A DNA stretch of 64,000 nt from Longitalea luteola. Its GTDB lineage: Bacteria; Bacteroidota; Bacteroidia; Chitinophagales; Chitinophagaceae. The position numbers were made by a program, and so were the translations under genes. Shown here piece by piece: positions 1-64,000 of this stretch (within the stretch, counting starts at the first letter, position 1; each line of letters starts with the position of its first letter). Below the pieces are notes generated by a model, which was given only the letters and a program-made list of their open reading frames with translations, ran no database searches and was not told the DNA's origin. The stretch spans positions 496,001 to 560,000 of the forward strand of contig NZ_JAFIQX010000001.1 in assembly GCF_017356035.1 (NCBI RefSeq), read 5' to 3'.

Positions 1-2664
1 AACTGTTTGTCCGTTGGGCCCTACAATGGGTTTACCGGTGCCATCGCCGGCAATGGTTGCCTCCCGGTCGGCATACACCCCCTTGTAGCGAAAGCCATAA
101 AAGGAACCGAAGGGATTATCCACCTGCATATAGGTCTTGTACTGGCCGTTTTGGGTTATGTCGCCTTTGTCGCGCGGATAGTATTCAGAGATCTCGCGGA
201 TGATGTTCACATTGCGGGCAATGTTGAAGTTAAGATCAACCTGCCAGTTGGTGTTTTTGAATGGTATCGTGTTCAGGCCGATCTCAAAGCCCTGGTTATC
301 CATGGTGCCTACGTTCATATTCACTTTGTCATACCCGGTGAAAGAAGAGATCTGCAGTCCGTCGAAGAACATATCTTTTGTTCTGTTGTGATATACTTCC
401 ACGTCCAGCGCAATCCTTCGCTGGAACATGCTGAGGTTGATACCTACGTTCTTACCAATAATTGTTTCCCAGCGCAGGTTCTTTAATTCCATGTTCGAGG
501 GATACACGCCCGACTGGCCCAGGTAGTTCCAGCCGAAAGTGCTGTAGGTGCCAAAAAAAGAATAATCCCTTCTCGGGGCGTTGCCGCTATGCCCATAGCT
601 GGCCCTGAAGCTCAGGTCATCGACATGGCGGATAGCCTTTTTGAAAAATTCCTCATCTGATATTCTATAGCGCAGCGAAACGGAAGGGAAGAGGCCATAG
701 CGGTTGTTGGCGCCAAAACGCGAGTGACCATCACCCCGCAACCCTACGTTGATGATATATTTATCCATAAAGCCGTATTGTGCACTTGCCAGCAGGCCAA
801 CGCTCCTGGTTTGCGCCATACCGGCGGTGAGCTTTGAATCGCCGCTCTGTGAGCGGGATGGTATAGAAGGATCCTGTAATACCGAAGAAGCGGTGTTGGA
901 TGTTATTACTTCCTGCGATACACTTTTATTGTCGTACGTCAGAAACGACAAAAATGTGATCAGCGAGTGGTTGTCGTTCTTGAAGCGGGGTGTATATACC
1001 AGGTTCGTTTTTGTTTGTACGTTGAACACGTTCACGTCCCCATCGTAGGCCCTGTTAACAGATGTTTCTGTCCAGGGCCTGCCGGTGGCTGTTTGCGGTA
1101 AGAAGGTCCTGTTCTTGGTATTGTTAATATCGAACTGTACATCGAAGGTGGCCATCAATATTTCCTTTTTAATATCAAATTGCAGGTTGAAGTGGGGCGT
1201 AACCCGCTGGGTGATGATATTGTTCTTCGCATTTTTGGCCATGGCAACCGGGTTAACGGTTCCCAGGATCTCGTTCCTGCTGTTCAGTCCGGCATAGGAG
1301 CCCTGAATGTTGGAAGCCGGTGAAAAGAAGTTGCCCGAATTGTTGCCGTATTCATCGTACTCATAGATGCTCATGTTAGGCATTTTGCGGTAAGCGATAT
1401 CGCGCAGGTTTTCGCCATAGTTCCGATTATTATCTGTGTATGAGTAAGACAGGTCAGATTTGATGCGAATGCGTTGGGATACGATGTAATCGAGGTTGAT
1501 GCGGGTATTGATGCGGTTAAGGTACGTGCCGATGTTGGTACCTGTCTGGTTCAGGTAACCGAGTGAGGCAAAGTACCGCGCTTTTTCACCGCCGCCGTTC
1601 ATGGAAATATTGTGGTCCTGCATGTACCCTAATTGGGTTATGGCTTTTATCCAGTCGGTATTGTTGCTGTAGTTGTAATACCAGTACGGATCGTTTGGAT
1701 CGTATTGAAACTCCTTCACTGCCTGGGTATTCAGCGGTGTGCCTGTCCCGTTCATATACGCTTCGGGAATAAGGGTTGAATACTGATCGCCGCTAAGCAT
1801 GGGGATCGCTTCCGGCTGCCTGGTGACAGAACCTTTGAAGGTGTAGGTAACAGCTGGTTTACCCACAGAACCGCGTTTGGTGGAAATGACAATTACGCCA
1901 TTGGCGGCCCTCGATCCCCAGATGGCTGTGGCGGCAGCATCCTTCAGGATCGTGATGTCCCTGATATCTGACGGGGCAATGTTCAATAACTGCGCGTAGC
2001 CCACCTCGTCAGCGGCGCCGAAATTGAAGTCCGAAGGAATGGCGGTCTCATAGGGCATACCGTCTACCACGATCAAGGGATCAACCGATGAGTTGATGGA
2101 AGAGGTACCGCGGATCCGGATCTGCAGTCCTGCGCCCGGATCGCCCGAAGAGGCGGTGATATCAACACCCGGTAAACGTCCCTGTAATGCCTGGTCAATG
2201 GAGGCTGCCTGCATTTCTTCCATTTCTTTCGCACTGATCCGGGAAGCGGCAATGGTGAGGTTCTTTTCAGGAATGGGAACCATGCCATTGTCTGTTTTTC
2301 TTTGTGATACTACGATCACACTTCCCATTTCCCTGGCCGACATTTCAAGGGTTACGTTAAATACGGTTCTGTCGCCAATACTCAGTTCCTGCGAAGAATA
2401 GCTGATATTGGAAAAACTGAGTTTATGTTTTGTGCTGGTGACCTTAATTACAAAATTGCCATCGATATCGGTCTTTACGGCGCGGATGGTGCGGCTGTCC
2501 TGATCTGTTTCAGCTACCGTTACATCCTGCAGGGGCCTTTTCCTGGCATCGGTAACTCTGCCCTGTATTGTTTTTGTAACAGCGGCGTTCTGTGCGTTCG
2601 CTGTAATTCCCGGAATACCGGCCAGCAGAAAGCAGGTTATTATCAGCGTTATATAAATGTTCAT
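1..2664 (-). CDS. SusC/RagA-family TonB-dependent outer-membrane receptor (C-terminus beyond window)
   Basis: Reading frame open from an ATG at 2664 down to base 1, giving 888 residues with no stop, so the C-terminal part of the barrel lies outside the window. It starts with a signal peptide ending near ANAQ, then a carboxypeptidase-like regulatory domain (about residues 30-110: IQGRVTDARKRPLQDV), then a TonB plug with the SusC hallmarks DPLIVVDGMPYE and TILKDAAATAIWGSRAANGV, followed by barrel sequence. Family role: TonB/ExbBD-energised import of glycans or other large nutrients across the outer membrane, normally with a SusD lid. No SusD is visible on this side; it may follow beyond base 1. 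The fasciclin lipoprotein lies 165 bp upstream on the same strand, so the two are probably co-transcribed. Substrate unknown. Confidence 0.93.
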   Translation of the reverse strand, partial: MNIYITLIITCFLLAGIPGITANAQNAAVTKTIQGRVTDARKRPLQDVTVAETDQDSRTIRAVKTDIDGNFVIKVTSTKHKLSFSNISYSSQELSIGDRTVFNVTLEMSAREMGSVIVVSQRKTDNGMVPIPEKNLTIAASRISAKEMEEMQAASIDQALQGRLPGVDITASSGDPGAGLQIRIRGTSSINSSVDPLIVVDGMPYETAIPSDFNFGAADEVGYAQLLNIAPSDIRDITILKDAAATAIWGSRAANGVIVISTKRGSVGKPAVTYTFKGSVTRQPEAIPMLSGDQYSTLIPEAYMNGTGTPLNTQAVKEFQYDPNDPYWYYNYSNNTDWIKAITQLGYMQDHNISMNGGGEKARYFASLGYLNQTGTNIGTYLNRINTRINLDYIVSQRIRIKSDLSYSYTDNNRNYGENLRDIAYRKMPNMSIYEYDEYGNNSGNFFSPASNIQGSYAGLNSRNEILGTVNPVAMAKNAKNNIITQRVTPHFNLQFDIKKEILMATFDVQFDINNTKNRTFLPQTATGRPWTETSVNRAYDGDVNVFNVQTKTNLVYTPRFKNDNHSLITFLSFLTYDNKSVSQEVITSNTASSVLQDPSIPSRSQSGDSKLTAGMAQTRSVGLLASAQYGFMDKYIINVGLRGDGHSRFGANNRYGLFPSVSLRYRISDEEFFKKAIRHVDDLSFRASYGHSGNAPRRDYSFFGTYSTFGWNYLGQSGVYPSNMELKNLRWETIIGKNVGINLSMFQRRIALDVEVYHNRTKDMFFDGLQISSFTGYDKVNMNVGTMDNQGFEIGLNTIPFKNTNWQVDLNFNIARNVNIIREISEYYPRDKGDITQNGQYKTYMQVDNPFGSFYGFRYKGVYADREATIAGDGTGKPIVGPNGQTV

Positions 2665-2829
2665 ATTGTGCCTTTTATTATTCAGTTTTTTCGCGATTCA
2701 ACAATCGTGCGTGTGAGTGGTCAGCGGTGAGTTGGTTCACGAATGTTTTAATTCTCTCAACAATAGCGAGGATCGCGACTATCAAGGTTTTTGAACCGTA
2801 GTGAGCCGACTCACCATTCACCATTCACC

Positions 2830-5067
2830 CTAATAGTATTTAAAATAATTGTCCATCAGGTGTATCACCGTACGGTTCGAAAGCTGGTTGCTTTCGTTGG
2901 CAACGAGGCGGGCTTTTCTGCCAAAGACATCGGTCAGTTCCATCGTCGTGCCTGTGTAGGAGATATGTATGGGAACCGCATCACCGGCACTGTTCTTCAG
3001 GAGGCTGTTGAAATCGCCTTCGTCTTTTTTATCGGCGATCACCGATTTTTTATCGAGGATGTGATACTGGAGGAATTTTTCCACCATTACTTTTTCATCG
3101 GTGCTGGTGGGCGTATAGTTGGGCGATGCTGCTGTCCCCGGCAATAAACCATCTGAAATGGCCTGGCGCACCGCATTGTTGTCAGGGACAAATATGGTAT
3201 AAAAGGTTCCTGCTGAAGTTCCGGCAATACTGCCGCTGGCTGCATCGTATATATTGGCCGCATTCTTCAGGTAATTCCAGAAAAGCTCGAATTGCGAATT
3301 TGGTTTTGTGCCGAGAGCCTCGAGGTGTTTACCAATAGGCGTATAGGTGAAATATAGCAGGTTATTCAGGTACACCACCCTGCCGTTTTTGGCGGTTCTT
3401 ATTTGGGCCGGATCAAAGGTTACCGTTAAACCCCTGTCTTTTGTACCAGCCGTGATGATCTGGTTGCCATCATATTTTATATATTCCAGTCCATAGGAAC
3501 TGATGATGCCTTCGGTACCGGGTATGCCCAGGTTGTTCAATTCATTATTGGGCGTTTCAATAACGCCGGTGTTTAAAATGCGCAACAGGTTGATGCGGTT
3601 AGAGTCGTTGTTCGATATGGCGCCGGTGGCGGGGTTCACATATCGCCATTCATTGGACGCTACATTGAAACTGTAACCCTGTTTGGCCAGTACAGAATCA
3701 GGCATCATGAAGATGGTGAATCGGGCATTGGGGTTTGTGATCACATCCCTTAATTCCATATTCAGCAAACGGGTCATAATGGAATAGTGCGGATTCAGAT
3801 AGGCCTTGCCGAATACGGTAGAGAATACATTCGGTTCATTCACCTTATTGGTGCCGTAAAAAATACCATTGCTCAGGATCTTTTTGTCAATGATGTTCGA
3901 CTGGTTATTCATTTGCGCGGCTTCACCCAGGTAATTATAGGTGGAACTGAATTTTGAAGGCCATACCGTGGTTTGCCACATATGCGCATTTAACAGGTCG
4001 GCAATTACCTGGAAGGGCAATGCGCTTACCGACGGGTAATTTTCAAGCAGTACCCGGTTGATATAACTCATGAGGGTATCATTGTGCGGCGCAAACATCG
4101 TCCACCCGTCGCGCTGGCCATCGTTGTCCTGTAGTTTTAAATAATTTTCGTTATTGGGTGAGAAGGCCAGCTGGAAGTGATATTCTTTCAACATCACATT
4201 GTCACTGCTGCCGGTGAGCACCTGGTAACGGCGTGTGGCTTCCTTGTTGAGTACAAACTGTACCATAAACTGATTGAACAGCTTATTGAATTCACTGAAC
4301 TCTGGTTTTGTTTTTATGTATTGATCGATACTGGGCGGCGGGGTTATCACATGGTCAATGATATGGATCACCCCGTTCTCTGCGGCCACATTCTCCCGGA
4401 TAACTTTTGCATTGGCCACATTGAAACCGGCAAAGGAAGTGCCCGGGTAGAAGTAATTATAATCTGCAGACGACAACCCTTTGGCGGTAAAATAGCTGTC
4501 GGTAAAGAATGGGATGTATTTATTATTGTTGTCAGCCGGAACATAGCTGTTCACCCCGTTCCGGTTCGATGCAATGGCTTTGACCACCTGGCCGGAGATC
4601 GTGGTGTCTGAATAGAAGCCGGTGTAATAGGCGGTGCGTCTTTTAAACGACGAGTTTTCTATCCATCCGGTGGTTGACTGGTAATCATCCAGCCTGTCTT
4701 TTTCAAAAGCATTGTACACCAACAGGTATTGCACGATCATTTGTGCTGTGGTAGAATCGATGTCCTGTATGCTGCTGATCTTCCTGCTTTGCAGAAATGC
4801 TTTGAATGCAGCGTCGTTATCAAAAGCTTCATCATTGGGCGCAAATAAAGTCCAGTAACCGGCGGCGCTCAACGTGTGCCTGTAACCTGCTTTATCAATG
4901 CAGGCAAGCAACTGTTTAAAGTTGCCATTTGCTTCTAATTGCTGATAAATGGGCGGTTCCATGGAACCGGGGCGTTCGTAAAATTCTTCCCATGTTTTTT
5001 TCCGGCAGTTAACCAGTAGTACGCAGGAAGCAATAAGGAACAGGAATGGTTGAATTGATTTCACCAT
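2830..5067 (-). CDS. Multi-FasI (fasciclin) domain surface lipoprotein
   Basis: 745 residues. The N-terminus MVKSIQPFLFLIASCVLLVNC is a lipoprotein signal; the Cys after LVN is the likely acylation site. At least two FasI domains are clear: the first (about 40-245) has YWTLFAPNDEAF and ends in GVIHIIDHVITPP, and the last (about 580-745) has TFYTIFVPDNNAV and ends RTVIHLMDNYFKYY. The middle, with WTMFAPHNDTL and RFTIFMMPDSV, looks like two more diverged copies. FasI domains mediate adhesion or ligand binding; they are not catalytic. The gene precedes a SusC on the same strand, so it may be a surface accessory of that transporter (inference from position). The 165-bp gap to the SusC holds two or three heptad-like copies of CATTCAC near 2811-2828 and no gene. 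Confidence 0.85.
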   Translation of the reverse strand: MVKSIQPFLFLIASCVLLVNCRKKTWEEFYERPGSMEPPIYQQLEANGNFKQLLACIDKAGYRHTLSAAGYWTLFAPNDEAFDNDAAFKAFLQSRKISSIQDIDSTTAQMIVQYLLVYNAFEKDRLDDYQSTTGWIENSSFKRRTAYYTGFYSDTTISGQVVKAIASNRNGVNSYVPADNNNKYIPFFTDSYFTAKGLSSADYNYFYPGTSFAGFNVANAKVIRENVAAENGVIHIIDHVITPPPSIDQYIKTKPEFSEFNKLFNQFMVQFVLNKEATRRYQVLTGSSDNVMLKEYHFQLAFSPNNENYLKLQDNDGQRDGWTMFAPHNDTLMSYINRVLLENYPSVSALPFQVIADLLNAHMWQTTVWPSKFSSTYNYLGEAAQMNNQSNIIDKKILSNGIFYGTNKVNEPNVFSTVFGKAYLNPHYSIMTRLLNMELRDVITNPNARFTIFMMPDSVLAKQGYSFNVASNEWRYVNPATGAISNNDSNRINLLRILNTGVIETPNNELNNLGIPGTEGIISSYGLEYIKYDGNQIITAGTKDRGLTVTFDPAQIRTAKNGRVVYLNNLLYFTYTPIGKHLEALGTKPNSQFELFWNYLKNAANIYDAASGSIAGTSAGTFYTIFVPDNNAVRQAISDGLLPGTAASPNYTPTSTDEKVMVEKFLQYHILDKKSVIADKKDEGDFNSLLKNSAGDAVPIHISYTGTTMELTDVFGRKARLVANESNQLSNRTVIHLMDNYFKYY

Positions 5068-5713
5068 GGCAAGTGTTGATTATTTAGTCGTAAAAGAAAA
5101 GCCGTATGTAAATGAATAGCCTGTAAGATCCCCTAAGGGCTCAGGAGCGGGTGGTTTGTCTTCCGGTCAAATGGTGGTAAATGAAACAATAGTGGAAATG
5201 AAGCTAAGGTTTGGGCAATAGCTATCACACCTGAGGTGATAGCTGCCGTCGTAATGTGCAGCATGGCAAGTCAGTTTCGTTTTGGTTATAGCAGTTAGAA
5301 TACTAAAATTAAAATTCCATTAGTAAAAACTGTCCTGAAGCATCCCGTATGGTTGTCGTGAAGTACGCAATCGTTCCCGGAAAGGTTAATTTGACAATTA
5401 AAGGAATATTTTAGCCGGACAAGTAATAGGCATTATAATTGTATTTTAAACGATAATTTAAGCTCCCTTTTCACTGCCGTGCCGGTCCAGGTTATTTGTA
5501 GCATGATCCATTTTTCTATACCCGTAAGGAAGATCAACCATAGCAGTTCTTTCCGTTTTTTATGCCGGATCTTTTAGAAAAGTACAGATTACAATTCATT
5601 TGATTTCAGCGGTTACCAATTCCATTTAGACAGGATGGAACAGGATGAACGTTGAAACAGGCAATCCTAATTTTAGTAACATCAGGCGATTGTAAACTAT
5701 AAATAGTGCCAAT
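5068..5713. other. 646-bp divergent intergenic region
   Basis: No convincing ORF or RNA gene. It separates the leftward FasI-SusC unit from the rightward SusC-SusD unit and must hold both promoters, but I could not place a clean Bacteroidetes promoter (TTTG, about 19 bp, TAnnTTTG) on either side. The only strong symmetric element is the dyad at 5220-5244. The stretch is AT-rich and lacks the heptad arrays seen in most other gaps. Confidence 0.6.
5220..5244. promoter_or_regulatory. 25-bp inverted repeat, candidate operator
   Basis: Perfect 9-bp arms AGCTATCAC and GTGATAGCT separated by 7 bases; the centre also contains the odd-length palindrome CACCTGAGGTG. It lies about 150 bp upstream of the FasI start and 470 bp upstream of the SusC start. 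No T-run follows on either strand, so a protein-binding dyad is more likely than a terminator. No matching second copy was noticed in the window and the cognate regulator is unknown. Confidence 0.4.
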
Positions 5714-8700
5714 ATGAGAGTACCGCAACTTCAACCAGGGGGTATTTGGTTAATACCTTTATTACTTCTGTTTACTGTTTTTCACGCGCATTCACAGGAC
5801 AGCAGCAAGATCGTTACCGGAAAGATCACAGACGACAAAGGCAGTGCAGTACCCGGCGCCACCGTGCAGATCAAGGGTACAGACAAGCGTACGAGCGCCA
5901 AAGAAGATGGAACTTTTTCTGTTTCAGTGGCTACGGGCAATGAGACCCTGGTAATTACATCAGTAGGTTTCACCGCCAGGGAAGTACCACTGAAGGGAGA
6001 ATCCTTTGTTTCCGTTCAACTGGCCGGAGAAAAGAATACACTTGACGATGTGGTGGTGATCGGTTATGGAACTCAAAAGAAACGGAATGTAACTGCAGCC
6101 ACTGTACAATTCGATGCCAGTAAACTGGATGAGCGCCCGGTAACCAGGGTTGATCAGGCACTGGTTGGTCAGATGGCCGGTGTGGCCGTTAAACAAACCA
6201 GCGGCGCGCTGGGTAAAGGCTTCAGCATTCAGGTTCGTGGTACTGGTTCTATCTCAGCCGGTAACGAACCATTGTATGTGGTTGATGGTTTTCCACTGTC
6301 GCCCGCTTCGCCGAATTCGGCCGGTAATTATGCTGCCGGTAACCCGCTCGACAATATGAACCCCAATGATATTGAGAACATCCAGGTACTGAAAGACGCT
6401 GCAGCAGCAGCCATCTACGGTTCGCGCGCTGCCAACGGCGTTGTGCTCATTACTACCAAACGCGGTAAATCGGGCCGCGCAAGAATTGAATACAGTGGGA
6501 ATGTTGGATTTGTGGAACCCAGCAGGAAGCTCGACATGCTGAATGCAGAGGAGTGGATAGACCGGGCCACAGAAATGATCAACGCAAAATATGTTGCCGA
6601 CTATGGTTCAAAGGGCGCCACTGCCAGCGACGATTACGAAACGCGGCGCCAGTTGCTCAATAAAAATTTGCCTTCCCCCATTCAGCCGGGTCAATATAAT
6701 ACGAACTATATGACTGATCCCAGGTGGGCGCAGGAAGGATATCCGGGTTTGCGGTTCATCGACTGGCAGGACGAAGCATTTCGCAAAGGCCTTACGCAAA
6801 ACCACCAGGTTTCATTAAGCGGCGGTACCGATAAAGTGCGGTATTATGTGTCTGGCAACATGACCAAACAGGAGGGCATGGTGATCAACACCGATTATAC
6901 CAGTTATTCGGCCCGCGCCAACGTGGAAGTAAATGCTACCAAAAAATTGAAACTCGGTTTGAACCTGGCGCCTACCTATTCGATCATCAATGATCCGGGT
7001 GTTGAAGGCAAGGATAATATATTTCACCAGCTCCTGAGCATGACCCCTGTACAGGAAGAGAGCATGGGATTATATCCCAATGCAGGCGATAATGGTCAGT
7101 ACCCTTGGAGCACTTCAACGAATAGTCCCATCGCAAAGTTGCAACAGATCATCGGGGAGACAAAACGTTTTCGTACCATTACTTCGGTTTTTGGTGAATA
7201 CCAGATCGTACCGGGTTTAAGCTTCAAAACAACACTTAACCTGGATAATACAGACCAGGACGCCAAGAGCTTTACGCCATACCAGGTGACCAATGCCCTG
7301 GCTACCCGCCAGAAAGACCTCACCATACGTTCAAGCGGCTCCTTCACCAGTTATAAAAAGCTCACGTTTGTAAATGAGAATACGCTTTCGTACAACAAAA
7401 CAATTAACAGCGTACATGATATCTCGGCTTTGGCAGGCTACTCTTATAATACTGAAAAATACGATAACCAGCGGCTAGCCTCAAACGGTGGCTATAACCG
7501 GGATAACGTCATTACCCTGAATGCAGCGAACGGATATACCGGCGAAACGTTTGAACAAAGGAATGTGCTGCTTTCCTATTTTGGCCGGGTGCAATATTCT
7601 TTTGATGGCAAATACCTGTTTTCAGCCAGCTTACGCCGCGATGGATCGAGCCGTTTCGGCAGCAATACCCATTGGGGATGGTTTCCCAGTGCTTCTGTCG
7701 GCTGGAGAATATCCGACGAGAATTTTATGAAAACAGTTTCCTTTATCAATGATCTGAAATTGAGAGCCAGCTGGGGTAAAGCCGGCAACTACAACATCGG
7801 CAATTACAGCAGCATTGCAGTGCTGTCGCCTTATAACTATTCACTGAACGGAGGGGCTGCGCTGGGCCAGGCGCAGGGCAGGATCGCCAATCCCAATCTT
7901 ACCTGGGAAAAATCGGAAACCTTCGATGTGGGTATTGACCTGAGCGTTTTGAATAACCGCCTCAGTGCTTCTTTCGATATCTACAACAAACTGAACACCG
8001 GATTATTATTGAATGTGCCCATTCCCTGGGTAACGGGTTTTGGTACGCAGCTTACGAATGCGGGTTCATCACGAAATAAAGGCTGGGAAATTGAACTCAC
8101 TTCACGGAACCTTGTAAAAGGACCTGTTCAGTGGACCACTTCACTTAACCTGAGCCATAATACGAATAAGATAGTTTCATTAAGCGGCGGGCAAAACCAG
8201 ATCATTATCCCTTCTGCTTATGCCGGTGCCCAACACTCTATTTTACGGGTGGGTGAACCCATGTACAGTATCTATGTGGTAAAACAAATCGGCATCCTCA
8301 CCCAGGAAGACATCGATAAAAAAGTGGCCCTGTTCGGACCGCAAAAAGTGGGTGACCCCAAATACGAAGATTTCACCCCCGATGGCGTCATTGACCTGAA
8401 TGACCGCCAGATAGTAGCACATCCCAATCCTGATTATGTGTATGGTATCACCAATAATATACGCTGGAATGGATTCGATCTAACGGTGCTGGTGCAGGGA
8501 CAAAAAGGCGGATCCATTTATTCTTTATTGGGACGCGCCCTCGGCAGAACGGGACAGGGCGTCGTTGATAATGCATTGGGCTTTTATCGCGACCGCTGGC
8601 GTTCGCCCGATGACCCGGGTGCAGGTAAAGTAGGTAAAGCCTTTTCAACGTTTGGACAGATCGCCAATACCGACTGGTTATATTCTTCAGATTATATCAG

Positions 8701-8941
8701 GGTTCGCATGATCACCCTCGGTTATGACCTCAACCGGTTAATTAAATCGAAGAATATCCAGGGGGCCCGCGTGTTCATCACTGCTGAGAACTTCTTTGGC
8801 CACGATAAATACAAAGGCGGTTTGAACCCTGAGGCTAATAATACCGATCTGAGCGGCAACGAATTTTATCTGGAACCAGGCGATTATGGTGGTCTGCCTT
8901 TGCCAAAATCATTGATCCTGGGTGTAAACTTTTCTTTTTAA
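5714..8941 (+). CDS. SusC/RagA-family TonB-dependent receptor
   Basis: 1075 residues, full length for the family. Signal peptide ending near HAHSQ, carboxypeptidase-like regulatory domain (about 34-118: VTGKITDDKGSAVPGATV), TonB-box-like LDDVVVIGYGTQKKRN, plug with GNEPLYVVDGFPLS and IQVLKDAAAAAIYGSRAANGV, then the 22-strand barrel ending ILGVNFSF. No STN (secretin N-terminal) domain, so FecR/ECF-type signalling is not expected. It is the first gene of a plus-strand polysaccharide-utilisation-like unit. The SusD ORF overlaps its stop by one base if its earliest start is used, or begins 39 bp later with the preferred start. Imports the glycan processed by the downstream secreted proteins; substrate not determined. 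Confidence 0.96.
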   Translation: MRVPQLQPGGIWLIPLLLLFTVFHAHSQDSSKIVTGKITDDKGSAVPGATVQIKGTDKRTSAKEDGTFSVSVATGNETLVITSVGFTAREVPLKGESFVSVQLAGEKNTLDDVVVIGYGTQKKRNVTAATVQFDASKLDERPVTRVDQALVGQMAGVAVKQTSGALGKGFSIQVRGTGSISAGNEPLYVVDGFPLSPASPNSAGNYAAGNPLDNMNPNDIENIQVLKDAAAAAIYGSRAANGVVLITTKRGKSGRARIEYSGNVGFVEPSRKLDMLNAEEWIDRATEMINAKYVADYGSKGATASDDYETRRQLLNKNLPSPIQPGQYNTNYMTDPRWAQEGYPGLRFIDWQDEAFRKGLTQNHQVSLSGGTDKVRYYVSGNMTKQEGMVINTDYTSYSARANVEVNATKKLKLGLNLAPTYSIINDPGVEGKDNIFHQLLSMTPVQEESMGLYPNAGDNGQYPWSTSTNSPIAKLQQIIGETKRFRTITSVFGEYQIVPGLSFKTTLNLDNTDQDAKSFTPYQVTNALATRQKDLTIRSSGSFTSYKKLTFVNENTLSYNKTINSVHDISALAGYSYNTEKYDNQRLASNGGYNRDNVITLNAANGYTGETFEQRNVLLSYFGRVQYSFDGKYLFSASLRRDGSSRFGSNTHWGWFPSASVGWRISDENFMKTVSFINDLKLRASWGKAGNYNIGNYSSIAVLSPYNYSLNGGAALGQAQGRIANPNLTWEKSETFDVGIDLSVLNNRLSASFDIYNKLNTGLLLNVPIPWVTGFGTQLTNAGSSRNKGWEIELTSRNLVKGPVQWTTSLNLSHNTNKIVSLSGGQNQIIIPSAYAGAQHSILRVGEPMYSIYVVKQIGILTQEDIDKKVALFGPQKVGDPKYEDFTPDGVIDLNDRQIVAHPNPDYVYGITNNIRWNGFDLTVLVQGQKGGSIYSLLGRALGRTGQGVVDNALGFYRDRWRSPDDPGAGKVGKAFSTFGQIANTDWLYSSDYIRVRMITLGYDLNRLIKSKNIQGARVFITAENFFGHDKYKGGLNPEANNTDLSGNEFYLEPGDYGGLPLPKSLILGVNFSF

Positions 8942-8979
8942 TGCTGATAACCATCTGCAAAAACACAATAAATATTCAG

Positions 8980-10485
8980 ATGAAAAAAATAATTGGAATT
9001 TCATTGATGGCAGCCGTGGGTTTGCTGAGCGCCTGTGAGAAGAAGCTGGACCAGTTGCCAATTTCAGAGGCGCCTACCGAAACTTTTTATAAACAAACTG
9101 TAGATTTTGTACAAGGCGTAAACGCGGCATATAATGGATTAAGAACCTATCCAGACAGACTGTTGAACTTATCGGAAACCAGGTCGGATAATTTATATGC
9201 AGTATCAGACGGTGGTGTTCGGGAGTGGGAGGGGATCAACAGTTTTCATAAAACAATTGCCGGCAATGCATACGTGGCAGAAGCGTGGACAGGAAATTTC
9301 AGTGCCATTTCCAGGGCCAACCAGGTGCTGGAACAATTAAGCCTGAAAGGTGAAAGTATCATTGCCGATGCTACATTAAGGACCCGCCTGGAAGCAGAAG
9401 CAAGATTCCTGCGCGCCTTCTTTTACTTCGACCTGGTAAGATGGTTTGGGAAACTGCCGATCATTGATAAACCTGTGTTGGCTAATGAAGCATTGGAGAT
9501 TGGCAGAAGCTCCGTGCCTGAAGTATATGACTTCATCATGGCTGATCTGAAATTTGCTGCCGACAACTTGCCCGATGTTTATAAAGATGCTGCCGATAAG
9601 GGAAGGGCCACCAAATATGCAGCTAAAAGCATACTGGCATTGGTACATATGACCCGCTCAGGACCCACCTATGGTATTGAAGGGCCGGGATTAGGGTTAA
9701 ATGAATGGAACCAGGCGCTTACCTTGCTGAATGAAGTGATCGACAGCAAAAAATATTCTTTCCTGGCGAAGTATCCGGATATCTTTTCTTACACCAATGA
9801 GAACAATGCCGAAGTTGTATTTGATGTGCAATATAACAATGGGTCAAACCCCATAACAGGTGGTACCTTTCCCTGGCTGCTTGCACCCGATAACTGGTTC
9901 CAGGAACTTGGCTTCGGAACACAGGGTGGTTTAACCATCAGGCCGGTATCAACCAACTTGTTGAACGCTTATGAGGCAGCTGATAGCCGGAAAGCATTCT
10001 CCATTCAATCGGGTTATGTGGCGAATGGGGTTCCGGAAAGCCGTTCCTTCTTTAAAAAGTACATCGATCTTACAAAAGTGCCGAGGAATAACCGGCTCGA
10101 CTGGCCGATCAATTTTATCGCGTTGCGTTTTACCGATATTTTAATGCTGAAAGCAGAATGTATTTTGAAAGGTGCTCCCGGTTCACAAGCCGATGTAGAT
10201 GCTATTGTTAACCAGGTACGGAACCGCGCAGGTTTAGATCCGATAGCAAACGTAACCCTTCCTCAACTGATGGAAGAAAGAAGGAAAGAATTTGCAGCAG
10301 AAGGAAGCCGCTGGCACGATCTCGTTCGCAGTGGCCTGGTGGAAACCGTTATGCCGTCATGGATAGCTGCAGAAGATGTACAACGGGTAATGCAACCTTT
10401 TGATAAAAATTACATCTTATATCCAATACCGCAATCGGAACTGGATGTAAAGCCGGGCTTGTATGAACAAAACAAAGGTTACTAA
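8980..10485 (+). CDS. SusD/RagB-family surface glycan-binding lipoprotein
   Basis: I start at the ATG at 8980 (501 residues) rather than the in-frame ATG at 8941, because MKKIIGISLMAAVGLLSAC is a proper lipoprotein signal with LSAC lipobox (acylated Cys19); the earlier start adds 13 residues that would bury it. Family features: helical TPR-like N-terminal half with RLEAEARFLRAFFYFDLVRWFG, and the typical C-terminal RRKEFAAEGSRWHDLVRSG and YPIPQSELD segments. It forms the lid of the upstream SusC and binds the glycan at the cell surface. A perfect intrinsic terminator follows 61 bp after its stop, so SusC-SusD can be made in excess over the enzymes downstream. Confidence 0.95.
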   Translation: MKKIIGISLMAAVGLLSACEKKLDQLPISEAPTETFYKQTVDFVQGVNAAYNGLRTYPDRLLNLSETRSDNLYAVSDGGVREWEGINSFHKTIAGNAYVAEAWTGNFSAISRANQVLEQLSLKGESIIADATLRTRLEAEARFLRAFFYFDLVRWFGKLPIIDKPVLANEALEIGRSSVPEVYDFIMADLKFAADNLPDVYKDAADKGRATKYAAKSILALVHMTRSGPTYGIEGPGLGLNEWNQALTLLNEVIDSKKYSFLAKYPDIFSYTNENNAEVVFDVQYNNGSNPITGGTFPWLLAPDNWFQELGFGTQGGLTIRPVSTNLLNAYEAADSRKAFSIQSGYVANGVPESRSFFKKYIDLTKVPRNNRLDWPINFIALRFTDILMLKAECILKGAPGSQADVDAIVNQVRNRAGLDPIANVTLPQLMEERRKEFAAEGSRWHDLVRSGLVETVMPSWIAAEDVQRVMQPFDKNYILYPIPQSELDVKPGLYEQNKGY

Positions 10486-10546
10486 GCTGATTGAACGCAG
10501 TGCAGGATATTGAAGAGTCAGATCACCCATCGATCAGATAAGATAG

Positions 10547-10600
10547 AAAGTCCGGAAACAGTTTACATCCTTTGTAATTGTCTTCCGGACTTTTTTTAAA
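10547..10600 (+). terminator. Intrinsic terminator after SusC-SusD
   Basis: Perfect 11-bp stem AAAGTCCGGAA (10547-10557) with TTCCGGACTTT (10583-10593), 25-nt loop, running into seven T (10591-10597). It sits between the SusD stop and the ATG at 10611 of the PL22-like gene. It probably gives partial termination within a longer operon, or separates two transcription units. Confidence 0.8.
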
Positions 10601-10610
10601 CAGCTTCTAT

Positions 10611-11810
10611 ATGAAAAAACTATTCTTTGCCTTTATCAGCCTTACATCATTCGCAGCTGCTGCACAACCTGTATTGGAAACCGGTTCCCAAAGACCAATG
10701 CCCGATACATGGATCGATGCTTCTACCAAACATACTATTGTACGCCTCACCAACCTGCCCGGTAGTAATTCCAGCTTTTATTTTCATAACAATCCGTTCG
10801 TTGGTGATAAGATGGTTTTTTATAACACTGACAGCAGCAAAAGCACCGGCCGCCGTCAATTGTATACGGTTGACCTGAAAACACGCAAGGTTGAACAAAT
10901 TACCAACCAGGGCTCACCGATGAATGGCGAAATAGTTAGTGCTAAAGGGCATAACGTTTACTATCAGATCAAAGACAGTGTGTTCGTGACCAATATAGAT
11001 ACAAAAAAGACAGATCTGGTATTTGTATTTCCCGCCGATTTTAAAGCCAGCGTCACTACCGTAAATGCCGATGAAACCCTGCTGGCCGGCTACCGCAGCA
11101 CAGATGCTGAAAGAGAGATTTACAGGAAGAACCCCGCTAAACACGACTACTTTCAAAAGATTTACGAGGCCCGTTTGCCCCGTACCCTGTTTGTTATTGA
11201 CATCAATGGCAAACAACTGAAACCACTGTTTACTGACAGCGCCTGGTTAAACCATGTGCAATTTTCTTCAACCGACCCTAATTTATTAATGTTCTGCCAC
11301 GAAGGGCCCTGGCACAAGGTCAATCGTATCTGGACAGTTGATATTCGCAATGCCAGCAAGGAAAAAGCAAAGCTGATGCACAAGCGTACCATGGATATGG
11401 AAATAGCCGGGCATGAGTGGTTTTCACCCGATGGTAAGACCATTTGGTTTGACCTGCAACAGCCTCGTGGCAGCACATTTTTCGTAGCAGGTGTAGATGT
11501 AAGATCGCTGGAAGAGAAAAAGTATAAACTGGATCGCAACGAATGGAGCATTCACTTCACCACATCACGCGATCAGAAATTATTTGCCGGTGACGGCGGT
11601 GATCCCGGCCAGGTAGCAAAAGCACCCGACGGGCGATGGATCTATTTGTTCAGACCGGAGGGAGATCATTTTAAATCGGAGAAACTGGTGAACATGCAGC
11701 ACCATAATTATAAACTGGAGCCCAATGTGCATTTTTCCCCCGATGGAAAGTGGATCATTTTCAGAGCCAACTTTGAAGGCACTACGCAGGTGTATGCTGT
11801 GAAGATCTGA
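10611..11810 (+). CDS. Secreted oligogalacturonate-lyase-like (PL22-type) beta-propeller protein
   Basis: Start chosen at the ATG at 10611 (399 residues), giving the signal peptide MKKLFFAFISLTSFAAAAQ; an in-frame ATG 33 bp upstream lies inside the preceding terminator. The body is a beta-propeller with repeated FSPDGK-type blades. The segments CHEGPWHKVNRIW, AGHEWFSPDGKTIWFD and QHHNYKLEPNVHFSPDGKW match what I know of family PL22 (oligogalacturonate lyase), including His residues of the kind used for metal binding there. PL22 enzymes cleave unsaturated digalacturonate by beta-elimination, but classic Ogl is cytoplasmic; this one is exported. It may therefore act on another uronic-acid oligosaccharide in the periplasm, or be a non-catalytic TolB-like propeller. 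Confidence 0.7.
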   Translation: MKKLFFAFISLTSFAAAAQPVLETGSQRPMPDTWIDASTKHTIVRLTNLPGSNSSFYFHNNPFVGDKMVFYNTDSSKSTGRRQLYTVDLKTRKVEQITNQGSPMNGEIVSAKGHNVYYQIKDSVFVTNIDTKKTDLVFVFPADFKASVTTVNADETLLAGYRSTDAEREIYRKNPAKHDYFQKIYEARLPRTLFVIDINGKQLKPLFTDSAWLNHVQFSSTDPNLLMFCHEGPWHKVNRIWTVDIRNASKEKAKLMHKRTMDMEIAGHEWFSPDGKTIWFDLQQPRGSTFFVAGVDVRSLEEKKYKLDRNEWSIHFTTSRDQKLFAGDGGDPGQVAKAPDGRWIYLFRPEGDHFKSEKLVNMQHHNYKLEPNVHFSPDGKWIIFRANFEGTTQVYAVKI

Positions 11811-11934
11811 TTGCGTCATTAAAGTATGTTAACAAAGATGAATAGACGGATGGTTTGATTGTTGGCTGGTTCGATGGTATGAAGTAAATTCGAAACTTCA
11901 GTTCAACCAAACAACTTTTCATCAAACCATTAAA

Positions 11935-12375
11935 ATGAACAATATGATCAAACGAATCTTTTATCTCATTGTATTGACCGGAATTATGAATGCAGCAATG
12001 GCACAAAGCAAACAGGAAGCAGCTGTAAGCGCAGCCGTAGAGAAATTGCGTAAGGCCATGATCGATGGCGATAAAGCGGGTCTGCAGAATCTTACTGCCG
12101 ATCAGTTGAGTTATGGCCACAGCAGCGGCCGGGTTGAAGATAAAGCATCGTTCGTAGAGAATATTGTTACCGGGAAATCAGATTTTGTGACGATCGATCT
12201 CACCAATCAGACCGTTTCAGTGTCGGGAGATGCGGCGATTGTACGCCATGTATTAGCTGCCACCACCAACGATAGCGGTAATCCCGGCTCTGTTAAACTG
12301 AATATATTGCTGGTTTGGCAAAAACAAAAAGGACAATGGAAGTTACTTGCGAGGCAGGCGGTTAAAGTTCCATAG
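11935..12375 (+). CDS. Secreted NTF2-like (SnoaL/DUF4440-type) protein
   Basis: 146 residues. Signal peptide MNNMIKRIFYLIVLTGIMNAAMAQ (start could also be Met4 at 11944), then a compact alpha+beta cone-fold domain with VEKLRKAMIDGDKAGLQNL, SYGHSSGRVEDKASF and VRHVLAATTND...LLVWQKQKGQWKLLARQAVK, the typical pattern of the NTF2/DUF4440 family. Members range from isomerases and dehydratases to ligand-binding proteins, so the function cannot be named. Mature protein is probably periplasmic. It lies 124 bp after the PL22-like gene and is followed by heptad arrays whose first unit overlaps its stop codon. Confidence 0.75.
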   Translation: MNNMIKRIFYLIVLTGIMNAAMAQSKQEAAVSAAVEKLRKAMIDGDKAGLQNLTADQLSYGHSSGRVEDKASFVENIVTGKSDFVTIDLTNQTVSVSGDAAIVRHVLAATTNDSGNPGSVKLNILLVWQKQKGQWKLLARQAVKVP

Positions 12376-12408
12376 TTCAAAGTTTACAGTTCAAAGTTCT
12401 TAGTTCGT
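12374..12408. repeat. Heptad array, five 7-bp units (AGTTCAA type)
   Basis: Units in exact 7-bp register: AGTTCAA, AGTTTAC, AGTTCAA, AGTTCTT, AGTTCGT. The array begins inside the stop codon of the NTF2-like gene. No clear inverse partner is seen nearby. Confidence 0.8.
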
Positions 12409-12514
12409 AAGTCATTCAGTTAAAAAGTATACAAGTTCGAAAAAAGGAAGTGCGGAGAAGGAGGGTAACAGCTAAGAAGATAGACGTAAGCGTTTAATAG
12501 TGCTTTAGGTTAAG

Positions 12515-12570
12515 CGTTTGCCGTTTCACGTTTGCCGTCTCACGATTCCCGATTAACGATTCACGATTAT
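12515..12570. repeat. Heptad array, eight 7-bp units abutting a start codon
   Basis: Eight units in perfect register, drifting from CGTTTGC/CGTTTCA to CGATTCC/CGATTAA/CGATTCA. The last unit, CGATTAT, runs directly into the ATG at 12569, so the repeat forms the entire immediate 5' leader of the next gene, where a ribosome binding site would be. Confidence 0.85.
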
Positions 12571-14701
12571 GAAAACATTGATCTCGATTTTAGTATTTGG
12601 TATTGCCGCAAGTAATGGCATGGCGCAGCAGGGGGCTATCGATAGAGAGGCCGTCGTTCGCAGAAATACGATCCGTATTAACAAACCCGATCCGCTGGGT
12701 TCATTGACGGTTGGTAACGGTCAGTTTGCATTTACGGCCGATGTAACCGGACTGCAAAGCTTTCCGGCTTACTACCAGAAAGGTGTTCCTTTAGGTACCC
12801 AGTCGGAGTGGGGTTGGCACAGCTTTCCCAATACGGAAAAATACCGCCGCGAAGAGACGCTCAAAGAGTATGAGCTGAATGGAAAGAAGATCACTTATTG
12901 TGTGCAGGTGAAAGAACCCGAGCGCAGCCGAAAGGCTGTTGAATACTTCCGGGTGAATCCGCACCGGTTGCAGTTGGGTAATATCGGTTTCGAGATCACA
13001 AAAAAGAATGGGGCGCTGGCTACTATTGAAGACATTCAGCAAATAGATCAGCAGCTGGATATGTGGACGGGTGAATTGCAAAGTAAATTCACGGTGGAAG
13101 ATGTTCCCGTAGTGGTAACAACGTATGCGCATCAGCAACAGGATGGTATATCCGTACAGATCAACTCACCGCTGCTGGCGGAACAGCGCCTTGCGATCCG
13201 GTTGCATTTCCCATACCCTAATGGCGAATTCAAGGATGTAGGCACCTTCGAAGGCGACAGTTCCAAACACCGCTCCGAGCTGTACAAACCGGTTGCGTTT
13301 GGCGGCGCTATTCGCAGAACCCTTGACACCACCACTTACTTTGTACAATATACTTTTACGCGGGCAGCTTCCGTAAGCATGCGCCGTGCGCATGATTGTA
13401 TCATTCAACCACCGGTGGGGGCAACAGATTTTCAGGCTTCCTTTTATTTTGCACCAGGTATAAAAAATACGGTTCCGTCGTATAGTGAAACAAAGATCAA
13501 CAGCAGCACTCAATGGAATAAATTCTGGAAAAGCGGTGGCGCTATAGATCTGTCGGGCAGCACCAATGAACGGGCCAAAGAACTGGAAAGAAGGATCGTG
13601 TTATCGCAATACCTTACGAAAGTACAATGTGCATCGGCCTATCCGCCCCAGGAAACCGGTTTAACCTACAACAGCTGGTTTGGGAAACCACACCTGGAAA
13701 TGCATTGGTGGCATGCAGTGCATTATGCATTGTGGGGCAGGCCCGAATTAATGGAGAGAAGCCTGAACTGGTATTTCACCGTAGCTGATGGCGCCCGTGC
13801 GTTGGCCAAACGGCAGGGCTTCGATGGCCTGCGCTGGCAAAAAATGACCGATCATGCCGGCGAAGAAGCACCGTCATCGGTAGGCGCATTCCTCATCTGG
13901 CAACAGCCGCATTTGATCTATATGGCGGAATTGGCGTATCGCGCCAAAAAGGATAAAAAGGTTTTGAACAAATACAAAGACCTGGTTTTTGGAACAGCCG
14001 ATTTTATGGCTTCCTTCCCTACCTGGGATTCCGTGAATAAACGATACAACCTGGGCAAAGGATTAATTCCTGCGCAGGAATGTTTCGATGCAGTGAAGAC
14101 CTTTAATCCGACCTATGAGCTGGCATACTGGCAATGGGCACTGACTGTAGCCCAGCAATGGCGCCAGCGGTTGGGATTACCACGGGAAAAGAAATGGGAT
14201 GCTATTGTTAAACAACTGTCTCCATGGCCGCAGGCCAACGGCGTATACCTGGCCACAGAGAGTACACCGGATTGTTATACGAACGAACGGTACATCACCG
14301 ATCATCCGGCCGTGCTGGGCGCGTATAGCTCACTGCCTGCCTGTGACCGCCTCGATACAACGGTCATGAAGAATACCTATAACCTTATCTTAAAGGTCTG
14401 GAAATGGGAAACTACCTGGGGCTGGGATTTTCCATTAATGGCGATGACAGCGACCCGGCTTAATATGCCTGATAAAGCCATCGATGCCCTGTTCATGCCG
14501 GTACAAACAAACACCTACCTCGTGAATGGACATAATTACCAGGATGACCGGCTCACGATTTACCTGCCCGGCAATGGTGGTTTGCTAAGTGCCGTTGCCA
14601 TGATGTGTGCCGGTTACGATCAGAACAAAACGGCCACACCCGGTTTCCCGAAAGACGGGAGCTGGAAGGTGAAATGGGAAGGGTTGAAGCCAATGTTCTA
14701 A
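12569..14701 (+). CDS. Secreted six-hairpin glycosidase-like protein (GH65/GH95-type clan)
   Basis: 710 residues with signal peptide ending near NGMAQ. The N-terminal half (about 30-310) is beta-rich and starts DPLGSLTVGNGQFAFTADVTGL, like the super-sandwich domain of (alpha/alpha)6 glycosidases. The C-terminal half is helical, with MHWWHAVHYALWGRPELMERSLNWY, GFDGLRWQKMTDHAGEE and WKWETTWGWDFPLMAMTATRLN, resembling GH65/GH95 barrels. The Glu pair in DHAGEEAP is a candidate catalytic site by analogy only. I cannot assign a numbered family or a substrate. Probably periplasmic, working with the DUF4450-like neighbour downstream. Its leader is made of heptad repeats. Confidence 0.65.
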   Translation: MKTLISILVFGIAASNGMAQQGAIDREAVVRRNTIRINKPDPLGSLTVGNGQFAFTADVTGLQSFPAYYQKGVPLGTQSEWGWHSFPNTEKYRREETLKEYELNGKKITYCVQVKEPERSRKAVEYFRVNPHRLQLGNIGFEITKKNGALATIEDIQQIDQQLDMWTGELQSKFTVEDVPVVVTTYAHQQQDGISVQINSPLLAEQRLAIRLHFPYPNGEFKDVGTFEGDSSKHRSELYKPVAFGGAIRRTLDTTTYFVQYTFTRAASVSMRRAHDCIIQPPVGATDFQASFYFAPGIKNTVPSYSETKINSSTQWNKFWKSGGAIDLSGSTNERAKELERRIVLSQYLTKVQCASAYPPQETGLTYNSWFGKPHLEMHWWHAVHYALWGRPELMERSLNWYFTVADGARALAKRQGFDGLRWQKMTDHAGEEAPSSVGAFLIWQQPHLIYMAELAYRAKKDKKVLNKYKDLVFGTADFMASFPTWDSVNKRYNLGKGLIPAQECFDAVKTFNPTYELAYWQWALTVAQQWRQRLGLPREKKWDAIVKQLSPWPQANGVYLATESTPDCYTNERYITDHPAVLGAYSSLPACDRLDTTVMKNTYNLILKVWKWETTWGWDFPLMAMTATRLNMPDKAIDALFMPVQTNTYLVNGHNYQDDRLTIYLPGNGGLLSAVAMMCAGYDQNKTATPGFPKDGSWKVKWEGLKPMF

Positions 14702-14730
14702 TGTGAAAATTAGCAGTGAGTAAAAATACA

Positions 14731-14882
14731 GTTACCGGTTACCCGGTACCGGTTCCAGGATTCCACGTTACAAGTTGCAGGGCTTTAGCGGCAATGGCTG
14801 AATGCCAAGCGAAGTTCACAAATTCCCGGGATCGGGGAACTGCTAACCGGCGCCCTGTAACCTGAAACTTGTAACCTGTAAC
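14731..14882. repeat. Heptad arrays in inverse orientation (GTTACCG / CTGTAAC)
   Basis: Left array 14731-14779, seven units (GTTACCG, GTTACCC, GGTACCG, GTTCCAG and so on). Right array 14855-14882, four units (CTGTAAC, CTGAAAC, TTGTAAC, CTGTAAC), which read on the other strand as GTTACAG-type units. The two can pair around a 75-bp centre containing GGGCTTTAGCGGCAATGGCTG; a similar centre occurs in the element at 33939-34083. Confidence 0.75.
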
Positions 14883-14958
14883 ATTCACTCTTTACCAATA
14901 AGCAGCAATAAAAACGAACGGGTTGTCTAATAAAGGTACCGACCCACTATCACCAACA

Positions 14959-17900
14959 ATGTTCCGTAATTCTCTATACTTTATTGCCTTACTTGCTCTC
15001 ATCAATCCTGCCAAAGTCGATGGCCAATCTGTAACTGCCAATCGGTCAACACCGGTTATACAGGAGCCATCGCATACGGTAAAACAACGGGCTGTTCATT
15101 ATACGCCACAGGGAACGGATTTTATCACCATAAATGGTAAGATGCGTTTCAACCGTGCCCTTTACGGCACGAATACCGGCTTCCGGGTAGAGGCGGGCGA
15201 CCTGCCTGAATTTGCTTTATACATGCCGGGTATGGGCGGTAATTTTAAATTTGGATTGATAGCAGGCAATAAAAGCATATGGTTAACGGAAGCGAGAAGT
15301 ATCAAAGCTACTTATCGTCCGGGTTCCATGCTGTATGAAGTAAAAGACCCGATCCTGGGCAACGGCTCCATGCAGGTCACGGTGCTGGCGCTGGCAGATG
15401 CAGAAGGTTTGATCATTAAAACACAATTCGTAAACGTTAGCAGCAAAGCCGCTTTGTGCTGGGCATTCGGTGGCGCTTCCGGTAAAAAGTTTTCGCGTGA
15501 TGGCGACATTGGCGCTGATCCCGAATCGTCGTTTTACCTGAAACCGGAGTATTGTAAAGACAACCTTTATACGATCACAAGAAACAGCTTTCAGCTATTA
15601 TATGGAACCGGGCGGGTATTAACGGAAGAAGAACGGTATGAAATACAGTATAAGCCAAAGAACGATTCACCCGGTGTAAAGATCAAAAATCTGAAGCGGC
15701 TTGCAGCCATTGTACCCCCCGCTTCTGATATCCGTATAACAGATGCTGCCCAACAGGACAATCCGCTTGCATTATATCAAAGCACGGCATCAGCTACGCC
15801 TGCCATTGCCGGTAAAATGACGGTCGCTAATGGCGCCTACTATTTTTTGATACAGCCTGTTGATACCATCAGGAATACCTACAGCAATCTGGCACAAATC
15901 TTCACTACAGCCGAAACAGCCCGTAAAAAACTGGCAGGCCGGATCAAAATAGTTACGCCTGATCACTGGATCAATACATTGGGCGGCGCATTAAGTATAG
16001 CGGCCGACGGCATCTGGGAATCGCCTACCTATTTACATGGGGCTGTTGCCTGGCGCATGCGCCTGCCGGCCTGGCGCGGCGCTTATGTGGCCGATGCATT
16101 GGGTTGGCACGACCGCGCCCGAACGCATTTCAGCAGTTACGCTTTATCACAGGTAACAACACCGGCTTCAGGTCCGGTTGTATTTGATACTGCCCTGCAC
16201 CTGGCAAGGCAGCAGGAAAAAATGGGCACTTCCATGTTCAGTAGTGGCTACATCTGCCGTAATCCCAACGGCGATCTACGGCCGCATCACTATGATATGA
16301 ACCTGGTGTTTGTCGATCAGCTGTTAACGCATTTTTATTACACCGGCGATTCAGCGTATATAAAAGAACAATGGCCTTTATTGAAACGGCATCTGGCCTG
16401 GGAGAAAAGGAATTTTGATGCAGATAATGACGGCCTGTACGACGCTTATTGTTGTATCTGGGCCAGCGATGCCCTGCAGTACAGTGGGGGTGGTGTTACG
16501 CATTCTTCAGCCTATAATTACCGCGCCCACATGGTGGCGGCGCAACTGGCGCCCATAGTAGGCGAAGATCCGGCGCCTTATCAGCATGAAGCCAACAAAA
16601 TATTCGATGCTGTGAATCACCAGCTCTGGATGCCGGAACTCGGCTGGTATGCCGAATTTAAAGATGCCTTAGGGGAGAAATTATTACACCCTGCTCCCGG
16701 TTTGTGGACCATCTATCATGCCATCGATGGCCGGCTGCCCGATGGATTTAAAGCCTACCAGGCATTACGTTATGTAGATAAATCGATCCCGCATATTCCG
16801 GTGCTCGCAAAAGGGTTGCGCGATTCAGGCCTCTACCTGTTGACCACTACCAACTGGCAGCCATATACATGGTCACTGAACAATGTGGCGCTGGCTGAAA
16901 ACCTGCATACTGCTTTGGCGTACTGGCAGGGGAACCGGTCTGCAGATGCCTACCGGTTATGGAAAAGCGCTATCGTCGAAAGTATGTACCTGTCATCGAG
17001 CCCCGGTGGATTTCAACAGCTTTCCTATTATGATGCTATCCGCGGCGAACTGTACCGCGATTTTGCAGATCCCATCGGCATGGCCGGCCGCTCGCTGATA
17101 GAAGGGCTGTTTGGCATTTTACCCGATGCACTGCGGGACACACTTACGATAAAACCAGGCTGGCCTGTTGCCTGGAACAACACTTCCCTGCAAACACCTG
17201 ATATAACACTTGATTTCAAAAGGACCGCTGCCGGCGATCAGTATATCGTGAAACCTTCTTTTCCGCGTGCCATGAACCTGCGATTGCAGGTACGGGCCTG
17301 GCGAGATGCCATTGAATCGGTAACCGTTAACGGACAACCGGTGAACTGGCATACCATGCCCGATGCGGTAGGCGAACCTGTGATCGAAATGGCAACCGGT
17401 AAAGCCAGCCAGTATACGATCGTTATTAAATGGGCCGGTTCACCGGTTCAGCATATGCGCTATGACAGCATATATGCACAGGGCGCGCAATTAACAGCTG
17501 CTTCTCCGGCCGGCTTTATTCAATCTATTTTCGATCCGCAACAGGTGTTACAAAATATCATGTTGACCAGTAACCAGGTACAGGCAACTGTACAAGGTGC
17601 CCCTGGCCATAAGACAGCTTTTATCCAGGTAAGGCAGGGCGAACTGGTTTGGTGGTGTCCGCTGGCTTTTGAAGTAAAACAACCCGTTGAAATTATTGCA
17701 GCCGGCAATCCCAATGATCAACAGCTCCGTTTTCATCTAAAGAATAATGGTGCGGCTATCACGGGTAAGCTCATGGTAAACCCTGGTGTCACAGATCATC
17801 AGCAGGAAGTACAATTAACAGCAAATGCAACAAGCGATCTCTTTAATATACCTGCTACACATCTTGTGCCGGGCAGCAACCATGTTCGCTTTGAATGGGG

Positions 17901-18681
17901 CAACGGGCGCTATACAGACACGGTGATCCTGAACTGGCAGGTATCTGCCACGGCCAACAGCCGTTTTGAAAAACTGAACCTTTCGCACCTGTTCAATGAT
18001 AAGGTGACTAATATTTTCAGGCAGACGTATTTGTCGCCACGGCCGCAGTCACCCACCTTGCAGTTACCGGTACAGGGTATAGGCAACTGGTGTTATCCGT
18101 TGGTACAACCGGCTATCGATGATGCAGGTTTGCGTAAGGGGGCAGTCAATAATGAATTTGTGTTGCCCCAACATATCCCGTTTGCAACGCCGGCGGATAC
18201 TTTAGCCAGGAATATCCTGTTCACGTCAAAATGGGATAATTATCCTGATTCTGCTGTTGTGCCTGTATCTGGTCGCGCCAGCCATGCGTATTATTTAATG
18301 GCCGGTTCCACCAATACCATGCAAACCCGGTTGCAAAACGGTGAGCTGCGGGTGCATTATAAAGATGGTACAACCGATACGCTGCCGCTCGTGAACCCGC
18401 AAAACTGGTGGCCCATCGAGCAGGACTATTTCATTGACGGCCTTGGCTTTACGACAGATGCGCCGCGTCCGCTCCGCCTGCAATTAAAAACGGGGAAAGT
18501 ATATACTACAGCCCAGGAATATACGACTATAAAGGGTTTCACCAATATGGCCATCGATGGCGGCGCTGCTACCATCCTCGATATGCCGCTCGATCCCGGT
18601 AAAGAGCTCCAATCTATTAGTCTTCATACGATTGCCAACGATGTGGTCATTGGACTAATGAGTGTTACCCTTGTCCGCTGA
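14959..18681 (+). CDS. Large secreted DUF4450-like protein with (alpha/alpha)6-type region
   Basis: The frame is open from a TTG at 14923, but I start at the ATG at 14959 (1240 residues), because the signal peptide MFRNSLYFIALLALINPAKVDGQ follows at once. The N-terminal part (about 45-330) with INGKMRFNRALYGTNTGFRVE and LPEFALYMPGMGGN is what I recall as DUF4450, found in very long Bacteroidetes exported proteins. The central part (about 330-750) has YLHGAVAWRMRLPAWRGAYVADALGWHDRAR, DNDGLYDAYCCIWASDALQYSGGG and PYTWSLNNVALAENLHTALAYW, typical of six-hairpin glycosidases. The C-terminal third is beta-sandwich-like. Probably a periplasmic glycoside hydrolase acting with the preceding gene; activity unknown. 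Confidence 0.7.
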   Translation: MFRNSLYFIALLALINPAKVDGQSVTANRSTPVIQEPSHTVKQRAVHYTPQGTDFITINGKMRFNRALYGTNTGFRVEAGDLPEFALYMPGMGGNFKFGLIAGNKSIWLTEARSIKATYRPGSMLYEVKDPILGNGSMQVTVLALADAEGLIIKTQFVNVSSKAALCWAFGGASGKKFSRDGDIGADPESSFYLKPEYCKDNLYTITRNSFQLLYGTGRVLTEEERYEIQYKPKNDSPGVKIKNLKRLAAIVPPASDIRITDAAQQDNPLALYQSTASATPAIAGKMTVANGAYYFLIQPVDTIRNTYSNLAQIFTTAETARKKLAGRIKIVTPDHWINTLGGALSIAADGIWESPTYLHGAVAWRMRLPAWRGAYVADALGWHDRARTHFSSYALSQVTTPASGPVVFDTALHLARQQEKMGTSMFSSGYICRNPNGDLRPHHYDMNLVFVDQLLTHFYYTGDSAYIKEQWPLLKRHLAWEKRNFDADNDGLYDAYCCIWASDALQYSGGGVTHSSAYNYRAHMVAAQLAPIVGEDPAPYQHEANKIFDAVNHQLWMPELGWYAEFKDALGEKLLHPAPGLWTIYHAIDGRLPDGFKAYQALRYVDKSIPHIPVLAKGLRDSGLYLLTTTNWQPYTWSLNNVALAENLHTALAYWQGNRSADAYRLWKSAIVESMYLSSSPGGFQQLSYYDAIRGELYRDFADPIGMAGRSLIEGLFGILPDALRDTLTIKPGWPVAWNNTSLQTPDITLDFKRTAAGDQYIVKPSFPRAMNLRLQVRAWRDAIESVTVNGQPVNWHTMPDAVGEPVIEMATGKASQYTIVIKWAGSPVQHMRYDSIYAQGAQLTAASPAGFIQSIFDPQQVLQNIMLTSNQVQATVQGAPGHKTAFIQVRQGELVWWCPLAFEVKQPVEIIAAGNPNDQQLRFHLKNNGAAITGKLMVNPGVTDHQQEVQLTANATSDLFNIPATHLVPGSNHVRFEWGNGRYTDTVILNWQVSATANSRFEKLNLSHLFNDKVTNIFRQTYLSPRPQSPTLQLPVQGIGNWCYPLVQPAIDDAGLRKGAVNNEFVLPQHIPFATPADTLARNILFTSKWDNYPDSAVVPVSGRASHAYYLMAGSTNTMQTRLQNGELRVHYKDGTTDTLPLVNPQNWWPIEQDYFIDGLGFTTDAPRPLRLQLKTGKVYTTAQEYTTIKGFTNMAIDGGAATILDMPLDPGKELQSISLHTIANDVVIGLMSVTLVR

Positions 18682-18732
18682 TCTTTCTAATATTTTTTTA
18701 ATCTCGTGCCACTATTTCAAAAAATGCCCCGT

Positions 18733-18870
18733 CTAATGGCCATTAGGATTTCTGATTTCTGGATTTCGGGATTTTGCGATTGATAAATCTGCTGTGCAAA
18801 AAGAAATCTCCAAACCTGCCTGCCGGCAGGCAGGTCTCTAGATCTCAAAATCAGAAATCAAAATACCTGG
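18733..18870. repeat. Nested inverted repeats with GC-rich core
   Basis: Contains a perfect 14-bp palindrome CTAATGGCCATTAG (18733-18746), a left array of ATTTCTG-type units of 7-9 bp (18745-18782), a perfect 22-bp palindrome (18814-18835; half site ACCTGCCTGCC) and a right arm (18841-18870) that is the inverse of the left array (ATTTCTGATTTTGAG on the minus strand). No gene; it lies between the DUF4450-like and beta-barrel genes and could act as a transcript-end hairpin. Confidence 0.75.
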
Positions 18871-18890
18871 AGTTAACCAAATAAGATTGC

Positions 18891-21725
18891 ATGCGGTTTG
18901 TTACCCTTATTGTTCTATTACTATGTACAGCTCAGTTTGTTACTGCTCAAAATAAAATAAGCGGTAAAGTAGTTGATGCCATGAATAAGCTGCCTTTACC
19001 CGATGCCACCGTTACGATCATCGATCCGGTTGATTCATCTGCCATGGGTTTTGCCGTAGTTGATAAAACAGGTTTGTTCGAGATCAGGAACCTCAAAAAG
19101 GGTAATTATGAGTTGGGTATTACATTTACCGGTTACGCTCCTTATAAAAAGAAACTGGAAATTACGCAAGCGCAATTTACTATTGACATGGACACTGTTT
19201 TCATGTCGCTCGATACATTGAGTATGTTGGGCAGTGTGGTCGTGCAGGCGCCGCCTATCTCGGTGAAGAAAGATACGATCGAGTTCAGGGCCAGTTCTTT
19301 CAAAACAAAACCCAATGCCACTGTTGAAGACCTGCTTAAGAAGCTGCCCGGCGTTGAAGTAGATAAGGAAGGAAACATTACTTCGCAGGGGGAAGAGATC
19401 ACGAAGATCTATGTTGACGGTAAAGAATTTTTTCTGAACGATCCCAAGCTGGCCACAAAAAATTTGTCGTCTGAAATGGTGGAAGCCGTGCAGGTATTCG
19501 ATGATATGAGTGATCAGGCCAAGTTCACCAAAATAGATGACGGCAGCCGTAAACGCACGATCAATATCAGACTGAAAAAAGATCGCAAGAAAGGCGTATT
19601 CGGCCGCAGCAGCGCATCTATAGGCAGCAGTGACCGGTATGAAGGAAGCGCTTCCTTCAATACGTTTAATAATGACCGGCAGGTGTCGATCCTAGGTGGC
19701 GCTAACAATATTAACCGCGTAGGTTTTACCAACAACGATCTTACCAGTGCTATGGGCGGAATGGGCAATGTAGGCGGTGGGCGTGGAGGTGGGGGCCGTG
19801 GCGGCCGTGGCGGTGGCGGCGGCGCCACTACCAATAACGGCAACACCAGGTCATGGAGTACGGGTATCAATTACCGTGACAGATGGGGCTCAAAGGTTGA
19901 ATTTACCGGCAGCTATTTTGTTTCACAAAACACGACCACCACTTTTAGCGAAAGCTTCAGACAAAATTTTTTCTCCAATGACTCTGCAGCTAACACCAGC
20001 TCAACTTCAAATACTTCGAATACCAATGTGAATCACCGGTTTGGTTTCCGGCTGGAATATGAGATCGACAGCATGAACTCATTGCTGATAACCCCGACCT
20101 TAAACTGGCAGCAGGCCAGGTCATCGAACAATGAATCGATCATTACAGAAGCATCGAATCCAAAACTGGCGTATAAGGCTATTGAAGGGCAAAGTGACCG
20201 TTCCAATAAACGGGAAGGAAAAAGTTTCACCAATGACCTGCTGTTCCGTCACCGGTTCCATAAACCGGGCCGTACTTTCACTATGGGCTGGAATACGTCG
20301 TTGAATGGCAGTGATGGCCATGGGTTGAATATGTCGCCTTATTATTTCTTCAATGCCGATGGCACGCAAACCCGCGTACAGAACCGCCAGCAGCGCAACG
20401 ATCAGTTGACGCGTTCCTTTAATAATACCATCAGTACTTCGGTTACTGAAATGATAGATTCAAGTATGGTATGGGAACTGAATTATGCGTATACCATCAA
20501 TCGCAGCAACAGCGACCGCGATACCTATGACTACGATTCCACGACGATGGACTTTGACAGTGTCAATAAACCCATGACCAATTATTTTGAGAACCTGTTC
20601 ACGGCCAACAGGCTGGGAACCAATTTCAGGGTAAAAAAGGAAAAGTTTAACTATCAGTTCGGTGGCGCTGTGAATTTTGCTTCACTGGAAAATCTGAGCA
20701 ACCGCGCCACTACCGGCAAGGACAGCACGATGCGCCAGACCTATACGAACTTTTTTCCAAACGCTTCTTTTAACTGGAACCCCAAACCCCGGAAGAACCT
20801 GCGTTTACATTATCGCGGCAGCACCAGGGCCCCGGGTATCAACCAGCTGCAGGATGTGCAGGATATCAGCAATCCATTGAATATTCGTACCGGTAATCCG
20901 GATCTGAAACAGGAGTTCACCCATAACATCAACCTCACTTACAGCACCTTCAATCTTACGAATTTTTTATACGTCAATATCAATGCCGGTGGAAGTATCA
21001 TCAACAACAAGATCGTGAACGGCATCAGCACACTCGATACCGGCGTGCTGCTGACCAGGCCGGTGAACCTGAACGGCGCTCAGAGTTTCAATGTCTCGGG
21101 AACCATTGGCATTCCGTTGAAGAAAATAACCACCGGCAGGCGCAGTCCGGTGAATTTGAACCTTACTACTACCTTGCGGCAGGGTCGCGATGTAAGTGAA
21201 CTGGAGAAAGCCAAGAATTACAATTATACCCGTAGCCTGGGCGAAAGAATATCTTTCAATTATTTTATTCAGGATAAGCTCGATCTGCAGGCCAATGCCA
21301 GCTTTAACTACAACGATGCGCGGTACAGTGTGCAGGAAAGTTTGAACTATAAATATTTTGATCAGCACTATTCATTAGATGTAACCTATACCATTTTCAA
21401 ACGGATAATGATCAACAACGATTTTGATTATTATATCAATACGGGGCGTGCACAGGGATTCAACCAGCCTATTCCTTTATGGAATGCGTATGTTTCCTGT
21501 TTGCTGTTCAGGAAACAGAATGGCGAGCTGCGGGTAAGTGGTATCGACCTGTTGAACCAGAATAAAAGCATAAGCCGGTCAGTGGGTGACAACCATATTG
21601 AAGATACCTACACGCGCGTGCTGCAACGCTTCTTCCTCGTTAGTTTCATGTATAATTTCAAAAGTTTTGGTAAAGCTATGTTCCCTGGCAGGGAGAACAG
21701 ACAAAGGACTGGCAGACAGTACTAG
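18891..21725 (+). CDS. Outer-membrane beta-barrel TonB-dependent-receptor-like protein (PF14905 type)
   Basis: 944 residues. Signal peptide MRFVTLIVLLLCTAQFVTAQ, a carboxypeptidase-like regulatory domain (about 22-110: ISGKVVDAMNKLPLPDATV), a plug-like part with AELLKKLPGVE-type sequence (TVEDLLKKLPGVEVDKEGN), then a barrel with many aromatic-alternating strands. A Gly/Arg-rich stretch (about 286-313, GGGRGGGGRGGRGGGGG) is a flexible low-complexity insert in a loop. This class resembles the beta-barrel family 3 receptors rather than SusC: it lacks the VVDG plug signature and has no SusD partner. It ends the rightward unit and is convergent with the thioredoxin gene. Substrate unknown. Confidence 0.82.
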   Translation: MRFVTLIVLLLCTAQFVTAQNKISGKVVDAMNKLPLPDATVTIIDPVDSSAMGFAVVDKTGLFEIRNLKKGNYELGITFTGYAPYKKKLEITQAQFTIDMDTVFMSLDTLSMLGSVVVQAPPISVKKDTIEFRASSFKTKPNATVEDLLKKLPGVEVDKEGNITSQGEEITKIYVDGKEFFLNDPKLATKNLSSEMVEAVQVFDDMSDQAKFTKIDDGSRKRTINIRLKKDRKKGVFGRSSASIGSSDRYEGSASFNTFNNDRQVSILGGANNINRVGFTNNDLTSAMGGMGNVGGGRGGGGRGGRGGGGGATTNNGNTRSWSTGINYRDRWGSKVEFTGSYFVSQNTTTTFSESFRQNFFSNDSAANTSSTSNTSNTNVNHRFGFRLEYEIDSMNSLLITPTLNWQQARSSNNESIITEASNPKLAYKAIEGQSDRSNKREGKSFTNDLLFRHRFHKPGRTFTMGWNTSLNGSDGHGLNMSPYYFFNADGTQTRVQNRQQRNDQLTRSFNNTISTSVTEMIDSSMVWELNYAYTINRSNSDRDTYDYDSTTMDFDSVNKPMTNYFENLFTANRLGTNFRVKKEKFNYQFGGAVNFASLENLSNRATTGKDSTMRQTYTNFFPNASFNWNPKPRKNLRLHYRGSTRAPGINQLQDVQDISNPLNIRTGNPDLKQEFTHNINLTYSTFNLTNFLYVNINAGGSIINNKIVNGISTLDTGVLLTRPVNLNGAQSFNVSGTIGIPLKKITTGRRSPVNLNLTTTLRQGRDVSELEKAKNYNYTRSLGERISFNYFIQDKLDLQANASFNYNDARYSVQESLNYKYFDQHYSLDVTYTIFKRIMINNDFDYYINTGRAQGFNQPIPLWNAYVSCLLFRKQNGELRVSGIDLLNQNKSISRSVGDNHIEDTYTRVLQRFFLVSFMYNFKSFGKAMFPGRENRQRTGRQY

Positions 21726-21867
21726 TCTTTAGCCAGCCCTTATGTCAACCATGTTGCTGAACCGGTGCGCCTTATAATTACAGGCCCCGGGCAGCTGCAC
21801 GGGTGGGTAATTGACGATTGACGGGGCTTCCATGTCACGTTTGCCGTTGCACGACCGACGATTTCAG

Positions 21868-22995
21868 TTAATAGAATCTTCCAATAAGACGATTGTCTAC
21901 AATCATTTGCTTGATCACTGCCGGATCTATCGGTCCCTGTTTGCCGTAGATGATCTTGCCGCCTGGTTCTACCAGGATGGTATAGGGAAGCGCGCCCTGC
22001 CATTTGGGATCGATAGCTTCAATTAGTTTGTATTTGTCGTCTGAAGAGAAGAGATAATTCGTATTGGATGCCTGTTGCTGCTGCAGGAATTTCAACACCT
22101 TGTCCTTTTTGTCCGGGCCATCAGCACTGATACTGATAAATTCAAAATCACGCCGCCGGTACATCCGGTTGATGGAAATGAATTCCGGGAATTCTGTAAC
22201 ACAGGGACCACACCAGGTAGCCCAGATGTTGATCAAACGTAATTTGTCGGAAGGGTTCTTTATCAATTCTTTTAATCCAGGTTCATCTATCGTATTTACG
22301 GTCACCGGTTCTTTGGCCCATTCTTCAAATCCTTTTTTAACCGACGAAGATTTATCGGCCCATTTAACGGAACAACCGAATACTTTCGTGGTTTGTATGG
22401 CCACCGGTTTGTTTTGCAGCAAGGCCTCGATGGCATCCCGCGTATTTAATTCTGTAGGTGTTTTTGTGGGTTTTTCTACATTGTCTACCCGGCCCTGGTA
22501 GCGCAATTTTCGGGCCTTGTCAAAAATAAAGACATGCGGAGTAGCCACCGGCCCATAGGCTTTGGCGGTAGTCTGCGCGTCGCCATCGTACAAATAGGGA
22601 AAATTATATTTCTTTCTTTGCGCCCTGATCTTGATTTCTTCGAATGAATCGCTCAGATCGGTATAGCCGAGCTCATCCAAACGCACAGATCGTGGATCGT
22701 TGGGGCTGATGGCCACGACGGCGACGTTTTTGGCGCTATAGTCTTTCGTTAACTGTATGAGCCGGTCTTCATAAGCCTGGGCGGTTGGACAGTGATTACA
22801 GGTAAAGACGATCACCAGAAGATCTGCGTTCCTGAAAGAGGAGAGGGTGTAGGTTTTGCCGTCGGTACCTGGTAATTTGAAATCCGGGGCAGCAGAGCCA
22901 ATGGCAAGTGTTTTATGTTCCTCGTTTGTGCTTTGGGATAAGGCGGCAACCGGTAGTATGGCAAGCAACAGCAGCCCGTAAAACAATGCTTTCAT
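21868..22995 (-). CDS. Exported protein with two thioredoxin-fold domains (AhpC/TSA-like plus TlpA-like)
   Basis: 375 residues with signal peptide ending AALSQ. Domain 1 (about 30-195) is a redoxin with GSAAPDFKLPGTDGK and the motif FTCNHCPTA (Cys66 and Cys69). Domain 2 (about 225-375) is TlpA-like, with INIWATWCGPCVTEFPEF (Cys262 and Cys265) and a late cis-Pro segment ALPYTILVEPGGKI. Both CxxC motifs are intact. Likely a periplasmic disulfide/thiol oxidoreductase. The two-domain fusion is less common than single TlpA proteins. It lies downstream of the GH10 gene on the same strand across a 192-bp gap containing inverse heptad arrays, and no functional link to xylan is evident. Confidence 0.85.
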   Translation of the reverse strand: MKALFYGLLLLAILPVAALSQSTNEEHKTLAIGSAAPDFKLPGTDGKTYTLSSFRNADLLVIVFTCNHCPTAQAYEDRLIQLTKDYSAKNVAVVAISPNDPRSVRLDELGYTDLSDSFEEIKIRAQRKKYNFPYLYDGDAQTTAKAYGPVATPHVFIFDKARKLRYQGRVDNVEKPTKTPTELNTRDAIEALLQNKPVAIQTTKVFGCSVKWADKSSSVKKGFEEWAKEPVTVNTIDEPGLKELIKNPSDKLRLINIWATWCGPCVTEFPEFISINRMYRRRDFEFISISADGPDKKDKVLKFLQQQQASNTNYLFSSDDKYKLIEAIDPKWQGALPYTILVEPGGKIIYGKQGPIDPAVIKQMIVDNRLIGRFY

Positions 22996-23053
22996 GAGCG
23001 CTTATTTGCTAAAAGATACGATTTTTTAACGAGGATCTACAGCCTGGGTAAGA

Positions 23054-23145
23054 ATTACGAAGTAAGAAATAAGAAGTACGAAGACTGAGCTAAGCGATTA
23101 AGGTATGAGGTTTAAAAATCAGTTGACTTCTTACTTCTTATTTCA
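23054..23145. repeat. Inverse heptad arrays (AGTAAGA type)
   Basis: Left array 23054-23088 (ATTACGA, AGTAAGA, AATAAGA, AGTACGA, AGACTGA). Right arm 23124-23145 reads TGAAATAAGAAGTAAGAAG on the minus strand, the same motif in inverse orientation. A transcript could fold into an AU-rich hairpin between the GH10 stop and the thioredoxin start. Confidence 0.75.
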
Positions 23146-23187
23146 TGTGCCTATATTCTGCAAGCATATTTCTTAACCTGGTTATAC

Positions 23188-24255
23188 CTAGAAAGAGATC
23201 ACTTCAAAGAAGGCCTTCTTGGGTTTTAGTTGCTGATCGAACAGGGTAGGATAATTTTTGCGGCCATGGACCGGGTATTCATCCAACCACGTGCGGCGGT
23301 CAGAAACGCCCCAGAAGGTAACACCGGTGATCACATTTTTGTAATCCCGGAAAATGCGGAACAGTTTTTTGTATTGCTCCAGTTGCTGTTGCTCGCGTTC
23401 AGCGGTGAAACTGTCATTCTCACCAGGCCTTTTGGCGCGGCGGTTCTTCTCCCACGGATAAACGGAAACATCCAGTTCAGTGACCTGCACCTTTAAACCA
23501 AGGGAGGAATATCTTTCAATGGCCGTGCGCAACTCATCTTCAGAAGGCTCAAAAACTGACCAATGCCCCTGTAAACCCACCCCATGAATGGGCACTTTGG
23601 CATCAACCAGCTTCTTCAGCAATTTGTAGATCCGTTCTCTTTTTTCAGGCCGTTCTGTGTTATAGTCATTGTAGAATAACACGGCATCGGGATCAGCTGC
23701 ATGCGCATATTCAAAAGCCTTTACAATAAATTCATCGCCACAGATCTGGTGAAAAAGGGAATTGCGCAGGATGCGCGAACTGTCGTCATCAACCGCTTCA
23801 TTCACCACGTCCCAGGCATATATTTTTCCCTTATAACGGTTCACCACAGTGGTTATATGATCTTTCAGGCGTTGTAACAGGACCTCTTTGCTAACCGTTT
23901 TGCCGGAAGCATCCTTGAAAAACCAGTCAGGTGTTTGTTCGTGCCAGCACAAAGCGTGGCCGCGCACTTTCATGCCATGCCGTTGTGCAAAGTGTACGAT
24001 GGAATCAGCCAGCGTCCAGTTGTAAAAATCCTCCCGCGGATGAATGGGGCCCATTTTCATCGCATTTTCCGGAGTGATGCTGTTGAATTGCGCAGTGATC
24101 AGCTGTGCATCGGCGCCTGTTAATGAGCGCGGACTAACCGCTACTCCAATGGGAAAGTAGTTTGAATAATGATCTTTGAGCCCTTTGGTTTGCGCGGTTG
24201 CCTGAATGCTGAATAGCAGCATCAGGGTCAGCAAGTTTATGGGTGCTTTTTTCAT
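23188..24255 (-). CDS. GH10 endo-1,4-beta-xylanase
   Basis: 355 residues from the ATG at 24255. A longer start at 24312 would add 19 residues (MTIVDSRFTIHDSR...) that are only translated heptad repeat, whereas the chosen start gives signal peptide MKKAPINLLTLMLLFSIQATAQ. A single (beta/alpha)8 GH10 domain fills the protein. The acid/base is Glu153 in WDVVNEAVDD and the nucleophile Glu260 in VQVTELDVS; GHALCWHEQTPDWF and TFWGVSDRRTWL are further family signatures. No carbohydrate-binding module. It cleaves the xylan backbone, probably in the periplasm after import of oligosaccharides. Neighbours GH115 and GH67 indicate glucuronoxylan. Confidence 0.96.
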   Translation of the reverse strand: MKKAPINLLTLMLLFSIQATAQTKGLKDHYSNYFPIGVAVSPRSLTGADAQLITAQFNSITPENAMKMGPIHPREDFYNWTLADSIVHFAQRHGMKVRGHALCWHEQTPDWFFKDASGKTVSKEVLLQRLKDHITTVVNRYKGKIYAWDVVNEAVDDDSSRILRNSLFHQICGDEFIVKAFEYAHAADPDAVLFYNDYNTERPEKRERIYKLLKKLVDAKVPIHGVGLQGHWSVFEPSEDELRTAIERYSSLGLKVQVTELDVSVYPWEKNRRAKRPGENDSFTAEREQQQLEQYKKLFRIFRDYKNVITGVTFWGVSDRRTWLDEYPVHGRKNYPTLFDQQLKPKKAFFEVISF

Positions 24256-24269
24256 ATATGCGTTGTTTG

Positions 24270-24339
24270 ATCGTGAATCGTGAATCGTGAATCGTGAGTC
24301 GACAATCGTCAATCGTCAATCCTGAATCGTCAGTCGGGA
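24270..24339. repeat. Heptad array, ten units (ATCGTGA / ATCGTCA)
   Basis: Four exact ATCGTGA copies, then GTCGACA, ATCGTCA twice, ATCCTGA, ATCGTCA and GTCGGGA, all in unbroken 7-bp register. It fills the gap between the GH115 stop and the GH10 start and is transcribed as the GH10 leader. Seven is not a multiple of three, so all frames give a repeating peptide, which can mislead start-codon prediction. Confidence 0.9.
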
Positions 24340-24351
24340 ATTTATATTAGC

Positions 24352-27186
24352 TCATTGTTTAGGCGGCCCGAGATAGCTCTTGCGAACCCCGCCCCAATCG
24401 ATCACTATCTTTTGCAGCACAATGCCGTTATCAAGCGGCCAGATCTTCAACGTGTGATGACCTGCTTTGGACAGGTTATGTGTTGAGGTGCTGATCCTGA
24501 TATTGTTGCTTACCGATTGCGCCCAGGCCCTGTCTGAATTATCGGCATGGAGGTTAACCACCTGCGGCGTTTCATCGTCGAAGGCAATAGCATAGCGCAA
24601 TCCCGATGATTCATTGAAGGGCAGGCTGGGCGAACAATACAGCATTACCCTGGTGGCGCCGGAATCGGTTGTATACATGTTGTACGTCAGGTGCGCTGAT
24701 GATCTGTTGGGTTGTTCCGCTGCAGTAGCATTGGTGAAATAGGTGATGCCATTGCCGGTTCTGCCAATATCATGTATGCGCATCCAGCGGCCCTCTTTAT
24801 CGGGGACTGCTTTTTTATACGCATCTGCTTCTATGGAAATATGACCGTCGCTTTCCACATAGGTCGATGGATCTATCTTAGGCAGTTTTATCTTTTTAAT
24901 GACCGCACAAATCTTTACCGCTTGTTTATCCGGGCCGGTGATGGTTACCGGAATGCGATGGGTTCCCATTGGAACGGCCGGCCAGTTAACCTGTACCCAG
25001 ATGCGTTTTTCCTTGTCTGTTCGTCCGCTGGCAGAGGAGAATTGCAACCAGGGTTTTGCAGAACGAATGGAATAATTAAAAGGGGATGCGCCTTTATTAA
25101 AGATCTCGAAATAATGCTTTTGGGGATTTTGTGAATAAAAGCCGGGCAGGGTAGCGCTATCGGAATTACCCGGCCAGGCCAGTTCCGATCCTTCAATGGC
25201 AATACCCATAGCTGCACCGGCAACCGGCGTAATGGTTTTAACCGCGGGCATTTTATTAGCCGGGGGTTGTTGCCAGTAGGTGTAACCGATATGTGTTTGA
25301 TCCATCATATGGTTCCATTTTCCATTGGCCAGTTCCCGGTTGTATTGGATGGTGAGTAAAGAATCTGCCATATATAATTCCTGAACACGGGCGGCCAGCG
25401 CATTGGTGGATGCCCGGCCCTGTTTTGCATACAAGTGATTTTTACCGGTGGTTACATACAACTCATTCAGGTTGGCGCAGGCTTTTATGGGGAATAACAC
25501 CAGTTGGTAAAAAGCGTCTTTTGCGTCGGCAGGTAATGCTTTGGAGATGCGTTCCGCTTTTGCTGCCAAAACATTGTATTCCTGTACCACTTTTTCAGCT
25601 TCCTGGTAATTGATCAGGCTGTAGGTATCCGGCGACAGCAATTCCGGTTTACGGCGGCTGTTGTATTGCGTATAAAGCGCCAGCAGCCGGGCAATCTCTT
25701 TTGCATGTTGATGACCGAATTGTTGTACGGCCCAGGCTTCGGTATACGCACGCGAACGATCCGTTGTATATTGCTGCGGGGCCCAGGCATGATCCAGAAA
25801 GAAAGATATCGGCAGTTCCATGGGTTTCAGATCGCCTACATTTACGATCCAGATACGGTTGACCCCATATTCATAGGCCAGGTTCATTTGTTCCCAGGTG
25901 CGTGCGATGGTATTCGTATTAAGCCATTTGTAATTGCGCGGGCCGCCCACATAATCGAAATGGTAATAGATCCCGTAACCGCCGGCACGCGCAGGTGCAT
26001 TCCGTTTCGGCAGCTTGCGAATGTTACCCCAGTTATCGTCGCACAATAAAAGGGTAATATCATCCGGCACCCGCATGCCCTTGTCGTAATAGTCCTGCAC
26101 TTCTTTATATAAAGCCCATAGCTGCGGTGTGGCCGCCGCTTCTTTCTTTGTTACGTTCGCCAGGATCGCCCGTTGATCGGCTACTATTTTTTCCAGCAAA
26201 GCAATATTGCTTTTTTCACTCATAGGCTCATCCCCATCGCCCCGCATCCCTACGGTTACAATACTTTCATAGTTGCGCATACGGCGAATGCCTGCTTCCC
26301 AGAATTTTTTCAACTGCAATTCGTTGCTGTCGTAATTCCATTTACCGGTTCCATACCGCCGCCATTCATCATGTGCCCGCAGCATGGGTTCGTGATGGCT
26401 GGTGCCGATCACAATGCCATACTGATCGGCCACCACGGGGTTCAGTGTATCATCATCGTAGAAAGCATTGCCCCACATGGCCGGCCACAAATAATTTCCT
26501 TTGAGGCGAAGCAACAGCTCAAACACTTTTTCATAGAATAAGTGATTGAAGCCACCGAAAGTGGCTTTACTCCAGCCCGACAAAGCGGGTGCTTCGTCGT
26601 TGAGAAAAATGCCGCGATAGGTAACACCGGGGCGCTGGAATTGTTTGACTGCGCTGTTATACCAGCAGGAAGCTGATCTTTTCACCGGCACATCTGCCCA
26701 CCAGTACCACGGCGATACGCCCAGCTGTTTCGACAATTCAAAAACGCCATAGGCAGTGCCGCGTTTATCACTGCCGGCAATTACCAGCGCATGGGCAACA
26801 CCGGGGTAGGGATTCGCTATCACCTGGATTTGAAAAGCTTCCCATTTACCGGCTATGCTGTCAACGGTTAATTTTTTAGTTTGAACCAATTCCTTAATGA
26901 GCGATGACTGATCCAGCGACCCAATGATAATAATGTTTTTAGAAGCCGCAGCAATGGTGTGAGCCGTATCAGGCCGCTGGCCGGTAACCTTTTCTATATC
27001 GGTTTGCAGTAAAGCGGCTGCTTTTTGCACCAGCCAGTGATCGCCCGCACCTACATACACCGGACTGGCTTTTTGCGCCGCAACAATCGGAAAGGCCCCT
27101 GGCGCATTTTCAGGAAGGATCGCTTGCTGTGCAAGGGCAGCACTGGCCATCAGCCAGGCCAGTAATATCAGCACTTTTCTTTTCAT
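24352..27186 (-). CDS. GH115 alpha-glucuronidase
   Basis: 944 residues with signal peptide ending ALAQ. The family GH115 layout is complete: N-terminal alpha/beta domain with GSDKRGTAYGVFELSKQLGVSPWYWWADVP, a TIM-barrel with YRGIFLNDEAPALSGW, KGNYLWPAMWGNAFYDDD and IGTSHHEPMLRAHDEW, a helical region with HAWAPQQYT, and a C-terminal beta domain (about 780-944, starting near YVESDGHISIEAD). GH115 enzymes remove (4-O-methyl-)D-glucuronic acid from both internal and terminal xylose of glucuronoxylan, complementing GH67, which acts only at the non-reducing end. Probably periplasmic. It lies between the SDR dehydrogenase and GH10 genes on one strand, spacing under 100 bp on both sides. Confidence 0.95.
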   Translation of the reverse strand: MKRKVLILLAWLMASAALAQQAILPENAPGAFPIVAAQKASPVYVGAGDHWLVQKAAALLQTDIEKVTGQRPDTAHTIAAASKNIIIIGSLDQSSLIKELVQTKKLTVDSIAGKWEAFQIQVIANPYPGVAHALVIAGSDKRGTAYGVFELSKQLGVSPWYWWADVPVKRSASCWYNSAVKQFQRPGVTYRGIFLNDEAPALSGWSKATFGGFNHLFYEKVFELLLRLKGNYLWPAMWGNAFYDDDTLNPVVADQYGIVIGTSHHEPMLRAHDEWRRYGTGKWNYDSNELQLKKFWEAGIRRMRNYESIVTVGMRGDGDEPMSEKSNIALLEKIVADQRAILANVTKKEAAATPQLWALYKEVQDYYDKGMRVPDDITLLLCDDNWGNIRKLPKRNAPARAGGYGIYYHFDYVGGPRNYKWLNTNTIARTWEQMNLAYEYGVNRIWIVNVGDLKPMELPISFFLDHAWAPQQYTTDRSRAYTEAWAVQQFGHQHAKEIARLLALYTQYNSRRKPELLSPDTYSLINYQEAEKVVQEYNVLAAKAERISKALPADAKDAFYQLVLFPIKACANLNELYVTTGKNHLYAKQGRASTNALAARVQELYMADSLLTIQYNRELANGKWNHMMDQTHIGYTYWQQPPANKMPAVKTITPVAGAAMGIAIEGSELAWPGNSDSATLPGFYSQNPQKHYFEIFNKGASPFNYSIRSAKPWLQFSSASGRTDKEKRIWVQVNWPAVPMGTHRIPVTITGPDKQAVKICAVIKKIKLPKIDPSTYVESDGHISIEADAYKKAVPDKEGRWMRIHDIGRTGNGITYFTNATAAEQPNRSSAHLTYNMYTTDSGATRVMLYCSPSLPFNESSGLRYAIAFDDETPQVVNLHADNSDRAWAQSVSNNIRISTSTHNLSKAGHHTLKIWPLDNGIVLQKIVIDWGGVRKSYLGPPKQ

Positions 27187-27274
27187 ATATGGAAAACAAT
27201 AAACGTATCGTCAGTAACAAGGTTGGCCACGGCCCTGAACCTGGTACAGGACCATGGCAAACCCTGATCAATAA

Positions 27275-28024
27275 TTAAAAGCCGATGGAGTTACCGCCGT
27301 CTACCGGTAATACAACGCCGGTGATGTACCGTGATGAATCGGTAGCCAGGAAAAGAGCTGCATCACCAATATCTGAAGGAGCGCCCATAACGCCCATGGG
27401 GGTACGGCCCAGGGCTTTGTTCTTGCGTTCGGTATCCTGGTTAAACGCTTTCGAGGTCATGTCAGTGGCAATGAAACCCGGCGCAATACAATTGATTCGA
27501 AGACCCTGTGGCGACAATTCCGTCGCCATGGCCCGGGTCATTCCTTCAATGGCTGTTTTAGACGCTGAATAAGCAATGACCTTGGGAATACCATACTGGG
27601 CAGCCATGGAGCTGATGTTTATGATACTTCCTTTTTTATTAGGTAACATGTTCTTTACCACTTCCCGGGTCAATGCGAATACTGCTACCAAATTCGTTTG
27701 TATCACTTTTTGAAAGTCTTCATTGGTTACCTCGGTGAACTCTTTTTTCATATTAATACCGGCGTTGTTCACCAGGATATCGATATGTCCGAATTGGGTA
27801 ATAACCTGTTTCACCAGTGAGGGTATAGCGTCCAGATCGCTCAGGTCGGCAACAATGGGTACACATAATGCACCCAGCTTTTGTTTGGCCTGGTGCAATT
27901 TTTCCTGGTCGCGGCCTACGATCACTGTAGTGATGTTGTGCTGCACAAATTTTTCTGTAATGGCCAGGCCAATGCCGGAACCACCTCCCGTTACGATCGC
28001 TACTGTTTGGTTAACTGTGTTCAT
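27275..28024 (-). CDS. SDR-family dehydrogenase, candidate D-mannonate oxidoreductase
   Basis: Start chosen at the ATG at 28024 (249 residues), which puts the Rossmann motif TGGGSGIG near residue 14 as usual for classical SDRs; the upstream in-frame start adds an unlikely tail. Other motifs: NNAG, the catalytic Ser in INISSMAAQYG, YSASK, and a C-terminal VVLPVDGGNSIGF. No signal peptide, so cytoplasmic. General annotation would be gluconate-5-dehydrogenase or 3-ketoacyl-reductase-like. Its place between GH67 and GH115, with uxuA close by and no UxuB-type enzyme in the window, suggests reduction of D-fructuronate to D-mannonate; SDR-type enzymes with that role exist in Firmicutes. This step is inferred from context only. 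Confidence 0.85.
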   Translation of the reverse strand: MNTVNQTVAIVTGGGSGIGLAITEKFVQHNITTVIVGRDQEKLHQAKQKLGALCVPIVADLSDLDAIPSLVKQVITQFGHIDILVNNAGINMKKEFTEVTNEDFQKVIQTNLVAVFALTREVVKNMLPNKKGSIINISSMAAQYGIPKVIAYSASKTAIEGMTRAMATELSPQGLRINCIAPGFIATDMTSKAFNQDTERKNKALGRTPMGVMGAPSDIGDAALFLATDSSRYITGVVLPVDGGNSIGF

Positions 28025-28122
28025 TAATACTAGATTTATAGATCTTACATTACTAAGTTTTCTTTTCCCGTGCAAACGTGTTCTTGTCGTGAATCGTCAA
28101 TCGATCATCAAACCCTGTATTC

Positions 28123-28166
28123 CATTATAACATTATCATATTATCACATTATTACATTATCACATT
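28123..28166. repeat. Octad array, CATTATCA type
   Basis: Five 8-bp units in register (CATTATAA, CATTATCA, TATTATCA, CATTATTA, CATTATCA), with the sixth fading into the GH67 stop. The terminal segment CACATTGCTTAATGTG (28161-28176) is a small perfect hairpin over the GH67 stop codon. Confidence 0.75.
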
Positions 28167-28168
28167 GC

Positions 28169-30313
28169 TTAATGTGGTGCATACGGAAAACTCAGGCCCT
28201 TGTAATATTCCAGTGTCCTGTTTGGTTTTTCATAACCTGCCGGAATAGGTTGCCGGGAAAAGGTTTGAAAATACAACAGGCAGGCATTGCGCCACCACAC
28301 GGCTTCCTGCTCCTGAATGGCCAGCAGTTGCCGCACTTCATTGAACCGCTCCTGATCGATATGGTCTTTCATCCGGTTCCAGGTGCGTTGCATCCAGCGC
28401 ACCGAATCAACGCCGCTGTAATATTTGTCGCACAGCGTCTCCCACAGGGTTTTGCCCGAGCGCATTTTATGATCCCAGGGTACATGGTGAAACCAGAGTA
28501 AAAATTGCTCAGGACAGGAATTCATATCTTCAAATTGTTGTCGCACGGCAGGCTGGTATTGCCCCAGTGCATTGCTGCCGGTGGCCGTACGGTTGAAGCC
28601 GATACCAACAGAATCTGCTTTATGAAAATAAGTCGGGTTCCAGTCGGCACGCGGGGCTTTGTCGTACCAGGGAGCAGGACCATAATGATGGCCGTACCCC
28701 ATGATATGATGCAAACCCAACGGTGTCATATAGTTGACCATGATCTCGCGCGAAGCGAGCATGATCTGCTGCACGGTATCGACAAATGCTTTTTTATTGG
28801 TGAAGGTTTGCCTGATCCATTCATTCGCGATCTGCGCGGGTGTAAGGGCAGGCTCCCAGGCTAACCGGCCTAATGCATACCAGTTGCTCTGGCCAAAGGG
28901 ATGTCCGGTCCAGTTGATATCGCTGCCAATATTGGAAACACCGGCCATGCCGGTGAGGGTATGTCCATCGGCTGAACCATCGATGATCCTGGCCACCGTA
29001 TCGCCGCTTCCTTTCGTGTGCGTATCGGCGTTCAGCACTTCGGTAAACAGGGGCGCAAGGTATACCAGGTGGGTGGCAAAGCCCATGTATTCCTGCGTAA
29101 GCTGGTATTCCATCATCAAAGGTGTTTTGGGCATAGCGCCAAAAAGAGGATGGAAAGGTTCGCGTGGCTGAAAATCGATGGGACCGTTCTTCACCTGTAT
29201 CAATACATTTTTCCAGAACTGTCCATCGAGCGGTTTGAATTCGTTATATGCTTGTTTGAAACGGTCTTCCGGCGATTCGTTGCTGTAAACGAAGGCGCGC
29301 CACATTACAATGCCTCCATGGGGAGCTACGGCATCGGCCAGCATATTGGCGCCATCGGCATGGGTGCGCTGGTAATTCTGCGGACCGGGTTGTCCTTCTG
29401 AATTGGCTTTTACCAGGAAGCCACCGAAGTCAGGAATATGCCGGTAGATCTCATTGGTCTTTTCTTTCCACCATTTTTGTACGTCGGGATCCAGCGGATC
29501 GGCTGTTTTCAGCCTGCCTATTTCAACCGGGGCGCTGAAGCGGGCCGTGAGATACACTTTGATATTATATTTCCGGAACACTTCCGCCAGGGCCGCTACT
29601 TTTTGCAGCCAGCTTTCGGTCAGGATCATGGCATTGGCGTTCACATTGGTAAGCACCGTACCGTTGATGCCGATGGAAGCATTGGCGCGCGCATAGTCAA
29701 CATAGCGTTGATCAATATAGCCGGGTAGCCGCTGCCAGTCCCAGATGGAATTGCCCGCATATCCCCGCTCCACCGTACGGTTCAGGTTATCCCAGTGGTT
29801 CAACAACCGAAGACGTATTTTGGGAGCACTGATAATATTCAGTTGCTGAATGGATTGATGGGTTTGCAGCAGGCGCAGAAAATGAAAGGCGCCATACAGG
29901 ATACCGGCTTCCTTGTTGCCTGTAATTAAGATTACATTTTTACCATCGTGACGTATCGTGCGAATGACGAACCCTTCTTCGCCCAAACTGGCCAGTGTGG
30001 TTTCACCTACCAGGGTACGAACAAATGGTAAATGTGTCGGCCGGCCCATCATGATCGTTCCATTGATGACTGCCATTTGCAGGGGAACCTTTTTGCCCAG
30101 CAATCCTGAAAGGCCGGCCTGCAATTCCTCGTGGGCGGCAATGAGCCTGCCATTGTCAGATGGACAACTGATACTGGTGATCTGTTGCCGGTACTGTTGT
30201 AAAAGGGAAGCATTGTCAATGGTATTGTACCGCAGCCATAAACGATAGCCGTTTTCTCCAAGTACAGAAACAGAGAGAAAAATACCAATAATAATTCCAG
30301 TCCATTTTTTCAT
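28169..30313 (-). CDS. GH67 alpha-glucuronidase
   Basis: 714 residues with a signal peptide-like N-terminus (MKKWTGIIIGIFLSVSVLG). All three family domains are present: N-terminal mixed domain, central (beta/alpha)8 barrel starting near HWDNLNRTVERGYAG, and a helical C-terminal domain. By comparison with the Cellvibrio enzyme, the acid is Glu306 in VKANSEGQPGP and the general-base pair is Asp380 (NGPIDFQPREP) and Glu408 (TQEYMGF); all are intact. It releases (4-O-methyl)glucuronate from the non-reducing-end xylose of xylo-oligosaccharides. Having GH67 and GH115 side by side covers both internal and terminal decorations. It is the gene directly after the LacI regulator on the minus strand. Confidence 0.96.
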   Translation of the reverse strand: MKKWTGIIIGIFLSVSVLGENGYRLWLRYNTIDNASLLQQYRQQITSISCPSDNGRLIAAHEELQAGLSGLLGKKVPLQMAVINGTIMMGRPTHLPFVRTLVGETTLASLGEEGFVIRTIRHDGKNVILITGNKEAGILYGAFHFLRLLQTHQSIQQLNIISAPKIRLRLLNHWDNLNRTVERGYAGNSIWDWQRLPGYIDQRYVDYARANASIGINGTVLTNVNANAMILTESWLQKVAALAEVFRKYNIKVYLTARFSAPVEIGRLKTADPLDPDVQKWWKEKTNEIYRHIPDFGGFLVKANSEGQPGPQNYQRTHADGANMLADAVAPHGGIVMWRAFVYSNESPEDRFKQAYNEFKPLDGQFWKNVLIQVKNGPIDFQPREPFHPLFGAMPKTPLMMEYQLTQEYMGFATHLVYLAPLFTEVLNADTHTKGSGDTVARIIDGSADGHTLTGMAGVSNIGSDINWTGHPFGQSNWYALGRLAWEPALTPAQIANEWIRQTFTNKKAFVDTVQQIMLASREIMVNYMTPLGLHHIMGYGHHYGPAPWYDKAPRADWNPTYFHKADSVGIGFNRTATGSNALGQYQPAVRQQFEDMNSCPEQFLLWFHHVPWDHKMRSGKTLWETLCDKYYSGVDSVRWMQRTWNRMKDHIDQERFNEVRQLLAIQEQEAVWWRNACLLYFQTFSRQPIPAGYEKPNRTLEYYKGLSFPYAPH

Positions 30314-30330
30314 ATGAATTCAAAGTTTCA

Positions 30331-30466
30331 GTTACCGGTTACCAGTTACCAGTCGCCGGGCCCTTATTGCAGATTGCAGTCACTCATTTAACTGCCCGGT
30401 ATGGGGAAACCAATAACCGGGAACTTTTGCCATTGCCAATTGCCAATTGTTTATTGCCAATTGTTC
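30331..30466. repeat. Heptad arrays between LacI and GH67 genes
   Basis: Left array 30331-30358 (GTTACCG, GTTACCA, GTTACCA, GTCGCCG). An inverse copy at about 30403-30425 reads GTTCCCGGTTATTGG on the minus strand. A second direct array of ATTGCCA-type units lies at 30432-30466, ending next to the LacI stop. The centre GGGCCCTTATTGCAG resembles the centres at 14780 and 33960. Confidence 0.7.
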
Positions 30467-30467
30467 T

Positions 30468-31508
30468 TTATTCGCTATCTGATATTATTTTTTGCGAAGA
30501 AGCCCTTATGATGAGTTCTGATCTTAATAATATGGTATTGGTGGCGTCAATGCTGTTCACGCCGTTTAAATGATTTATCAGACTGGCGGCTGCCATTTCT
30601 CCCATTTTATAACCGGGATAGTTGATCGTTGTCAGGTTCGGCTCGATGACCGTAGATACCGGGTCATTGTTAAAACCGACAAAAGCGATATCGGCCGGAA
30701 TGCGGATGCCTGCTTTTTTCAGGGCCATCATGCAGCCAACGGCACAGTTATCGTTCGCGGCAAAAACGGCATCGGGCAATGGGTTCATCTGTAATATGGT
30801 GGCTGCTGCCTGCACGCCCGCTTCCTGGCTCAGGTTATTGATCAGCAGGTATTTTTCATCAAAGGGAAGTTGATGATCGGCCAGCGCCTGTTTATAACCA
30901 GCCAGCCGGTCGATATATACGTTTCGTTTTGGCGTGGCTGTAATATGAACGATGTGACGGCAACCCTGCGCTATGAGGTGACTGGTAGCTTCATAAGCGC
31001 TTTTGCGGTTGTCGATCAATACACTGGTGCATTCAGGATGATCAGTAACGCGATCGAAAAAAATGAGGGGGATGTTCTTTTTAATGAACTGGTCAAAATG
31101 CGAAATATCGTCGGTATCGTAAGCGAGTGACACCAGCATGCCGTCAACCCGGTTATTGAACATGGTTTTGGCGTTCGTTATTTCTTTACCTGCTGTTTCA
31201 GACGACTGGCTGATAATAAGGGTATAGCCCTCGTTGTTGGCAACGCTTTCGATACCCGCTATCACCGTACTCATGAAGTAGCTGTTGAGCCGCGGAACAA
31301 TTACACCGATGGTATAGGTGCGCTGTTCCCGAAGATTGCGGGCGAAGTGGTTATACCGATAGCCCATTTCTTCAGCCAGATCGAAGATCTTCTTCTTGGT
31401 TTTCTTGCTTACGACCGGGTCGTCTTTCAAAGCCCGGCTTACAGTAGCTATAGAGACGTTCAACTTACGAGCGAGGTCGTAAATTGTCACTTCTTTGGGT
31501 TTTGTCAT
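30468..31508 (-). CDS. LacI-family transcriptional regulator
   Basis: 346 residues. The N-terminal helix-turn-helix VTIYDLARKLNVSIATVSRALKDDP with the hinge GYRYNHFARNLR is classical LacI. The effector domain (about 62-340) is a periplasmic-binding-protein fold with TIGVIVPRLNSYFMSTVIAGIE, DRVTDHPECTSVLIDN and FVGFNNDP. It likely responds to a uronate or xylo-oligosaccharide derivative and controls the glucuronoxylan genes. Two sequences with LacI operator character lie in its own upstream region (31508-31521 and 31563-31582), pointing to autoregulation. Ligand not determinable from sequence. Confidence 0.95.
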   Translation of the reverse strand: MTKPKEVTIYDLARKLNVSIATVSRALKDDPVVSKKTKKKIFDLAEEMGYRYNHFARNLREQRTYTIGVIVPRLNSYFMSTVIAGIESVANNEGYTLIISQSSETAGKEITNAKTMFNNRVDGMLVSLAYDTDDISHFDQFIKKNIPLIFFDRVTDHPECTSVLIDNRKSAYEATSHLIAQGCRHIVHITATPKRNVYIDRLAGYKQALADHQLPFDEKYLLINNLSQEAGVQAAATILQMNPLPDAVFAANDNCAVGCMMALKKAGIRIPADIAFVGFNNDPVSTVIEPNLTTINYPGYKMGEMAAASLINHLNGVNSIDATNTILLRSELIIRASSQKIISDSE

Positions 31509-31521
31509 ACAATCGCTTACA
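31508..31521. promoter_or_regulatory. Second, weaker LacI-type operator candidate overlapping the lacI-type start codon
   Basis: On the minus strand the sequence is TGTAAGCGATTGTA. It keeps the TGTAAnCGnTT core of the stronger site 42 bp upstream but has two mismatches in the distal half. Its position on the start codon would block the leader of the regulator gene. Confidence 0.35.
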
Positions 31522-31562
31522 TATATGATAGTAAAGGTAAAATAAAATTATTTTTAAAAAAA

Positions 31563-31582
31563 CAATGTAATCGGTTACATTG
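31563..31582. promoter_or_regulatory. LacI-type operator candidate
   Basis: CAATGTAATCGGTTACATTG: perfect 8-bp arms CAATGTAA and TTACATTG around a central four bases containing CG, the usual form of LacI-family sites. It is 55 bp upstream of the LacI gene and on the side of the divergent esterase-uxuA unit. Confidence 0.65.
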
Positions 31583-32001
31583 ATGCATTTTTCTCTCTAA
31601 ATTAGTGTCGACAATTGCGTATCAATTGGTTGCCATGTTAATAAAAACGTTTGAAAACAAGGTTTCACCTACAAATTGTCGCAATAAAGACGGAAAGTGC
31701 GGCAGGAAGTTACAACCAGCGGGTAGCTTGCTCCGGACTTTCTTGTTTAATGGTTGTGGTGAAGGGCCAGTGGGCGAACAGCAGTTGGCAATTGGCCTTC
31801 AGCAAGGCTTCGGCGGGACGAGTTGGCAGTTTGCTGTAAGTTTGAGACCGTGCAAGTTCAGTATTAGTTTCATAAGCAGCGAGCCACTCACCTCGCCTGC
31901 GCTGTCGCTACCGACGGGCAAGCATTCACCATTCACCATTCACCATTGACCATTGACCATTCACCAACTATAAACTATAAACTGTGAACCTGGTATCAAC
32001 G
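31583..32001. other. 419-bp leader region before the esterase gene, with repeat core and heptad array
   Basis: No credible gene. Bases 31881-31920 form a GC-rich core that recurs in inverse orientation at 48805-48852 (31 of the first 36 aligned bases identical). Immediately after, 31923-31985 is a run of nine 7-bp units: CATTCAC three times, CATTGAC twice, CATTCAC, CAACTAT, AAACTAT, AAACTGT. The array touches the GTG at 31984, an alternative start of the esterase frame. Confidence 0.7.
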
Positions 32002-33930
32002 ATGATCCGTTACTTACACATACTGATAGCAAGCTTCCTTTGCATGCGCGGCACCGCCCAGATACGGCTTCCACGTTTGATCAGCGATAACATGGTGCTG
32101 CAGCGGGACACTAAACTTAAGATCTGGGGCTGGGCTTCCATAGGTGAAAAGGTAAACGTCCGCTTTAACAATAAAACGTACACTGCCACCACGGGTAAAG
32201 ACAGCAGTTGGTCAGTCGTGTTACCGGCCCAACAGGCAGGCGGCCCCTACAATATGGAGATCAGTGGCAACAACAATATAGTCATCAGGAATATCCTCAT
32301 CGGCGATGTATGGGTTTGTTCGGGCCAGTCGAATATGGAGTTACCGATGGAGCGGGTAAAGGAAAAGTATGCAACCGTGATTGCGCAGGCAACGAATCCC
32401 GCCATCAGGCAATTCAATGTAGCTACTACTTATGATTTTCAAAAAACACGTACCGATCTTGAATCGGGCAGCTGGCAACCGGCCGATCCGCAAACGGTAT
32501 TACAGTTCACGGCTGTAGGCTATTTTTTTGCTAAAGCCCTGTATGAAAAGTACCGCATCCCTATTGGGTTGATAAAAGCCAGTGTGGGTGGCTCACCTGC
32601 TGAGGCCTGGTTAACGGAAAACGCCTTAAAGGCTTTTCCGCGACACCTGGAAACGCTGGCGAAGTATAAACGCCCCGCGTATCTCGATAGCATCCGGAAC
32701 CATGACAAAGAGATTCGCGATAACTGGTACAAGAACATCTGGGTACAGGATAAAGGATTACATGATACAAAACCCTGGTATGATCCCAGCGTTAATACGA
32801 GCGACTGGAAAACCATGCCCGTACCCGCATTTTGGGATGAGCATGGTTTGAAAGGCGTGCATGGAGTCGTGTGGTTCAAAAAAGAAATAGAGGTGCCTGC
32901 TTCCATGGCGAACAGGCCGGCGAAACTGCTGTTGGGAAGAATTGTAGACCAGGACTCTGTGTTTGTAAATGGCCGCTTTGCCGGCACCATCGGTTATCAA
33001 TACCCGCCCCGGCGATACGAATTGCCAGCAGGTTTGTTACAGCCCGGCAAGAATACGATCGTAGTGCGGGTGATCAATAATGCCGGCCGCGGTGGGTTCA
33101 TTACTGATAAACCCTACCAGTTGACGGTGGGCGATCAAACAATTCCGCTGACCGGCGACTGGCAATTTGCATTGGGCACTACCGCCTCGCCCTTACCACC
33201 AGCCACTTTCTTTCAGTATCAGCCGACCGGACTATTCAATGCCATGATTGCTCCCATGTTGAATTATCGGATCAAAGGCGTCATCTGGTACCAGGGTGAA
33301 AGCAATGCCGGCAGGCCTGCTGAATACCGTACCTTATTTCCGGCTGTGATCAATACCTGGCGGCAGGAATGGAAACAGGGAAATTTCCCCTTCCTGTTTG
33401 TGCAGCTGGCAAATTATATGGAAACTAAAAAGGAACCCGGTGAAAGCAGCTGGGCCATGACGAGAGAAGCGCAGTTGAAAACCCTGGCTTTGCCCAACAC
33501 CGGCATGGCGGTGATCACTGACGCAGGCGAATGGAACGATATTCACCCGCTGAACAAAGAGGATGTGGGTAAAAGGCTGGCCTTATGGGCACAGCGGCAG
33601 GCGTATGGCGACAAGAAAGTAGTATATTCCGGACCGTTATACCAGTCCATGAAGATCGATGGTAAAAAGGTCATCCTGCAGTTTACGAGCACCGGCAGCG
33701 GCCTGATGGCAAAAGGCGGCAGCGAGTTAAAGTATTTTGCTATTGCAGGAGCCGATAAAAAATTTGTATGGGCCAAAGCCACGATTGAAGGCAATAAAGT
33801 TATTGTTTGGAGCGACCAGGTGCCGTCGCCCGTAGCAGTACGTTACGCCTGGGCCGATAATCCCGAAGGAGCCAATTTGTATAATAAAGAAGGATTGCCG
33901 GCATCGCCGTTCAGGACGGATGAGTGGTGA
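32002..33930 (+). CDS. Sialate O-acetylesterase-type SGNH esterase, probable acetylxylan deacetylase
   Basis: The frame is open from a GTG at 31984; I prefer the ATG at 32002 (642 residues), which gives signal peptide MIRYLHILIASFLCMRGTAQ. SGNH features: block I VWVCSGQSNMELPM (nucleophile Ser), block III IKGVIWYQGESNAG, and the catalytic DIHP (Asp/His) in NDIHPLNKEDVG. A galactose-binding-like jelly-roll insert occupies about 265-380 (WFKKEIEVP...VDQDSVFVNGRFAGT), as in many Bacteroidetes members. Family members remove acetyl groups from sialic acid or from xylan. With GH10/GH67/GH115 around, deacetylation of acetylated glucuronoxylan is the likely role. Followed by uxuA across a heptad-rich gap. 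Confidence 0.9.
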   Translation: MIRYLHILIASFLCMRGTAQIRLPRLISDNMVLQRDTKLKIWGWASIGEKVNVRFNNKTYTATTGKDSSWSVVLPAQQAGGPYNMEISGNNNIVIRNILIGDVWVCSGQSNMELPMERVKEKYATVIAQATNPAIRQFNVATTYDFQKTRTDLESGSWQPADPQTVLQFTAVGYFFAKALYEKYRIPIGLIKASVGGSPAEAWLTENALKAFPRHLETLAKYKRPAYLDSIRNHDKEIRDNWYKNIWVQDKGLHDTKPWYDPSVNTSDWKTMPVPAFWDEHGLKGVHGVVWFKKEIEVPASMANRPAKLLLGRIVDQDSVFVNGRFAGTIGYQYPPRRYELPAGLLQPGKNTIVVRVINNAGRGGFITDKPYQLTVGDQTIPLTGDWQFALGTTASPLPPATFFQYQPTGLFNAMIAPMLNYRIKGVIWYQGESNAGRPAEYRTLFPAVINTWRQEWKQGNFPFLFVQLANYMETKKEPGESSWAMTREAQLKTLALPNTGMAVITDAGEWNDIHPLNKEDVGKRLALWAQRQAYGDKKVVYSGPLYQSMKIDGKKVILQFTSTGSGLMAKGGSELKYFAIAGADKKFVWAKATIEGNKVIVWSDQVPSPVAVRYAWADNPEGANLYNKEGLPASPFRTDEW

Positions 33931-33938
33931 GGTCAATT

Positions 33939-34083
33939 GTTCCCGGTTCCCGGTTACCAGGCCTTTAATGCAGCATGGCTGCCAATACTCAGCCTGCCAT
34001 GGGTTTGTGCCCCGGCAACTGGTAACTGGTAACAGGTAACTGAATTTCCTGTAACCTGCAACATGAAACCTGTAACTGTAACT
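33939..34083. repeat. Inverse heptad arrays between esterase and uxuA
   Basis: Left array 33939-33959 (GTTCCCG, GTTCCCG, GTTACCA). Right array 34014-34083, ten units in register (GGCAACT, GGTAACT, GGTAACA, GGTAACT, GAATTTC, CTGTAAC, CTGCAAC, ATGAAAC, CTGTAAC, TGTAACT), inverse to the left. Centre GGCCTTTAATGCAGCATGGC resembles that at 14780. Confidence 0.8.
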
Positions 34084-34118
34084 TAGATCCTCAAATAACC
34101 ACTTAAGATAGACTTTCT

Positions 34119-35288
34119 ATGGAGTATACTATGCGTTGGTTCGGGCCTAATGATCCCGTTCCCTTACAACATATTCGTCAGGCAGGATGTACCGGGGTGG
34201 TAACCGCATTACACCACATACCGGTTGGTGATGTCTGGACCATAGACGAGATCAACAAACGAAAGAATATGATCGAGACAGCCGGTATGAGCTGGACGGT
34301 CATTGAAAGCCTGCCCGTACATGAAGACATTAAAAAGCAAACCGGTAATTACAAACAGTATATTCAGCACTACCAGCAAAGCCTGCGTAATGTAGCGGCT
34401 TGCGGCCTGAAGGTGGTCACCTATAATTTCATGCCCATACTGGATTGGGTACGTACCGATATTGATTACGAAATGCCCGATGGCAGCAAGGCATTGTATT
34501 TCGAACGGCTGGCCTTTATTGCCTTTGATGTGTTCATGCTGGAAAGACCAGGTGCTGAAAAAGAATATACAAAGGAAGAACTTACTGCTGCGCGAAATTA
34601 CCTCGATACCATATCCCCTCAAAAAAAGGAAACCCTGTACCGTAATGCGCTGCTGGGGCTGCCGGGCAGTGATGAACCATTTACCAAAGAGCAGGTGCTG
34701 GCCGCATTAAAAACGTATCATCACATTGATGCCAGGAAGTTAAAAGAGCATTTGTTTTATTTTCTGCAACAGGTAGTTCCGGTAGCAGAAGAATGCGGGC
34801 TGAAAATGGCGATCCATCCGGATGATCCGCCGTACCCGGTGCTGGGGCTGCCCCGCATCATGAGCACAGAGCAGGATGTAAAGGATCTGCTGCAGGCTGT
34901 ACCTGCAAAAGCAAACGGCCTGTGTTTCTGCACCGGCTCGTTCGGGGTGCGGGCAGACAATGATCTGGCAGGCATGGTTCAACGTTATGGCGATTTTATT
35001 CATTTCGTTCACCTGCGCAGCACTAAACGCGACGGCGCCGGCAATTTTTTCGAAGCCGACCACCTTGCAGGTGACGTGGATATGTATGCGGTGATCAAAG
35101 AACTGGTGCTGGTTATGCGAAGGCGAGGCGTTTCACTGCCTATGCGCCCCGATCATGGCCACCAGATGCTCGATGATCTGAAAAAAACAACCTACCCGGG
35201 CTACAGCGCCATCGGCCGTTTGCGCGGACTGGCAGAATTGCGGGGTTTGGAACTGGGCATTGTTAGAAGTCTGAAGCCGGAGGTCTGA
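34119..35288 (+). CDS. uxuA: Mannonate dehydratase
   Basis: 389 residues, cytoplasmic, full length for UxuA. The start [23 protein letters not shown] is the family N-terminus; further signatures are [81 protein letters not shown] and [13 protein letters not shown], which include the metal-binding His/Cys/Asp residues. It dehydrates D-mannonate to 2-keto-3-deoxy-D-gluconate (EC 4.2.1.8) and so places glucuronate catabolism in this locus. The last codons (S-L-K-P-E-V-stop) are themselves the first units of a heptad array, so the C-terminus has been replaced or extended by repeat sequence. Confidence 0.96.
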
Positions 35289-35389
35289 AGTCTGAAGCCG
35301 GAGGTCTGAAGTCGGAAGTCTGAAGTCTGAAATTAGAAGGAGATTTTAAAATAAGATATTCTCTGACTTCTGACATCAGGCTTCTGACT
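35268..35389. repeat. Heptad arrays overlapping the 3' end of uxuA
   Basis: Left array 35268-35337, ten units in register: AGTCTGA, AGCCGGA, GGTCTGA, AGTCTGA, AGCCGGA, GGTCTGA, AGTCGGA, AGTCTGA twice, AATTAGA. The uxuA stop codon (35286-35288) is inside it. The right array 35362-35389 (TCTGACT, TCTGACA, TCAGGCT, TCTGACT) is the inverse type (AGTCAGA on the minus strand), giving a hairpin around a 24-bp centre. Confidence 0.85.
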
Positions 35390-35457
35390 TCGTGTATTGG
35401 CATAATTTTTTAAGACATTTCCCGAAGATACCTTATGTTCTCACCATTGGATTGTTT

Positions 35458-36453
35458 ATGAGGCGCCTACTTAGATATGGTATTTTATGGTGGATGCTGT
35501 TACCACTGCCATTTGCGGCAGAAGCCCAAAAGGAGCTGTTTAAAAAAATGGACAGTTTAAGCCGCATCCCTCCTTACTTAAAACGAGGCAACAAGGACAG
35601 TATAAGGCGCGAATTCTACAATCAAACCACAAAGATCACCTTCCCCGTTTACTGGAAATTACTGGCCAGTGATCTGAAACAACAGGTTACCTCGCCATTT
35701 TATGCAAAACCACGGTTGTGGTACCGGACAGCCGCAGTAGCAGGCGTTACTGCCGGCGTATTGTTGCTGGATGTACCCATCAGCCGGAATGCAGTGGACT
35801 GGCGGAAGAATAGTACTACCCTGGTGAGCACCAGTAAATATATAACCCGCTTTGGCGGCGCTTATGAGGTGTATACCCTGGCTGCGCTGGGAACGTATGG
35901 TTGGCTCTTTAAGAACGAAAAAATAAAGACCACCACCTTGCTGGCTACACAGGCATATATTACCTCTGCGGTGATCTTTGAAGCAGCCAAGTTTTTATCG
36001 GGCAGGCAGCGGCCCTATTATTACGATCCTGAAACCAACACAAACAGTCCGGCCTGGCATGGCCCCTTTTACCAGTTCAGGAAAGATGAGAACGGCAACC
36101 GGCCGGATAGTTATTCGTATACCTCCTTTCCATCCGGGCATACCTGTCTGGCCTTTGCAGCAGCTACTGTATACGCCATGGAATACAGCGACCGGCCACT
36201 GGTGAAGATCTCTGCATATACTGCGGCGTCTTTAATTGGTTTAAGCCGGATCACCGAAAACAAGCACTGGGCTTCCGATGTATTGATAGGTGGCATTCTG
36301 GGCCATTTGATCGGCCGCCAGGTGGTCAATAACTATCACCGTTATGCCAAGCTGAAATCGGAAGAGGCCGCTAAAAACAGGAACACACTCACGTTTGCCC
36401 CGCAATTTCAATTCGGGCGCTGGCTGCCTGGTGTTGTGTATACGTTCAATTAA
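35458..36453 (+). CDS. PAP2-family membrane-associated phosphatase
   Basis: Start taken at the ATG at 35458 (331 residues) with signal peptide MRRLLRYGILWWMLLPLPFAAEAQ; a GTG at 35392 in the repeat region is less likely. The three PAP2 acid-phosphatase motifs are complete: KFLSGRQRP, SFPSGHTCLAFAAA and SRITENKHWASDVLIGG. Several hydrophobic stretches (about 90-110, 150-180, 235-265) fit a membrane-associated phosphatase acting on lipid pyrophosphates or phosphatidic-acid-like substrates. It follows uxuA on the same strand but has no obvious role in xylan use. Convergent with GH89, with a hairpin-forming octad element between the two genes. Confidence 0.9.
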   Translation: MRRLLRYGILWWMLLPLPFAAEAQKELFKKMDSLSRIPPYLKRGNKDSIRREFYNQTTKITFPVYWKLLASDLKQQVTSPFYAKPRLWYRTAAVAGVTAGVLLLDVPISRNAVDWRKNSTTLVSTSKYITRFGGAYEVYTLAALGTYGWLFKNEKIKTTTLLATQAYITSAVIFEAAKFLSGRQRPYYYDPETNTNSPAWHGPFYQFRKDENGNRPDSYSYTSFPSGHTCLAFAAATVYAMEYSDRPLVKISAYTAASLIGLSRITENKHWASDVLIGGILGHLIGRQVVNNYHRYAKLKSEEAAKNRNTLTFAPQFQFGRWLPGVVYTFN

Positions 36454-36457
36454 ATCT

Positions 36458-36540
36458 AAGTTATTGAGTTCATAAGTTATTAAGTTTAAAAACAGTCAAG
36501 TCGGGGTTGAATAACTAAATAACTGAATAACTGAACAACT
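36458..36540. repeat. Inverse octad arrays between convergent genes
   Basis: Left units AAGTTATT, GAGTTCAT, AAGTTATT, AAGTTTAA (36458-36489). Right units GAATAACT, AAATAACT, GAATAACT, GAACAACT (36509-36540), whose inverse is AGTTATTC. The arms pair in 8-bp register around a 19-bp loop, and the GH89 stop codon (36539-36541) lies at the outer edge. The position between two converging stops suggests a two-way transcription stop. Confidence 0.8.
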
Positions 36541-38740
36541 ATTCAATTATCTTCCTGTATTTACGGTACATTGTTTGTGACAATTGCACCGCGTTACCAA
36601 TCGGCTGCGTGGGAAATGATTGCTGTGTTTTCACCCATTTCCATTCCCATTTTTTAATGGCTTCTTCAAACTGTTTCAGGTCGGGTTGCCTGCTTGTACG
36701 CAATGTTTCCTGCAGCATGGCAAAGAATTGCTGCCAGCGCGGTTTGTAGAAATCATTCAGCAAACCACTCCATTGGCGATTCGAGTATTCATGCAAAGGA
36801 CTATTGGCGTCGCCCCACAGCGTAATAAGATCGCGGGCGTTCTGTTCATACAAAGCTTTTTCGGCAGCAGTGGTGCCATGGCTGCGGGCGGCAGCTATCC
36901 ACGGTCCCAGCATAAAATCACGGCGGGTAGCCAGCAACTGATCCATATCACTGATCAATGCTAAAAAAGCGCGGCTGTATCTGTTAAATGCAGTACTGTC
37001 TTTTTCTTTATAGGCAGCTACCCACTTTTTTTGTAACGGCGCCGCATAATTGGCAAGCACCTGGCGGGTAAGATCAACCAGGTCATAGCGGAAACCATCA
37101 GTATTGACGCCTTTGGCGGCTGCCTGTATGAACAGGTCCCAGGCAGGAAGCAGGTCTTTGGGGGCGTAGTTCAGTTTGGTGCGGGTCCATACAGTGGTGG
37201 AGTCAAAAGTGGGGCGCCCGGTAATGATCGATTCGGCGCCGTCCCTGATCGCTGCGCCATTATAAACCGTTTTTCTGAGGATCTGCCAGGCGTTCACCAG
37301 GTCTTTATCAGCCGTTGAATAACGGTTCAATACGTATTTGGGCAACCAGGTATCCAGGTCAACAGCCCTTGTTTGCCAGGTGTGCTGCATCATCAGTTCA
37401 TACAACACCGGATTTTGTTCAATGGCTTCCATGGTTAATCCTATACCCCACAGCTTGCCTGAATTGTTATCATTTAATGCCTGGGCAGGCCCGGCTGCAA
37501 CTCCATCCATGCGTCCGAATAAATTTACATTGCCGCCAAAATTGTGCAACATATTCCAGATCCAGGGCTTGCCATAAAAGGCGTTGGTGCGTTTCCAAAC
37601 CGGTTCAATTTCTGTAGCAAGATCGAGCAGGATCATTTTATTATCGGGAACTGCTTTCAGCAAAGCTTCAATTTGCGGCGCTTTCCAGAATTTGCGGTCG
37701 CTATAGAACAGCCAGCCCTGCATAACCCAGGTTGCGGCTGTATCCGCCTGTTTCATGCCTTCATAGATCCGCGCGCTCAATGCCGATAAGAAGGCCGGGT
37801 CGTCAGACGGTGGCTCATTTTCATTAAATGTATCTGCGGAATACAAATGGTCTGTTCCAAACAGTTTGGTTTGCGTTTGCAGGAAACGTTTTCCGATCTC
37901 CGCAAATAATGGATCTTCCGAATCGAGGATGTAGGTATCAGCAAAACCATTCGTCCAGTTGGTGGCTTTTAGTTTTGCGTTCGGGTATTTCTTTTTAATC
38001 GCCGGTGGAACGTGACCGGTAAAGGCCGGCAGCACCGGTTTCATGCCCAGCTCTCGCTCGCGTTGCAGGATTTTTTCCTGCAGCTCTTTATGGCTTTTCA
38101 TCCAGCTCATTGGCAGCGGGCCGCCCCAGGCATCCAGGTTACCCATCCAGAACCAGGCGAAATAGGCAGGGCCGCAAAAGAAGTCTTTCAATTCCTGGTC
38201 AGTAAAGCCCATGTCTTTATATACCATATACCAGGTGTATTCTTCACCGGTAATGGCCAGCGGCATATTGATGCCATGCAAAGCCATCCAGTCGATCTCT
38301 TTTTGCCAGCGATCCCAGTCCCACCAGCTCATGCTGTAATTAAATGTGCAATAGTTGAGATAATAACGATATGTATAGGGGGTGAACTTATGCACTTTCT
38401 CTTTTACCACCGGCAGGCTGGCCGGCAAAAACAGGTTGGTGCCATTCCAGGTGATCTGGCAATGACAATATTCGGTGAGGTAATGATATAAAGCGGAAGC
38501 AACAGAAGTACCATTATTACCGCGCAGCACAATTTTACCGGCACGGCTTTCCACTTCAAAAAGATCTTTTCCGTTCTCCGGGGCTATTTCCTCTACAATA
38601 AAGTGGGATGCGTGTTTGGGTAATACCCGTTGGATAAGTGCGTAGGAAGCTTTTACATTTAATTGCGCAGCAATGGTTACAGGCAGCAGCAGGATCAGCA
38701 TAAGGCTGACCGCACGGGGCATTCTTTTTAGTTTAAGCAT
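36539..38740 (-). CDS. GH89 alpha-N-acetylglucosaminidase
   Basis: 733 residues with signal peptide ending VTIAAQ. The NAGLU three-domain layout is clear: N-terminal alpha/beta domain (about 25-120), TIM barrel with YRYYLNYCTFNYSMSWWDWDRWQKEIDWMALHGIN, ADTFNENEPPSDD and LLDLATEIEPVWKRT (the two Glu-bearing catalytic regions), and an all-helical C-terminal domain from about 470. Family GH89 hydrolyses terminal alpha-linked GlcNAc, as in heparan sulfate or mucin glycans. It stands alone here: the nearest transporter pair is 5 kb upstream on the same strand, past a sulfatase. Heparan-type or mucin-type substrates would fit GH89 plus sulfatase, but the two genes are separated by a long repeat-rich gap. 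Confidence 0.96.
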   Translation of the reverse strand: MLKLKRMPRAVSLMLILLLPVTIAAQLNVKASYALIQRVLPKHASHFIVEEIAPENGKDLFEVESRAGKIVLRGNNGTSVASALYHYLTEYCHCQITWNGTNLFLPASLPVVKEKVHKFTPYTYRYYLNYCTFNYSMSWWDWDRWQKEIDWMALHGINMPLAITGEEYTWYMVYKDMGFTDQELKDFFCGPAYFAWFWMGNLDAWGGPLPMSWMKSHKELQEKILQRERELGMKPVLPAFTGHVPPAIKKKYPNAKLKATNWTNGFADTYILDSEDPLFAEIGKRFLQTQTKLFGTDHLYSADTFNENEPPSDDPAFLSALSARIYEGMKQADTAATWVMQGWLFYSDRKFWKAPQIEALLKAVPDNKMILLDLATEIEPVWKRTNAFYGKPWIWNMLHNFGGNVNLFGRMDGVAAGPAQALNDNNSGKLWGIGLTMEAIEQNPVLYELMMQHTWQTRAVDLDTWLPKYVLNRYSTADKDLVNAWQILRKTVYNGAAIRDGAESIITGRPTFDSTTVWTRTKLNYAPKDLLPAWDLFIQAAAKGVNTDGFRYDLVDLTRQVLANYAAPLQKKWVAAYKEKDSTAFNRYSRAFLALISDMDQLLATRRDFMLGPWIAAARSHGTTAAEKALYEQNARDLITLWGDANSPLHEYSNRQWSGLLNDFYKPRWQQFFAMLQETLRTSRQPDLKQFEEAIKKWEWKWVKTQQSFPTQPIGNAVQLSQTMYRKYRKIIE

Positions 38741-38770
38741 AGATCGTTACTGGTTATCATACCAAAAGCA

Positions 38771-39029
38771 AAATCTCAAATTTCAAGCATCAAGAACCAA
38801 ATAAATTTCAGATTCAAAATCTCAAATTTCAAGCATCAAGAACCAAATAAATTTCAGATTCAAAATCTCAAATTTCAAGCACCAGGAACCAAATACATCT
38901 CAAATCCAGGATCTCAAATAATTCCCAAACCCAAATTTTTGCGATTTATATGCTGGATTTTAGTTGGGGCTTGAGATTTACAAGCTGGTACTTATCTGGT
39001 TCTTGAGATTTGTGATTTGGTTTTTGGGG
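38771..39029. repeat. 46-bp tandem repeat with inverse partner
   Basis: Units begin at 38771, 38817 and 38863, so the period is 46 bp; the first two are nearly identical and the third has diverged. Each unit starts AAATCTCAAATTTCAAG and itself consists of roughly 7-bp pieces (AAATCTC, AAATTTC, AAGCATC, AAGAACC). Bases 38955-39029 carry the same words in inverse orientation (TGGTTCTTGAGATTTG), so a long imperfect hairpin can form. Confidence 0.8.
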
Positions 39030-39081
39030 GCTTATTGGGCCGTCAAGATAAATCCAAATTTATTGACAGCCAAAAGCGGCA

Positions 39082-39118
39082 GCCAAACGTTTGGCGTTAA
39101 TAACGAAACCGGTTTCGT
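39082..39118. promoter_or_regulatory. Two adjacent perfect palindromes, LacI-operator-like
   Basis: GCCAAACGTTTGGC (39082-39095) and ACGAAACCGGTTTCGT (39103-39118), seven bases apart. Both have the central CG typical of LacI/PurR-family operators. The nearest downstream gene is GH89, whose start is about 340 bp away on the minus strand. No regulator gene is adjacent. Confidence 0.4.
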
Positions 39119-39194
39119 AGTATGTACCATCGGGCGGCGCGAGCTGACCCGATTGCTTACGCTGAATTGATAGGCGCGGGAAGTAGGAATGGCA

Positions 39195-39325
39195 AAGTAA
39201 GAAGTACGAGGTACGAAGTAGGAGGTACGAAGTAAGAAGTACGAAGTTTGAGTTAAAATTTAGTTGTTAGTTTAAAAAGTTAGATCTCTTCTTATGTCAT
39301 ACTTCATACTTCCTACTTCCTCCTT
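39195..39325. repeat. Inverse heptad arrays (AAGTACG / CATACTT)
   Basis: Left array 39195-39250: AAGTAAG, AAGTACG, AGGTACG, AAGTAGG, AGGTACG, AAGTAAG, AAGTACG, AAGTTTG. Right array 39291-39325: CTTATGT, CATACTT, CATACTT, CCTACTT, CCTCCTT, inverse of the left. Loop about 40 bp. Confidence 0.85.
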
Positions 39326-39328
39326 GCC

Positions 39329-39350
39329 TAAGTAAAGAATCGTTTACTTA
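39329..39350. promoter_or_regulatory. 22-bp dyad downstream of the small hypothetical gene
   Basis: Perfect 8-bp arms TAAGTAAA and TTTACTTA with a six-base spacer GAATCG. It lies 30 bp after the stop of the 93-residue gene on the minus strand. AT-rich without a T-run, so either a weak hairpin or a protein site. Confidence 0.35.
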
Positions 39351-39380
39351 AAGATGATACATACCTAAGAACGATATTCA

Positions 39381-39662
39381 TCAATGCTGAAGATGATAGC
39401 GCATTCTGCTTTCCATTTTGTCCAGGTTCTTATCTTTCATCACCGTGAACGAAAATTTCCTGCCTGTTTTTGAAGCTGCCCGAACAACAGCATCTATCAC
39501 ATCCCTGATCGATATTTTATCCTTGCTTTTAAATTCTACATTACCGGTCTCTACTTTTTCGCCAGCTACCACAAACGATTCTTTCTGCATTTCATTATAC
39601 AGGTTAGAATAATCGGTCGGGTTCGCACTATGCAATTCTACGCGGGCTGTAAATGTGTTCAT
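39381..39662 (-). CDS. Small conserved-type hypothetical protein (DUF2622-like)
   Basis: 93 residues, no signal peptide or membrane segment. The start MNTFTARVELHSANPTDYSNLYNEM, with a beta strand then a helix, reminds me of DUF2622-type proteins with a ferredoxin-like fold similar to VapD/Cas2-size proteins. The rest (VEFKSKDKISIRDVIDAVVRAASKTGRKFSFTVMKDKN) continues as helix-strand. Function unknown. It is a monocistron flanked by repeats; a toxin role should not be assumed because no partner gene is present. Confidence 0.6.
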   Translation of the reverse strand: MNTFTARVELHSANPTDYSNLYNEMQKESFVVAGEKVETGNVEFKSKDKISIRDVIDAVVRAASKTGRKFSFTVMKDKNLDKMESRMRYHLQH

Positions 39663-39904
39663 ATAGTTTATTTAATGGTTTGAAATAAAGGTCCGGCCTT
39701 ACGCTTACGTTACCGGATGTTTATGCTATTATTAATTAAAAAGAAAGTAGCACAAATAATTTGAATATCCGTGCTTTGTTTAACGGCCACTACTATTAAA
39801 AAAGCGTGCCAATATGATCTCATTGCGATATAATAACAAAGACTTACAATTGTTAAACGAACAAGTAATAACCGGATTATTATTTGTTTCCCTGCAGTTA
39901 CAGA

Positions 39905-40978
39905 TTAAGAACTAGCAATGCCGGTAGCAGGCGGTATGCGATCTCCGTTCAACGGTATGTTCTCATCTGCCACCGCTGGTCCATTGGCGGCGAGTTCACT
40001 GCCTTCTTTTTTCGACTTAAGAATAGGCCACAGGAACTGGGCATACCATTCTTCTTCTTTATAATGTTTCAAGCCATACGATGTTGGGTACTGACGTGTA
40101 ATAATGCCCGTTTTAAAAATGACATCCCATAAAAAGAACATATTGCCAAAATTGCCTTTGTAATAACCAACCCCATCGTCGGTAGTATCGGCATGATGGG
40201 CGTGATGGGTAGCCGGCGTGGAAATAAGCCGTTCCAGCACCCAGCCCACCGGTTTTAACCATTTGATGGTATAAAAAGGTTTATCCCAGGGAATACTTGA
40301 ATGCGCTCCCGTTGTAATAAGCGACTTGATGCCGGATACAAACAACGCAGCATAACCCAGTCCCAGGTAAGTGAGTGAAGTGGTTAAATAGATCTGCGAA
40401 AAGAAAATAATATAAATAATATTTTGTCTGCCCGCCATAGCCATTCCCATATAAGGTGCTGAATGATGCGTTCGGTGAAAACGCCATAAGAAAGGCAGCT
40501 GGTGATGCAACCGGTGATACCAGTATTGGGTTAAATCATCGGCAATAGCAATGATAAAAATCGCCCACCAGAAAGGGATCCATGCAAAAGCATCTTTACC
40601 GCCGGGTAAAATAACGGGCAATACTTTCAGCCCGAAATAAGCAATAAGCGGCCTGATGACGATTTTGGGAACTATAAAACATACTATATCGAGTATCCGC
40701 TCATTCTTCGTCCATTTGTTCTCATATAACCCAACGGCGAACTCAACAATGCCAACTACTACCATTATTACCGGCAGGCCCCAGGTCCTCAGGTTTTTAA
40801 AAACGGCTTCCAAAAACCAGGGCGCCCTGAAAGGTAAAACTGTATTATCATGTTCCCACGGGCGTACACCGCTTAAATAAAAGGTCAGGAACATAAGGGC
40901 TACCGGCAATGCATAAATAAAGATACTGATCAATGCATCGCGCGTTATTTTTGATGTGAGTGTGGGTGCTGTTTTCAT
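39905..40978 (-). CDS. Fatty-acid hydroxylase / sterol-desaturase superfamily membrane protein
   Basis: 357 residues with about five hydrophobic segments (near 12-32, 65-90, 110-125, 140-160, 210-240). The di-iron His clusters of the superfamily are present: HRLHH, HRTHHS and HHAHH. Family members hydroxylate or desaturate lipids (sterols, carotenoids, fatty acids, alkylglycerol ethers) at the membrane. It is the third gene after the arylsulfatase and a 39-residue membrane ORF on the minus strand, with gaps of only 10 and 23 bp, so the three are almost certainly co-transcribed. The lipid substrate is not identifiable. Confidence 0.9.
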   Translation of the reverse strand: MKTAPTLTSKITRDALISIFIYALPVALMFLTFYLSGVRPWEHDNTVLPFRAPWFLEAVFKNLRTWGLPVIMVVVGIVEFAVGLYENKWTKNERILDIVCFIVPKIVIRPLIAYFGLKVLPVILPGGKDAFAWIPFWWAIFIIAIADDLTQYWYHRLHHQLPFLWRFHRTHHSAPYMGMAMAGRQNIIYIIFFSQIYLTTSLTYLGLGYAALFVSGIKSLITTGAHSSIPWDKPFYTIKWLKPVGWVLERLISTPATHHAHHADTTDDGVGYYKGNFGNMFFLWDVIFKTGIITRQYPTSYGLKHYKEEEWYAQFLWPILKSKKEGSELAANGPAVADENIPLNGDRIPPATGIASS

Positions 40979-41001
40979 ACTACAATCTTTTTATTTGATG
41001 G

Positions 41002-41121
41002 TTATTGAAATAAGGCATGGGCCAGCCAGATACCACCGGCAATAACAGCCAGCGGTATCAGGAAGACGAGCATGCCAACGGCAATCTTCTTTGACAGGAT
41101 AACAACATCAGTCAATGTCAT
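41002..41121 (-). CDS. 39-residue single-pass membrane ORF between sulfatase and desaturase genes
   Basis: ATG at 41121, stop at 41002. The translation has a short polar N-terminus (MTLTDVVILSKKIAVG), a hydrophobic segment MLVFLIPLAVIAGGIWLAHAL of about 20 residues, and ends in FQ. It starts 10 bp after the sulfatase stop and ends 23 bp before the desaturase start, exactly filling the gap. The two flanking lysines fit an N-in orientation. Too short for most gene callers. It could be a small membrane partner of the desaturase (inference from position); no homology is recognised. Confidence 0.5.
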   Translation of the reverse strand: MTLTDVVILSKKIAVGMLVFLIPLAVIAGGIWLAHALFQ

Positions 41122-41131
41122 AGTAAATGGT

Positions 41132-43447
41132 TTATGGTAATGAAAGATGGTCAACGATCACTTTATGCAACTGACCGGTGAATACAAAGGGCGATCTGTA
41201 AACAGGCGCTACTGCAGAACCATTGTCTTTACCTACATCCAGTCCTTCGTCATAAGGCATGATGGTAGCATCGGCTTTGGTGATGGTGCGTTCCGCTACT
41301 TTTACATCGTTAATGTATAATGCTTCGGTTCCCGCCTCATCGGTGAGGTTTTTGGCTGGCTTGTATAAAAGATCATAGCGAAGAACAGCCTTGCCTTTAG
41401 GCAATGGCTGCGTCGATTCCAGGTACACCAGTTTGCCATTGTTGTTGTGCGCAACTTTTAGTTTGCCAGCCTGCACAAAGAAGCTGAACCCGGTAAAGCG
41501 GCCTCCGGTAGCCAGCAGCACACCTTCTGTAGTTTCACCGGTAAGCTCCACATCGGCTTTGAGGCTGAAAGAGTGCTGGTATAATGCGGGGGCCGCACGG
41601 TTGGGTAACTGCGCCACTCCGGGATACAGGATGGCCTGGCGGCGGATATCAAACGGGCCTTTTGTAAGCTTTTGAATACTGCGGGCAGTAGTATCACCGA
41701 GCAGGGGATATACATTATATTTCTGCGCTTCCTGTTCGAACAGCGCCTGCAGCTCTTTTAATTTTTCCGGGTGCGCAGCAGCCTGGTCTTTCTGTTCGTT
41801 GAAGTCTTCATGGAGGTTGTACAGTTCCCATTTGTCATTGGCAAAGGAAGTACCGTTGCGATGATATACTTCCGCTTTCCATCCATCTTTATAAATAGAG
41901 CGGCTGCCACTGATCTCATAATATTGTATATGGTGCCGGCCGGGCGCCTGCTGGTTGGCAATGGTGTACGCCAGGCTTATACCTTCCAGCGGCTCCTGTT
42001 TGTACCCATTGATCACGGCTGGTACGGTTAGTTTTGCCAGTTCAATAGTCGTAGGCGTCACACTGTTCACGTGTGAGTATTGCGTACGGATGCCTCTTGC
42101 TTTAATACCATTGGGGTAGAAAAGGATCAGCGGATTTCGGGTGCCGCCTTCGCTGTTGGCGTCCTGCTTCAACCAACGGAAAGGAGTATTCGCTGCCTGC
42201 GCCCAACCCGCCGGATAATTGGGGCCTGATCTCGAAGTGCCGATATCATCATAGATTTTCTCCATCTCCCTGATGCGGTCTTCATATTGCTCGCTGAACA
42301 AACTGCCATCGATATACTCATTGATGCCCTGCGCATGACCGGTTATACCGCCTTCCTTACTGGCGCCATTGTCGCCGATCATCAATACGATCAACGTATT
42401 ATTGAGCTGGTTGATGGTTTTTAAATAATTGATCAGCCGGCCAATTTCATAATCGGTATGCGACAGGAAACCGGCATAGGCTTCAAAAAAACGGGCAAAT
42501 ACTTTCTTTTCAACTGCCGACAGTGAATCCCAGGCCTTCACGCCCTGGTTGCGCACCGGCAATGTGGTGCTGGCTGGAACAATGCCCAGCTTCTTTTGCC
42601 GGGCCAGCACTTCTTCGCGGTATTTATCCCAACCGGCGTCAAAACGACCTTTGTACTTGTCGAGCCATTGCCGGTCAACCTGGTGCGGACCATGGGTTGC
42701 ACCTGGCGTCAGGTAGAGAAAGAAAGGTTTATCAGGTGCTGCTGATTTTTGACCGGCAATATATTCTATGGCTTTATCAACCAGTACTGTGGTAAGGTGT
42801 TTGCCTTGCAGATCGGGTTCTATTTTGGAAGTGTTCTCCCACAACATAGGGGTATACTGATCGGTTTCACCGGCCATAAAGCCGTAGAAGCGATCGAATC
42901 CCCGGCCGGTTGGCCATCGGTTAAACGGACCGGCACCGGTAAGGTCGGGTGTAGGGGTTATATGCCATTTGCCGATGGCAAAAGTGTTGTAACCGTTCTC
43001 ACGGGCTATTTCAGCAATAGTGGCTTTTTCAAAAGGCATATAGCCATGATGCCCGGGCGCATCGATGGCCAGATCGATCACCGTGCTGATATTTACCGAA
43101 TGGTGATTACGGCCTGTCAATAAAGAGGCGCGGGTAGGCGAGCAGATGGCGGTGGTATGAAAATTAGTGTATCGCAGCCCGTTGTTGGCTAAACTGTCGA
43201 ACGTGGGTGTTTCCACCAAACCGCCAAAAGCGCTGCTGGCGCCAAAGCCGACATCATCCAGCAAAATATACACAATATTGGGCGCATGAGCAGGCGCCAC
43301 CGGATTAAATGGCTTATTGCCCGGCGTTGTCTCCGCCAGGGTACGGCCGATCCTGCCGCCGAATGTTTGTACCGGACTGTATTGACCCATCACGGAGGTA
43401 ATGGTCATGGTTGACGTAAGCAATCCTATAATTGTTTGTTTATTCAT
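41132..43447 (-). CDS. Secreted arylsulfatase (formylglycine type) with C-terminal beta-sandwich
   Basis: 771 residues with signal peptide ending near VMGQ. The sulfatase fold starts with APNIVYILLDDVGFGASSAFGG (metal-binding Asp pair); the formylglycine motif is CSPTRASLLTGRNHHS, Cys102 being the residue converted by a formylglycine-generating enzyme not in this window. TPGATHGPH, MIGDNGASKEGG and FRWLKQDANSEGGTRNPLI are further S1 sulfatase signatures. After about residue 600 a LamG-like sandwich follows (FSLKADVELTGETTEGVLLATGG to the end), as in long arylsulfatases of the AtsA/AtsD type. It hydrolyses sulfate esters, probably small aryl or alkyl sulfates. The nearest SusC-SusD pair is immediately upstream. 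Confidence 0.94.
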   Translation of the reverse strand: MNKQTIIGLLTSTMTITSVMGQYSPVQTFGGRIGRTLAETTPGNKPFNPVAPAHAPNIVYILLDDVGFGASSAFGGLVETPTFDSLANNGLRYTNFHTTAICSPTRASLLTGRNHHSVNISTVIDLAIDAPGHHGYMPFEKATIAEIARENGYNTFAIGKWHITPTPDLTGAGPFNRWPTGRGFDRFYGFMAGETDQYTPMLWENTSKIEPDLQGKHLTTVLVDKAIEYIAGQKSAAPDKPFFLYLTPGATHGPHQVDRQWLDKYKGRFDAGWDKYREEVLARQKKLGIVPASTTLPVRNQGVKAWDSLSAVEKKVFARFFEAYAGFLSHTDYEIGRLINYLKTINQLNNTLIVLMIGDNGASKEGGITGHAQGINEYIDGSLFSEQYEDRIREMEKIYDDIGTSRSGPNYPAGWAQAANTPFRWLKQDANSEGGTRNPLILFYPNGIKARGIRTQYSHVNSVTPTTIELAKLTVPAVINGYKQEPLEGISLAYTIANQQAPGRHHIQYYEISGSRSIYKDGWKAEVYHRNGTSFANDKWELYNLHEDFNEQKDQAAAHPEKLKELQALFEQEAQKYNVYPLLGDTTARSIQKLTKGPFDIRRQAILYPGVAQLPNRAAPALYQHSFSLKADVELTGETTEGVLLATGGRFTGFSFFVQAGKLKVAHNNNGKLVYLESTQPLPKGKAVLRYDLLYKPAKNLTDEAGTEALYINDVKVAERTITKADATIMPYDEGLDVGKDNGSAVAPVYRSPFVFTGQLHKVIVDHLSLP

Positions 43448-43460
43448 GTTAGTGTGTTTA

Positions 43461-43522
43461 ATCGTGAATCGTGAATCCTGTATTTCATTAGCACATCAGC
43501 AAATCAGCACATCAGCACATCG
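43461..43522. repeat. Short heptad then octad array before the sulfatase gene
   Basis: ATCGTGA twice (43461-43474), the same motif as at 24270, then four octads GCACATCA, GCAAATCA, GCACATCA, GCACATCG (43491-43522). It fills the gap between the SusD stop and the sulfatase start. Confidence 0.75.
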
Positions 43523-43524
43523 TG

Positions 43525-45024
43525 TTATTTGTCCCACCACAGCCGCGGCGATTGATAGTTGGAACCAGCCGGGGTGTTGCTGTTGAGTGATGTTTCATTT
43601 TGCGGATAAGGAATGCGGCGTGGGATCTGGCCGTTCGGATTTGCGTTGTGCGTGGCATTTTGTGCCAATGGAATGGCCGGGTATCCGGTTCGGCGATAGT
43701 CTGTCCATACCTCGGGCTGCAGGAACAGCGCTATGTATTTCTGCGTGATGATGGTTTCCAGGTCATTGGAGAACGTGCCGGTGAGCCTGGCCTTTACCGT
43801 GATATAATCGGTTTGTTGCTGCGGCGTGGCATACGGATCGTTGCTGCTGCTGATCACTTTGGCAAAAGACGCCCGCACAGCAGCATCCAATGCTGCCTGC
43901 GCTTTAGGATCGGTTGCATCCAGGATGAGCCTGGCTTCGGCTTCCAGGAATTTGGCTTCCGCATAACTTACCAGTATTACCGGTGAGGTGGCAGCCCCGT
44001 AATAAGGACCGATCCGGGAGAACGCGCCCGGTATTCCGGCTATGCTTCCCTGATAGGTATTGCTGCCGGCAGGGTAGTTGGTGGCAAAAGATGCCCGGCG
44101 CGGATCCACATAATTGCCTTCAGGTTTGGTGTTGGCATCGGTCACTTTGTTGCCGTTGAGCAGGTTCACAAAGGAGGCGCCCAAACCGATCCAGCCAGGC
44201 CGGTTGGTATTCTGCTGGTAAAACGGATTTGCATTGGTGGTAGAAGCGCCAAATACGACTTGCGCATCGGTGGCATTACTTTGAATGCCACGCCAGGTAT
44301 TACCGTTATACAGGTACTCCAATACTTTCTGTGCCGAACCGCTTGCATCGATCTTGCTGCCGTGGATCGCATACCGCGCCTTTAATGTATAAGCGGTAGC
44401 GATCCAGTTGGCGGTCACTCCTTTGAATATCACATCGTCTGATGAAGGCACTGTGCCCAGGTTGTCAGCCACCGGCTGCGATAATTCACTGATCGCCGAA
44501 TCGAGCTGTAGCTGCAGGGCTTTGTAGATCGCTTCCTGTTTATCATACACCGGGTTGGTGATGCCATTGCCGTACAAAGACTCCGTGAAGGGAATATCCC
44601 CAAAAATGTCGGTGAGGGTGCCATAGGAGAAAGCCGTTAATATCCGGGCTATGCCGCTGTAATAAGGCAATTGCCGGGCGGAAGCCGTCTGTTGAATGAT
44701 CTTCAGATTGGTGAGCGCATTGGTGTAATAGCCTGTCCAGGTGCCATTGAAATAGCCGGGTGAGGTGGTGTAATTATCAAAGGGGGCTGCATCGCCATTT
44801 GCGCCTGCGGCCTGTTGTGTATAGATGTTGGTGAGTAAACCTGCATTGATGCCGGTATTGAATGCCAGGGAAACTTCTGCACCGGTTAACACCGCACTTA
44901 GTGATACTTCGGAAGAAGCATTGGGATTCACGTTGGTCTTCGACAGATCGCAGGCGGTTAATGCGGTGAGCCAGCCACCGATAATGCCCATGCTTAGTTT
45001 ATGGTAGAAACGGATGTTGATCAT
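43525..45024 (-). CDS. SusD-like nutrient-binding lipoprotein (SusD-like_2 type)
   Basis: 499 residues. The lipoprotein signal ends LTALTAC (Cys25). The body matches the SusD-like_2 group (PF12771) rather than classic SusD: VLTGAEVSLAFNTGINAGLLTNIYTQQAAGANGDAAPFDNY, YSGIARILTAFSYGTLTDIFGDIPF and a C-terminal ALFLQPEVWTDYRRTGYPAIPLA followed by RRIPYPQNE. Such proteins are lids of SusC transporters that often carry peptides or unknown nutrients. The stop of the SusC gene upstream is 17 bp away, so the pair is one operon, with the sulfatase downstream across a 77-bp repeat-containing gap. Confidence 0.93.
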   Translation of the reverse strand: MINIRFYHKLSMGIIGGWLTALTACDLSKTNVNPNASSEVSLSAVLTGAEVSLAFNTGINAGLLTNIYTQQAAGANGDAAPFDNYTTSPGYFNGTWTGYYTNALTNLKIIQQTASARQLPYYSGIARILTAFSYGTLTDIFGDIPFTESLYGNGITNPVYDKQEAIYKALQLQLDSAISELSQPVADNLGTVPSSDDVIFKGVTANWIATAYTLKARYAIHGSKIDASGSAQKVLEYLYNGNTWRGIQSNATDAQVVFGASTTNANPFYQQNTNRPGWIGLGASFVNLLNGNKVTDANTKPEGNYVDPRRASFATNYPAGSNTYQGSIAGIPGAFSRIGPYYGAATSPVILVSYAEAKFLEAEARLILDATDPKAQAALDAAVRASFAKVISSSNDPYATPQQQTDYITVKARLTGTFSNDLETIITQKYIALFLQPEVWTDYRRTGYPAIPLAQNATHNANPNGQIPRRIPYPQNETSLNSNTPAGSNYQSPRLWWDK

Positions 45025-45041
45025 GTTTACATGTTTTCTTG

Positions 45042-48000
45042 TTAGAAAGTGATGTTGAGGGCTATACCCACGCTGTGGGTATTGGGCGTCGTCCAGAAGT
45101 CGATGCCGGAAAAATTGGCCAGACCGTTGCGCGTGCCGAGGTCCGGATCACTGCCGCTGTAATTGGTGCCAAGCATGAAATTGCGGGCAGTGATCGTAAC
45201 GCTGGCGGCAGAGATCTTTGCCGGTTTTATAATTTTTGCAGGCAATTCATAGGTAAGGTTCACATCTTTCAGTTTAACCCAGTATACGTCGTGCTCTACA
45301 TAAAGGCCCTGTATGCTGAAGGTCTTGCGATACCAGGCCTGCGACAAAACCGCCGGAATGGTATTGGGTTCGCCTTTGCCGGCCGTAACACCGTCAAATA
45401 CGGTAGCAGAGCCCCTGTCTGCCGTGGTGGCATCCACGCCGTTAAATACCATTTGTAAATGCGGGGCGTTGAAGATGTCAAATCCAAAACGGCCGTCCAA
45501 TAAGAACGAGAGGGTGAACGCACCTGCCCTGATCTCATTCCGCAAACCGAGGTTGAAATCGGGATTGGGATCACCTATTTTGGTAAAGCTGGTATTTACC
45601 ACGGGGTAGCCATAGTTGCTGCTGCTGATATCATCGTCGATCACCACTTTGCCGGCTTCATTCCTTTTTACGTCAATTCCGTAGAAGACGCCATAGGGAT
45701 CACCCGCCTGTCCGCGGGCCTCCATCCAGATGCCGCCCAGGATCACATTGTTGATCGTGTTGGTGATGTAATTCACTTTACTGATGTTCCTGCTGAAGAT
45801 GGCGGTAGCGCTCCAGGTGAGTTGCTTCTTTTTGATGAAATATTGCTGCAGCGAGGCTTCAATGCCCTGGTTGGTAATACTGCCGGCATTGGTAAGCGTG
45901 TATTGTGCGCCCGTAGAGCCTGGCAGTGATACGGGGATGATCTGGTCTTTACTGTTGTTATGGTAGTACACGGCATTCAGAATGGTGCGGCTGTTCCCGA
46001 AATGTAATTCAGTACCCAGTTCCCACGTGCTGATCCTTTCAGGTTTCAGATCAGCATTCCCGATGGTAGTGCTGTAGCTAAGTCCTGTTTGGCCATTGAA
46101 AGGAAAACTGATGCCGCTTTGGATCCAGCCGCTGGCGCTGGTAGTGCCGTAATAGGTATCCAGCGAATAGGGATCAGCGTCATTACCCACCTGTGCATAG
46201 GTGGCGCGGATCTTGCCAAAGTTCAGGGTGCTTCCGTTCAGGTGCAGGGCATCGGTGAAGATAAAACTGCTGCCGAGAGAAGGGTAAAAAAAGGAGTTCC
46301 TGCCTTTAGGCAGTGTGCTGGTCCATTCATTACGGCCGGTAAGTTCAAGGTATAGCCATTTCCGGTAATCCAGTTTAATATCGGCATAACCAGCCACCAG
46401 TTTCTTCCTGATGGTTTGGTTTACCGTTTGGGTTGAAGCGGCGTTGCTGATATTGAAATTACCCGGAATGGTCAACCCGTCGCCACGGGTATTGAGCTGG
46501 TTCTTGTAGGAATTGTAATAATTGTAACCGGCGATCACATTCAGATCGATGTCATTGGCGAGGCGGTGCTGCGATGATAACAGGAAGTCGAGGTTATTGT
46601 CGCGGCGGCTGAAGTTCACATCGTTAATAGTGCCGGTGGCAATACCCGATGTGCCGCGGCTCCAGGCGCCTTTTCGCACATCCGTATAATTATCGATGCC
46701 ATAACGGGCGGTTGCTTTCAACCAGCTGTTCACTTCATAATTTGCTTCCGCGAAGGCGATAAAGCGGTTTAACTGGTCGTTCTGGGGGTTCATGTTCAAT
46801 GACCAGTACGGGTTGTCCCACCCGATGCCATTGGCATAGGAGCGGCTATCGCCCCAGGGTTTGGCGGCGGTTGCCGGCAGTTTATACGCTTCGGGATGTT
46901 TCCAGGCATCTTTATAGCCGTTCGTAATATCGAAATTGGCCGGTGAATTCACAAGGGCGCGAACAACATTCGTATTGAAGCCGCCCATCAGTGCGCGGTT
47001 ATGGGCCCCATCCTGGATGTAGTTCAAGCCGCCCGACAGTTTTAATTTATCGTTTACGGTATAGTCGCCATTGAAGCGGAAGGTATATCTGTAAAAATCA
47101 GTGGTGGGAATGATACCGGTTTGTTTCAGGTTACCATAAGAAAAATAATAACCAGCGTTGCCGGTATTACCATACAGGCTGATGTTGTTGTCGATCGTAT
47201 AGCCATTAATGAAAAAGTTATCGATATTGTTGTACCTGTTCACCGGTAGGCCATTCGAGAGCGGACTGCTGGCGCCAACGATTTGGCCGTTCTTATCAAA
47301 ATCGCTGGGCAAATCGCTGTAGGTGAGGGTGTCGAGCAAAGCGCCCCAGTTCTCATCGGAACCGGTGATGCCGGGTTGAATATAATGACCGCCCAGGCCG
47401 TTGGAGAATTGTGATTGCCGCGGCTGCATGCGGCGATTGATCGCATCGATGGTAAAGGAGCCGCTATAGGTTACCTGTAATTTTTTACTGGTAAGGGCGC
47501 TGCCTCTTTTCGTGTTGATGACCACGGCGCCGTTCGATGCGCGGATGCCATAGAGGGCCGCAGCGGCGGGACCTTTTAGCACGGTGATGCTGGCAATGTC
47601 GGCGCTGTTGATATCAATACCGCGGTTGCTGGGCGTAGCCAGTGAAACCGAATTGGTGATGGATGGTAATATGTCCTGTATGGAATTGTCGACCGGAATA
47701 CCATCGAGGATGAACAGGGGCGCATTGTTGCCCAGCAGGGAACTATTGCCCCTGATCTTTACGGAAGAAGAACCGCCGGGCGAACCACCGGAGCTATTGA
47801 TCTGCACACCGGCTATTTTACCGCTTAATGCGGCCACTACATTGGCTTCGCGTGACTGTACCAGTTCTTTTCCTTTTACTTCGGATAAACTATAGCTTAG
47901 CGCTTTGGCGCTGCGTTTAATGCCTACGGCTGTTACAACCACTTCGTCCAGGTGTTTATTTTTTTCCGGCAGTGTTATTTCCGCATATTTTTCTGTTACT

Positions 48001-48311
48001 GTAACTACGCGGGTAACATAACCCACATAACTGATGGTGAGCGTGGCCGGCAGCCGTTGCCCGGTTAAAAAACTGAATTCACCATGGTCACCGGTCAACA
48101 CCTGGTGGGTGGTGCCGTTGATGTGCACGGTGGCGCCGGTCAATGGCGTGCGGTTCTTTTCGTCGAGGATCCTGCCGCCGAATACGATGTTTTGAACCGG
48201 TGCTTTCTGAACGGTTGGGACAGTGGCAGGTTCGTTGCCGGTTTGTGCCAATACGGAATTAAAAAGAGCAGTTTGAAGAACGAAGACCGGTAAGTAGTAC
48301 GCCTTCTTCAT
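45042..48311 (-). CDS. SusC/RagA-family TonB-dependent receptor
   Basis: 1089 residues, complete. Signal peptide ending SVLAQ, regulatory domain (about 43-120: FGGRILDEKNRTPLTGATVHINGT), TonB-box-like HLDEVVVTAVGIKRSAKALSYS, plug with NAPLFILDGIPVDN and ITVLKGPAAAALYGIRASNGAV, and a barrel ending IALNITF. Sequence style (ILDGIPVDN, GIRASNGAVVINTKRG) differs from the other SusC proteins here, in line with its SusD-like_2 partner. It begins a minus-strand unit followed by sulfatase, small membrane ORF and desaturase. Probably imports a sulfated or otherwise modified compound; not proven. Confidence 0.95.
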   Translation of the reverse strand: MKKAYYLPVFVLQTALFNSVLAQTGNEPATVPTVQKAPVQNIVFGGRILDEKNRTPLTGATVHINGTTHQVLTGDHGEFSFLTGQRLPATLTISYVGYVTRVVTVTEKYAEITLPEKNKHLDEVVVTAVGIKRSAKALSYSLSEVKGKELVQSREANVVAALSGKIAGVQINSSGGSPGGSSSVKIRGNSSLLGNNAPLFILDGIPVDNSIQDILPSITNSVSLATPSNRGIDINSADIASITVLKGPAAAALYGIRASNGAVVINTKRGSALTSKKLQVTYSGSFTIDAINRRMQPRQSQFSNGLGGHYIQPGITGSDENWGALLDTLTYSDLPSDFDKNGQIVGASSPLSNGLPVNRYNNIDNFFINGYTIDNNISLYGNTGNAGYYFSYGNLKQTGIIPTTDFYRYTFRFNGDYTVNDKLKLSGGLNYIQDGAHNRALMGGFNTNVVRALVNSPANFDITNGYKDAWKHPEAYKLPATAAKPWGDSRSYANGIGWDNPYWSLNMNPQNDQLNRFIAFAEANYEVNSWLKATARYGIDNYTDVRKGAWSRGTSGIATGTINDVNFSRRDNNLDFLLSSQHRLANDIDLNVIAGYNYYNSYKNQLNTRGDGLTIPGNFNISNAASTQTVNQTIRKKLVAGYADIKLDYRKWLYLELTGRNEWTSTLPKGRNSFFYPSLGSSFIFTDALHLNGSTLNFGKIRATYAQVGNDADPYSLDTYYGTTSASGWIQSGISFPFNGQTGLSYSTTIGNADLKPERISTWELGTELHFGNSRTILNAVYYHNNSKDQIIPVSLPGSTGAQYTLTNAGSITNQGIEASLQQYFIKKKQLTWSATAIFSRNISKVNYITNTINNVILGGIWMEARGQAGDPYGVFYGIDVKRNEAGKVVIDDDISSSNYGYPVVNTSFTKIGDPNPDFNLGLRNEIRAGAFTLSFLLDGRFGFDIFNAPHLQMVFNGVDATTADRGSATVFDGVTAGKGEPNTIPAVLSQAWYRKTFSIQGLYVEHDVYWVKLKDVNLTYELPAKIIKPAKISAASVTITARNFMLGTNYSGSDPDLGTRNGLANFSGIDFWTTPNTHSVGIALNITF

Positions 48312-48398
48312 TATCTTTGTTTTGGTGAATGAAAAATGAGGTCATCACCTGGCTAACTGATAGCTGGTGTGGTGTGATCGCTAAGCCTTTTTATTTGC

Positions 48399-48437
48399 CA
48401 GGCCGGGACTGCTGGAACAGTTTCCGGCCATTTTTTT
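48399..48437 (+). terminator. Terminator-like hairpin oriented against the SusC gene
   Basis: GGCCGG (48401-48406) pairs with CCGGCC (48424-48429), with inner ACTG/CAGT pairing, and is followed by seven T on the plus strand (48431-48437). There is no plus-strand gene upstream. It may stop antisense transcription into the SusC, or be a leader hairpin when read from the minus strand. Confidence 0.45.
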
Positions 48438-48804
48438 CCCGTCTTATCATGCGTTTATCAGCTGCATGCTCAATGGTCAGAAATCATCACGATGTATTGT
48501 GAAACATTCTTTTAAAGTATTTAAGTGAAAAGTTGATATTACCGAATGGGCAGGGGTAGCAAGATCAGGATGCAATCGTGGAGATCAGCAACAAAAGCTT
48601 TTACAACAACAGACGTGTATGGTACACTTTGCTATATACATTATAGATTGTTTTGTACTAACGGCAGCGCTTTCCGGCCAGAGGTTCCGGATCTGAATAA
48701 TTTTTATTTGATCCTACAAGATTACTATCTTTTTATAAGTCCACCAAAATAATGGACTAGTATTTTAATGTGATAATTAGCAAATGTGATAATGGAAATA
48801 CAAT

Positions 48805-48965
48805 GGAGAATGCTTGCCCGTTCGTAGCGATAGCGAAGGCGTGGGTCAATGGTGAAGCAATTGCAGGTTGAAAGTTGACGGCCTGCAACACGCAGACAAC
48901 GTATTTATCAGCCTTTTTCAAATTGACGCCTTGTGTCCTGTAACTTGTAACAGCCTTGATGGCTT
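48805..48965. repeat. Dispersed repeat core plus imperfect inverse heptad arms
   Basis: 48805-48852 is the inverse copy of the core at 31881-31930 (GAATGCTTGCCCGT shared, then GTAGCGA and AGGCG). It is followed by a 7-bp hairpin TTGCAGG/CCTGCAA (48861-48888) and by CTGTAACTTGTAAC-type units at 48938-48965 that are inverse to GTTACAG-type arms elsewhere. It ends next to the permease stop. Confidence 0.65.
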
Positions 48966-48972
48966 CCGGTAA

Positions 48973-50274
48973 CTACTCAAGAATCAAAGCAAGTATAGCG
49001 AATAGATCTATGATCCAAAGTGCTAAGGAGATGTCTTTTCTTTTACCAACGATCAGTTTAATGGCCGTCCAGCTAAGAAAGCCCCAGATGATCCCCTGTG
49101 TTATGCTGTAAGAGAAAGGAATGATCACCATAGCGAGAAAGGCCGGTATGGCTTCATCGAGTTGTACCCAGTTGATCCTGGTTACCGGTTGAACCATGAA
49201 CACGCCTACCAGTACGAGCGCCGGTGCTGTGGCAATAGCCGGCACAACGGATAAGAGCGGTGCCAGGAATAAAAAAGGTAAGAATAACAAAGCGCCTGTA
49301 ATAGCGGTTAGCCCTGTTCGGCCACCTTCCTTAATGCCGACCGCCGATTCAATATAAGCAGTACCGGGACTGCTGCCTACCAATCCGGCAAGGGTAGTGG
49401 CCACCGCATCGGTTATTAATGCCCGTTTTATATTGCGCGGCTCGCCATTCTCATCGAGCAGGTTGGCTGCTTCAGATAAACCGACGAGGGTTGACAGGCT
49501 GTCGAACATATCGGTAAACACAAAGGCGAAGATCACCGGTACTACAGACCATTGCAGGGAATTGAGAAGATCGAGTTTCAGAACGAGACTAAAATCCGGT
49601 GCAGCAAACAATCCCTTCCATGTTATTAAAGGGAGTGTATCCATGGCCCACCAGCGGCCCAATGGCAAAGCAGCCAATGTGGTGAAAAGAATACCAATGA
49701 GGATAGCGCCCTTCACCTGGCGGGTCACCAGCACAGCGGTAAATAATAAACCGGCAAGAAAAGTAAGTAAGGTGGGATGTAATTTGCCAATGCCCACGAT
49801 CGTAGCCGGATTGTGGACAATGAAACCGGCATTTACAAAACCAATGAGGGTTATAAACAATCCTATGCCGGCTGCAATGGCGTAACGCAGCGGACGGGGG
49901 ATAGCGCGAACGATATATGTGCGGATGTTGAAGGCCGATAGGATCAAAAAAAGAATGCCGCTCCAGAACACGGCGCCTAAAGCAACGGGCCAGGGAACTT
50001 TCATACCGATCACCGCTGAAAAAGTAAAAAAAGCATTGAGGCCCATGCCCGGCGCCACCAGCACCGGGTTCTTTGCATACCATCCCATCATCAAACTGCT
50101 GAAGAACGAAACCAGTACAGTGGCTGTAAGCACTCCACTGAAGGGCAAACCTGCCTGGCTGAGGACGGATGGGTTTACCACAATAATATAGGATGTAGCC
50201 AGGAAGGAGGATATTCCGGCAATGATCTCGGTGCTAAAGGCTGTCCTGTCTTTGGGAAGGTTGGCTGAAAACAT
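48973..50274 (-). CDS. NCS2-family purine permease (AzgA/PbuG-like)
   Basis: Start chosen at the ATG at 50274 (433 residues, MFSANLPKDRTAFSTEIIAGISSFLATSYIIVVNPSVL), the usual beginning of the AzgA-type nucleobase transporters; an ATG 30 bp upstream is possible. About 12-14 membrane segments. Family signatures: YAKNPVLVAPGMGLNAFFTFS, FAFVFTDMFDSLSTLVGLSEAANLLDENGEP, VGSSPGTAYIESAVGIKEGGRTGLTAITGALLF. These mark proton-coupled uptake of adenine, guanine or hypoxanthine. It is a housekeeping-type gene between two SusC-SusD loci and shows no link with either. Confidence 0.95.
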   Translation of the reverse strand: MFSANLPKDRTAFSTEIIAGISSFLATSYIIVVNPSVLSQAGLPFSGVLTATVLVSFFSSLMMGWYAKNPVLVAPGMGLNAFFTFSAVIGMKVPWPVALGAVFWSGILFLILSAFNIRTYIVRAIPRPLRYAIAAGIGLFITLIGFVNAGFIVHNPATIVGIGKLHPTLLTFLAGLLFTAVLVTRQVKGAILIGILFTTLAALPLGRWWAMDTLPLITWKGLFAAPDFSLVLKLDLLNSLQWSVVPVIFAFVFTDMFDSLSTLVGLSEAANLLDENGEPRNIKRALITDAVATTLAGLVGSSPGTAYIESAVGIKEGGRTGLTAITGALLFLPFLFLAPLLSVVPAIATAPALVLVGVFMVQPVTRINWVQLDEAIPAFLAMVIIPFSYSITQGIIWGFLSWTAIKLIVGKRKDISLALWIIDLFAILALILE

Positions 50275-50294
50275 GCCTGAAGGTAAGGAAAACA

Positions 50295-50336
50295 CAAGGT
50301 ACAAGGCGCAAGGTAAAAGGGCTCAAGTCCAAAGGC
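50295..50336. repeat. Heptad array (CAAGGTA type) upstream of the permease
   Basis: Six units in register: CAAGGTA, CAAGGCG, CAAGGTA, AAAGGGC, TCAAGTC, CAAAGGC. It lies in the permease leader, about 20 bp from the start codon. Confidence 0.7.
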
Positions 50337-50476
50337 AGGGTACAAGTACGGGATTCAGGGCCTAATGTCACCTGGGGCAGCAAGGCTTTAGGAAGGCTTC
50401 TAGTATATTTTACACATTTTGCATTTGTGTATCCATCCATTTACGGAGATATTCCGGATCTTATTAGAGGCGAAAT

Positions 50477-50531
50477 ATCTCCGGAACATCTCCGGGATAT
50501 CTCGGGGATATCTCCGGGATATCTCAATTTC
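50477..50531. repeat. 11-bp tandem repeat (ATCTCCGGGAT)
   Basis: Five units in exact 11-bp register: ATCTCCGGAAC, ATCTCCGGGAT, ATCTCGGGGAT, ATCTCCGGGAT, ATCTCAATTTC. The period equals about one helical turn and is unlike the 7- and 8-bp arrays. The rest of the 394-bp gap 50275-50668 holds only the heptads at 50295 and the terminator at 50604. Confidence 0.8.
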
Positions 50532-50603
50532 TCCAATGAAACTAACCAAGGGTTATGCAAGGGTTACAGCGGTGTTGGCTGCCTGTTCGGGTGGTTGTCC
50601 CAC

Positions 50604-50632
50604 AAAAAAAAGTCCCGGTTAAAAACCGGGAC
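50604..50632 (-). terminator. Intrinsic terminator of the SusC-SusD operon
   Basis: Read on the minus strand: stem GTCCCGGTT / AACCGGGAC (9 bp, 3-nt loop; 50612-50632) followed by eight T (50611-50604). It lies 37 bp after the SusD stop at 50669 and closes the two-gene operon, so no enzyme gene is co-transcribed downstream. Confidence 0.88.
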
Positions 50633-50668
50633 CTGCATTTCATGGGCGCGTATTCATAAGTTGCAAGA

Positions 50669-52303
50669 TCAATAACCAGGATTCTGATCCAGGTTCGCAT
50701 TCAGTTTTCTTTCTGAAGTAGGGATGGGAAAGATCCTTCTGCGGATATCTTTATTCATGCCAGGTGTATAACCGGAAGTGGCTACATCACCAGGAATAGG
50801 ATACTCCACTTCATATTTGCCAAAGCGGATGAGGTCGTTGCGGCGCCAGTTTTCCCAATGTAATTCCCGGCCACGCTCGTCGAGCAGTTCATCCAGGGTA
50901 ACCGATGTGGCTAAGGGCGCTTTTGCCCGGGCGCGTACCTTGTTCAATAAAGTGAGCTCATCCTGCAATTCTCCATTTACGGTAGTTGCAGCAGCTCCAC
51001 GCATAATGGCCTCTGCTTTCATTAAATAAATATCCGCCAGCCGGAAGATGGGCATATCATTTCCGCTCATGCGGGTAGCCGCTGTTGTTGATTTGTCGGG
51101 ATAATATTTTATGGAACGAACACCCATACAACGCGCCAGGTAATCATTACCTACATCAAAAGGCTTTTTACCGGTCATGATGATGGGTTTGGTGATCTCC
51201 AGCTGCCATACAGTGTCGGTATTGGTACCTGTAAAGCTGGCATCCAGGTCTTTCTTTTTTATTTTTATCGTGAACGGTGTGCCATCCCAGTTATACTGCT
51301 TTCCGATCAGCCAGGTGTCATTCCGTTCATCACCAGGCAAATTGAATTTGTCGTGAAATTCCGGTGTGGTGCTGATGGAGATACTCAGGTTGCTGGGTAC
51401 GCCGTACTTAGGCCATAAATAAGCCATAAAGGCGTGACGGGTAAACTGGTTGCCATCCAGCTGCAATGCATCATACGGGATGGCAAAAATGGTTTCGGAA
51501 ATATTGGGGCCATTGTCCGGCGCAAATACCGAAGCATAACTGGCATCGAGCTTATACTGGGTATTGGCGATAACACTGTCGCACATGGCTACTGCCTCCG
51601 TATTTCTTTTAGCGCCGGTATACACCTCCGCGTTGATGTACATTTTTGCCAGCAGGGCATATACCATCGCCTGGGTAGGATGCCCGTACGTTAATGTAGC
51701 GTTATTGGCGTTTTTTACGGGCAGGTTCTTCACCACCGATTTCAGGCTCGATTCTATGTACTGGAATACTTCGGCCCTTGGTTTGGTCTTGGGTAATTCC
51801 AGCACCGGGAAGGTATCAACAATAGGCACATTGCCATAGAGGTCCATCATAAAAAAGTAGAACAATGCCCGCATCGCTTTCACTTCGGCAATGGCGTTTA
51901 CGCGAATGGGATCTGTCTCTGCAAGGGTTGAGCTGGCGATATTGCTCAATACGCGGTTGCAGGTATTGATGGCGCCATATCCCCATTCCCAAACATCCTT
52001 AACGTTTGCATGGTCTGGCGTATAGGTGTGGTTATGGTGCTGGCGGTACTGGCCGCCATCATCATAGTTACCGTCACGGCCGGGCAGAATTACTTCATCG
52101 GTGGTGAGCTCCTGCATGCGGAAATATTCGATGGCGTACCTGCTGGCCAGCTGCGTATAAATGGGACCGATCAGCGCCTGGTAGTCGGCCGCCGTTTTGG
52201 GAAAGTTGGTATCAATGTATTGTGATTCGGGGGTAACATCCAGTTTGGTGCACGCACCAGCTGCCAGGGCGATAGCTGTTAATGCGATTACAATCTTTTT
52301 CAT
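50669..52303 (-). CDS. SusD/RagB-family surface lipoprotein
   Basis: Start at the ATG at 52303 (544 residues) because MKKIVIALTAIALAAGAC is the lipoprotein signal (Cys18); the longer frame from 52345 would put 14 residues before it. Classic SusD features: NPYTPDHANVKDVWEWGYGAINTCNRVL, IAEVKAMRALFYFFMMDLYGNVPIV, and C-terminal LDELLDERGRELHWENWRRNDLIRFG and RIFPIPTSERKLNANLDQNPGY. Lid and glycan-binding partner of the SusC encoded 60 bp upstream. There are no enzyme genes with the pair, so the ligand cannot be inferred. Confidence 0.95.
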   Translation of the reverse strand: MKKIVIALTAIALAAGACTKLDVTPESQYIDTNFPKTAADYQALIGPIYTQLASRYAIEYFRMQELTTDEVILPGRDGNYDDGGQYRQHHNHTYTPDHANVKDVWEWGYGAINTCNRVLSNIASSTLAETDPIRVNAIAEVKAMRALFYFFMMDLYGNVPIVDTFPVLELPKTKPRAEVFQYIESSLKSVVKNLPVKNANNATLTYGHPTQAMVYALLAKMYINAEVYTGAKRNTEAVAMCDSVIANTQYKLDASYASVFAPDNGPNISETIFAIPYDALQLDGNQFTRHAFMAYLWPKYGVPSNLSISISTTPEFHDKFNLPGDERNDTWLIGKQYNWDGTPFTIKIKKKDLDASFTGTNTDTVWQLEITKPIIMTGKKPFDVGNDYLARCMGVRSIKYYPDKSTTAATRMSGNDMPIFRLADIYLMKAEAIMRGAAATTVNGELQDELTLLNKVRARAKAPLATSVTLDELLDERGRELHWENWRRNDLIRFGKYEVEYPIPGDVATSGYTPGMNKDIRRRIFPIPTSERKLNANLDQNPGY

Positions 52304-52363
52304 AATTATTTTATGTTGCGTGAACTTGTTTTGTTTGAATGACAATAAATGAACGGCATCGTA

Positions 52364-55354
52364 TTAGAACATAATGTTGGCGCCAATGATGAACGACCTG
52401 GTCTTTGGATAGAAGTTCTTGGCATCGATACCCGGCGTAAGCCCGCCGATGTTGATCTCAGGATCGATACCGCGGTAATCGGTGATCGTAAACAGATTGT
52501 TGCCTGATACGTAAAAGCGCAGTCTGCTGATCGCCTTCACTTTTGTTTTCAGCGTATAACCCAGGGTCGCGTTATCCATCCGGAGGTAAGTGCCATCTTC
52601 CAGGAAACGGTCTGAAGTGAGGTAGGCAATATTATCCGTGAAGGCTTCGCCTTTCGTGAACTGGGGAATATTGTTGTTCTTGGAATCGGCGGGGCTGTTC
52701 AACTGCGCCAGGGTATTGTTCAGGATCTTGTTACCGGTTACACCTCGTAAGAAGAAATTCAGGTCGAAGTTTTTATATGTAAAAGTGTTGTTCCAGCCAA
52801 ACATCAGTTTAGGCTGTGCATTACCGGCAATATAATAATCGGAAGTCAATGGCTGGCTGGCAATGGTCTTTCCATCTGCCGTAAGGAAGGTGCTGGTGCC
52901 GGCATCGTTCTTGCCCATATAATGCCACAGACTGAAAGTGCCCAAAGGCTGTCCTTCCATGATCACCTGGCTCCAGTTGCCTGACTGGCCTTTGCCACCC
53001 AGGTATGCATTGGGAATAGAGGTGAGGGCCGGGAATTTGTCATTCGCCAATGATACTACTTCATTCTTGTTGTGCGCAAAGTTCAGTGAAGTATTCCAGT
53101 TAAAATCTTTAGTGGTGACCGGGGTCGCATTCAGGCTCACTTCGATTCCGGTATTTCTCACTTTACCCACATTGGCTGTTAACCTGTTTACAAAGTATTG
53201 GGTCGTTGATACCGGGTAGTTATAAATAAGATCCGATGTGTTTTTGATATAATAATCAATTGAACCGCTGAGCCTGTTATTCAGTACGGCGAAATCAAGA
53301 CCGATATTGGTCATCGCGGTGCTCTCCCATTTCAGGTCGGGGTTCTCGTTTTGTACAGGCAATAAACCGGTAGGATACTGTCCGTTCAGATAAAAACGGC
53401 CACCGGAGCTGTAACGAACGATAGAAGTAAAGGCATCAAAACCCAGGGAGTTACCCGATACTCCGTACCCGGCTCTCAGTTTGAGATCATCGAAGATCCG
53501 CTGGTTGCTCATGAAAGACTCCTGGGTGATACGCCAGCCGGCAGAAACAGCCGGGAAATAACCCCAGCGGTTGTTCTTACCAAAGGCAGAAGAACCGTCG
53601 TTACGCAATGATACCTGTATTAAATATTTGTCGTCGAACTGGTAATTGATACGGCCGTAATAAGAGATCAGGCGGAGTGTACTGATGACGGCAGTATCAA
53701 ATTTGATGTTACCTACAATGAAGGGGTTACTTACATACATGTTGTAGAAGGTAAGCAGGTCATTGGTATACCCTTGGGTTGAAACGCCGAAACCGTCACC
53801 AATGCGGTCCTGCTGCCAGGAGTAACCACCCAGCAATTTGATATTATGGCGGCCGAACGATTTGTCGTAGTTGAAGAAGGACTCAATCACCTGTTTGGTA
53901 TTTTCATAGGAACCTCGGTAAGCGCGGCCATTGGCGCCTACTGCCTGTCCGGAATAAACATTGTTGTAAACGTTCCTGGTGGTCTGTTCTTTCTGGCCCG
54001 AAATACTCAGGGTGTAGATCAGTCCTTTCAGGATCTTTACTTCGGCCAAACCGGTCAGCAGGGTCTTTTCCTCTTTGCTCTCCAGTACGTTGTTGGCCAG
54101 AATACCCACGGGGTTTAAATAACCACCCCGGCTGAAGTCTTCTGTGAAGGAGCCATCCGGACGGCGAACGCTCACCGTTGGCATATAGGTAAGCATGTTA
54201 CCGAACAAAGCGCCCTGGTCAACATCTTCTTTTTTAGTGGTGCTGTTGGTCAATGATACACCCAGTTTCAGGCGCTCGTTAAAGAACTTGTTTTCCAGGT
54301 TGCCCCTGGCAACGATGCGTTTGAGGTTGGAGTTTTTAACGATCCCCTGGTTGTCGAAGTAGTTGATGCTGGCGCCAAACAAGGCATTGCCCTGGGAGCC
54401 ATTGAACGCCAGATTGTGGTTATGCGAAATGCCGGTGCGCATTACCTCATCCTGCCAGTTCGTGTTAACGCCACTGTCGTTGTATTGTGATAATAACGTT
54501 TGTCCGTTCTTCGCCAGGTAGTCGCGTAGCTCATCACCGCTCAACATATCAATTTTATTTGATACGGTCTCAATAGCCACATAGGGATTGTATGACAACA
54601 TGGTATGCCCCTGTTTTGCTCTGCGGGTAGTGATCATAATAACGCCATTGGCAGCACGGGAACCATAGATAGCTGTAGAGGAGGCGTCTTTCAGTACATC
54701 GATGGAAACGATATCAGTAGGCGCCACCAGTTCGAGGCTGGCGCCGGGAACGCCGTCAATTACATACAAGGGTTCATTGGCGCCATCCCGCAGGGTAGAA
54801 GGGCCGCGCAGGATAACGGTGGGGCGTACGTTGGGGTCGCCGCTGCGGGTTATGTTCAAGCCGGGTACTTTACCCTGCAGTAACTGCGTGGGCGAACCGG
54901 TTACTACCTGGTTAAAATTCTCGCTGCTGATGCTGGTGATGGAACCGGTGATATTCCTTTTGCTCGACCGGCCATAACCGGTTACCACCACATCGCTTAA
55001 CTGTTTCGATTGCAGGCTAAGCGCTACGTTGAGGGAGCTTTGATTGCCTACGGATACTTCTTTGAGCACATACCCTACAGAAGTGAACTGCAGGACGGCT
55101 TTTTTGGAAGGGACGGTTATTTCAAAATTTCCGGCTTCATCGGTCATAACCGATCTGTTGCTGCCCTGCAGGCTAACGCTCACATTAGCCAGCGGCGCAT
55201 TATTCTCATCTGTAACTTTTCCTTTAATTGTGCGATCCTGCTGCTGGAAGGCTGATACCGGGAAGGTAAGCACCAATAAACAGGCTGTCAATAGCAGTAA
55301 TGTTGTTTTTTGGGCAAGCGGGAAACAAAAAAAACGCATGCTTTTTTTTCTCAT
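52364..55354 (-). CDS. SusC/RagA-family TonB-dependent receptor
   Basis: 996 residues, complete. Signal peptide ending PVSAFQ, regulatory domain (about 44-120: IKGKVTDENNAPLANVSVSLQGS), TonB-box-like QLSDVVVTGYGRSSKRNITGS, plug with NEPLYVIDGVPGAS and SIDVLKDASSTAIYGSRAANGV, barrel ending FIIGANIMF. Somewhat shorter than the other SusC proteins. First gene of a two-gene unit with SusD. The upstream region 55355-55921 holds an octad array, a strong hairpin and a possible minus-strand promoter (TATGTTTG at 55746-55739), which would give a leader of about 380 bases. Confidence 0.96.
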   Translation of the reverse strand: MRKKSMRFFCFPLAQKTTLLLLTACLLVLTFPVSAFQQQDRTIKGKVTDENNAPLANVSVSLQGSNRSVMTDEAGNFEITVPSKKAVLQFTSVGYVLKEVSVGNQSSLNVALSLQSKQLSDVVVTGYGRSSKRNITGSITSISSENFNQVVTGSPTQLLQGKVPGLNITRSGDPNVRPTVILRGPSTLRDGANEPLYVIDGVPGASLELVAPTDIVSIDVLKDASSTAIYGSRAANGVIMITTRRAKQGHTMLSYNPYVAIETVSNKIDMLSGDELRDYLAKNGQTLLSQYNDSGVNTNWQDEVMRTGISHNHNLAFNGSQGNALFGASINYFDNQGIVKNSNLKRIVARGNLENKFFNERLKLGVSLTNSTTKKEDVDQGALFGNMLTYMPTVSVRRPDGSFTEDFSRGGYLNPVGILANNVLESKEEKTLLTGLAEVKILKGLIYTLSISGQKEQTTRNVYNNVYSGQAVGANGRAYRGSYENTKQVIESFFNYDKSFGRHNIKLLGGYSWQQDRIGDGFGVSTQGYTNDLLTFYNMYVSNPFIVGNIKFDTAVISTLRLISYYGRINYQFDDKYLIQVSLRNDGSSAFGKNNRWGYFPAVSAGWRITQESFMSNQRIFDDLKLRAGYGVSGNSLGFDAFTSIVRYSSGGRFYLNGQYPTGLLPVQNENPDLKWESTAMTNIGLDFAVLNNRLSGSIDYYIKNTSDLIYNYPVSTTQYFVNRLTANVGKVRNTGIEVSLNATPVTTKDFNWNTSLNFAHNKNEVVSLANDKFPALTSIPNAYLGGKGQSGNWSQVIMEGQPLGTFSLWHYMGKNDAGTSTFLTADGKTIASQPLTSDYYIAGNAQPKLMFGWNNTFTYKNFDLNFFLRGVTGNKILNNTLAQLNSPADSKNNNIPQFTKGEAFTDNIAYLTSDRFLEDGTYLRMDNATLGYTLKTKVKAISRLRFYVSGNNLFTITDYRGIDPEINIGGLTPGIDAKNFYPKTRSFIIGANIMF

Positions 55355-55545
55355 GATTAATTGTTTGGTGTAATGAGATGGTGATCAGTGAACCTTCTAT
55401 AAATTTAAATTTTTAAATGCAGGCCAGCTCCGTTAGCGATAGGAAAGGATGGTTGATTCGTTTTTGAAAAGCGGTGCAAAGGGAAACTTTCGATGTTACT
55501 AAAATGTGAAGGCGGCATTAATTTTAGGTTGTTTGGTCATGGGTA

Positions 55546-55601
55546 GTTGACGTGTTGACTAGTTAACTCGTTAACTAGTTAACCAGTTAACTGGTTGATG
55601 G
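55546..55601. repeat. Octad array of self-complementary units (GTTAACTA type)
   Basis: Seven 8-bp units: GTTGACGT, GTTGACTA, GTTAACTC, GTTAACTA, GTTAACCA, GTTAACTG, GTTGATGG. Each carries the palindrome GTTAAC or a near match, so the array can fold on itself in several registers. Confidence 0.85.
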
Positions 55602-55681
55602 CCTCGCTAAAGTCGGTCTGAAGAAAGGAAACTGATTAGAACTTAAGAAGCTGAAATTGCCGTTTCACGGCCTTGTGCCAG

Positions 55682-55713
55682 GCGGAATCCCCGGGATCTA
55701 CCCGGGGTTCCGC
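55682..55713. other. Strong GC-rich hairpin
   Basis: Arms GCGGAA-(T)-CCCCGGG (55682-55695) and CCCGGGGTTCCGC (55701-55713) pair over 13 bp with one bulged T and a five-base loop. No T-run follows, so it is not a standard terminator. It would lie in the leader of the SusC transcript if the box at 55739 is used. Confidence 0.7.
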
Positions 55714-55841
55714 TGGACTTGTAATGTTTGCGTAGGTACAAACATATACGTAAAAAGCATAAAGCGGTTACGAATCAGGGAAAACAAATTATTAATTCGG
55801 AAATAGTATTTACACTTATGTGAAGCAGATATTATAAATCA

Positions 55842-55849
55842 TACCTTTG
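55842..55849 (+). promoter_or_regulatory. Bacteroidetes -7 box candidate for the Crp-like gene
   Basis: TACCTTTG fits TAnnTTTG exactly. It is 72 bp upstream of the ATG at 55922; the -33 TTTG box is only partly matched. Confidence 0.4.
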
Positions 55850-55921
55850 GAATACCGGTTATGGTCCTGTTGAAATGTGCATATCCCGCCTGTTGCACCA
55901 TCGCCGTGTACACTATTTTAA

Positions 55922-56470
55922 ATGAAAACGCTGAAAGATCATATCAAACGCACCATTTCCGTTTCGGATGATGAGTTGGAGTATATGGTGCAGTTATTTC
56001 AGCCACTGACCCTCGAAAAAGAAACCCACCTTATTAAAGCGGGTCAGTATTGCGATAATTATTATTTTGTTGAAACGGGTTCATTGCGGGTATACACAAT
56101 GGTTGATAACCTGGTAGTCACCAATTGGTTTGCTTTTGAAGGGAACTTCTTTACCGATCTTGAAAGTTATACTTATCAATGCCAGGCAAAGTTCAATATC
56201 CAGGCTATCGAGAACTGCTCCTTATTATATATTTCCAGGAGTAATATGAATGCCCTGTTGGCGCAATATGCCGCCTGGGGCGAACTGGTACGCAAGACCT
56301 GGGAACAGGCATTCCTCAGACTCACGCAGATCGTGTTGTCGGTACAAACGATCTCTGCCAAAGGCCGGTATGAGCATTTGTTCAATCACCAGGAATTCAT
56401 CCAAAAGACCCCGGCCAAAGACCTGGTTACGTTACTGGGCGTTCCGGATCCTTCCCTGAGCAGGAAATAA
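55922..56470 (+). CDS. Crp/Fnr-family regulator with cyclic-nucleotide-binding-type domain
   Basis: 182 residues, cytoplasmic. The N-terminal cNMP-binding-type beta-roll (about 20-115) has LEKETHLIKAGQYCDNYYFVETGSLRVYT and a dimerisation helix after it. The C-terminal winged-helix part is short: HQEFIQKTPAKDLVTLLGVPDPSLSRK and stop. Relatives usually run several residues further after the LSR-I/L-RK recognition helix, so the end looks clipped by a stop, although the recognition helix is mostly kept. Such small Bacteroidetes proteins are usually single-gene regulators with unknown ligands. Divergent from the SusC-SusD operon across 567 bp. Confidence 0.85.
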   Translation: MKTLKDHIKRTISVSDDELEYMVQLFQPLTLEKETHLIKAGQYCDNYYFVETGSLRVYTMVDNLVVTNWFAFEGNFFTDLESYTYQCQAKFNIQAIENCSLLYISRSNMNALLAQYAAWGELVRKTWEQAFLRLTQIVLSVQTISAKGRYEHLFNHQEFIQKTPAKDLVTLLGVPDPSLSRK

Positions 56471-56550
56471 TTGTACAGTTAAACAGACCTGTAAGGTCCA
56501 TCATTGGTCTTGCTTTATTAAAAGTTGAATTGGACCTGACAAGCGTCGCT

Positions 56551-56856
56551 TTAAGAATAATAGATCAGGTTGGCTCTTCTTTCCTGGTATTCTTCATCAG
56601 AGATCTTTCCCTCGTCTCTCAGATCTATCAGTTTTATCATTTCTTCCAGCTTATTTATGGCAGGCGTTACAGGCTGGTTGGTGATGCCGTTTGACCGGCT
56701 GCTGCCCGGGTTTTTAACCAGCATGGCATATACGATCAACGCCAGTGGCGCCATGAGCGAGAGCCACAGGCCATTGCCCGAAGATACTGTTCCAAATGCC
56801 GCTACTATAATCCCAATGACCGCTACAATTAAAACAAGCCGGCGTTGTTTGTTCAT
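56551..56856 (-). CDS. Small membrane protein with C-terminal SHOCT domain
   Basis: 101 residues from the ATG at 56856 (MNKQRRLVLIVAVIGIIV); in-frame ATGs at 56871 and 56880 are alternatives. Two hydrophobic segments (about 8-25 and 34-52), a linker, then a C-terminal SHOCT motif, LEEMIKLIDLRDEGKISDEEYQERRANLI. SHOCT domains are short helical hairpins at the ends of many unrelated small membrane or phage-type proteins, with a suggested oligomerisation role. No functional link to neighbours. The 317 bp upstream (56857-57173) hold only the inverse array at 57097-57168. Confidence 0.75.
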   Translation of the reverse strand: MNKQRRLVLIVAVIGIIVAAFGTVSSGNGLWLSLMAPLALIVYAMLVKNPGSSRSNGITNQPVTPAINKLEEMIKLIDLRDEGKISDEEYQERRANLIYYS

Positions 56857-57096
56857 GATCAGTAGGTTCATAATGTACACCGTTTTTATAGAATGAAGAA
56901 ATGGTAGTTCGTTTTGGAATAGCAGTAATTTTCCACCATCAGCCGGGGCAGCTAATTCATTGGGAAGGGAAAATGATAAGTAAAAAGTACAGTTCTTTCT
57001 ATTGGTGGTTATTTAACAGCAGTGCAGCTTTCCTGGGGAGGGAGATCTATTCATAGTAAGTTACAAAAAATAATTGAAAGTTCACTTCACATAAAG

Positions 57097-57168
57097 AAAA
57101 GGCATAAAGGCAAAAGGCATAAAGGAACTTCCTCTATGCCTTTTCTCGTTGCCTTGATGCCTCGTTGC
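57097..57168 (-). terminator. Hairpin built from inverse heptad/octad arrays after the metalloprotease
   Basis: Left arm units AAAAGGC, ATAAAGGC, AAAAGGC, ATAAAGG (57097-57125). The right arm TATGCCT, TTTCTCG, TTGCCTT, GATGCCTC (57135-57165) is inverse. The best core is the perfect 10-bp pair AAAAGGCATA (57112-57121) with TATGCCTTTT (57135-57144) around a 13-base loop that pairs further. It directly follows the stop of the protease gene, so it probably ends that transcript. Confidence 0.6.
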
Positions 57169-57173
57169 CTTTC

Positions 57174-59786
57174 TTAGCGTTTGATCAGTTTCTTCGTTAT
57201 GGTTTCTTTTCCGGTATAGATCTTAAGGAAATAAACCCCTGTGCGCAAACTGGCTATATTGAGGTGCTGCCCGCTCAGGATGCGTGGTGCACTGTAGACA
57301 ATAGCGCCATTTACGTCAATAATTTTTACATCGAAAAATTCTCCCATATTACCGTACTGGATAACCAGCTCACTGTTAACCGGGTTAGGCAATACCTGCA
57401 GCGAGGCCTCGTAGCCGGTGAACGGCACCACGCCGTCAGTTGCACCCGGGGCCATGGTGCGGGCCGCAGCCTGGCGAACCACTATGGAGCTGGTCCAGTC
57501 GTTCAGGTTGACAGTAGTGCCGCCGGAAAGACCTGCACTCACCAGGCAGGCGGCATTGCTTCTGAACAGATAAGCCGGACCTGCGAAATTGTTGTCGCGG
57601 TACAGGATCATTTCATGACCGCTGTTCACTTTTACCGAAGAAACATCGTCGTTTATGACGCCGAGCGCCATTAACTGGTTAACAGTGTAGCTGCCAACGG
57701 GCAGATGGATGGCATACCCGCCATAATCGCAATGTTTATACACAATAGCACCGGGCGGATTGCTTATGATAACATTGATCTGTGCAGTGGCCTGCCCGCC
57801 CCGGTCGTCGGTCGCTACCACTCGTATTGCATGAGTTCCGGCAGGTGCATTCGCCCAGGTAAATGAATACGGACTGCCAGGGTCTTCGCCCAGTTTCGTA
57901 GTACCATTGAAGAATTCCACTTTACTGATCGCGCCGTCAGCATCCGATGCATTTGCATTGATGGTAACGCTGGCAGGAGCGGTATAACTGGTGCCGCCCG
58001 CTGGTGCGGTAATGCTTACAATTGGTAAGGTATTGGTTACAGAGCGAATGCGCAAAGAAGCCGCAGAATCATTCCAGCCGCTGCTTACCAGACACGAAAT
58101 ATCCGTTGTATAGCCTGCAGAAGCGCCGGTGAAATTGTCGTTCCTGTACAGCACCACTTCATAACCGGGCGTAATTTTGATTGACGAGATGTCTTTATTG
58201 GTAATACCGCGGGCGCTGAGTTGCGCAGTTGTATAACCGCCTTCATTCAACCCGATGGCGAAGGCGCCCGTGTAGTTGCAATCCTTATAAAAGATGGCAA
58301 TGCCTGTTGGGGCAGAACCACCGGCCACAGTGCCTGTGATCGAGTATGCACCCAGGGAGCCGTAGTTGGAATAGCCCGTGGTAAGCGGATTGCCTGAACC
58401 CGTACCTGTAACCGAAACGTAATAAGTGCCGGCGGCCAGTGTGGCGCTGATGCTGGCGTTCAGGGTAGTGGGATTGGCAGTGGTAATGGCGGTTCCGTTC
58501 CTGTCGTACAAAGTTGCCAGTACATCCAGGTCGGGATACCAGGTATTGGCGTTGAAGCTCAGGTTGATGTTACCGCCGGTGGTGCTGAAGGAGAACATAT
58601 CCACATCGCCGGTACGTTCAATTACGCCGGTGTTGCTTACACTGCCTGCAGCACTGATCGTAAGCGCGGCAGCAGCTGACATGGAATTGCCATGGTCATC
58701 GACCCGGTACCCTACGCCGTAAGTGGTGCTGGCGATCATGGCCAGATCATCCTGGGTGGTGCTTGGATTGGCATATTCGCCCTTACTCCATTGCACCAGC
58801 GATTTATAATAGCCAACGCCCATAATGGGCGCCCAGTTGCCCTGGCCCTGGTAATAGTCCTCATCGGGCGATGTTCTGCCGTCGTGCGACAGCCCAAAGG
58901 TGTGACCCACTTCATGTGAACCGGCCTCGCCGGCTGCCCTGGCGCCACTGTTGAATACCCAGCAGGGTGTTTCATCATTCCACCTGAAAGAACCCAGATA
59001 AGCTACCCCGCCGGCTCCCGGAGCAGCTGTATTGGTAGGTGTAAAAATGCAACGCATTCTTTTCGTCTTTGGGTACGTATTAAAAACAGCCTCACTGGTG
59101 GTAACGTTCAAATGGAAAGGACGGAAATCCTCGCTGATCAATCGCCATACGTTTTCCTTATCAGCATCTGACAGGTTAGCCGGGGCCGCATTGATAGGAT
59201 TACCGTTGTTCCAGCCAGTACCTGAAACATATTGTCCATCGAAATCGAGCAATACACAACCATTGCCGCCGGGATAACTTTGCAGGTCGGTCACTGCAGC
59301 CGCTGCATTGGCCGCAGGTGTTTCGTTGGCGCCTGTATCGCCGGCTGGCGTTGTGCCCGCTTTATTGTAATCGATACAAACTACTTTGTTAATGTCGGTC
59401 TCTTCAATAAATACAGCGCCGTTGTTATCCGAAACGTACTTATAAGCTTTTTTACTATTGCGCATGAGGATATGACCAACTACTGTTTTACCCTCGATCA
59501 TAAGATAAAAGGAAGAATTGGGAACATTGTCAATGCTGCCGGCCAGCTGTTCAACCTGTGCGCCTGTTGACTGGCGGAAATGGATGGCGGCGGGTAAAGT
59601 AAGCGAAGCGGAAATTCTTAATTGTAAAAGGCTTTTACCATTCGGCTGTTTTGTTTTGAATAACTGGTCGCGATAATTTTTTAAGACATGGGTGCTGCTG
59701 CCTATGGCAAAACGTTTGTCCTGTGCATAGGTTACGGACCCGAAGGCGCATAGGCCTGCCAGCAGGTACAGATTCAGTTTTTTCAT
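57174..59786 (-). CDS. T9SS-exported zinc metalloprotease with PPC, beta/gamma-crystallin and Ig-like domains
   Basis: 870 residues from the ATG at 59786 (signal peptide MKKLNLYLLAGLCAFGSVTYAQ). Order: propeptide-like region (about 25-165); metzincin-type catalytic domain (about 175-375) with GSHEVGHTFGLSHDG (zinc His291, His295, His301 and Glu292); PPC-type domain (about 385-490) starting TGVIERTGDVDMFSF; a beta/gamma-crystallin-like repeat (about 495-590: YKDCNYTGAFAIGLNEGGYT); an Ig-like domain (about 592-685); a second crystallin-like repeat (about 690-770: YKHCDYGGYAIHLPVGSYT); and a C-terminal T9SS type A sorting domain (VLPNPVNSELVIQYG to KKLIKR). A secreted protease, probably Ca-stabilised. 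It is the last gene of a chitinase/glucanase cluster. Confidence 0.9.
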   Translation of the reverse strand: MKKLNLYLLAGLCAFGSVTYAQDKRFAIGSSTHVLKNYRDQLFKTKQPNGKSLLQLRISASLTLPAAIHFRQSTGAQVEQLAGSIDNVPNSSFYLMIEGKTVVGHILMRNSKKAYKYVSDNNGAVFIEETDINKVVCIDYNKAGTTPAGDTGANETPAANAAAAVTDLQSYPGGNGCVLLDFDGQYVSGTGWNNGNPINAAPANLSDADKENVWRLISEDFRPFHLNVTTSEAVFNTYPKTKRMRCIFTPTNTAAPGAGGVAYLGSFRWNDETPCWVFNSGARAAGEAGSHEVGHTFGLSHDGRTSPDEDYYQGQGNWAPIMGVGYYKSLVQWSKGEYANPSTTQDDLAMIASTTYGVGYRVDDHGNSMSAAAALTISAAGSVSNTGVIERTGDVDMFSFSTTGGNINLSFNANTWYPDLDVLATLYDRNGTAITTANPTTLNASISATLAAGTYYVSVTGTGSGNPLTTGYSNYGSLGAYSITGTVAGGSAPTGIAIFYKDCNYTGAFAIGLNEGGYTTAQLSARGITNKDISSIKITPGYEVVLYRNDNFTGASAGYTTDISCLVSSGWNDSAASLRIRSVTNTLPIVSITAPAGGTSYTAPASVTINANASDADGAISKVEFFNGTTKLGEDPGSPYSFTWANAPAGTHAIRVVATDDRGGQATAQINVIISNPPGAIVYKHCDYGGYAIHLPVGSYTVNQLMALGVINDDVSSVKVNSGHEMILYRDNNFAGPAYLFRSNAACLVSAGLSGGTTVNLNDWTSSIVVRQAAARTMAPGATDGVVPFTGYEASLQVLPNPVNSELVIQYGNMGEFFDVKIIDVNGAIVYSAPRILSGQHLNIASLRTGVYFLKIYTGKETITKKLIKR

Positions 59787-59822
59787 GGTGGTCAATTAAG
59801 GTATGATATGAAGTATAAGCGA

Positions 59823-59903
59823 AAACCCTGTCGGGCAAAAACCTTTCCAGGTTCCATACATATTTTTAAATATGTATGTTCCGGTGTAAGCCAGACAGGG
59901 TTT
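59823..59903 (-). terminator. Nested hairpin between chitinase and protease genes
   Basis: Outer arms AAACCCTGTC and GACAGGGTTT (59823-59832 / 59894-59903) are perfect. Inside sits CATACATATTT / AAATATGTATG (11 bp, two-base spacer). On the minus strand the outer stem is followed by TTTT only, so termination is probably partial. It lies in the 147-bp gap after the GH18 stop and could act as an attenuator or RNA-processing site. Confidence 0.5.
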
Positions 59904-59933
59904 ATGAGCTAATTAGCGGGATAGTAATAACAC

Positions 59934-61535
59934 TTACTTAATGAACTGACGGGTGATCCTGGTGCCATTCTTTGCGAACACCAACGTATATACGCCGGGT
60001 GCCAGCGAAGATACATTGATCCGGTTGCCGTCTGCACGTGATGATAACACCTGTTTACCGTTAATATCGAAAATGTTGATAATTCCACCTGACAGTGATT
60101 CACCGCTTATAATGTTCAATTGCTGTTTTACAGGATTGGGATAAATGGTGAAAGCGTCAGCTGTTTGAACAGGTTGGCCGGTCAGGGTGCTCACTGCTTC
60201 GGTACGCGCTGCAGTAGTTACAGGGGTAATACGAACCCAGTTCAGGTTCCAGCCGCCTGCCTGTGCATACACGCCGAAATTATAAGTGCCGGCATTGATG
60301 GTAACATTATGAGAAACGGTTGTCCAGTTCTGCCAGCCACCGGTTGATGGAATAGCAACCTGGCCGAGTTGAATCGTACCTGCATTCAGGTCGCAGGATA
60401 CAACGCCGCCGCCATTTAAGCTGGCCACCCGGTATTCTACTTTGTAAGTACCGGTGACAGGGAAGTTGATGTTGTAGAAGGCCATCCAGTCAGTAGCGTC
60501 GATCCAGCCTACGTTAGAGCCGCCGCCTGCATCGGTACAAGCTTCTGTTTGTACACCTGACATGCTGTTATAGTTCTCCGCCTGGATGAGGGTGCCCGGG
60601 GGAGGAGGGTTAGTGCCACCTCTTTGCAACACCACTTCATGAATAGCCGATAACAATGAGTTTGGATTGCCGGCGTTGAAATCGCCCGACAACTCCCAGA
60701 TCATTATCCCATTGCCCTGATCGAATGCCAGGTTGGTTTTGTTTTTGATGGTAGTGATACCATTGTAATACACCCCATTGAAAACATCGGCATACGGGTT
60801 AGCGCCCCGGTTAACCAGCTGTGCATACGTTTCCCAGCTGGGTCTGCCATAGAAGGGAACACCCAATACGCATTTCTCTTTGGGTAAACCACGGCCCCGC
60901 CAGTAGTTTATTGACTGTTGCGCGTAGCTGAAATTTGAGTGATCGGCATTGTTGGCGTCATAAGCCATCAGGTTCAGAAAGTCGACAACAGGGAACACAC
61001 TGCTCAGGATACTGCCGCCGTTTACGGCAACCACCGCAGCTGTCAACAGTTTGCCCCGGCTGTGCATAGCAGTAGACAATTGCGACATCAACGCAAGATA
61101 GTTGTTGGCAGAAGCGCCGGCATCGGGATATTCCCAGTCGATATCAACACCGTCGAGATTGTACTGATTAACGAAGTTGATCAGGTTGTTCACGAAATTG
61201 GTGCGGTAAGTACTGTTTGCGGCCAGAGATTCAAAACCACTGTCGTTGCCGTCGTTCCAGCCGCCAACTGCTATCAGTACTTTTACGCCATTTGCATGCG
61301 CGAGTGATACAAGGCTTTGCAGTTTCCAGGGATTTTCTATTGCCTGCAAACCACCTGTTGCCGTTGGCAATGCGAAGGCATAATTGATATGAGTAAGCTT
61401 ACTGTATTGTATAGCGTTCACATCGCCTGCCCACGAAGGCATATAACCGACCACCCTGAACTGCGCAGATGCGCGTTGCATGGAAGCAAAAAGGAGTACA
61501 AGCAGGAAAATCTTTCCCGGTAGATTTCTTTTCAT
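59934..61535 (-). CDS. GH18 chitinase with CBM6 and T9SS sorting domain
   Basis: 533 residues. Signal peptide ending RASAQ. GH18 (beta/alpha)8 domain (about 26-305) with SKLTHINYAFA, VKVLIAVGGWNDG and the catalytic LDGVDIDWEYPD (Asp131, Asp133, acid Glu135). CBM6 (about 315-440) starts LIQAENYNSMSGVQTEACTD and includes GWIDATDWMAFYNINFP. The C-terminal T9SS type A domain (about 458-533) runs from FTIYPNPVKQQLN to TRQFIK. Hydrolyses beta-1,4-GlcNAc polymers outside the cell or on its surface. Only 26 bp separates it from the GH16 gene, and the CBM6 plus sorting region is very similar to that protein's. Confidence 0.95.
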   Translation of the reverse strand: MKRNLPGKIFLLVLLFASMQRASAQFRVVGYMPSWAGDVNAIQYSKLTHINYAFALPTATGGLQAIENPWKLQSLVSLAHANGVKVLIAVGGWNDGNDSGFESLAANSTYRTNFVNNLINFVNQYNLDGVDIDWEYPDAGASANNYLALMSQLSTAMHSRGKLLTAAVVAVNGGSILSSVFPVVDFLNLMAYDANNADHSNFSYAQQSINYWRGRGLPKEKCVLGVPFYGRPSWETYAQLVNRGANPYADVFNGVYYNGITTIKNKTNLAFDQGNGIMIWELSGDFNAGNPNSLLSAIHEVVLQRGGTNPPPPGTLIQAENYNSMSGVQTEACTDAGGGSNVGWIDATDWMAFYNINFPVTGTYKVEYRVASLNGGGVVSCDLNAGTIQLGQVAIPSTGGWQNWTTVSHNVTINAGTYNFGVYAQAGGWNLNWVRITPVTTAARTEAVSTLTGQPVQTADAFTIYPNPVKQQLNIISGESLSGGIINIFDINGKQVLSSRADGNRINVSSLAPGVYTLVFAKNGTRITRQFIK

Positions 61536-61561
61536 GATGTCAGATTTTAAAAATTGCGGTT

Positions 61562-63013
61562 TTATTTCACGAACTCTTTGGTAATTCTTGTCTGGTTTTT
61601 AGTGAAAACAAGCGTGTACATACCAGGCGGCAGTTTGGTTACATTTATCTGGTTGCCGGCCGGCCTTGCTGTTAATACCTGTTTACCATTGATATCGAAG
61701 ATGCGGATGAGCCCGCCTGTGAGCGATTCTCCGCTGAGGATATTCAATTGCTGCCTGACGGGGTTAGGGTAAATGGTAAATCCTTTGCCGGCCTGCACCG
61801 GGTTGTTGATGAGGTTGTTCACCATATCGCTTTGGGTTACCCTTGCTGTTGATAGCGGTGTAATACGGATCCAGTTCAGGTTCCAGCCACCTGCCACGGC
61901 AAATATGCCCGGATTATAGGTTCCGGCGTTTACATGCACGTTGTGCGAGATGGTGGTCCAGTTTTGCCAGCCGCCGGTAGCAGGTACATCCAGTTGACCC
62001 AGGACGATAGAACCTGCGTTGAGGTCGAGCGATAAGCGGCCACCACCGTTCAGACTTGCCACCCGGTATTCAATTTTATATGTGCCTGTGGTGGGGAAGT
62101 TAACAGCGCCATAAGCCATCCAGTCATTGGCATCTATCCAGCCAACATTCTGGCCACCGCCGGCATCTGTCGTGGCTTCGGTTTGAACGCCGTTCATGCT
62201 GGTATAACTTTCTGCCTGTATGGTGGTGCCGGGCTGGGGATTGCCACCGGCATCCTGGTACACGCGTACGTAATCAACATACATTTTTGCGGGGAAACCA
62301 TTGAGGTCGATATTGAAACCCGGCCAGTTGCCACCAACGGCCATGTTCAACAACAGGAAATGATTGTTATGGAATTCGCTGGTGCCGTTGATGCCGCCGC
62401 CAATGTACATTTCGTGGAACTTCGTTCCATCGAGAAACCAGCGGATATAATTGGCATCCCATTCAATGCTGTATACGTGATAGTCGGTGACCGTACAGAA
62501 GGTGTTACCCCCGTAGGAAGCATAGTTATTGTTGTGATCCCTCCAGTGTGGTGTGCCATACGTTCTGTTTTCAGCATTGATGTGTTCCATGACATCTATC
62601 TCACCACAGTCGGGCCAGCCAACTGTAGTGATGTTATCGCCCAGCATCCAGAAAGCAGGCCAGATACCGGAAAATGCCGGCATTTTAATGCGCGCTTCTA
62701 TTTTACCATACTTCCATGATCTTCTTCCCTGGGTTTTCATGCGGGCAGAGGTGTAATTGAAACCGCCGAATGATTCGCGTTTGGCCGTGATCACGAGCTG
62801 ACCGTTCTCAATGGCAGCGTTTTCGCCGCGGTAATATTGCAGTTCATTGTTGCCCCAGCCGCTGCTGCCATTGCCGGTTTCAAAAACCCAATCGGCGCCA
62901 ATGCTGTTGGTAAATTCATCCTGCCATACCAGCTGCCAGTTCTGTGCCTGGGCATTTTTCTGGAGGGTGGTTAGCGACCCTGCCAATAAGCAAGCGAGTA
63001 GAAACTTTTTCAT
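61562..63013 (-). CDS. GH16 beta-glucanase (laminarinase-type) with CBM6 and T9SS sorting domain
   Basis: Start at the ATG at 63013 (483 residues) for signal peptide MKKFLLACLLAGSLTTLQKNAQAQ; a longer frame from 63052 lies in a repeat. GH16 domain (about 25-260) with GWGNNELQYYR, MKTQGRRSWKYGKIEARIKMP and the catalytic EIDVMEH (Glu138, Asp140, Glu143), the beta-bulge form found in beta-1,3-glucanases. CBM6 (about 268-390) and T9SS domain (about 407-483, FTIYPNPVRQQLN to TKEFVK). It likely cuts beta-1,3-glucan such as fungal cell-wall or laminarin glucan; with the chitinase and protease this looks like a fungal-wall or detritus-degrading secretion set. Confidence 0.95.
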   Translation of the reverse strand: MKKFLLACLLAGSLTTLQKNAQAQNWQLVWQDEFTNSIGADWVFETGNGSSGWGNNELQYYRGENAAIENGQLVITAKRESFGGFNYTSARMKTQGRRSWKYGKIEARIKMPAFSGIWPAFWMLGDNITTVGWPDCGEIDVMEHINAENRTYGTPHWRDHNNNYASYGGNTFCTVTDYHVYSIEWDANYIRWFLDGTKFHEMYIGGGINGTSEFHNNHFLLLNMAVGGNWPGFNIDLNGFPAKMYVDYVRVYQDAGGNPQPGTTIQAESYTSMNGVQTEATTDAGGGQNVGWIDANDWMAYGAVNFPTTGTYKIEYRVASLNGGGRLSLDLNAGSIVLGQLDVPATGGWQNWTTISHNVHVNAGTYNPGIFAVAGGWNLNWIRITPLSTARVTQSDMVNNLINNPVQAGKGFTIYPNPVRQQLNILSGESLTGGLIRIFDINGKQVLTARPAGNQINVTKLPPGMYTLVFTKNQTRITKEFVK

Positions 63014-63040
63014 AGATAAACAATTTGGTGTTTTATAATG

Positions 63041-63222
63041 GTCAATAGTCAATAGTCAATGGGCAATAGACAATGGGCAAAAGCCAAACGGCAATCGACA
63101 ATCGTCAATTGGCAATAGACAATGGGCAAAAGCAAAACGGCAATCAACAATCGTCAATTGGCAATAGACAATGGGCAAAAGCCAAACGGCAATCGACAAT
63201 CGTCAATTGGCAATAGACAATT
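63041..63222. repeat. Satellite-like array: 26 heptads forming a 49-bp higher-order repeat
   Basis: All 26 units are in one 7-bp register. From 63062 the order GGCAATA, GACAATG, GGCAAAA, GCCAAAC, GGCAATC, GACAATC, GTCAATT repeats as a 49-bp block (63062-63110, 63111-63159, 63160-63208) followed by two units of a fourth. Blocks 1 and 3 are identical; block 2 differs at two bases. It lies immediately upstream of the GH16 gene. Confidence 0.92.
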
Positions 63223-63306
63223 CCCCGCAGCCGCGCTGCGAGTAATGGTAACTGGTAACAGGTAACCGGAAACCGGTAACTGGTAACAGATTCAAAAGGG
63301 AAAAAA

Positions 63307-63456
63307 ATGGCTATATCTAAACAGTCTCAGGGAAGCGGGTTCAATACCCGCTTAAGTGCCAAGGGATGCAACTACAACTTAATTACTATTTACAGGCAAG
63401 TGATCTCTGCAAAGAAGGTAGAGGCAAAAATCACTCCAATTGAATCATCTCGCTAA
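63307..63456 (+). CDS. Possible 49-residue small ORF
   Basis: ATG at 63307, stop at 63454-63456, preceded by AAAAGGGA about seven bases upstream, an unusually SD-like leader for this genome. The product begins MAISKQSQGSGFNTRLSAKG, is basic, and has no signal peptide, membrane segment or known motif. No supporting homology; it may be a chance frame, since part of it covers a hairpin (GCGGG/CCCGC). Confidence 0.25.
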   Translation: MAISKQSQGSGFNTRLSAKGCNYNLITIYRQVISAKKVEAKITPIESSR

Positions 63457-63460
63457 ATCG

Positions 63461-63712
63461 TTTGAAATTTCAAAGCTATACATGATTATCATGATGGCAA
63501 AGAGTAAAATTACTCGATAATCGCCGCAGCGGCTGGCAGACGCTGCCGCCGCTATTTATGGAACCTATAACAGTGACGCAGGGTGGTTTCTTAAGATTAT
63601 CTGTTTATTTTTTGATAAATTGTAAGTCTTGCATGTGTTCGGGTCTGAGAATCAATTTAACAGTAACGGACATCCTTAATGTGGAAAAAAATAAAACTGT
63701 TTAAGTAAACAG
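63461..63712. repeat. Cluster of short perfect palindromes
   Basis: TTTGAAATTTCAAA (63461-63474), CATGATTATCATG (63481-63493), GAGTAAAATTACTC (63502-63515), the hairpin GCAGCG/CGCTGC (63526-63546) and CTGTTTAAGTAAACAG (63697-63712). Four of the five lie within 90 bp. No regulator or gene is adjacent inside the window. Confidence 0.55.
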
Positions 63713-63893
63713 AATATTTCGATCTGCTTTTACTTTGTACCTGCTTCTGCAACTATATTACTGCATTTACGAATTACCTTCTTCAATTTTTTAATACTAA
63801 AAAAGCTTAACGCTTAAGGCTTGCTGTGCATTTTTTTATGCGCTCAAATAAAAGTGCGCCTACGTAACGCTTACATGTAAATGACATTGCTTT

Positions 63894-63998
63894 CAGCCTT
63901 ACGCCTTCAGCCTTGTGCCTTGAGCCTTGAGCCTTCAGCCTTGAGCCTTCAGCCTTGAGCCTTGTGCCTTTAGCGTTCCGCGTTGAGCGTTTAGCGTT
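63894..63998. repeat. Heptad array, fifteen units, reaching the window edge
   Basis: CAGCCTT/GAGCCTT/GTGCCTT-type units (eleven) then TAGCGTT, CCGCGTT, GAGCGTT, TAGCGTT, all in 7-bp register. The sequence continues beyond 64000. An inverse arm at 63803-63824 could pair with it. Confidence 0.9.
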
Positions 63999-64000
63999 GA

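Follow-up and report, generated by a model that had tools for sequence, protein, structure and literature searches.

Paired inverse arrays of 7- and 8-bp words between genes of Niastella: possible arms of dispersed, REPIN-like hairpin repeats

The window analysed here, a 64,000-nucleotide stretch of DNA from a soil bacterium of the genus Niastella, holds many short tandem arrays of 7- or 8-bp words in its intergenic gaps, and at a number of loci an array is followed, across a short loop, by a second array of the same word in inverse orientation. One such pair sits between two converging genes, as had been proposed on reading the sequence alone. Its left arm (36458..36487, + strand; 8-bp word AGTTATTG/AGTTCATA) starts 5 bases past a stop codon; its right arm (36509..36540, - strand; inverse word AATAACTG) extends to the converging gene's stop codon. 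The gene on the left (353 codons; 35392..36453, +) has a weak match to SepP (undecaprenyl-diphosphatase) that lies far below the cut-off. The converging gene on the right (733 codons; 36539..38740, -) has no NCBIfam name; its best match in each of 9 other genomes of the genus shows 84-89% identity.

The sequence-only reading had listed this pair and seven others, and all eight are present where it placed them. With the left arm on the + strand and the right arm on the - strand in every case, the others are: 1) 14731..14783 (GTTACCG/GTTCCAG) and 14852..14882 (inverse word CCTGTAA); 2) 18746..18783 (8-bp word GATTTCTG/GATTTCGG) and 18841..18864 (its inverse), with the palindrome CCTGCCTGCCGGCAGGCAGG in the loop; 3) 23048..23083 (GAAGTAC/GAAATAA) and 23125..23144 (CTTCTTA); 4) 33939..33961 (GTTCCCG/GTTACCA) and 34014..34042 (GGTAACT), followed by an array of the same type at 34048-34082; 5) 35266..35331 (GAAGTCT), which overlaps the end of the upstream open frame, and 35362..35391 (CTTCTGA); 6) 39195..39247 (AAGTACG/GAAGTAA) and 39290..39325 (CATACTT); 7) 57097..57125 (AAAGGCAT) and 57135..57171 (GCCTTGAT), a locus at which the orthologous gap of genome G001 holds a plain hairpin without arrays. 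A further pair, missing from that list, has its left arm at 30330..30373 (+, GTTACCG) and a more decayed right arm at 30380..30425 (-). A long inverse pair of AAATCTC/AAGAACC-type arrays (38769..39031, unstranded) forms a block that G001 lacks in its orthologous gap. The Rfam scan of the window gave no match at the gathering score, and the ARAGORN scan found no tRNA there.

Are these pairs anything more than the chance meeting of two arrays? RNA folding against dinucleotide shuffles, the check that had been suggested, gave z-scores from -1.7 to -6.3 for the + strand and from -2.2 to -6.5 for the - strand of the eight pairs, and the arm-to-arm score exceeded the best of 150 shuffles in six of them (the exceptions are 14731/14855 and 33939/34014). 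A larger sample, consisting of the window and 800 kb of contig C22 of the same genome, comprises 557 intergenic regions of at least 30 bp; gene calling followed a greedy open-frame rule, and some gaps may consequently hold small genes. Arrays of period 7 or 8 number 219 in this sample, distributed over 121 regions. The preference for these periods is strong: 108 segments score at least 11 at period 7 and 47 at period 8 (shuffles: 1.0 and 0.4), there are 6 each at periods 4 and 11 (0.6 and 0.2) and 2 at period 10 (0.4), and periods 5, 6, 9 and 12 are at background. Inverse pairing was found in 188 of 466 regions of 40-400 bp, against 6 of 466 when partners were swapped. Adjacent array pairs within one region (n = 89) match inversely in 38 cases and directly in 30, and the between-region control shows an inverse match in 6.8% of 5961 sampled array pairs. 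Inverse pairing of arrays in intergenic gaps is thus confirmed as real and well beyond chance.

The supposition that each locus has a word of its own proved wrong: words recur across many loci, species and genera. Arrays draw on a vocabulary that is common to the genus Niastella and partly to the family, and their many copies are dispersed in intergenic DNA. In nine words, variation is concentrated at fixed positions, leaving a fixed core with a few free positions. GGG is absent from most words but present in GATTTCGG/AAATCCCG units.

The vocabulary is used with a definite polarity. GTTNC occurs in both orientations within one region in 10 regions (0.39 expected), always in the same order (10:0), and so does GATTT (10 regions, 0.46 expected; 10:0). 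For six of the ten words, over genomes G000 and G001, the order word - loop - inverse word holds in 32:0 distinct regions. Neighbouring same-word arrays follow it 33:2, both exceptions lying in one region with three successive hairpins; the places listed for six genomes, read by eye from lists of limited length, follow it 19:0; and neighbouring arrays with different words follow it 18:2 (or, by region, 16 to 1). (A technical note: the polarity of the ten words was assigned after viewing hairpins of the same genomes; GTSAAT, AAGGC, AACGC and AGTTATT lack pairs that reach the threshold of the polarity count, and their polarity is accordingly taken from decayed pairs or other species.)

Arrays that lack a partner obey the same rule. 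In co-directional gaps they are balanced between the strands (46:51), and the median relative position is 0.20 for those of left-arm type and 0.69 for those of right-arm type (p=2.6e-12). The separation persists when only the six words that have pairs are taken (0.21 vs 0.69, p=5e-8), and likewise for the four without (p=1e-4); a nearest-edge count of 202 of 243 takes in paired arrays as well. Unpaired arrays thus sit where loss of a partner would predict. In the array-rich genomes G012 and G035, 15 of 17 array loci have no partner within 520 bp.

One word family has, in addition, a conserved inner junction. In the window, copies of this junction, which belongs to the TAATNTGN word family, are seen at 28115..28127 (-, TAATGGAATACAG), beside an 8-bp array at 28123-28166, and at 43478..43490 (-, TAATGAAATACAG), beside an array at 43486-43521. 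The junction TAATGRAATACAG is present in 49 copies in G000, 43 in G001 and 59 in G004, where the reversed control occurs 0-1 times. Six of the nine Niastella searched have 16-59 copies, two (G005 and G009) are at background, and 9 of 10 sampled copies adjoin an array.

Comparison of orthologous gaps shows what becomes of these elements between species; the tree computed is nearly a star. (The comparison covers gaps of up to 900 bp with both anchors, 120 of 205, and a hairpin set drawn from regions of up to 600 bp with non-overlapping arms; the 25 of 293 hairpins with arms partly in arrays belong to neither the array class nor the plain class.) Where one species has an array hairpin, others often have another word in both arms, or nothing, which implies that the arms change jointly and largely as whole units. 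At orthologous gaps, 51 species pairs have array hairpins in both members (scores of at least 16, arms in arrays only); the words in the arms differ in 22 of these and agree in 18, the other 11 lying between thresholds. Arm pairing averages 16.0 within species and 9.3 across, for hairpins preselected for arm pairing. Presence or absence of the whole block is also seen; by eye, no target-site duplication is evident at block indels, and no transposition intermediate was seen. The earlier suggestion that the two arms evolve together therefore stands in so far as they differ jointly between species, while the causes proposed for it, selection on an RNA hairpin or copying of one arm from the other, fare less well.

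We lean toward the view that the paired arrays are the arms of dispersed, REPIN-like intergenic hairpin repeats that are gained, lost and replaced whole. Each family would be set by a word of 7 or 8 bp that combines a fixed core and a few free positions with one polarity; units would come and go mainly in gaps without a promoter pair, in keeping with the rarity of arrays between divergent genes (see below); both arms would bear the same word because they arrived together; and the unpaired arrays would mostly be halves that have lost their partner to decay or replacement. The observations brought together in this way are computed ones: inverse pairing, polarity, shared vocabulary, fixed core, the one-family junction, presence or absence of blocks, word differences, and the missing T-rich end (see below). 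The units may move, or be copied between loci, as is proposed for REPINs, in the form of a single-stranded hairpin acted upon by an enzyme in trans. The whole-unit account explains more than hairpin selection alone or arm copying, since neither of these predicts one word order (32:0) or words shared by unrelated loci. Against it stands the expectation that copies made recently would have their loops in common. An array-masked, all-against-all search of 735 regions for such copies gave 85 matching pairs, mostly short palindromes with a few longer repeats among the matches listed; the loops are mostly unique. The missing target-site duplications and transposition intermediates, the background level of the junction in G005 and G009, and the partnerless array loci of G012 and G035 also count against it.

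A candidate for the trans-acting enzyme can be pointed to. A gene resembling Y1 transposases lies between the genes for DAHP synthase and dehydroquinate synthase, and each of 10 out of 10 genomes of the genus has one match to it. Its product, a 151-residue protein of low copy number, carries the signature Y---Q--HH (YIEKQEEHH), and arrays lie upstream of the gene in 9 of 10 species, with weak pairing in G004. Inverse arrays are common, however, so this adjacency could be due to chance. Other Y1 loci, L271 and L298 excepted, show no arrays beside the gene, and the Niastella Y1 protein finds no match in the array-rich genomes G012 and G035; the link is weak, and the gene is an unproven candidate partner of the array hairpins. 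Two other candidates were dropped. Another Y1 type (179-201 aa, Y[IVLT]HxNP) was first suspected of a correlation with arrays; its frame was located at 10 of 14 loci, and the flanks there hold other palindromes or nothing, and no arrays. Arrays do not follow PF01797 either, which is present in 4 of 7 array-free genomes and absent from 3.

How might such arrays arise without mobility? Local mutation could suffice, with slippage generating 7- and 8-bp arrays and fold-back template switching copying one arm into the other, no selection being involved. The preferred periods and the unique loops speak for this doubtful alternative. So does the finding that, in 11 of the 18 same-word pairs, an element's own arms resemble each other more than orthologous arms do, and in 7 less; this leaves room for arm-to-arm homogenisation, although the tally carries the bias of hairpins chosen for pairing, and the evidence for arm-to-arm copying is mixed. 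At the Y1 locus, inspected by eye, G003, G005 and G007 carry CG-type outer units in both arms, most other species carry the GG type, and the innermost unit is constant: variation by species on both arms is likewise in keeping with local copying. A vocabulary common to loci, species and genera, the fixed polarity of each word, the dispersed inner junction and the concentration of variation at fixed positions are not what local mutation predicts.

Selection for RNA hairpins at the 3' ends of genes, as terminators or as sites of RNA stability or processing, with the arms kept matched through pairing, is an unlikely explanation of the whole. The fold z-scores agree with it, as does the depletion of arrays between divergent genes (7/95 vs 115/513, p=4e-4, regions of 40-400 bp). 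A hairpin of some kind tends to persist at orthologous gaps despite a change of word or substitution by a plain hairpin: G001 has one at 18 of 26 gaps where G000 has an array hairpin and at 5 of 16 otherwise (p=0.026), which selection on a hairpin would also predict. But some species have no hairpin at an orthologous gap (36 bp long in G007, 0 bp in G009), unpaired arrays are strand-balanced, and pairing alone leaves word polarity unexplained. The intrinsic terminator is rejected as the main account because array hairpins lack the T-rich 3' end: it marks 6% of 64 array-hairpin ends, compared with 31% of the 202 ends of plain hairpins and a background of 12% (again in regions of 40-400 bp). Regularly spaced Rho sites were also considered; the literature searches on these and on Term-seq gave nothing of use. 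Recognition of the arrays by a DNA- or RNA-binding protein that requires several cores at a spacing of 7-8 bp, with pairing as a by-product, would suit the preferred periods and the fixed core and free positions of nine words, and is nevertheless very improbable, as some ten unrelated cores would need equally many specificities and arrays are lost or replaced at orthologous gaps.

How do the proposed mobile units compare with known systems? Over-representation of heptamer repeats in many bacterial genomes was noted years ago (PMC4692102). The closest precedent is provided by the GGGAATC arrays of Xanthomonas (Rehm et al. 2015, PMC4692102), whose text reports 70 and 75 cases of two convergent arrays as potential stem-loops. 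There, as here, 7-bp tandem arrays are mostly intergenic, the unit has fixed and free positions, and arrays are less frequent between divergent than between convergent ORFs; the Xanthomonas arrangement of 7-bp tandem arrays in convergent pairs with one polarity is found here. The Xanthomonas account concerns one G-rich word with demonstrated G-quadruplexes, whereas Niastella has about ten words, 8-bp units as well, and word differences at orthologous gaps. The TAACTGA repeats of Beggiatoaceae, cyanobacteria and some Bacteroidetes (MacGregor 2015, PMC4679880) are similarly 7-bp intergenic arrays with patchy taxonomy, Bacteroidetes included, and lineage-specific positions. In the main genome of that study, unlike here, they lie mostly before start codons, and 169 direct sets are set against one indirect repeat. 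A literature search that left aside subscription papers and preprints and took in PMC13155455 and PMC3733652 did not find these paired word-array hairpins in print.

REPINs, with their RAYT transposases (Bertels and Rainey 2011, PMC3116915), are dispersed intergenic elements with two inverted conserved ends and a spacer that form hairpins in single-stranded DNA; the resemblance extends to unpaired copies read as decayed halves and to a single-copy Y1 gene as suspected partner. The Niastella ends are tandem arrays of 7- or 8-bp words rather than single palindromic REPs, and many word families face one candidate enzyme. By its Y---Q--HH signature and its occurrence in Bacteroidetes that enzyme resembles TnpA_Y1 subclass 1.2, for which the table of Quentin et al. 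(2018, PMC6006769) gives no REP and the key motifs are DH[IV]H and WQ; the G000 protein has DHMH and WD instead, and arrays upstream of its gene. It is quite doubtful that this is a new class of REPIN whose ends are tandem arrays of spaced words, mobilised in trans by a domesticated subclass 1.2 enzyme, with a vocabulary that evolves like an intragenomic population and rewrites gaps across the genus. With about ten words under one polarity rule and replacement visible between species, Niastella makes the origin of such arrays (mobility, template switching or selection) testable by comparing strains; and if a subclass 1.2 Y1 enzyme is involved, an orphan class of enzymes gains a candidate substrate.

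The eight inverse pairs of arrays picked out by the sequence-only reading (14731/14855, 18745/18841, 23054/23124, 33939/34014, 35268/35362, 36458/36509, 39195/39291 and 57097/57135) are all present in the sequence, and the eight fold better than shuffles. In a sample of this 7.30 Mb genome, made up of the window plus 800 kb from contig C22, segments matching at a lag of 7 number 108 (1.0 in shuffles) and at a lag of 8 number 47 (0.4 in shuffles); for periods 4 and 11 there are 6 segments each and for the remainder 0 to 2. (Period 11, as in the array ATATCTCCGGG at 50475-50525, exceeds shuffles in the sample, 6 vs 0.2; tandem repeats of a higher order, with units of 49 and 46 bp made of 7-bp words, lie at 63043-63221 and 38769-38919.) Inverse pairing also goes beyond expectation, the test proposed in that reading: 188 of 466 gaps of 40-400 bp align (score at least 16) with their own reverse complement, vs 6 of 466 when each is given one swapped, length-matched partner. 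Array-bearing gaps contribute 60/101 vs 1/101 and array-free gaps 128/365 vs 5/365, so array-free gaps often hold hairpins as well.

The arrays share a vocabulary: the idea of one private word per locus fails, because the same words are seen again at many gaps. Two words searched in three Niastella genomes were found in all three. The word ATTSACC has matches in 20 of 60 family genomes (this one counted), in several of them no more than one to three; its counts are 343 here and 213 and 134 in two array-rich relatives, G012 and G035. The trait is patchy, being nearly absent at named loci of Chitinophaga, Mucilaginibacter, Pedobacter and Dyadobacter (3 arrays in 197 gaps, vs 30 in 33 at five Niastella loci). 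In each of nine words, most of the variation falls at one to three positions (p 1e-3 to 1e-32).

The two arms also keep one order. Gaps holding GTTNC in both orientations, expected 0.39 times, have the order 10:0, and those holding GATTT (expected 0.46) likewise 10:0; over the 32 distinct both-orientation gaps of this genome and its relative G001, contributed by six of ten searched words, the order is 32:0. Neighbouring same-word pairs stand at 33:2, both exceptions falling inside one gap with three consecutive hairpins; different-word neighbours stand at 18:2, or 16 gaps vs 1; and across six genomes the order, judged by eye within 300 bp, is 19:0 among the matches listed. Unpaired arrays obey a corresponding placement rule. 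Between co-directional genes, arrays of the left-arm type are found close to the stop codon of the upstream gene and those of the right-arm type close to the start of the following one (relative positions 0.20 vs 0.69, p=2.6e-12); neither strand is preferred (46:51). The placement holds with only the six pair-forming words, and array positions in convergent and divergent gaps are consistent with it. Since a hairpin is identical read from either strand, the polarity belongs to the DNA unit rather than to transcription.

Do the hairpins act on transcripts? In sequence, those made of arrays do not resemble intrinsic terminators: 6% of their 64 ends are T-rich on the 3' side, vs 31% of 202 ends of plain hairpins, the array-free type on which a terminator-like end is present, and a background of 12%. 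Arrays are scarce between divergent genes (7/95 vs 115/513 gaps, p=4e-4), as expected both of tolerated insertions that avoid promoters and of elements serving 3' ends. Some usefulness of a hairpin at such gaps is hinted at by G001, where any hairpin is found in 18/26 gaps whose counterpart here has an array hairpin vs 5/16 where it has none (p=0.026, length-matched).

The word at a given gap can differ between species. The converging gene to the right of the gap 36454-36538 has a close homologue in all nine other genomes of the genus; the gap holds AGTTATT hairpins here and in G004, a GTTACC hairpin in G001, GAAGTAT arms in G008, other arrays in G005 and G006 and a short palindrome in G003, measures 36 bp in G007 and 0 bp in G009, and lacks its neighbouring gene in G002. 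Over 400 kb compared with G001 (aligned DNA ~83% identical; 120 of 205 gaps matched), the word is shared at 21 gaps and differs at 8, arrays are confined to one or the other species at 19 and 6, and 66 gaps are free of them; random partners would give a shared word in 8.0 of 29. (Opposite the array hairpins at C11 552881 and 510702, G001 has plain hairpins such as GTGCCACAC...GTGTGGCAC; similar ones are present in a few other gaps.) With seven relatives compared, 51 species pairs at 18 gaps have array hairpins in both species: the word differs in 22, is the same in 18 and lies between thresholds in 11. Some blocks found in one species are missing from another, including those at C11 471595, 473667, 518996 and 534741. 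When the 18 pairs with the same word are examined, the greater similarity is between orthologous arms in 7 and between the two arms of a single element in 11, a tally of hairpins that had been selected for pairing; arm-to-arm homogenisation may thus contribute.

One family appears to have spread. On their loop side, TAATNTGN-family arrays lead (by eye) into TAATG[AG]AATACAG exactly in 4/15 cases and, in about five others, into a version with one or two changes. This 13-mer, sought in all genus genomes except G006, has 49 copies here, 16 to 59 in G001, G002, G003, G004 and G007, 10 in G008 and 0 to 2 in G005, G009 and seven other family genomes (reversed control: 0 to 2); in sampled DNA 9/10 copies are flanked arm-side by more word units. 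The shared end argues for family members having descended from one another. Separate short dispersed repeats are the palindrome CCTGCCTGCCGGCAGGCAGG (18814-18835; up to 14/735 sampled gaps, several inside array-hairpin loops) and the related GCTTGCCCGT...AGCGATAGCGAAGGCG sequences adjoining ATTCACC-type arrays at 31900-31925 and 48805-48845.

A candidate partner enzyme is encoded by a Y1 transposase-like gene between genes for DAHP synthase/chorismate mutase and 3-dehydroquinate synthase. It is the one PF01797 match here at E 1e-3 or better; G001 and G003 also have a Y1 type of greater divergence, which in this genome may fall below that threshold. Each of the ten genus genomes has one copy of the gene (86-93% identity in the nine relatives). 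In 9/10 species the gap upstream of it holds arrays that face each other and belong to one word family, with weak pairing in G004; in G009 the gap is only 14 bp long. Among 19 other gaps, each represented in at least six species, the best persistence of a word is 6/8. Neither G012 nor G035, both rich in arrays, has a match to the protein, and other Y1 genes adjoin other hairpins or none, arrays occurring only at L271 and L298. A link between enzyme and arrays is possible but unlikely. (3' of the 3-dehydroquinate synthase gene, at L236:2989-3167, is a GTTAACCAG-type hairpin whose word is the same here and in G004, G007 and G009.)

The protein carries the Y---Q--HH signature of TnpA_Y1 subclass 1.2, but the remaining two key motifs differ. 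Y---Q--HH genes of other Bacteroidota adjoin hairpins (L255, L257, L261, L264, L267, L270, L273, L283, L285 and L298); in several of these the arms or tips are of the kind CCTACGG, CCTTCGG or CGAAGG, although Quentin et al. 2018 (PMC6006769) list no REP for this subclass.

The literature searched yielded neither a multi-word vocabulary with a single polarity rule nor the placement of unpaired arrays or word replacement at orthologous gaps. In architecture and behaviour the array unit is like a REPIN. It is not filed as one since it lacks a defining feature, its ends being arrays rather than single palindromes. The closest precedent is the GGGAATC repeat of Xanthomonas, with 70 and 75 convergent array pairs (PMC4692102).
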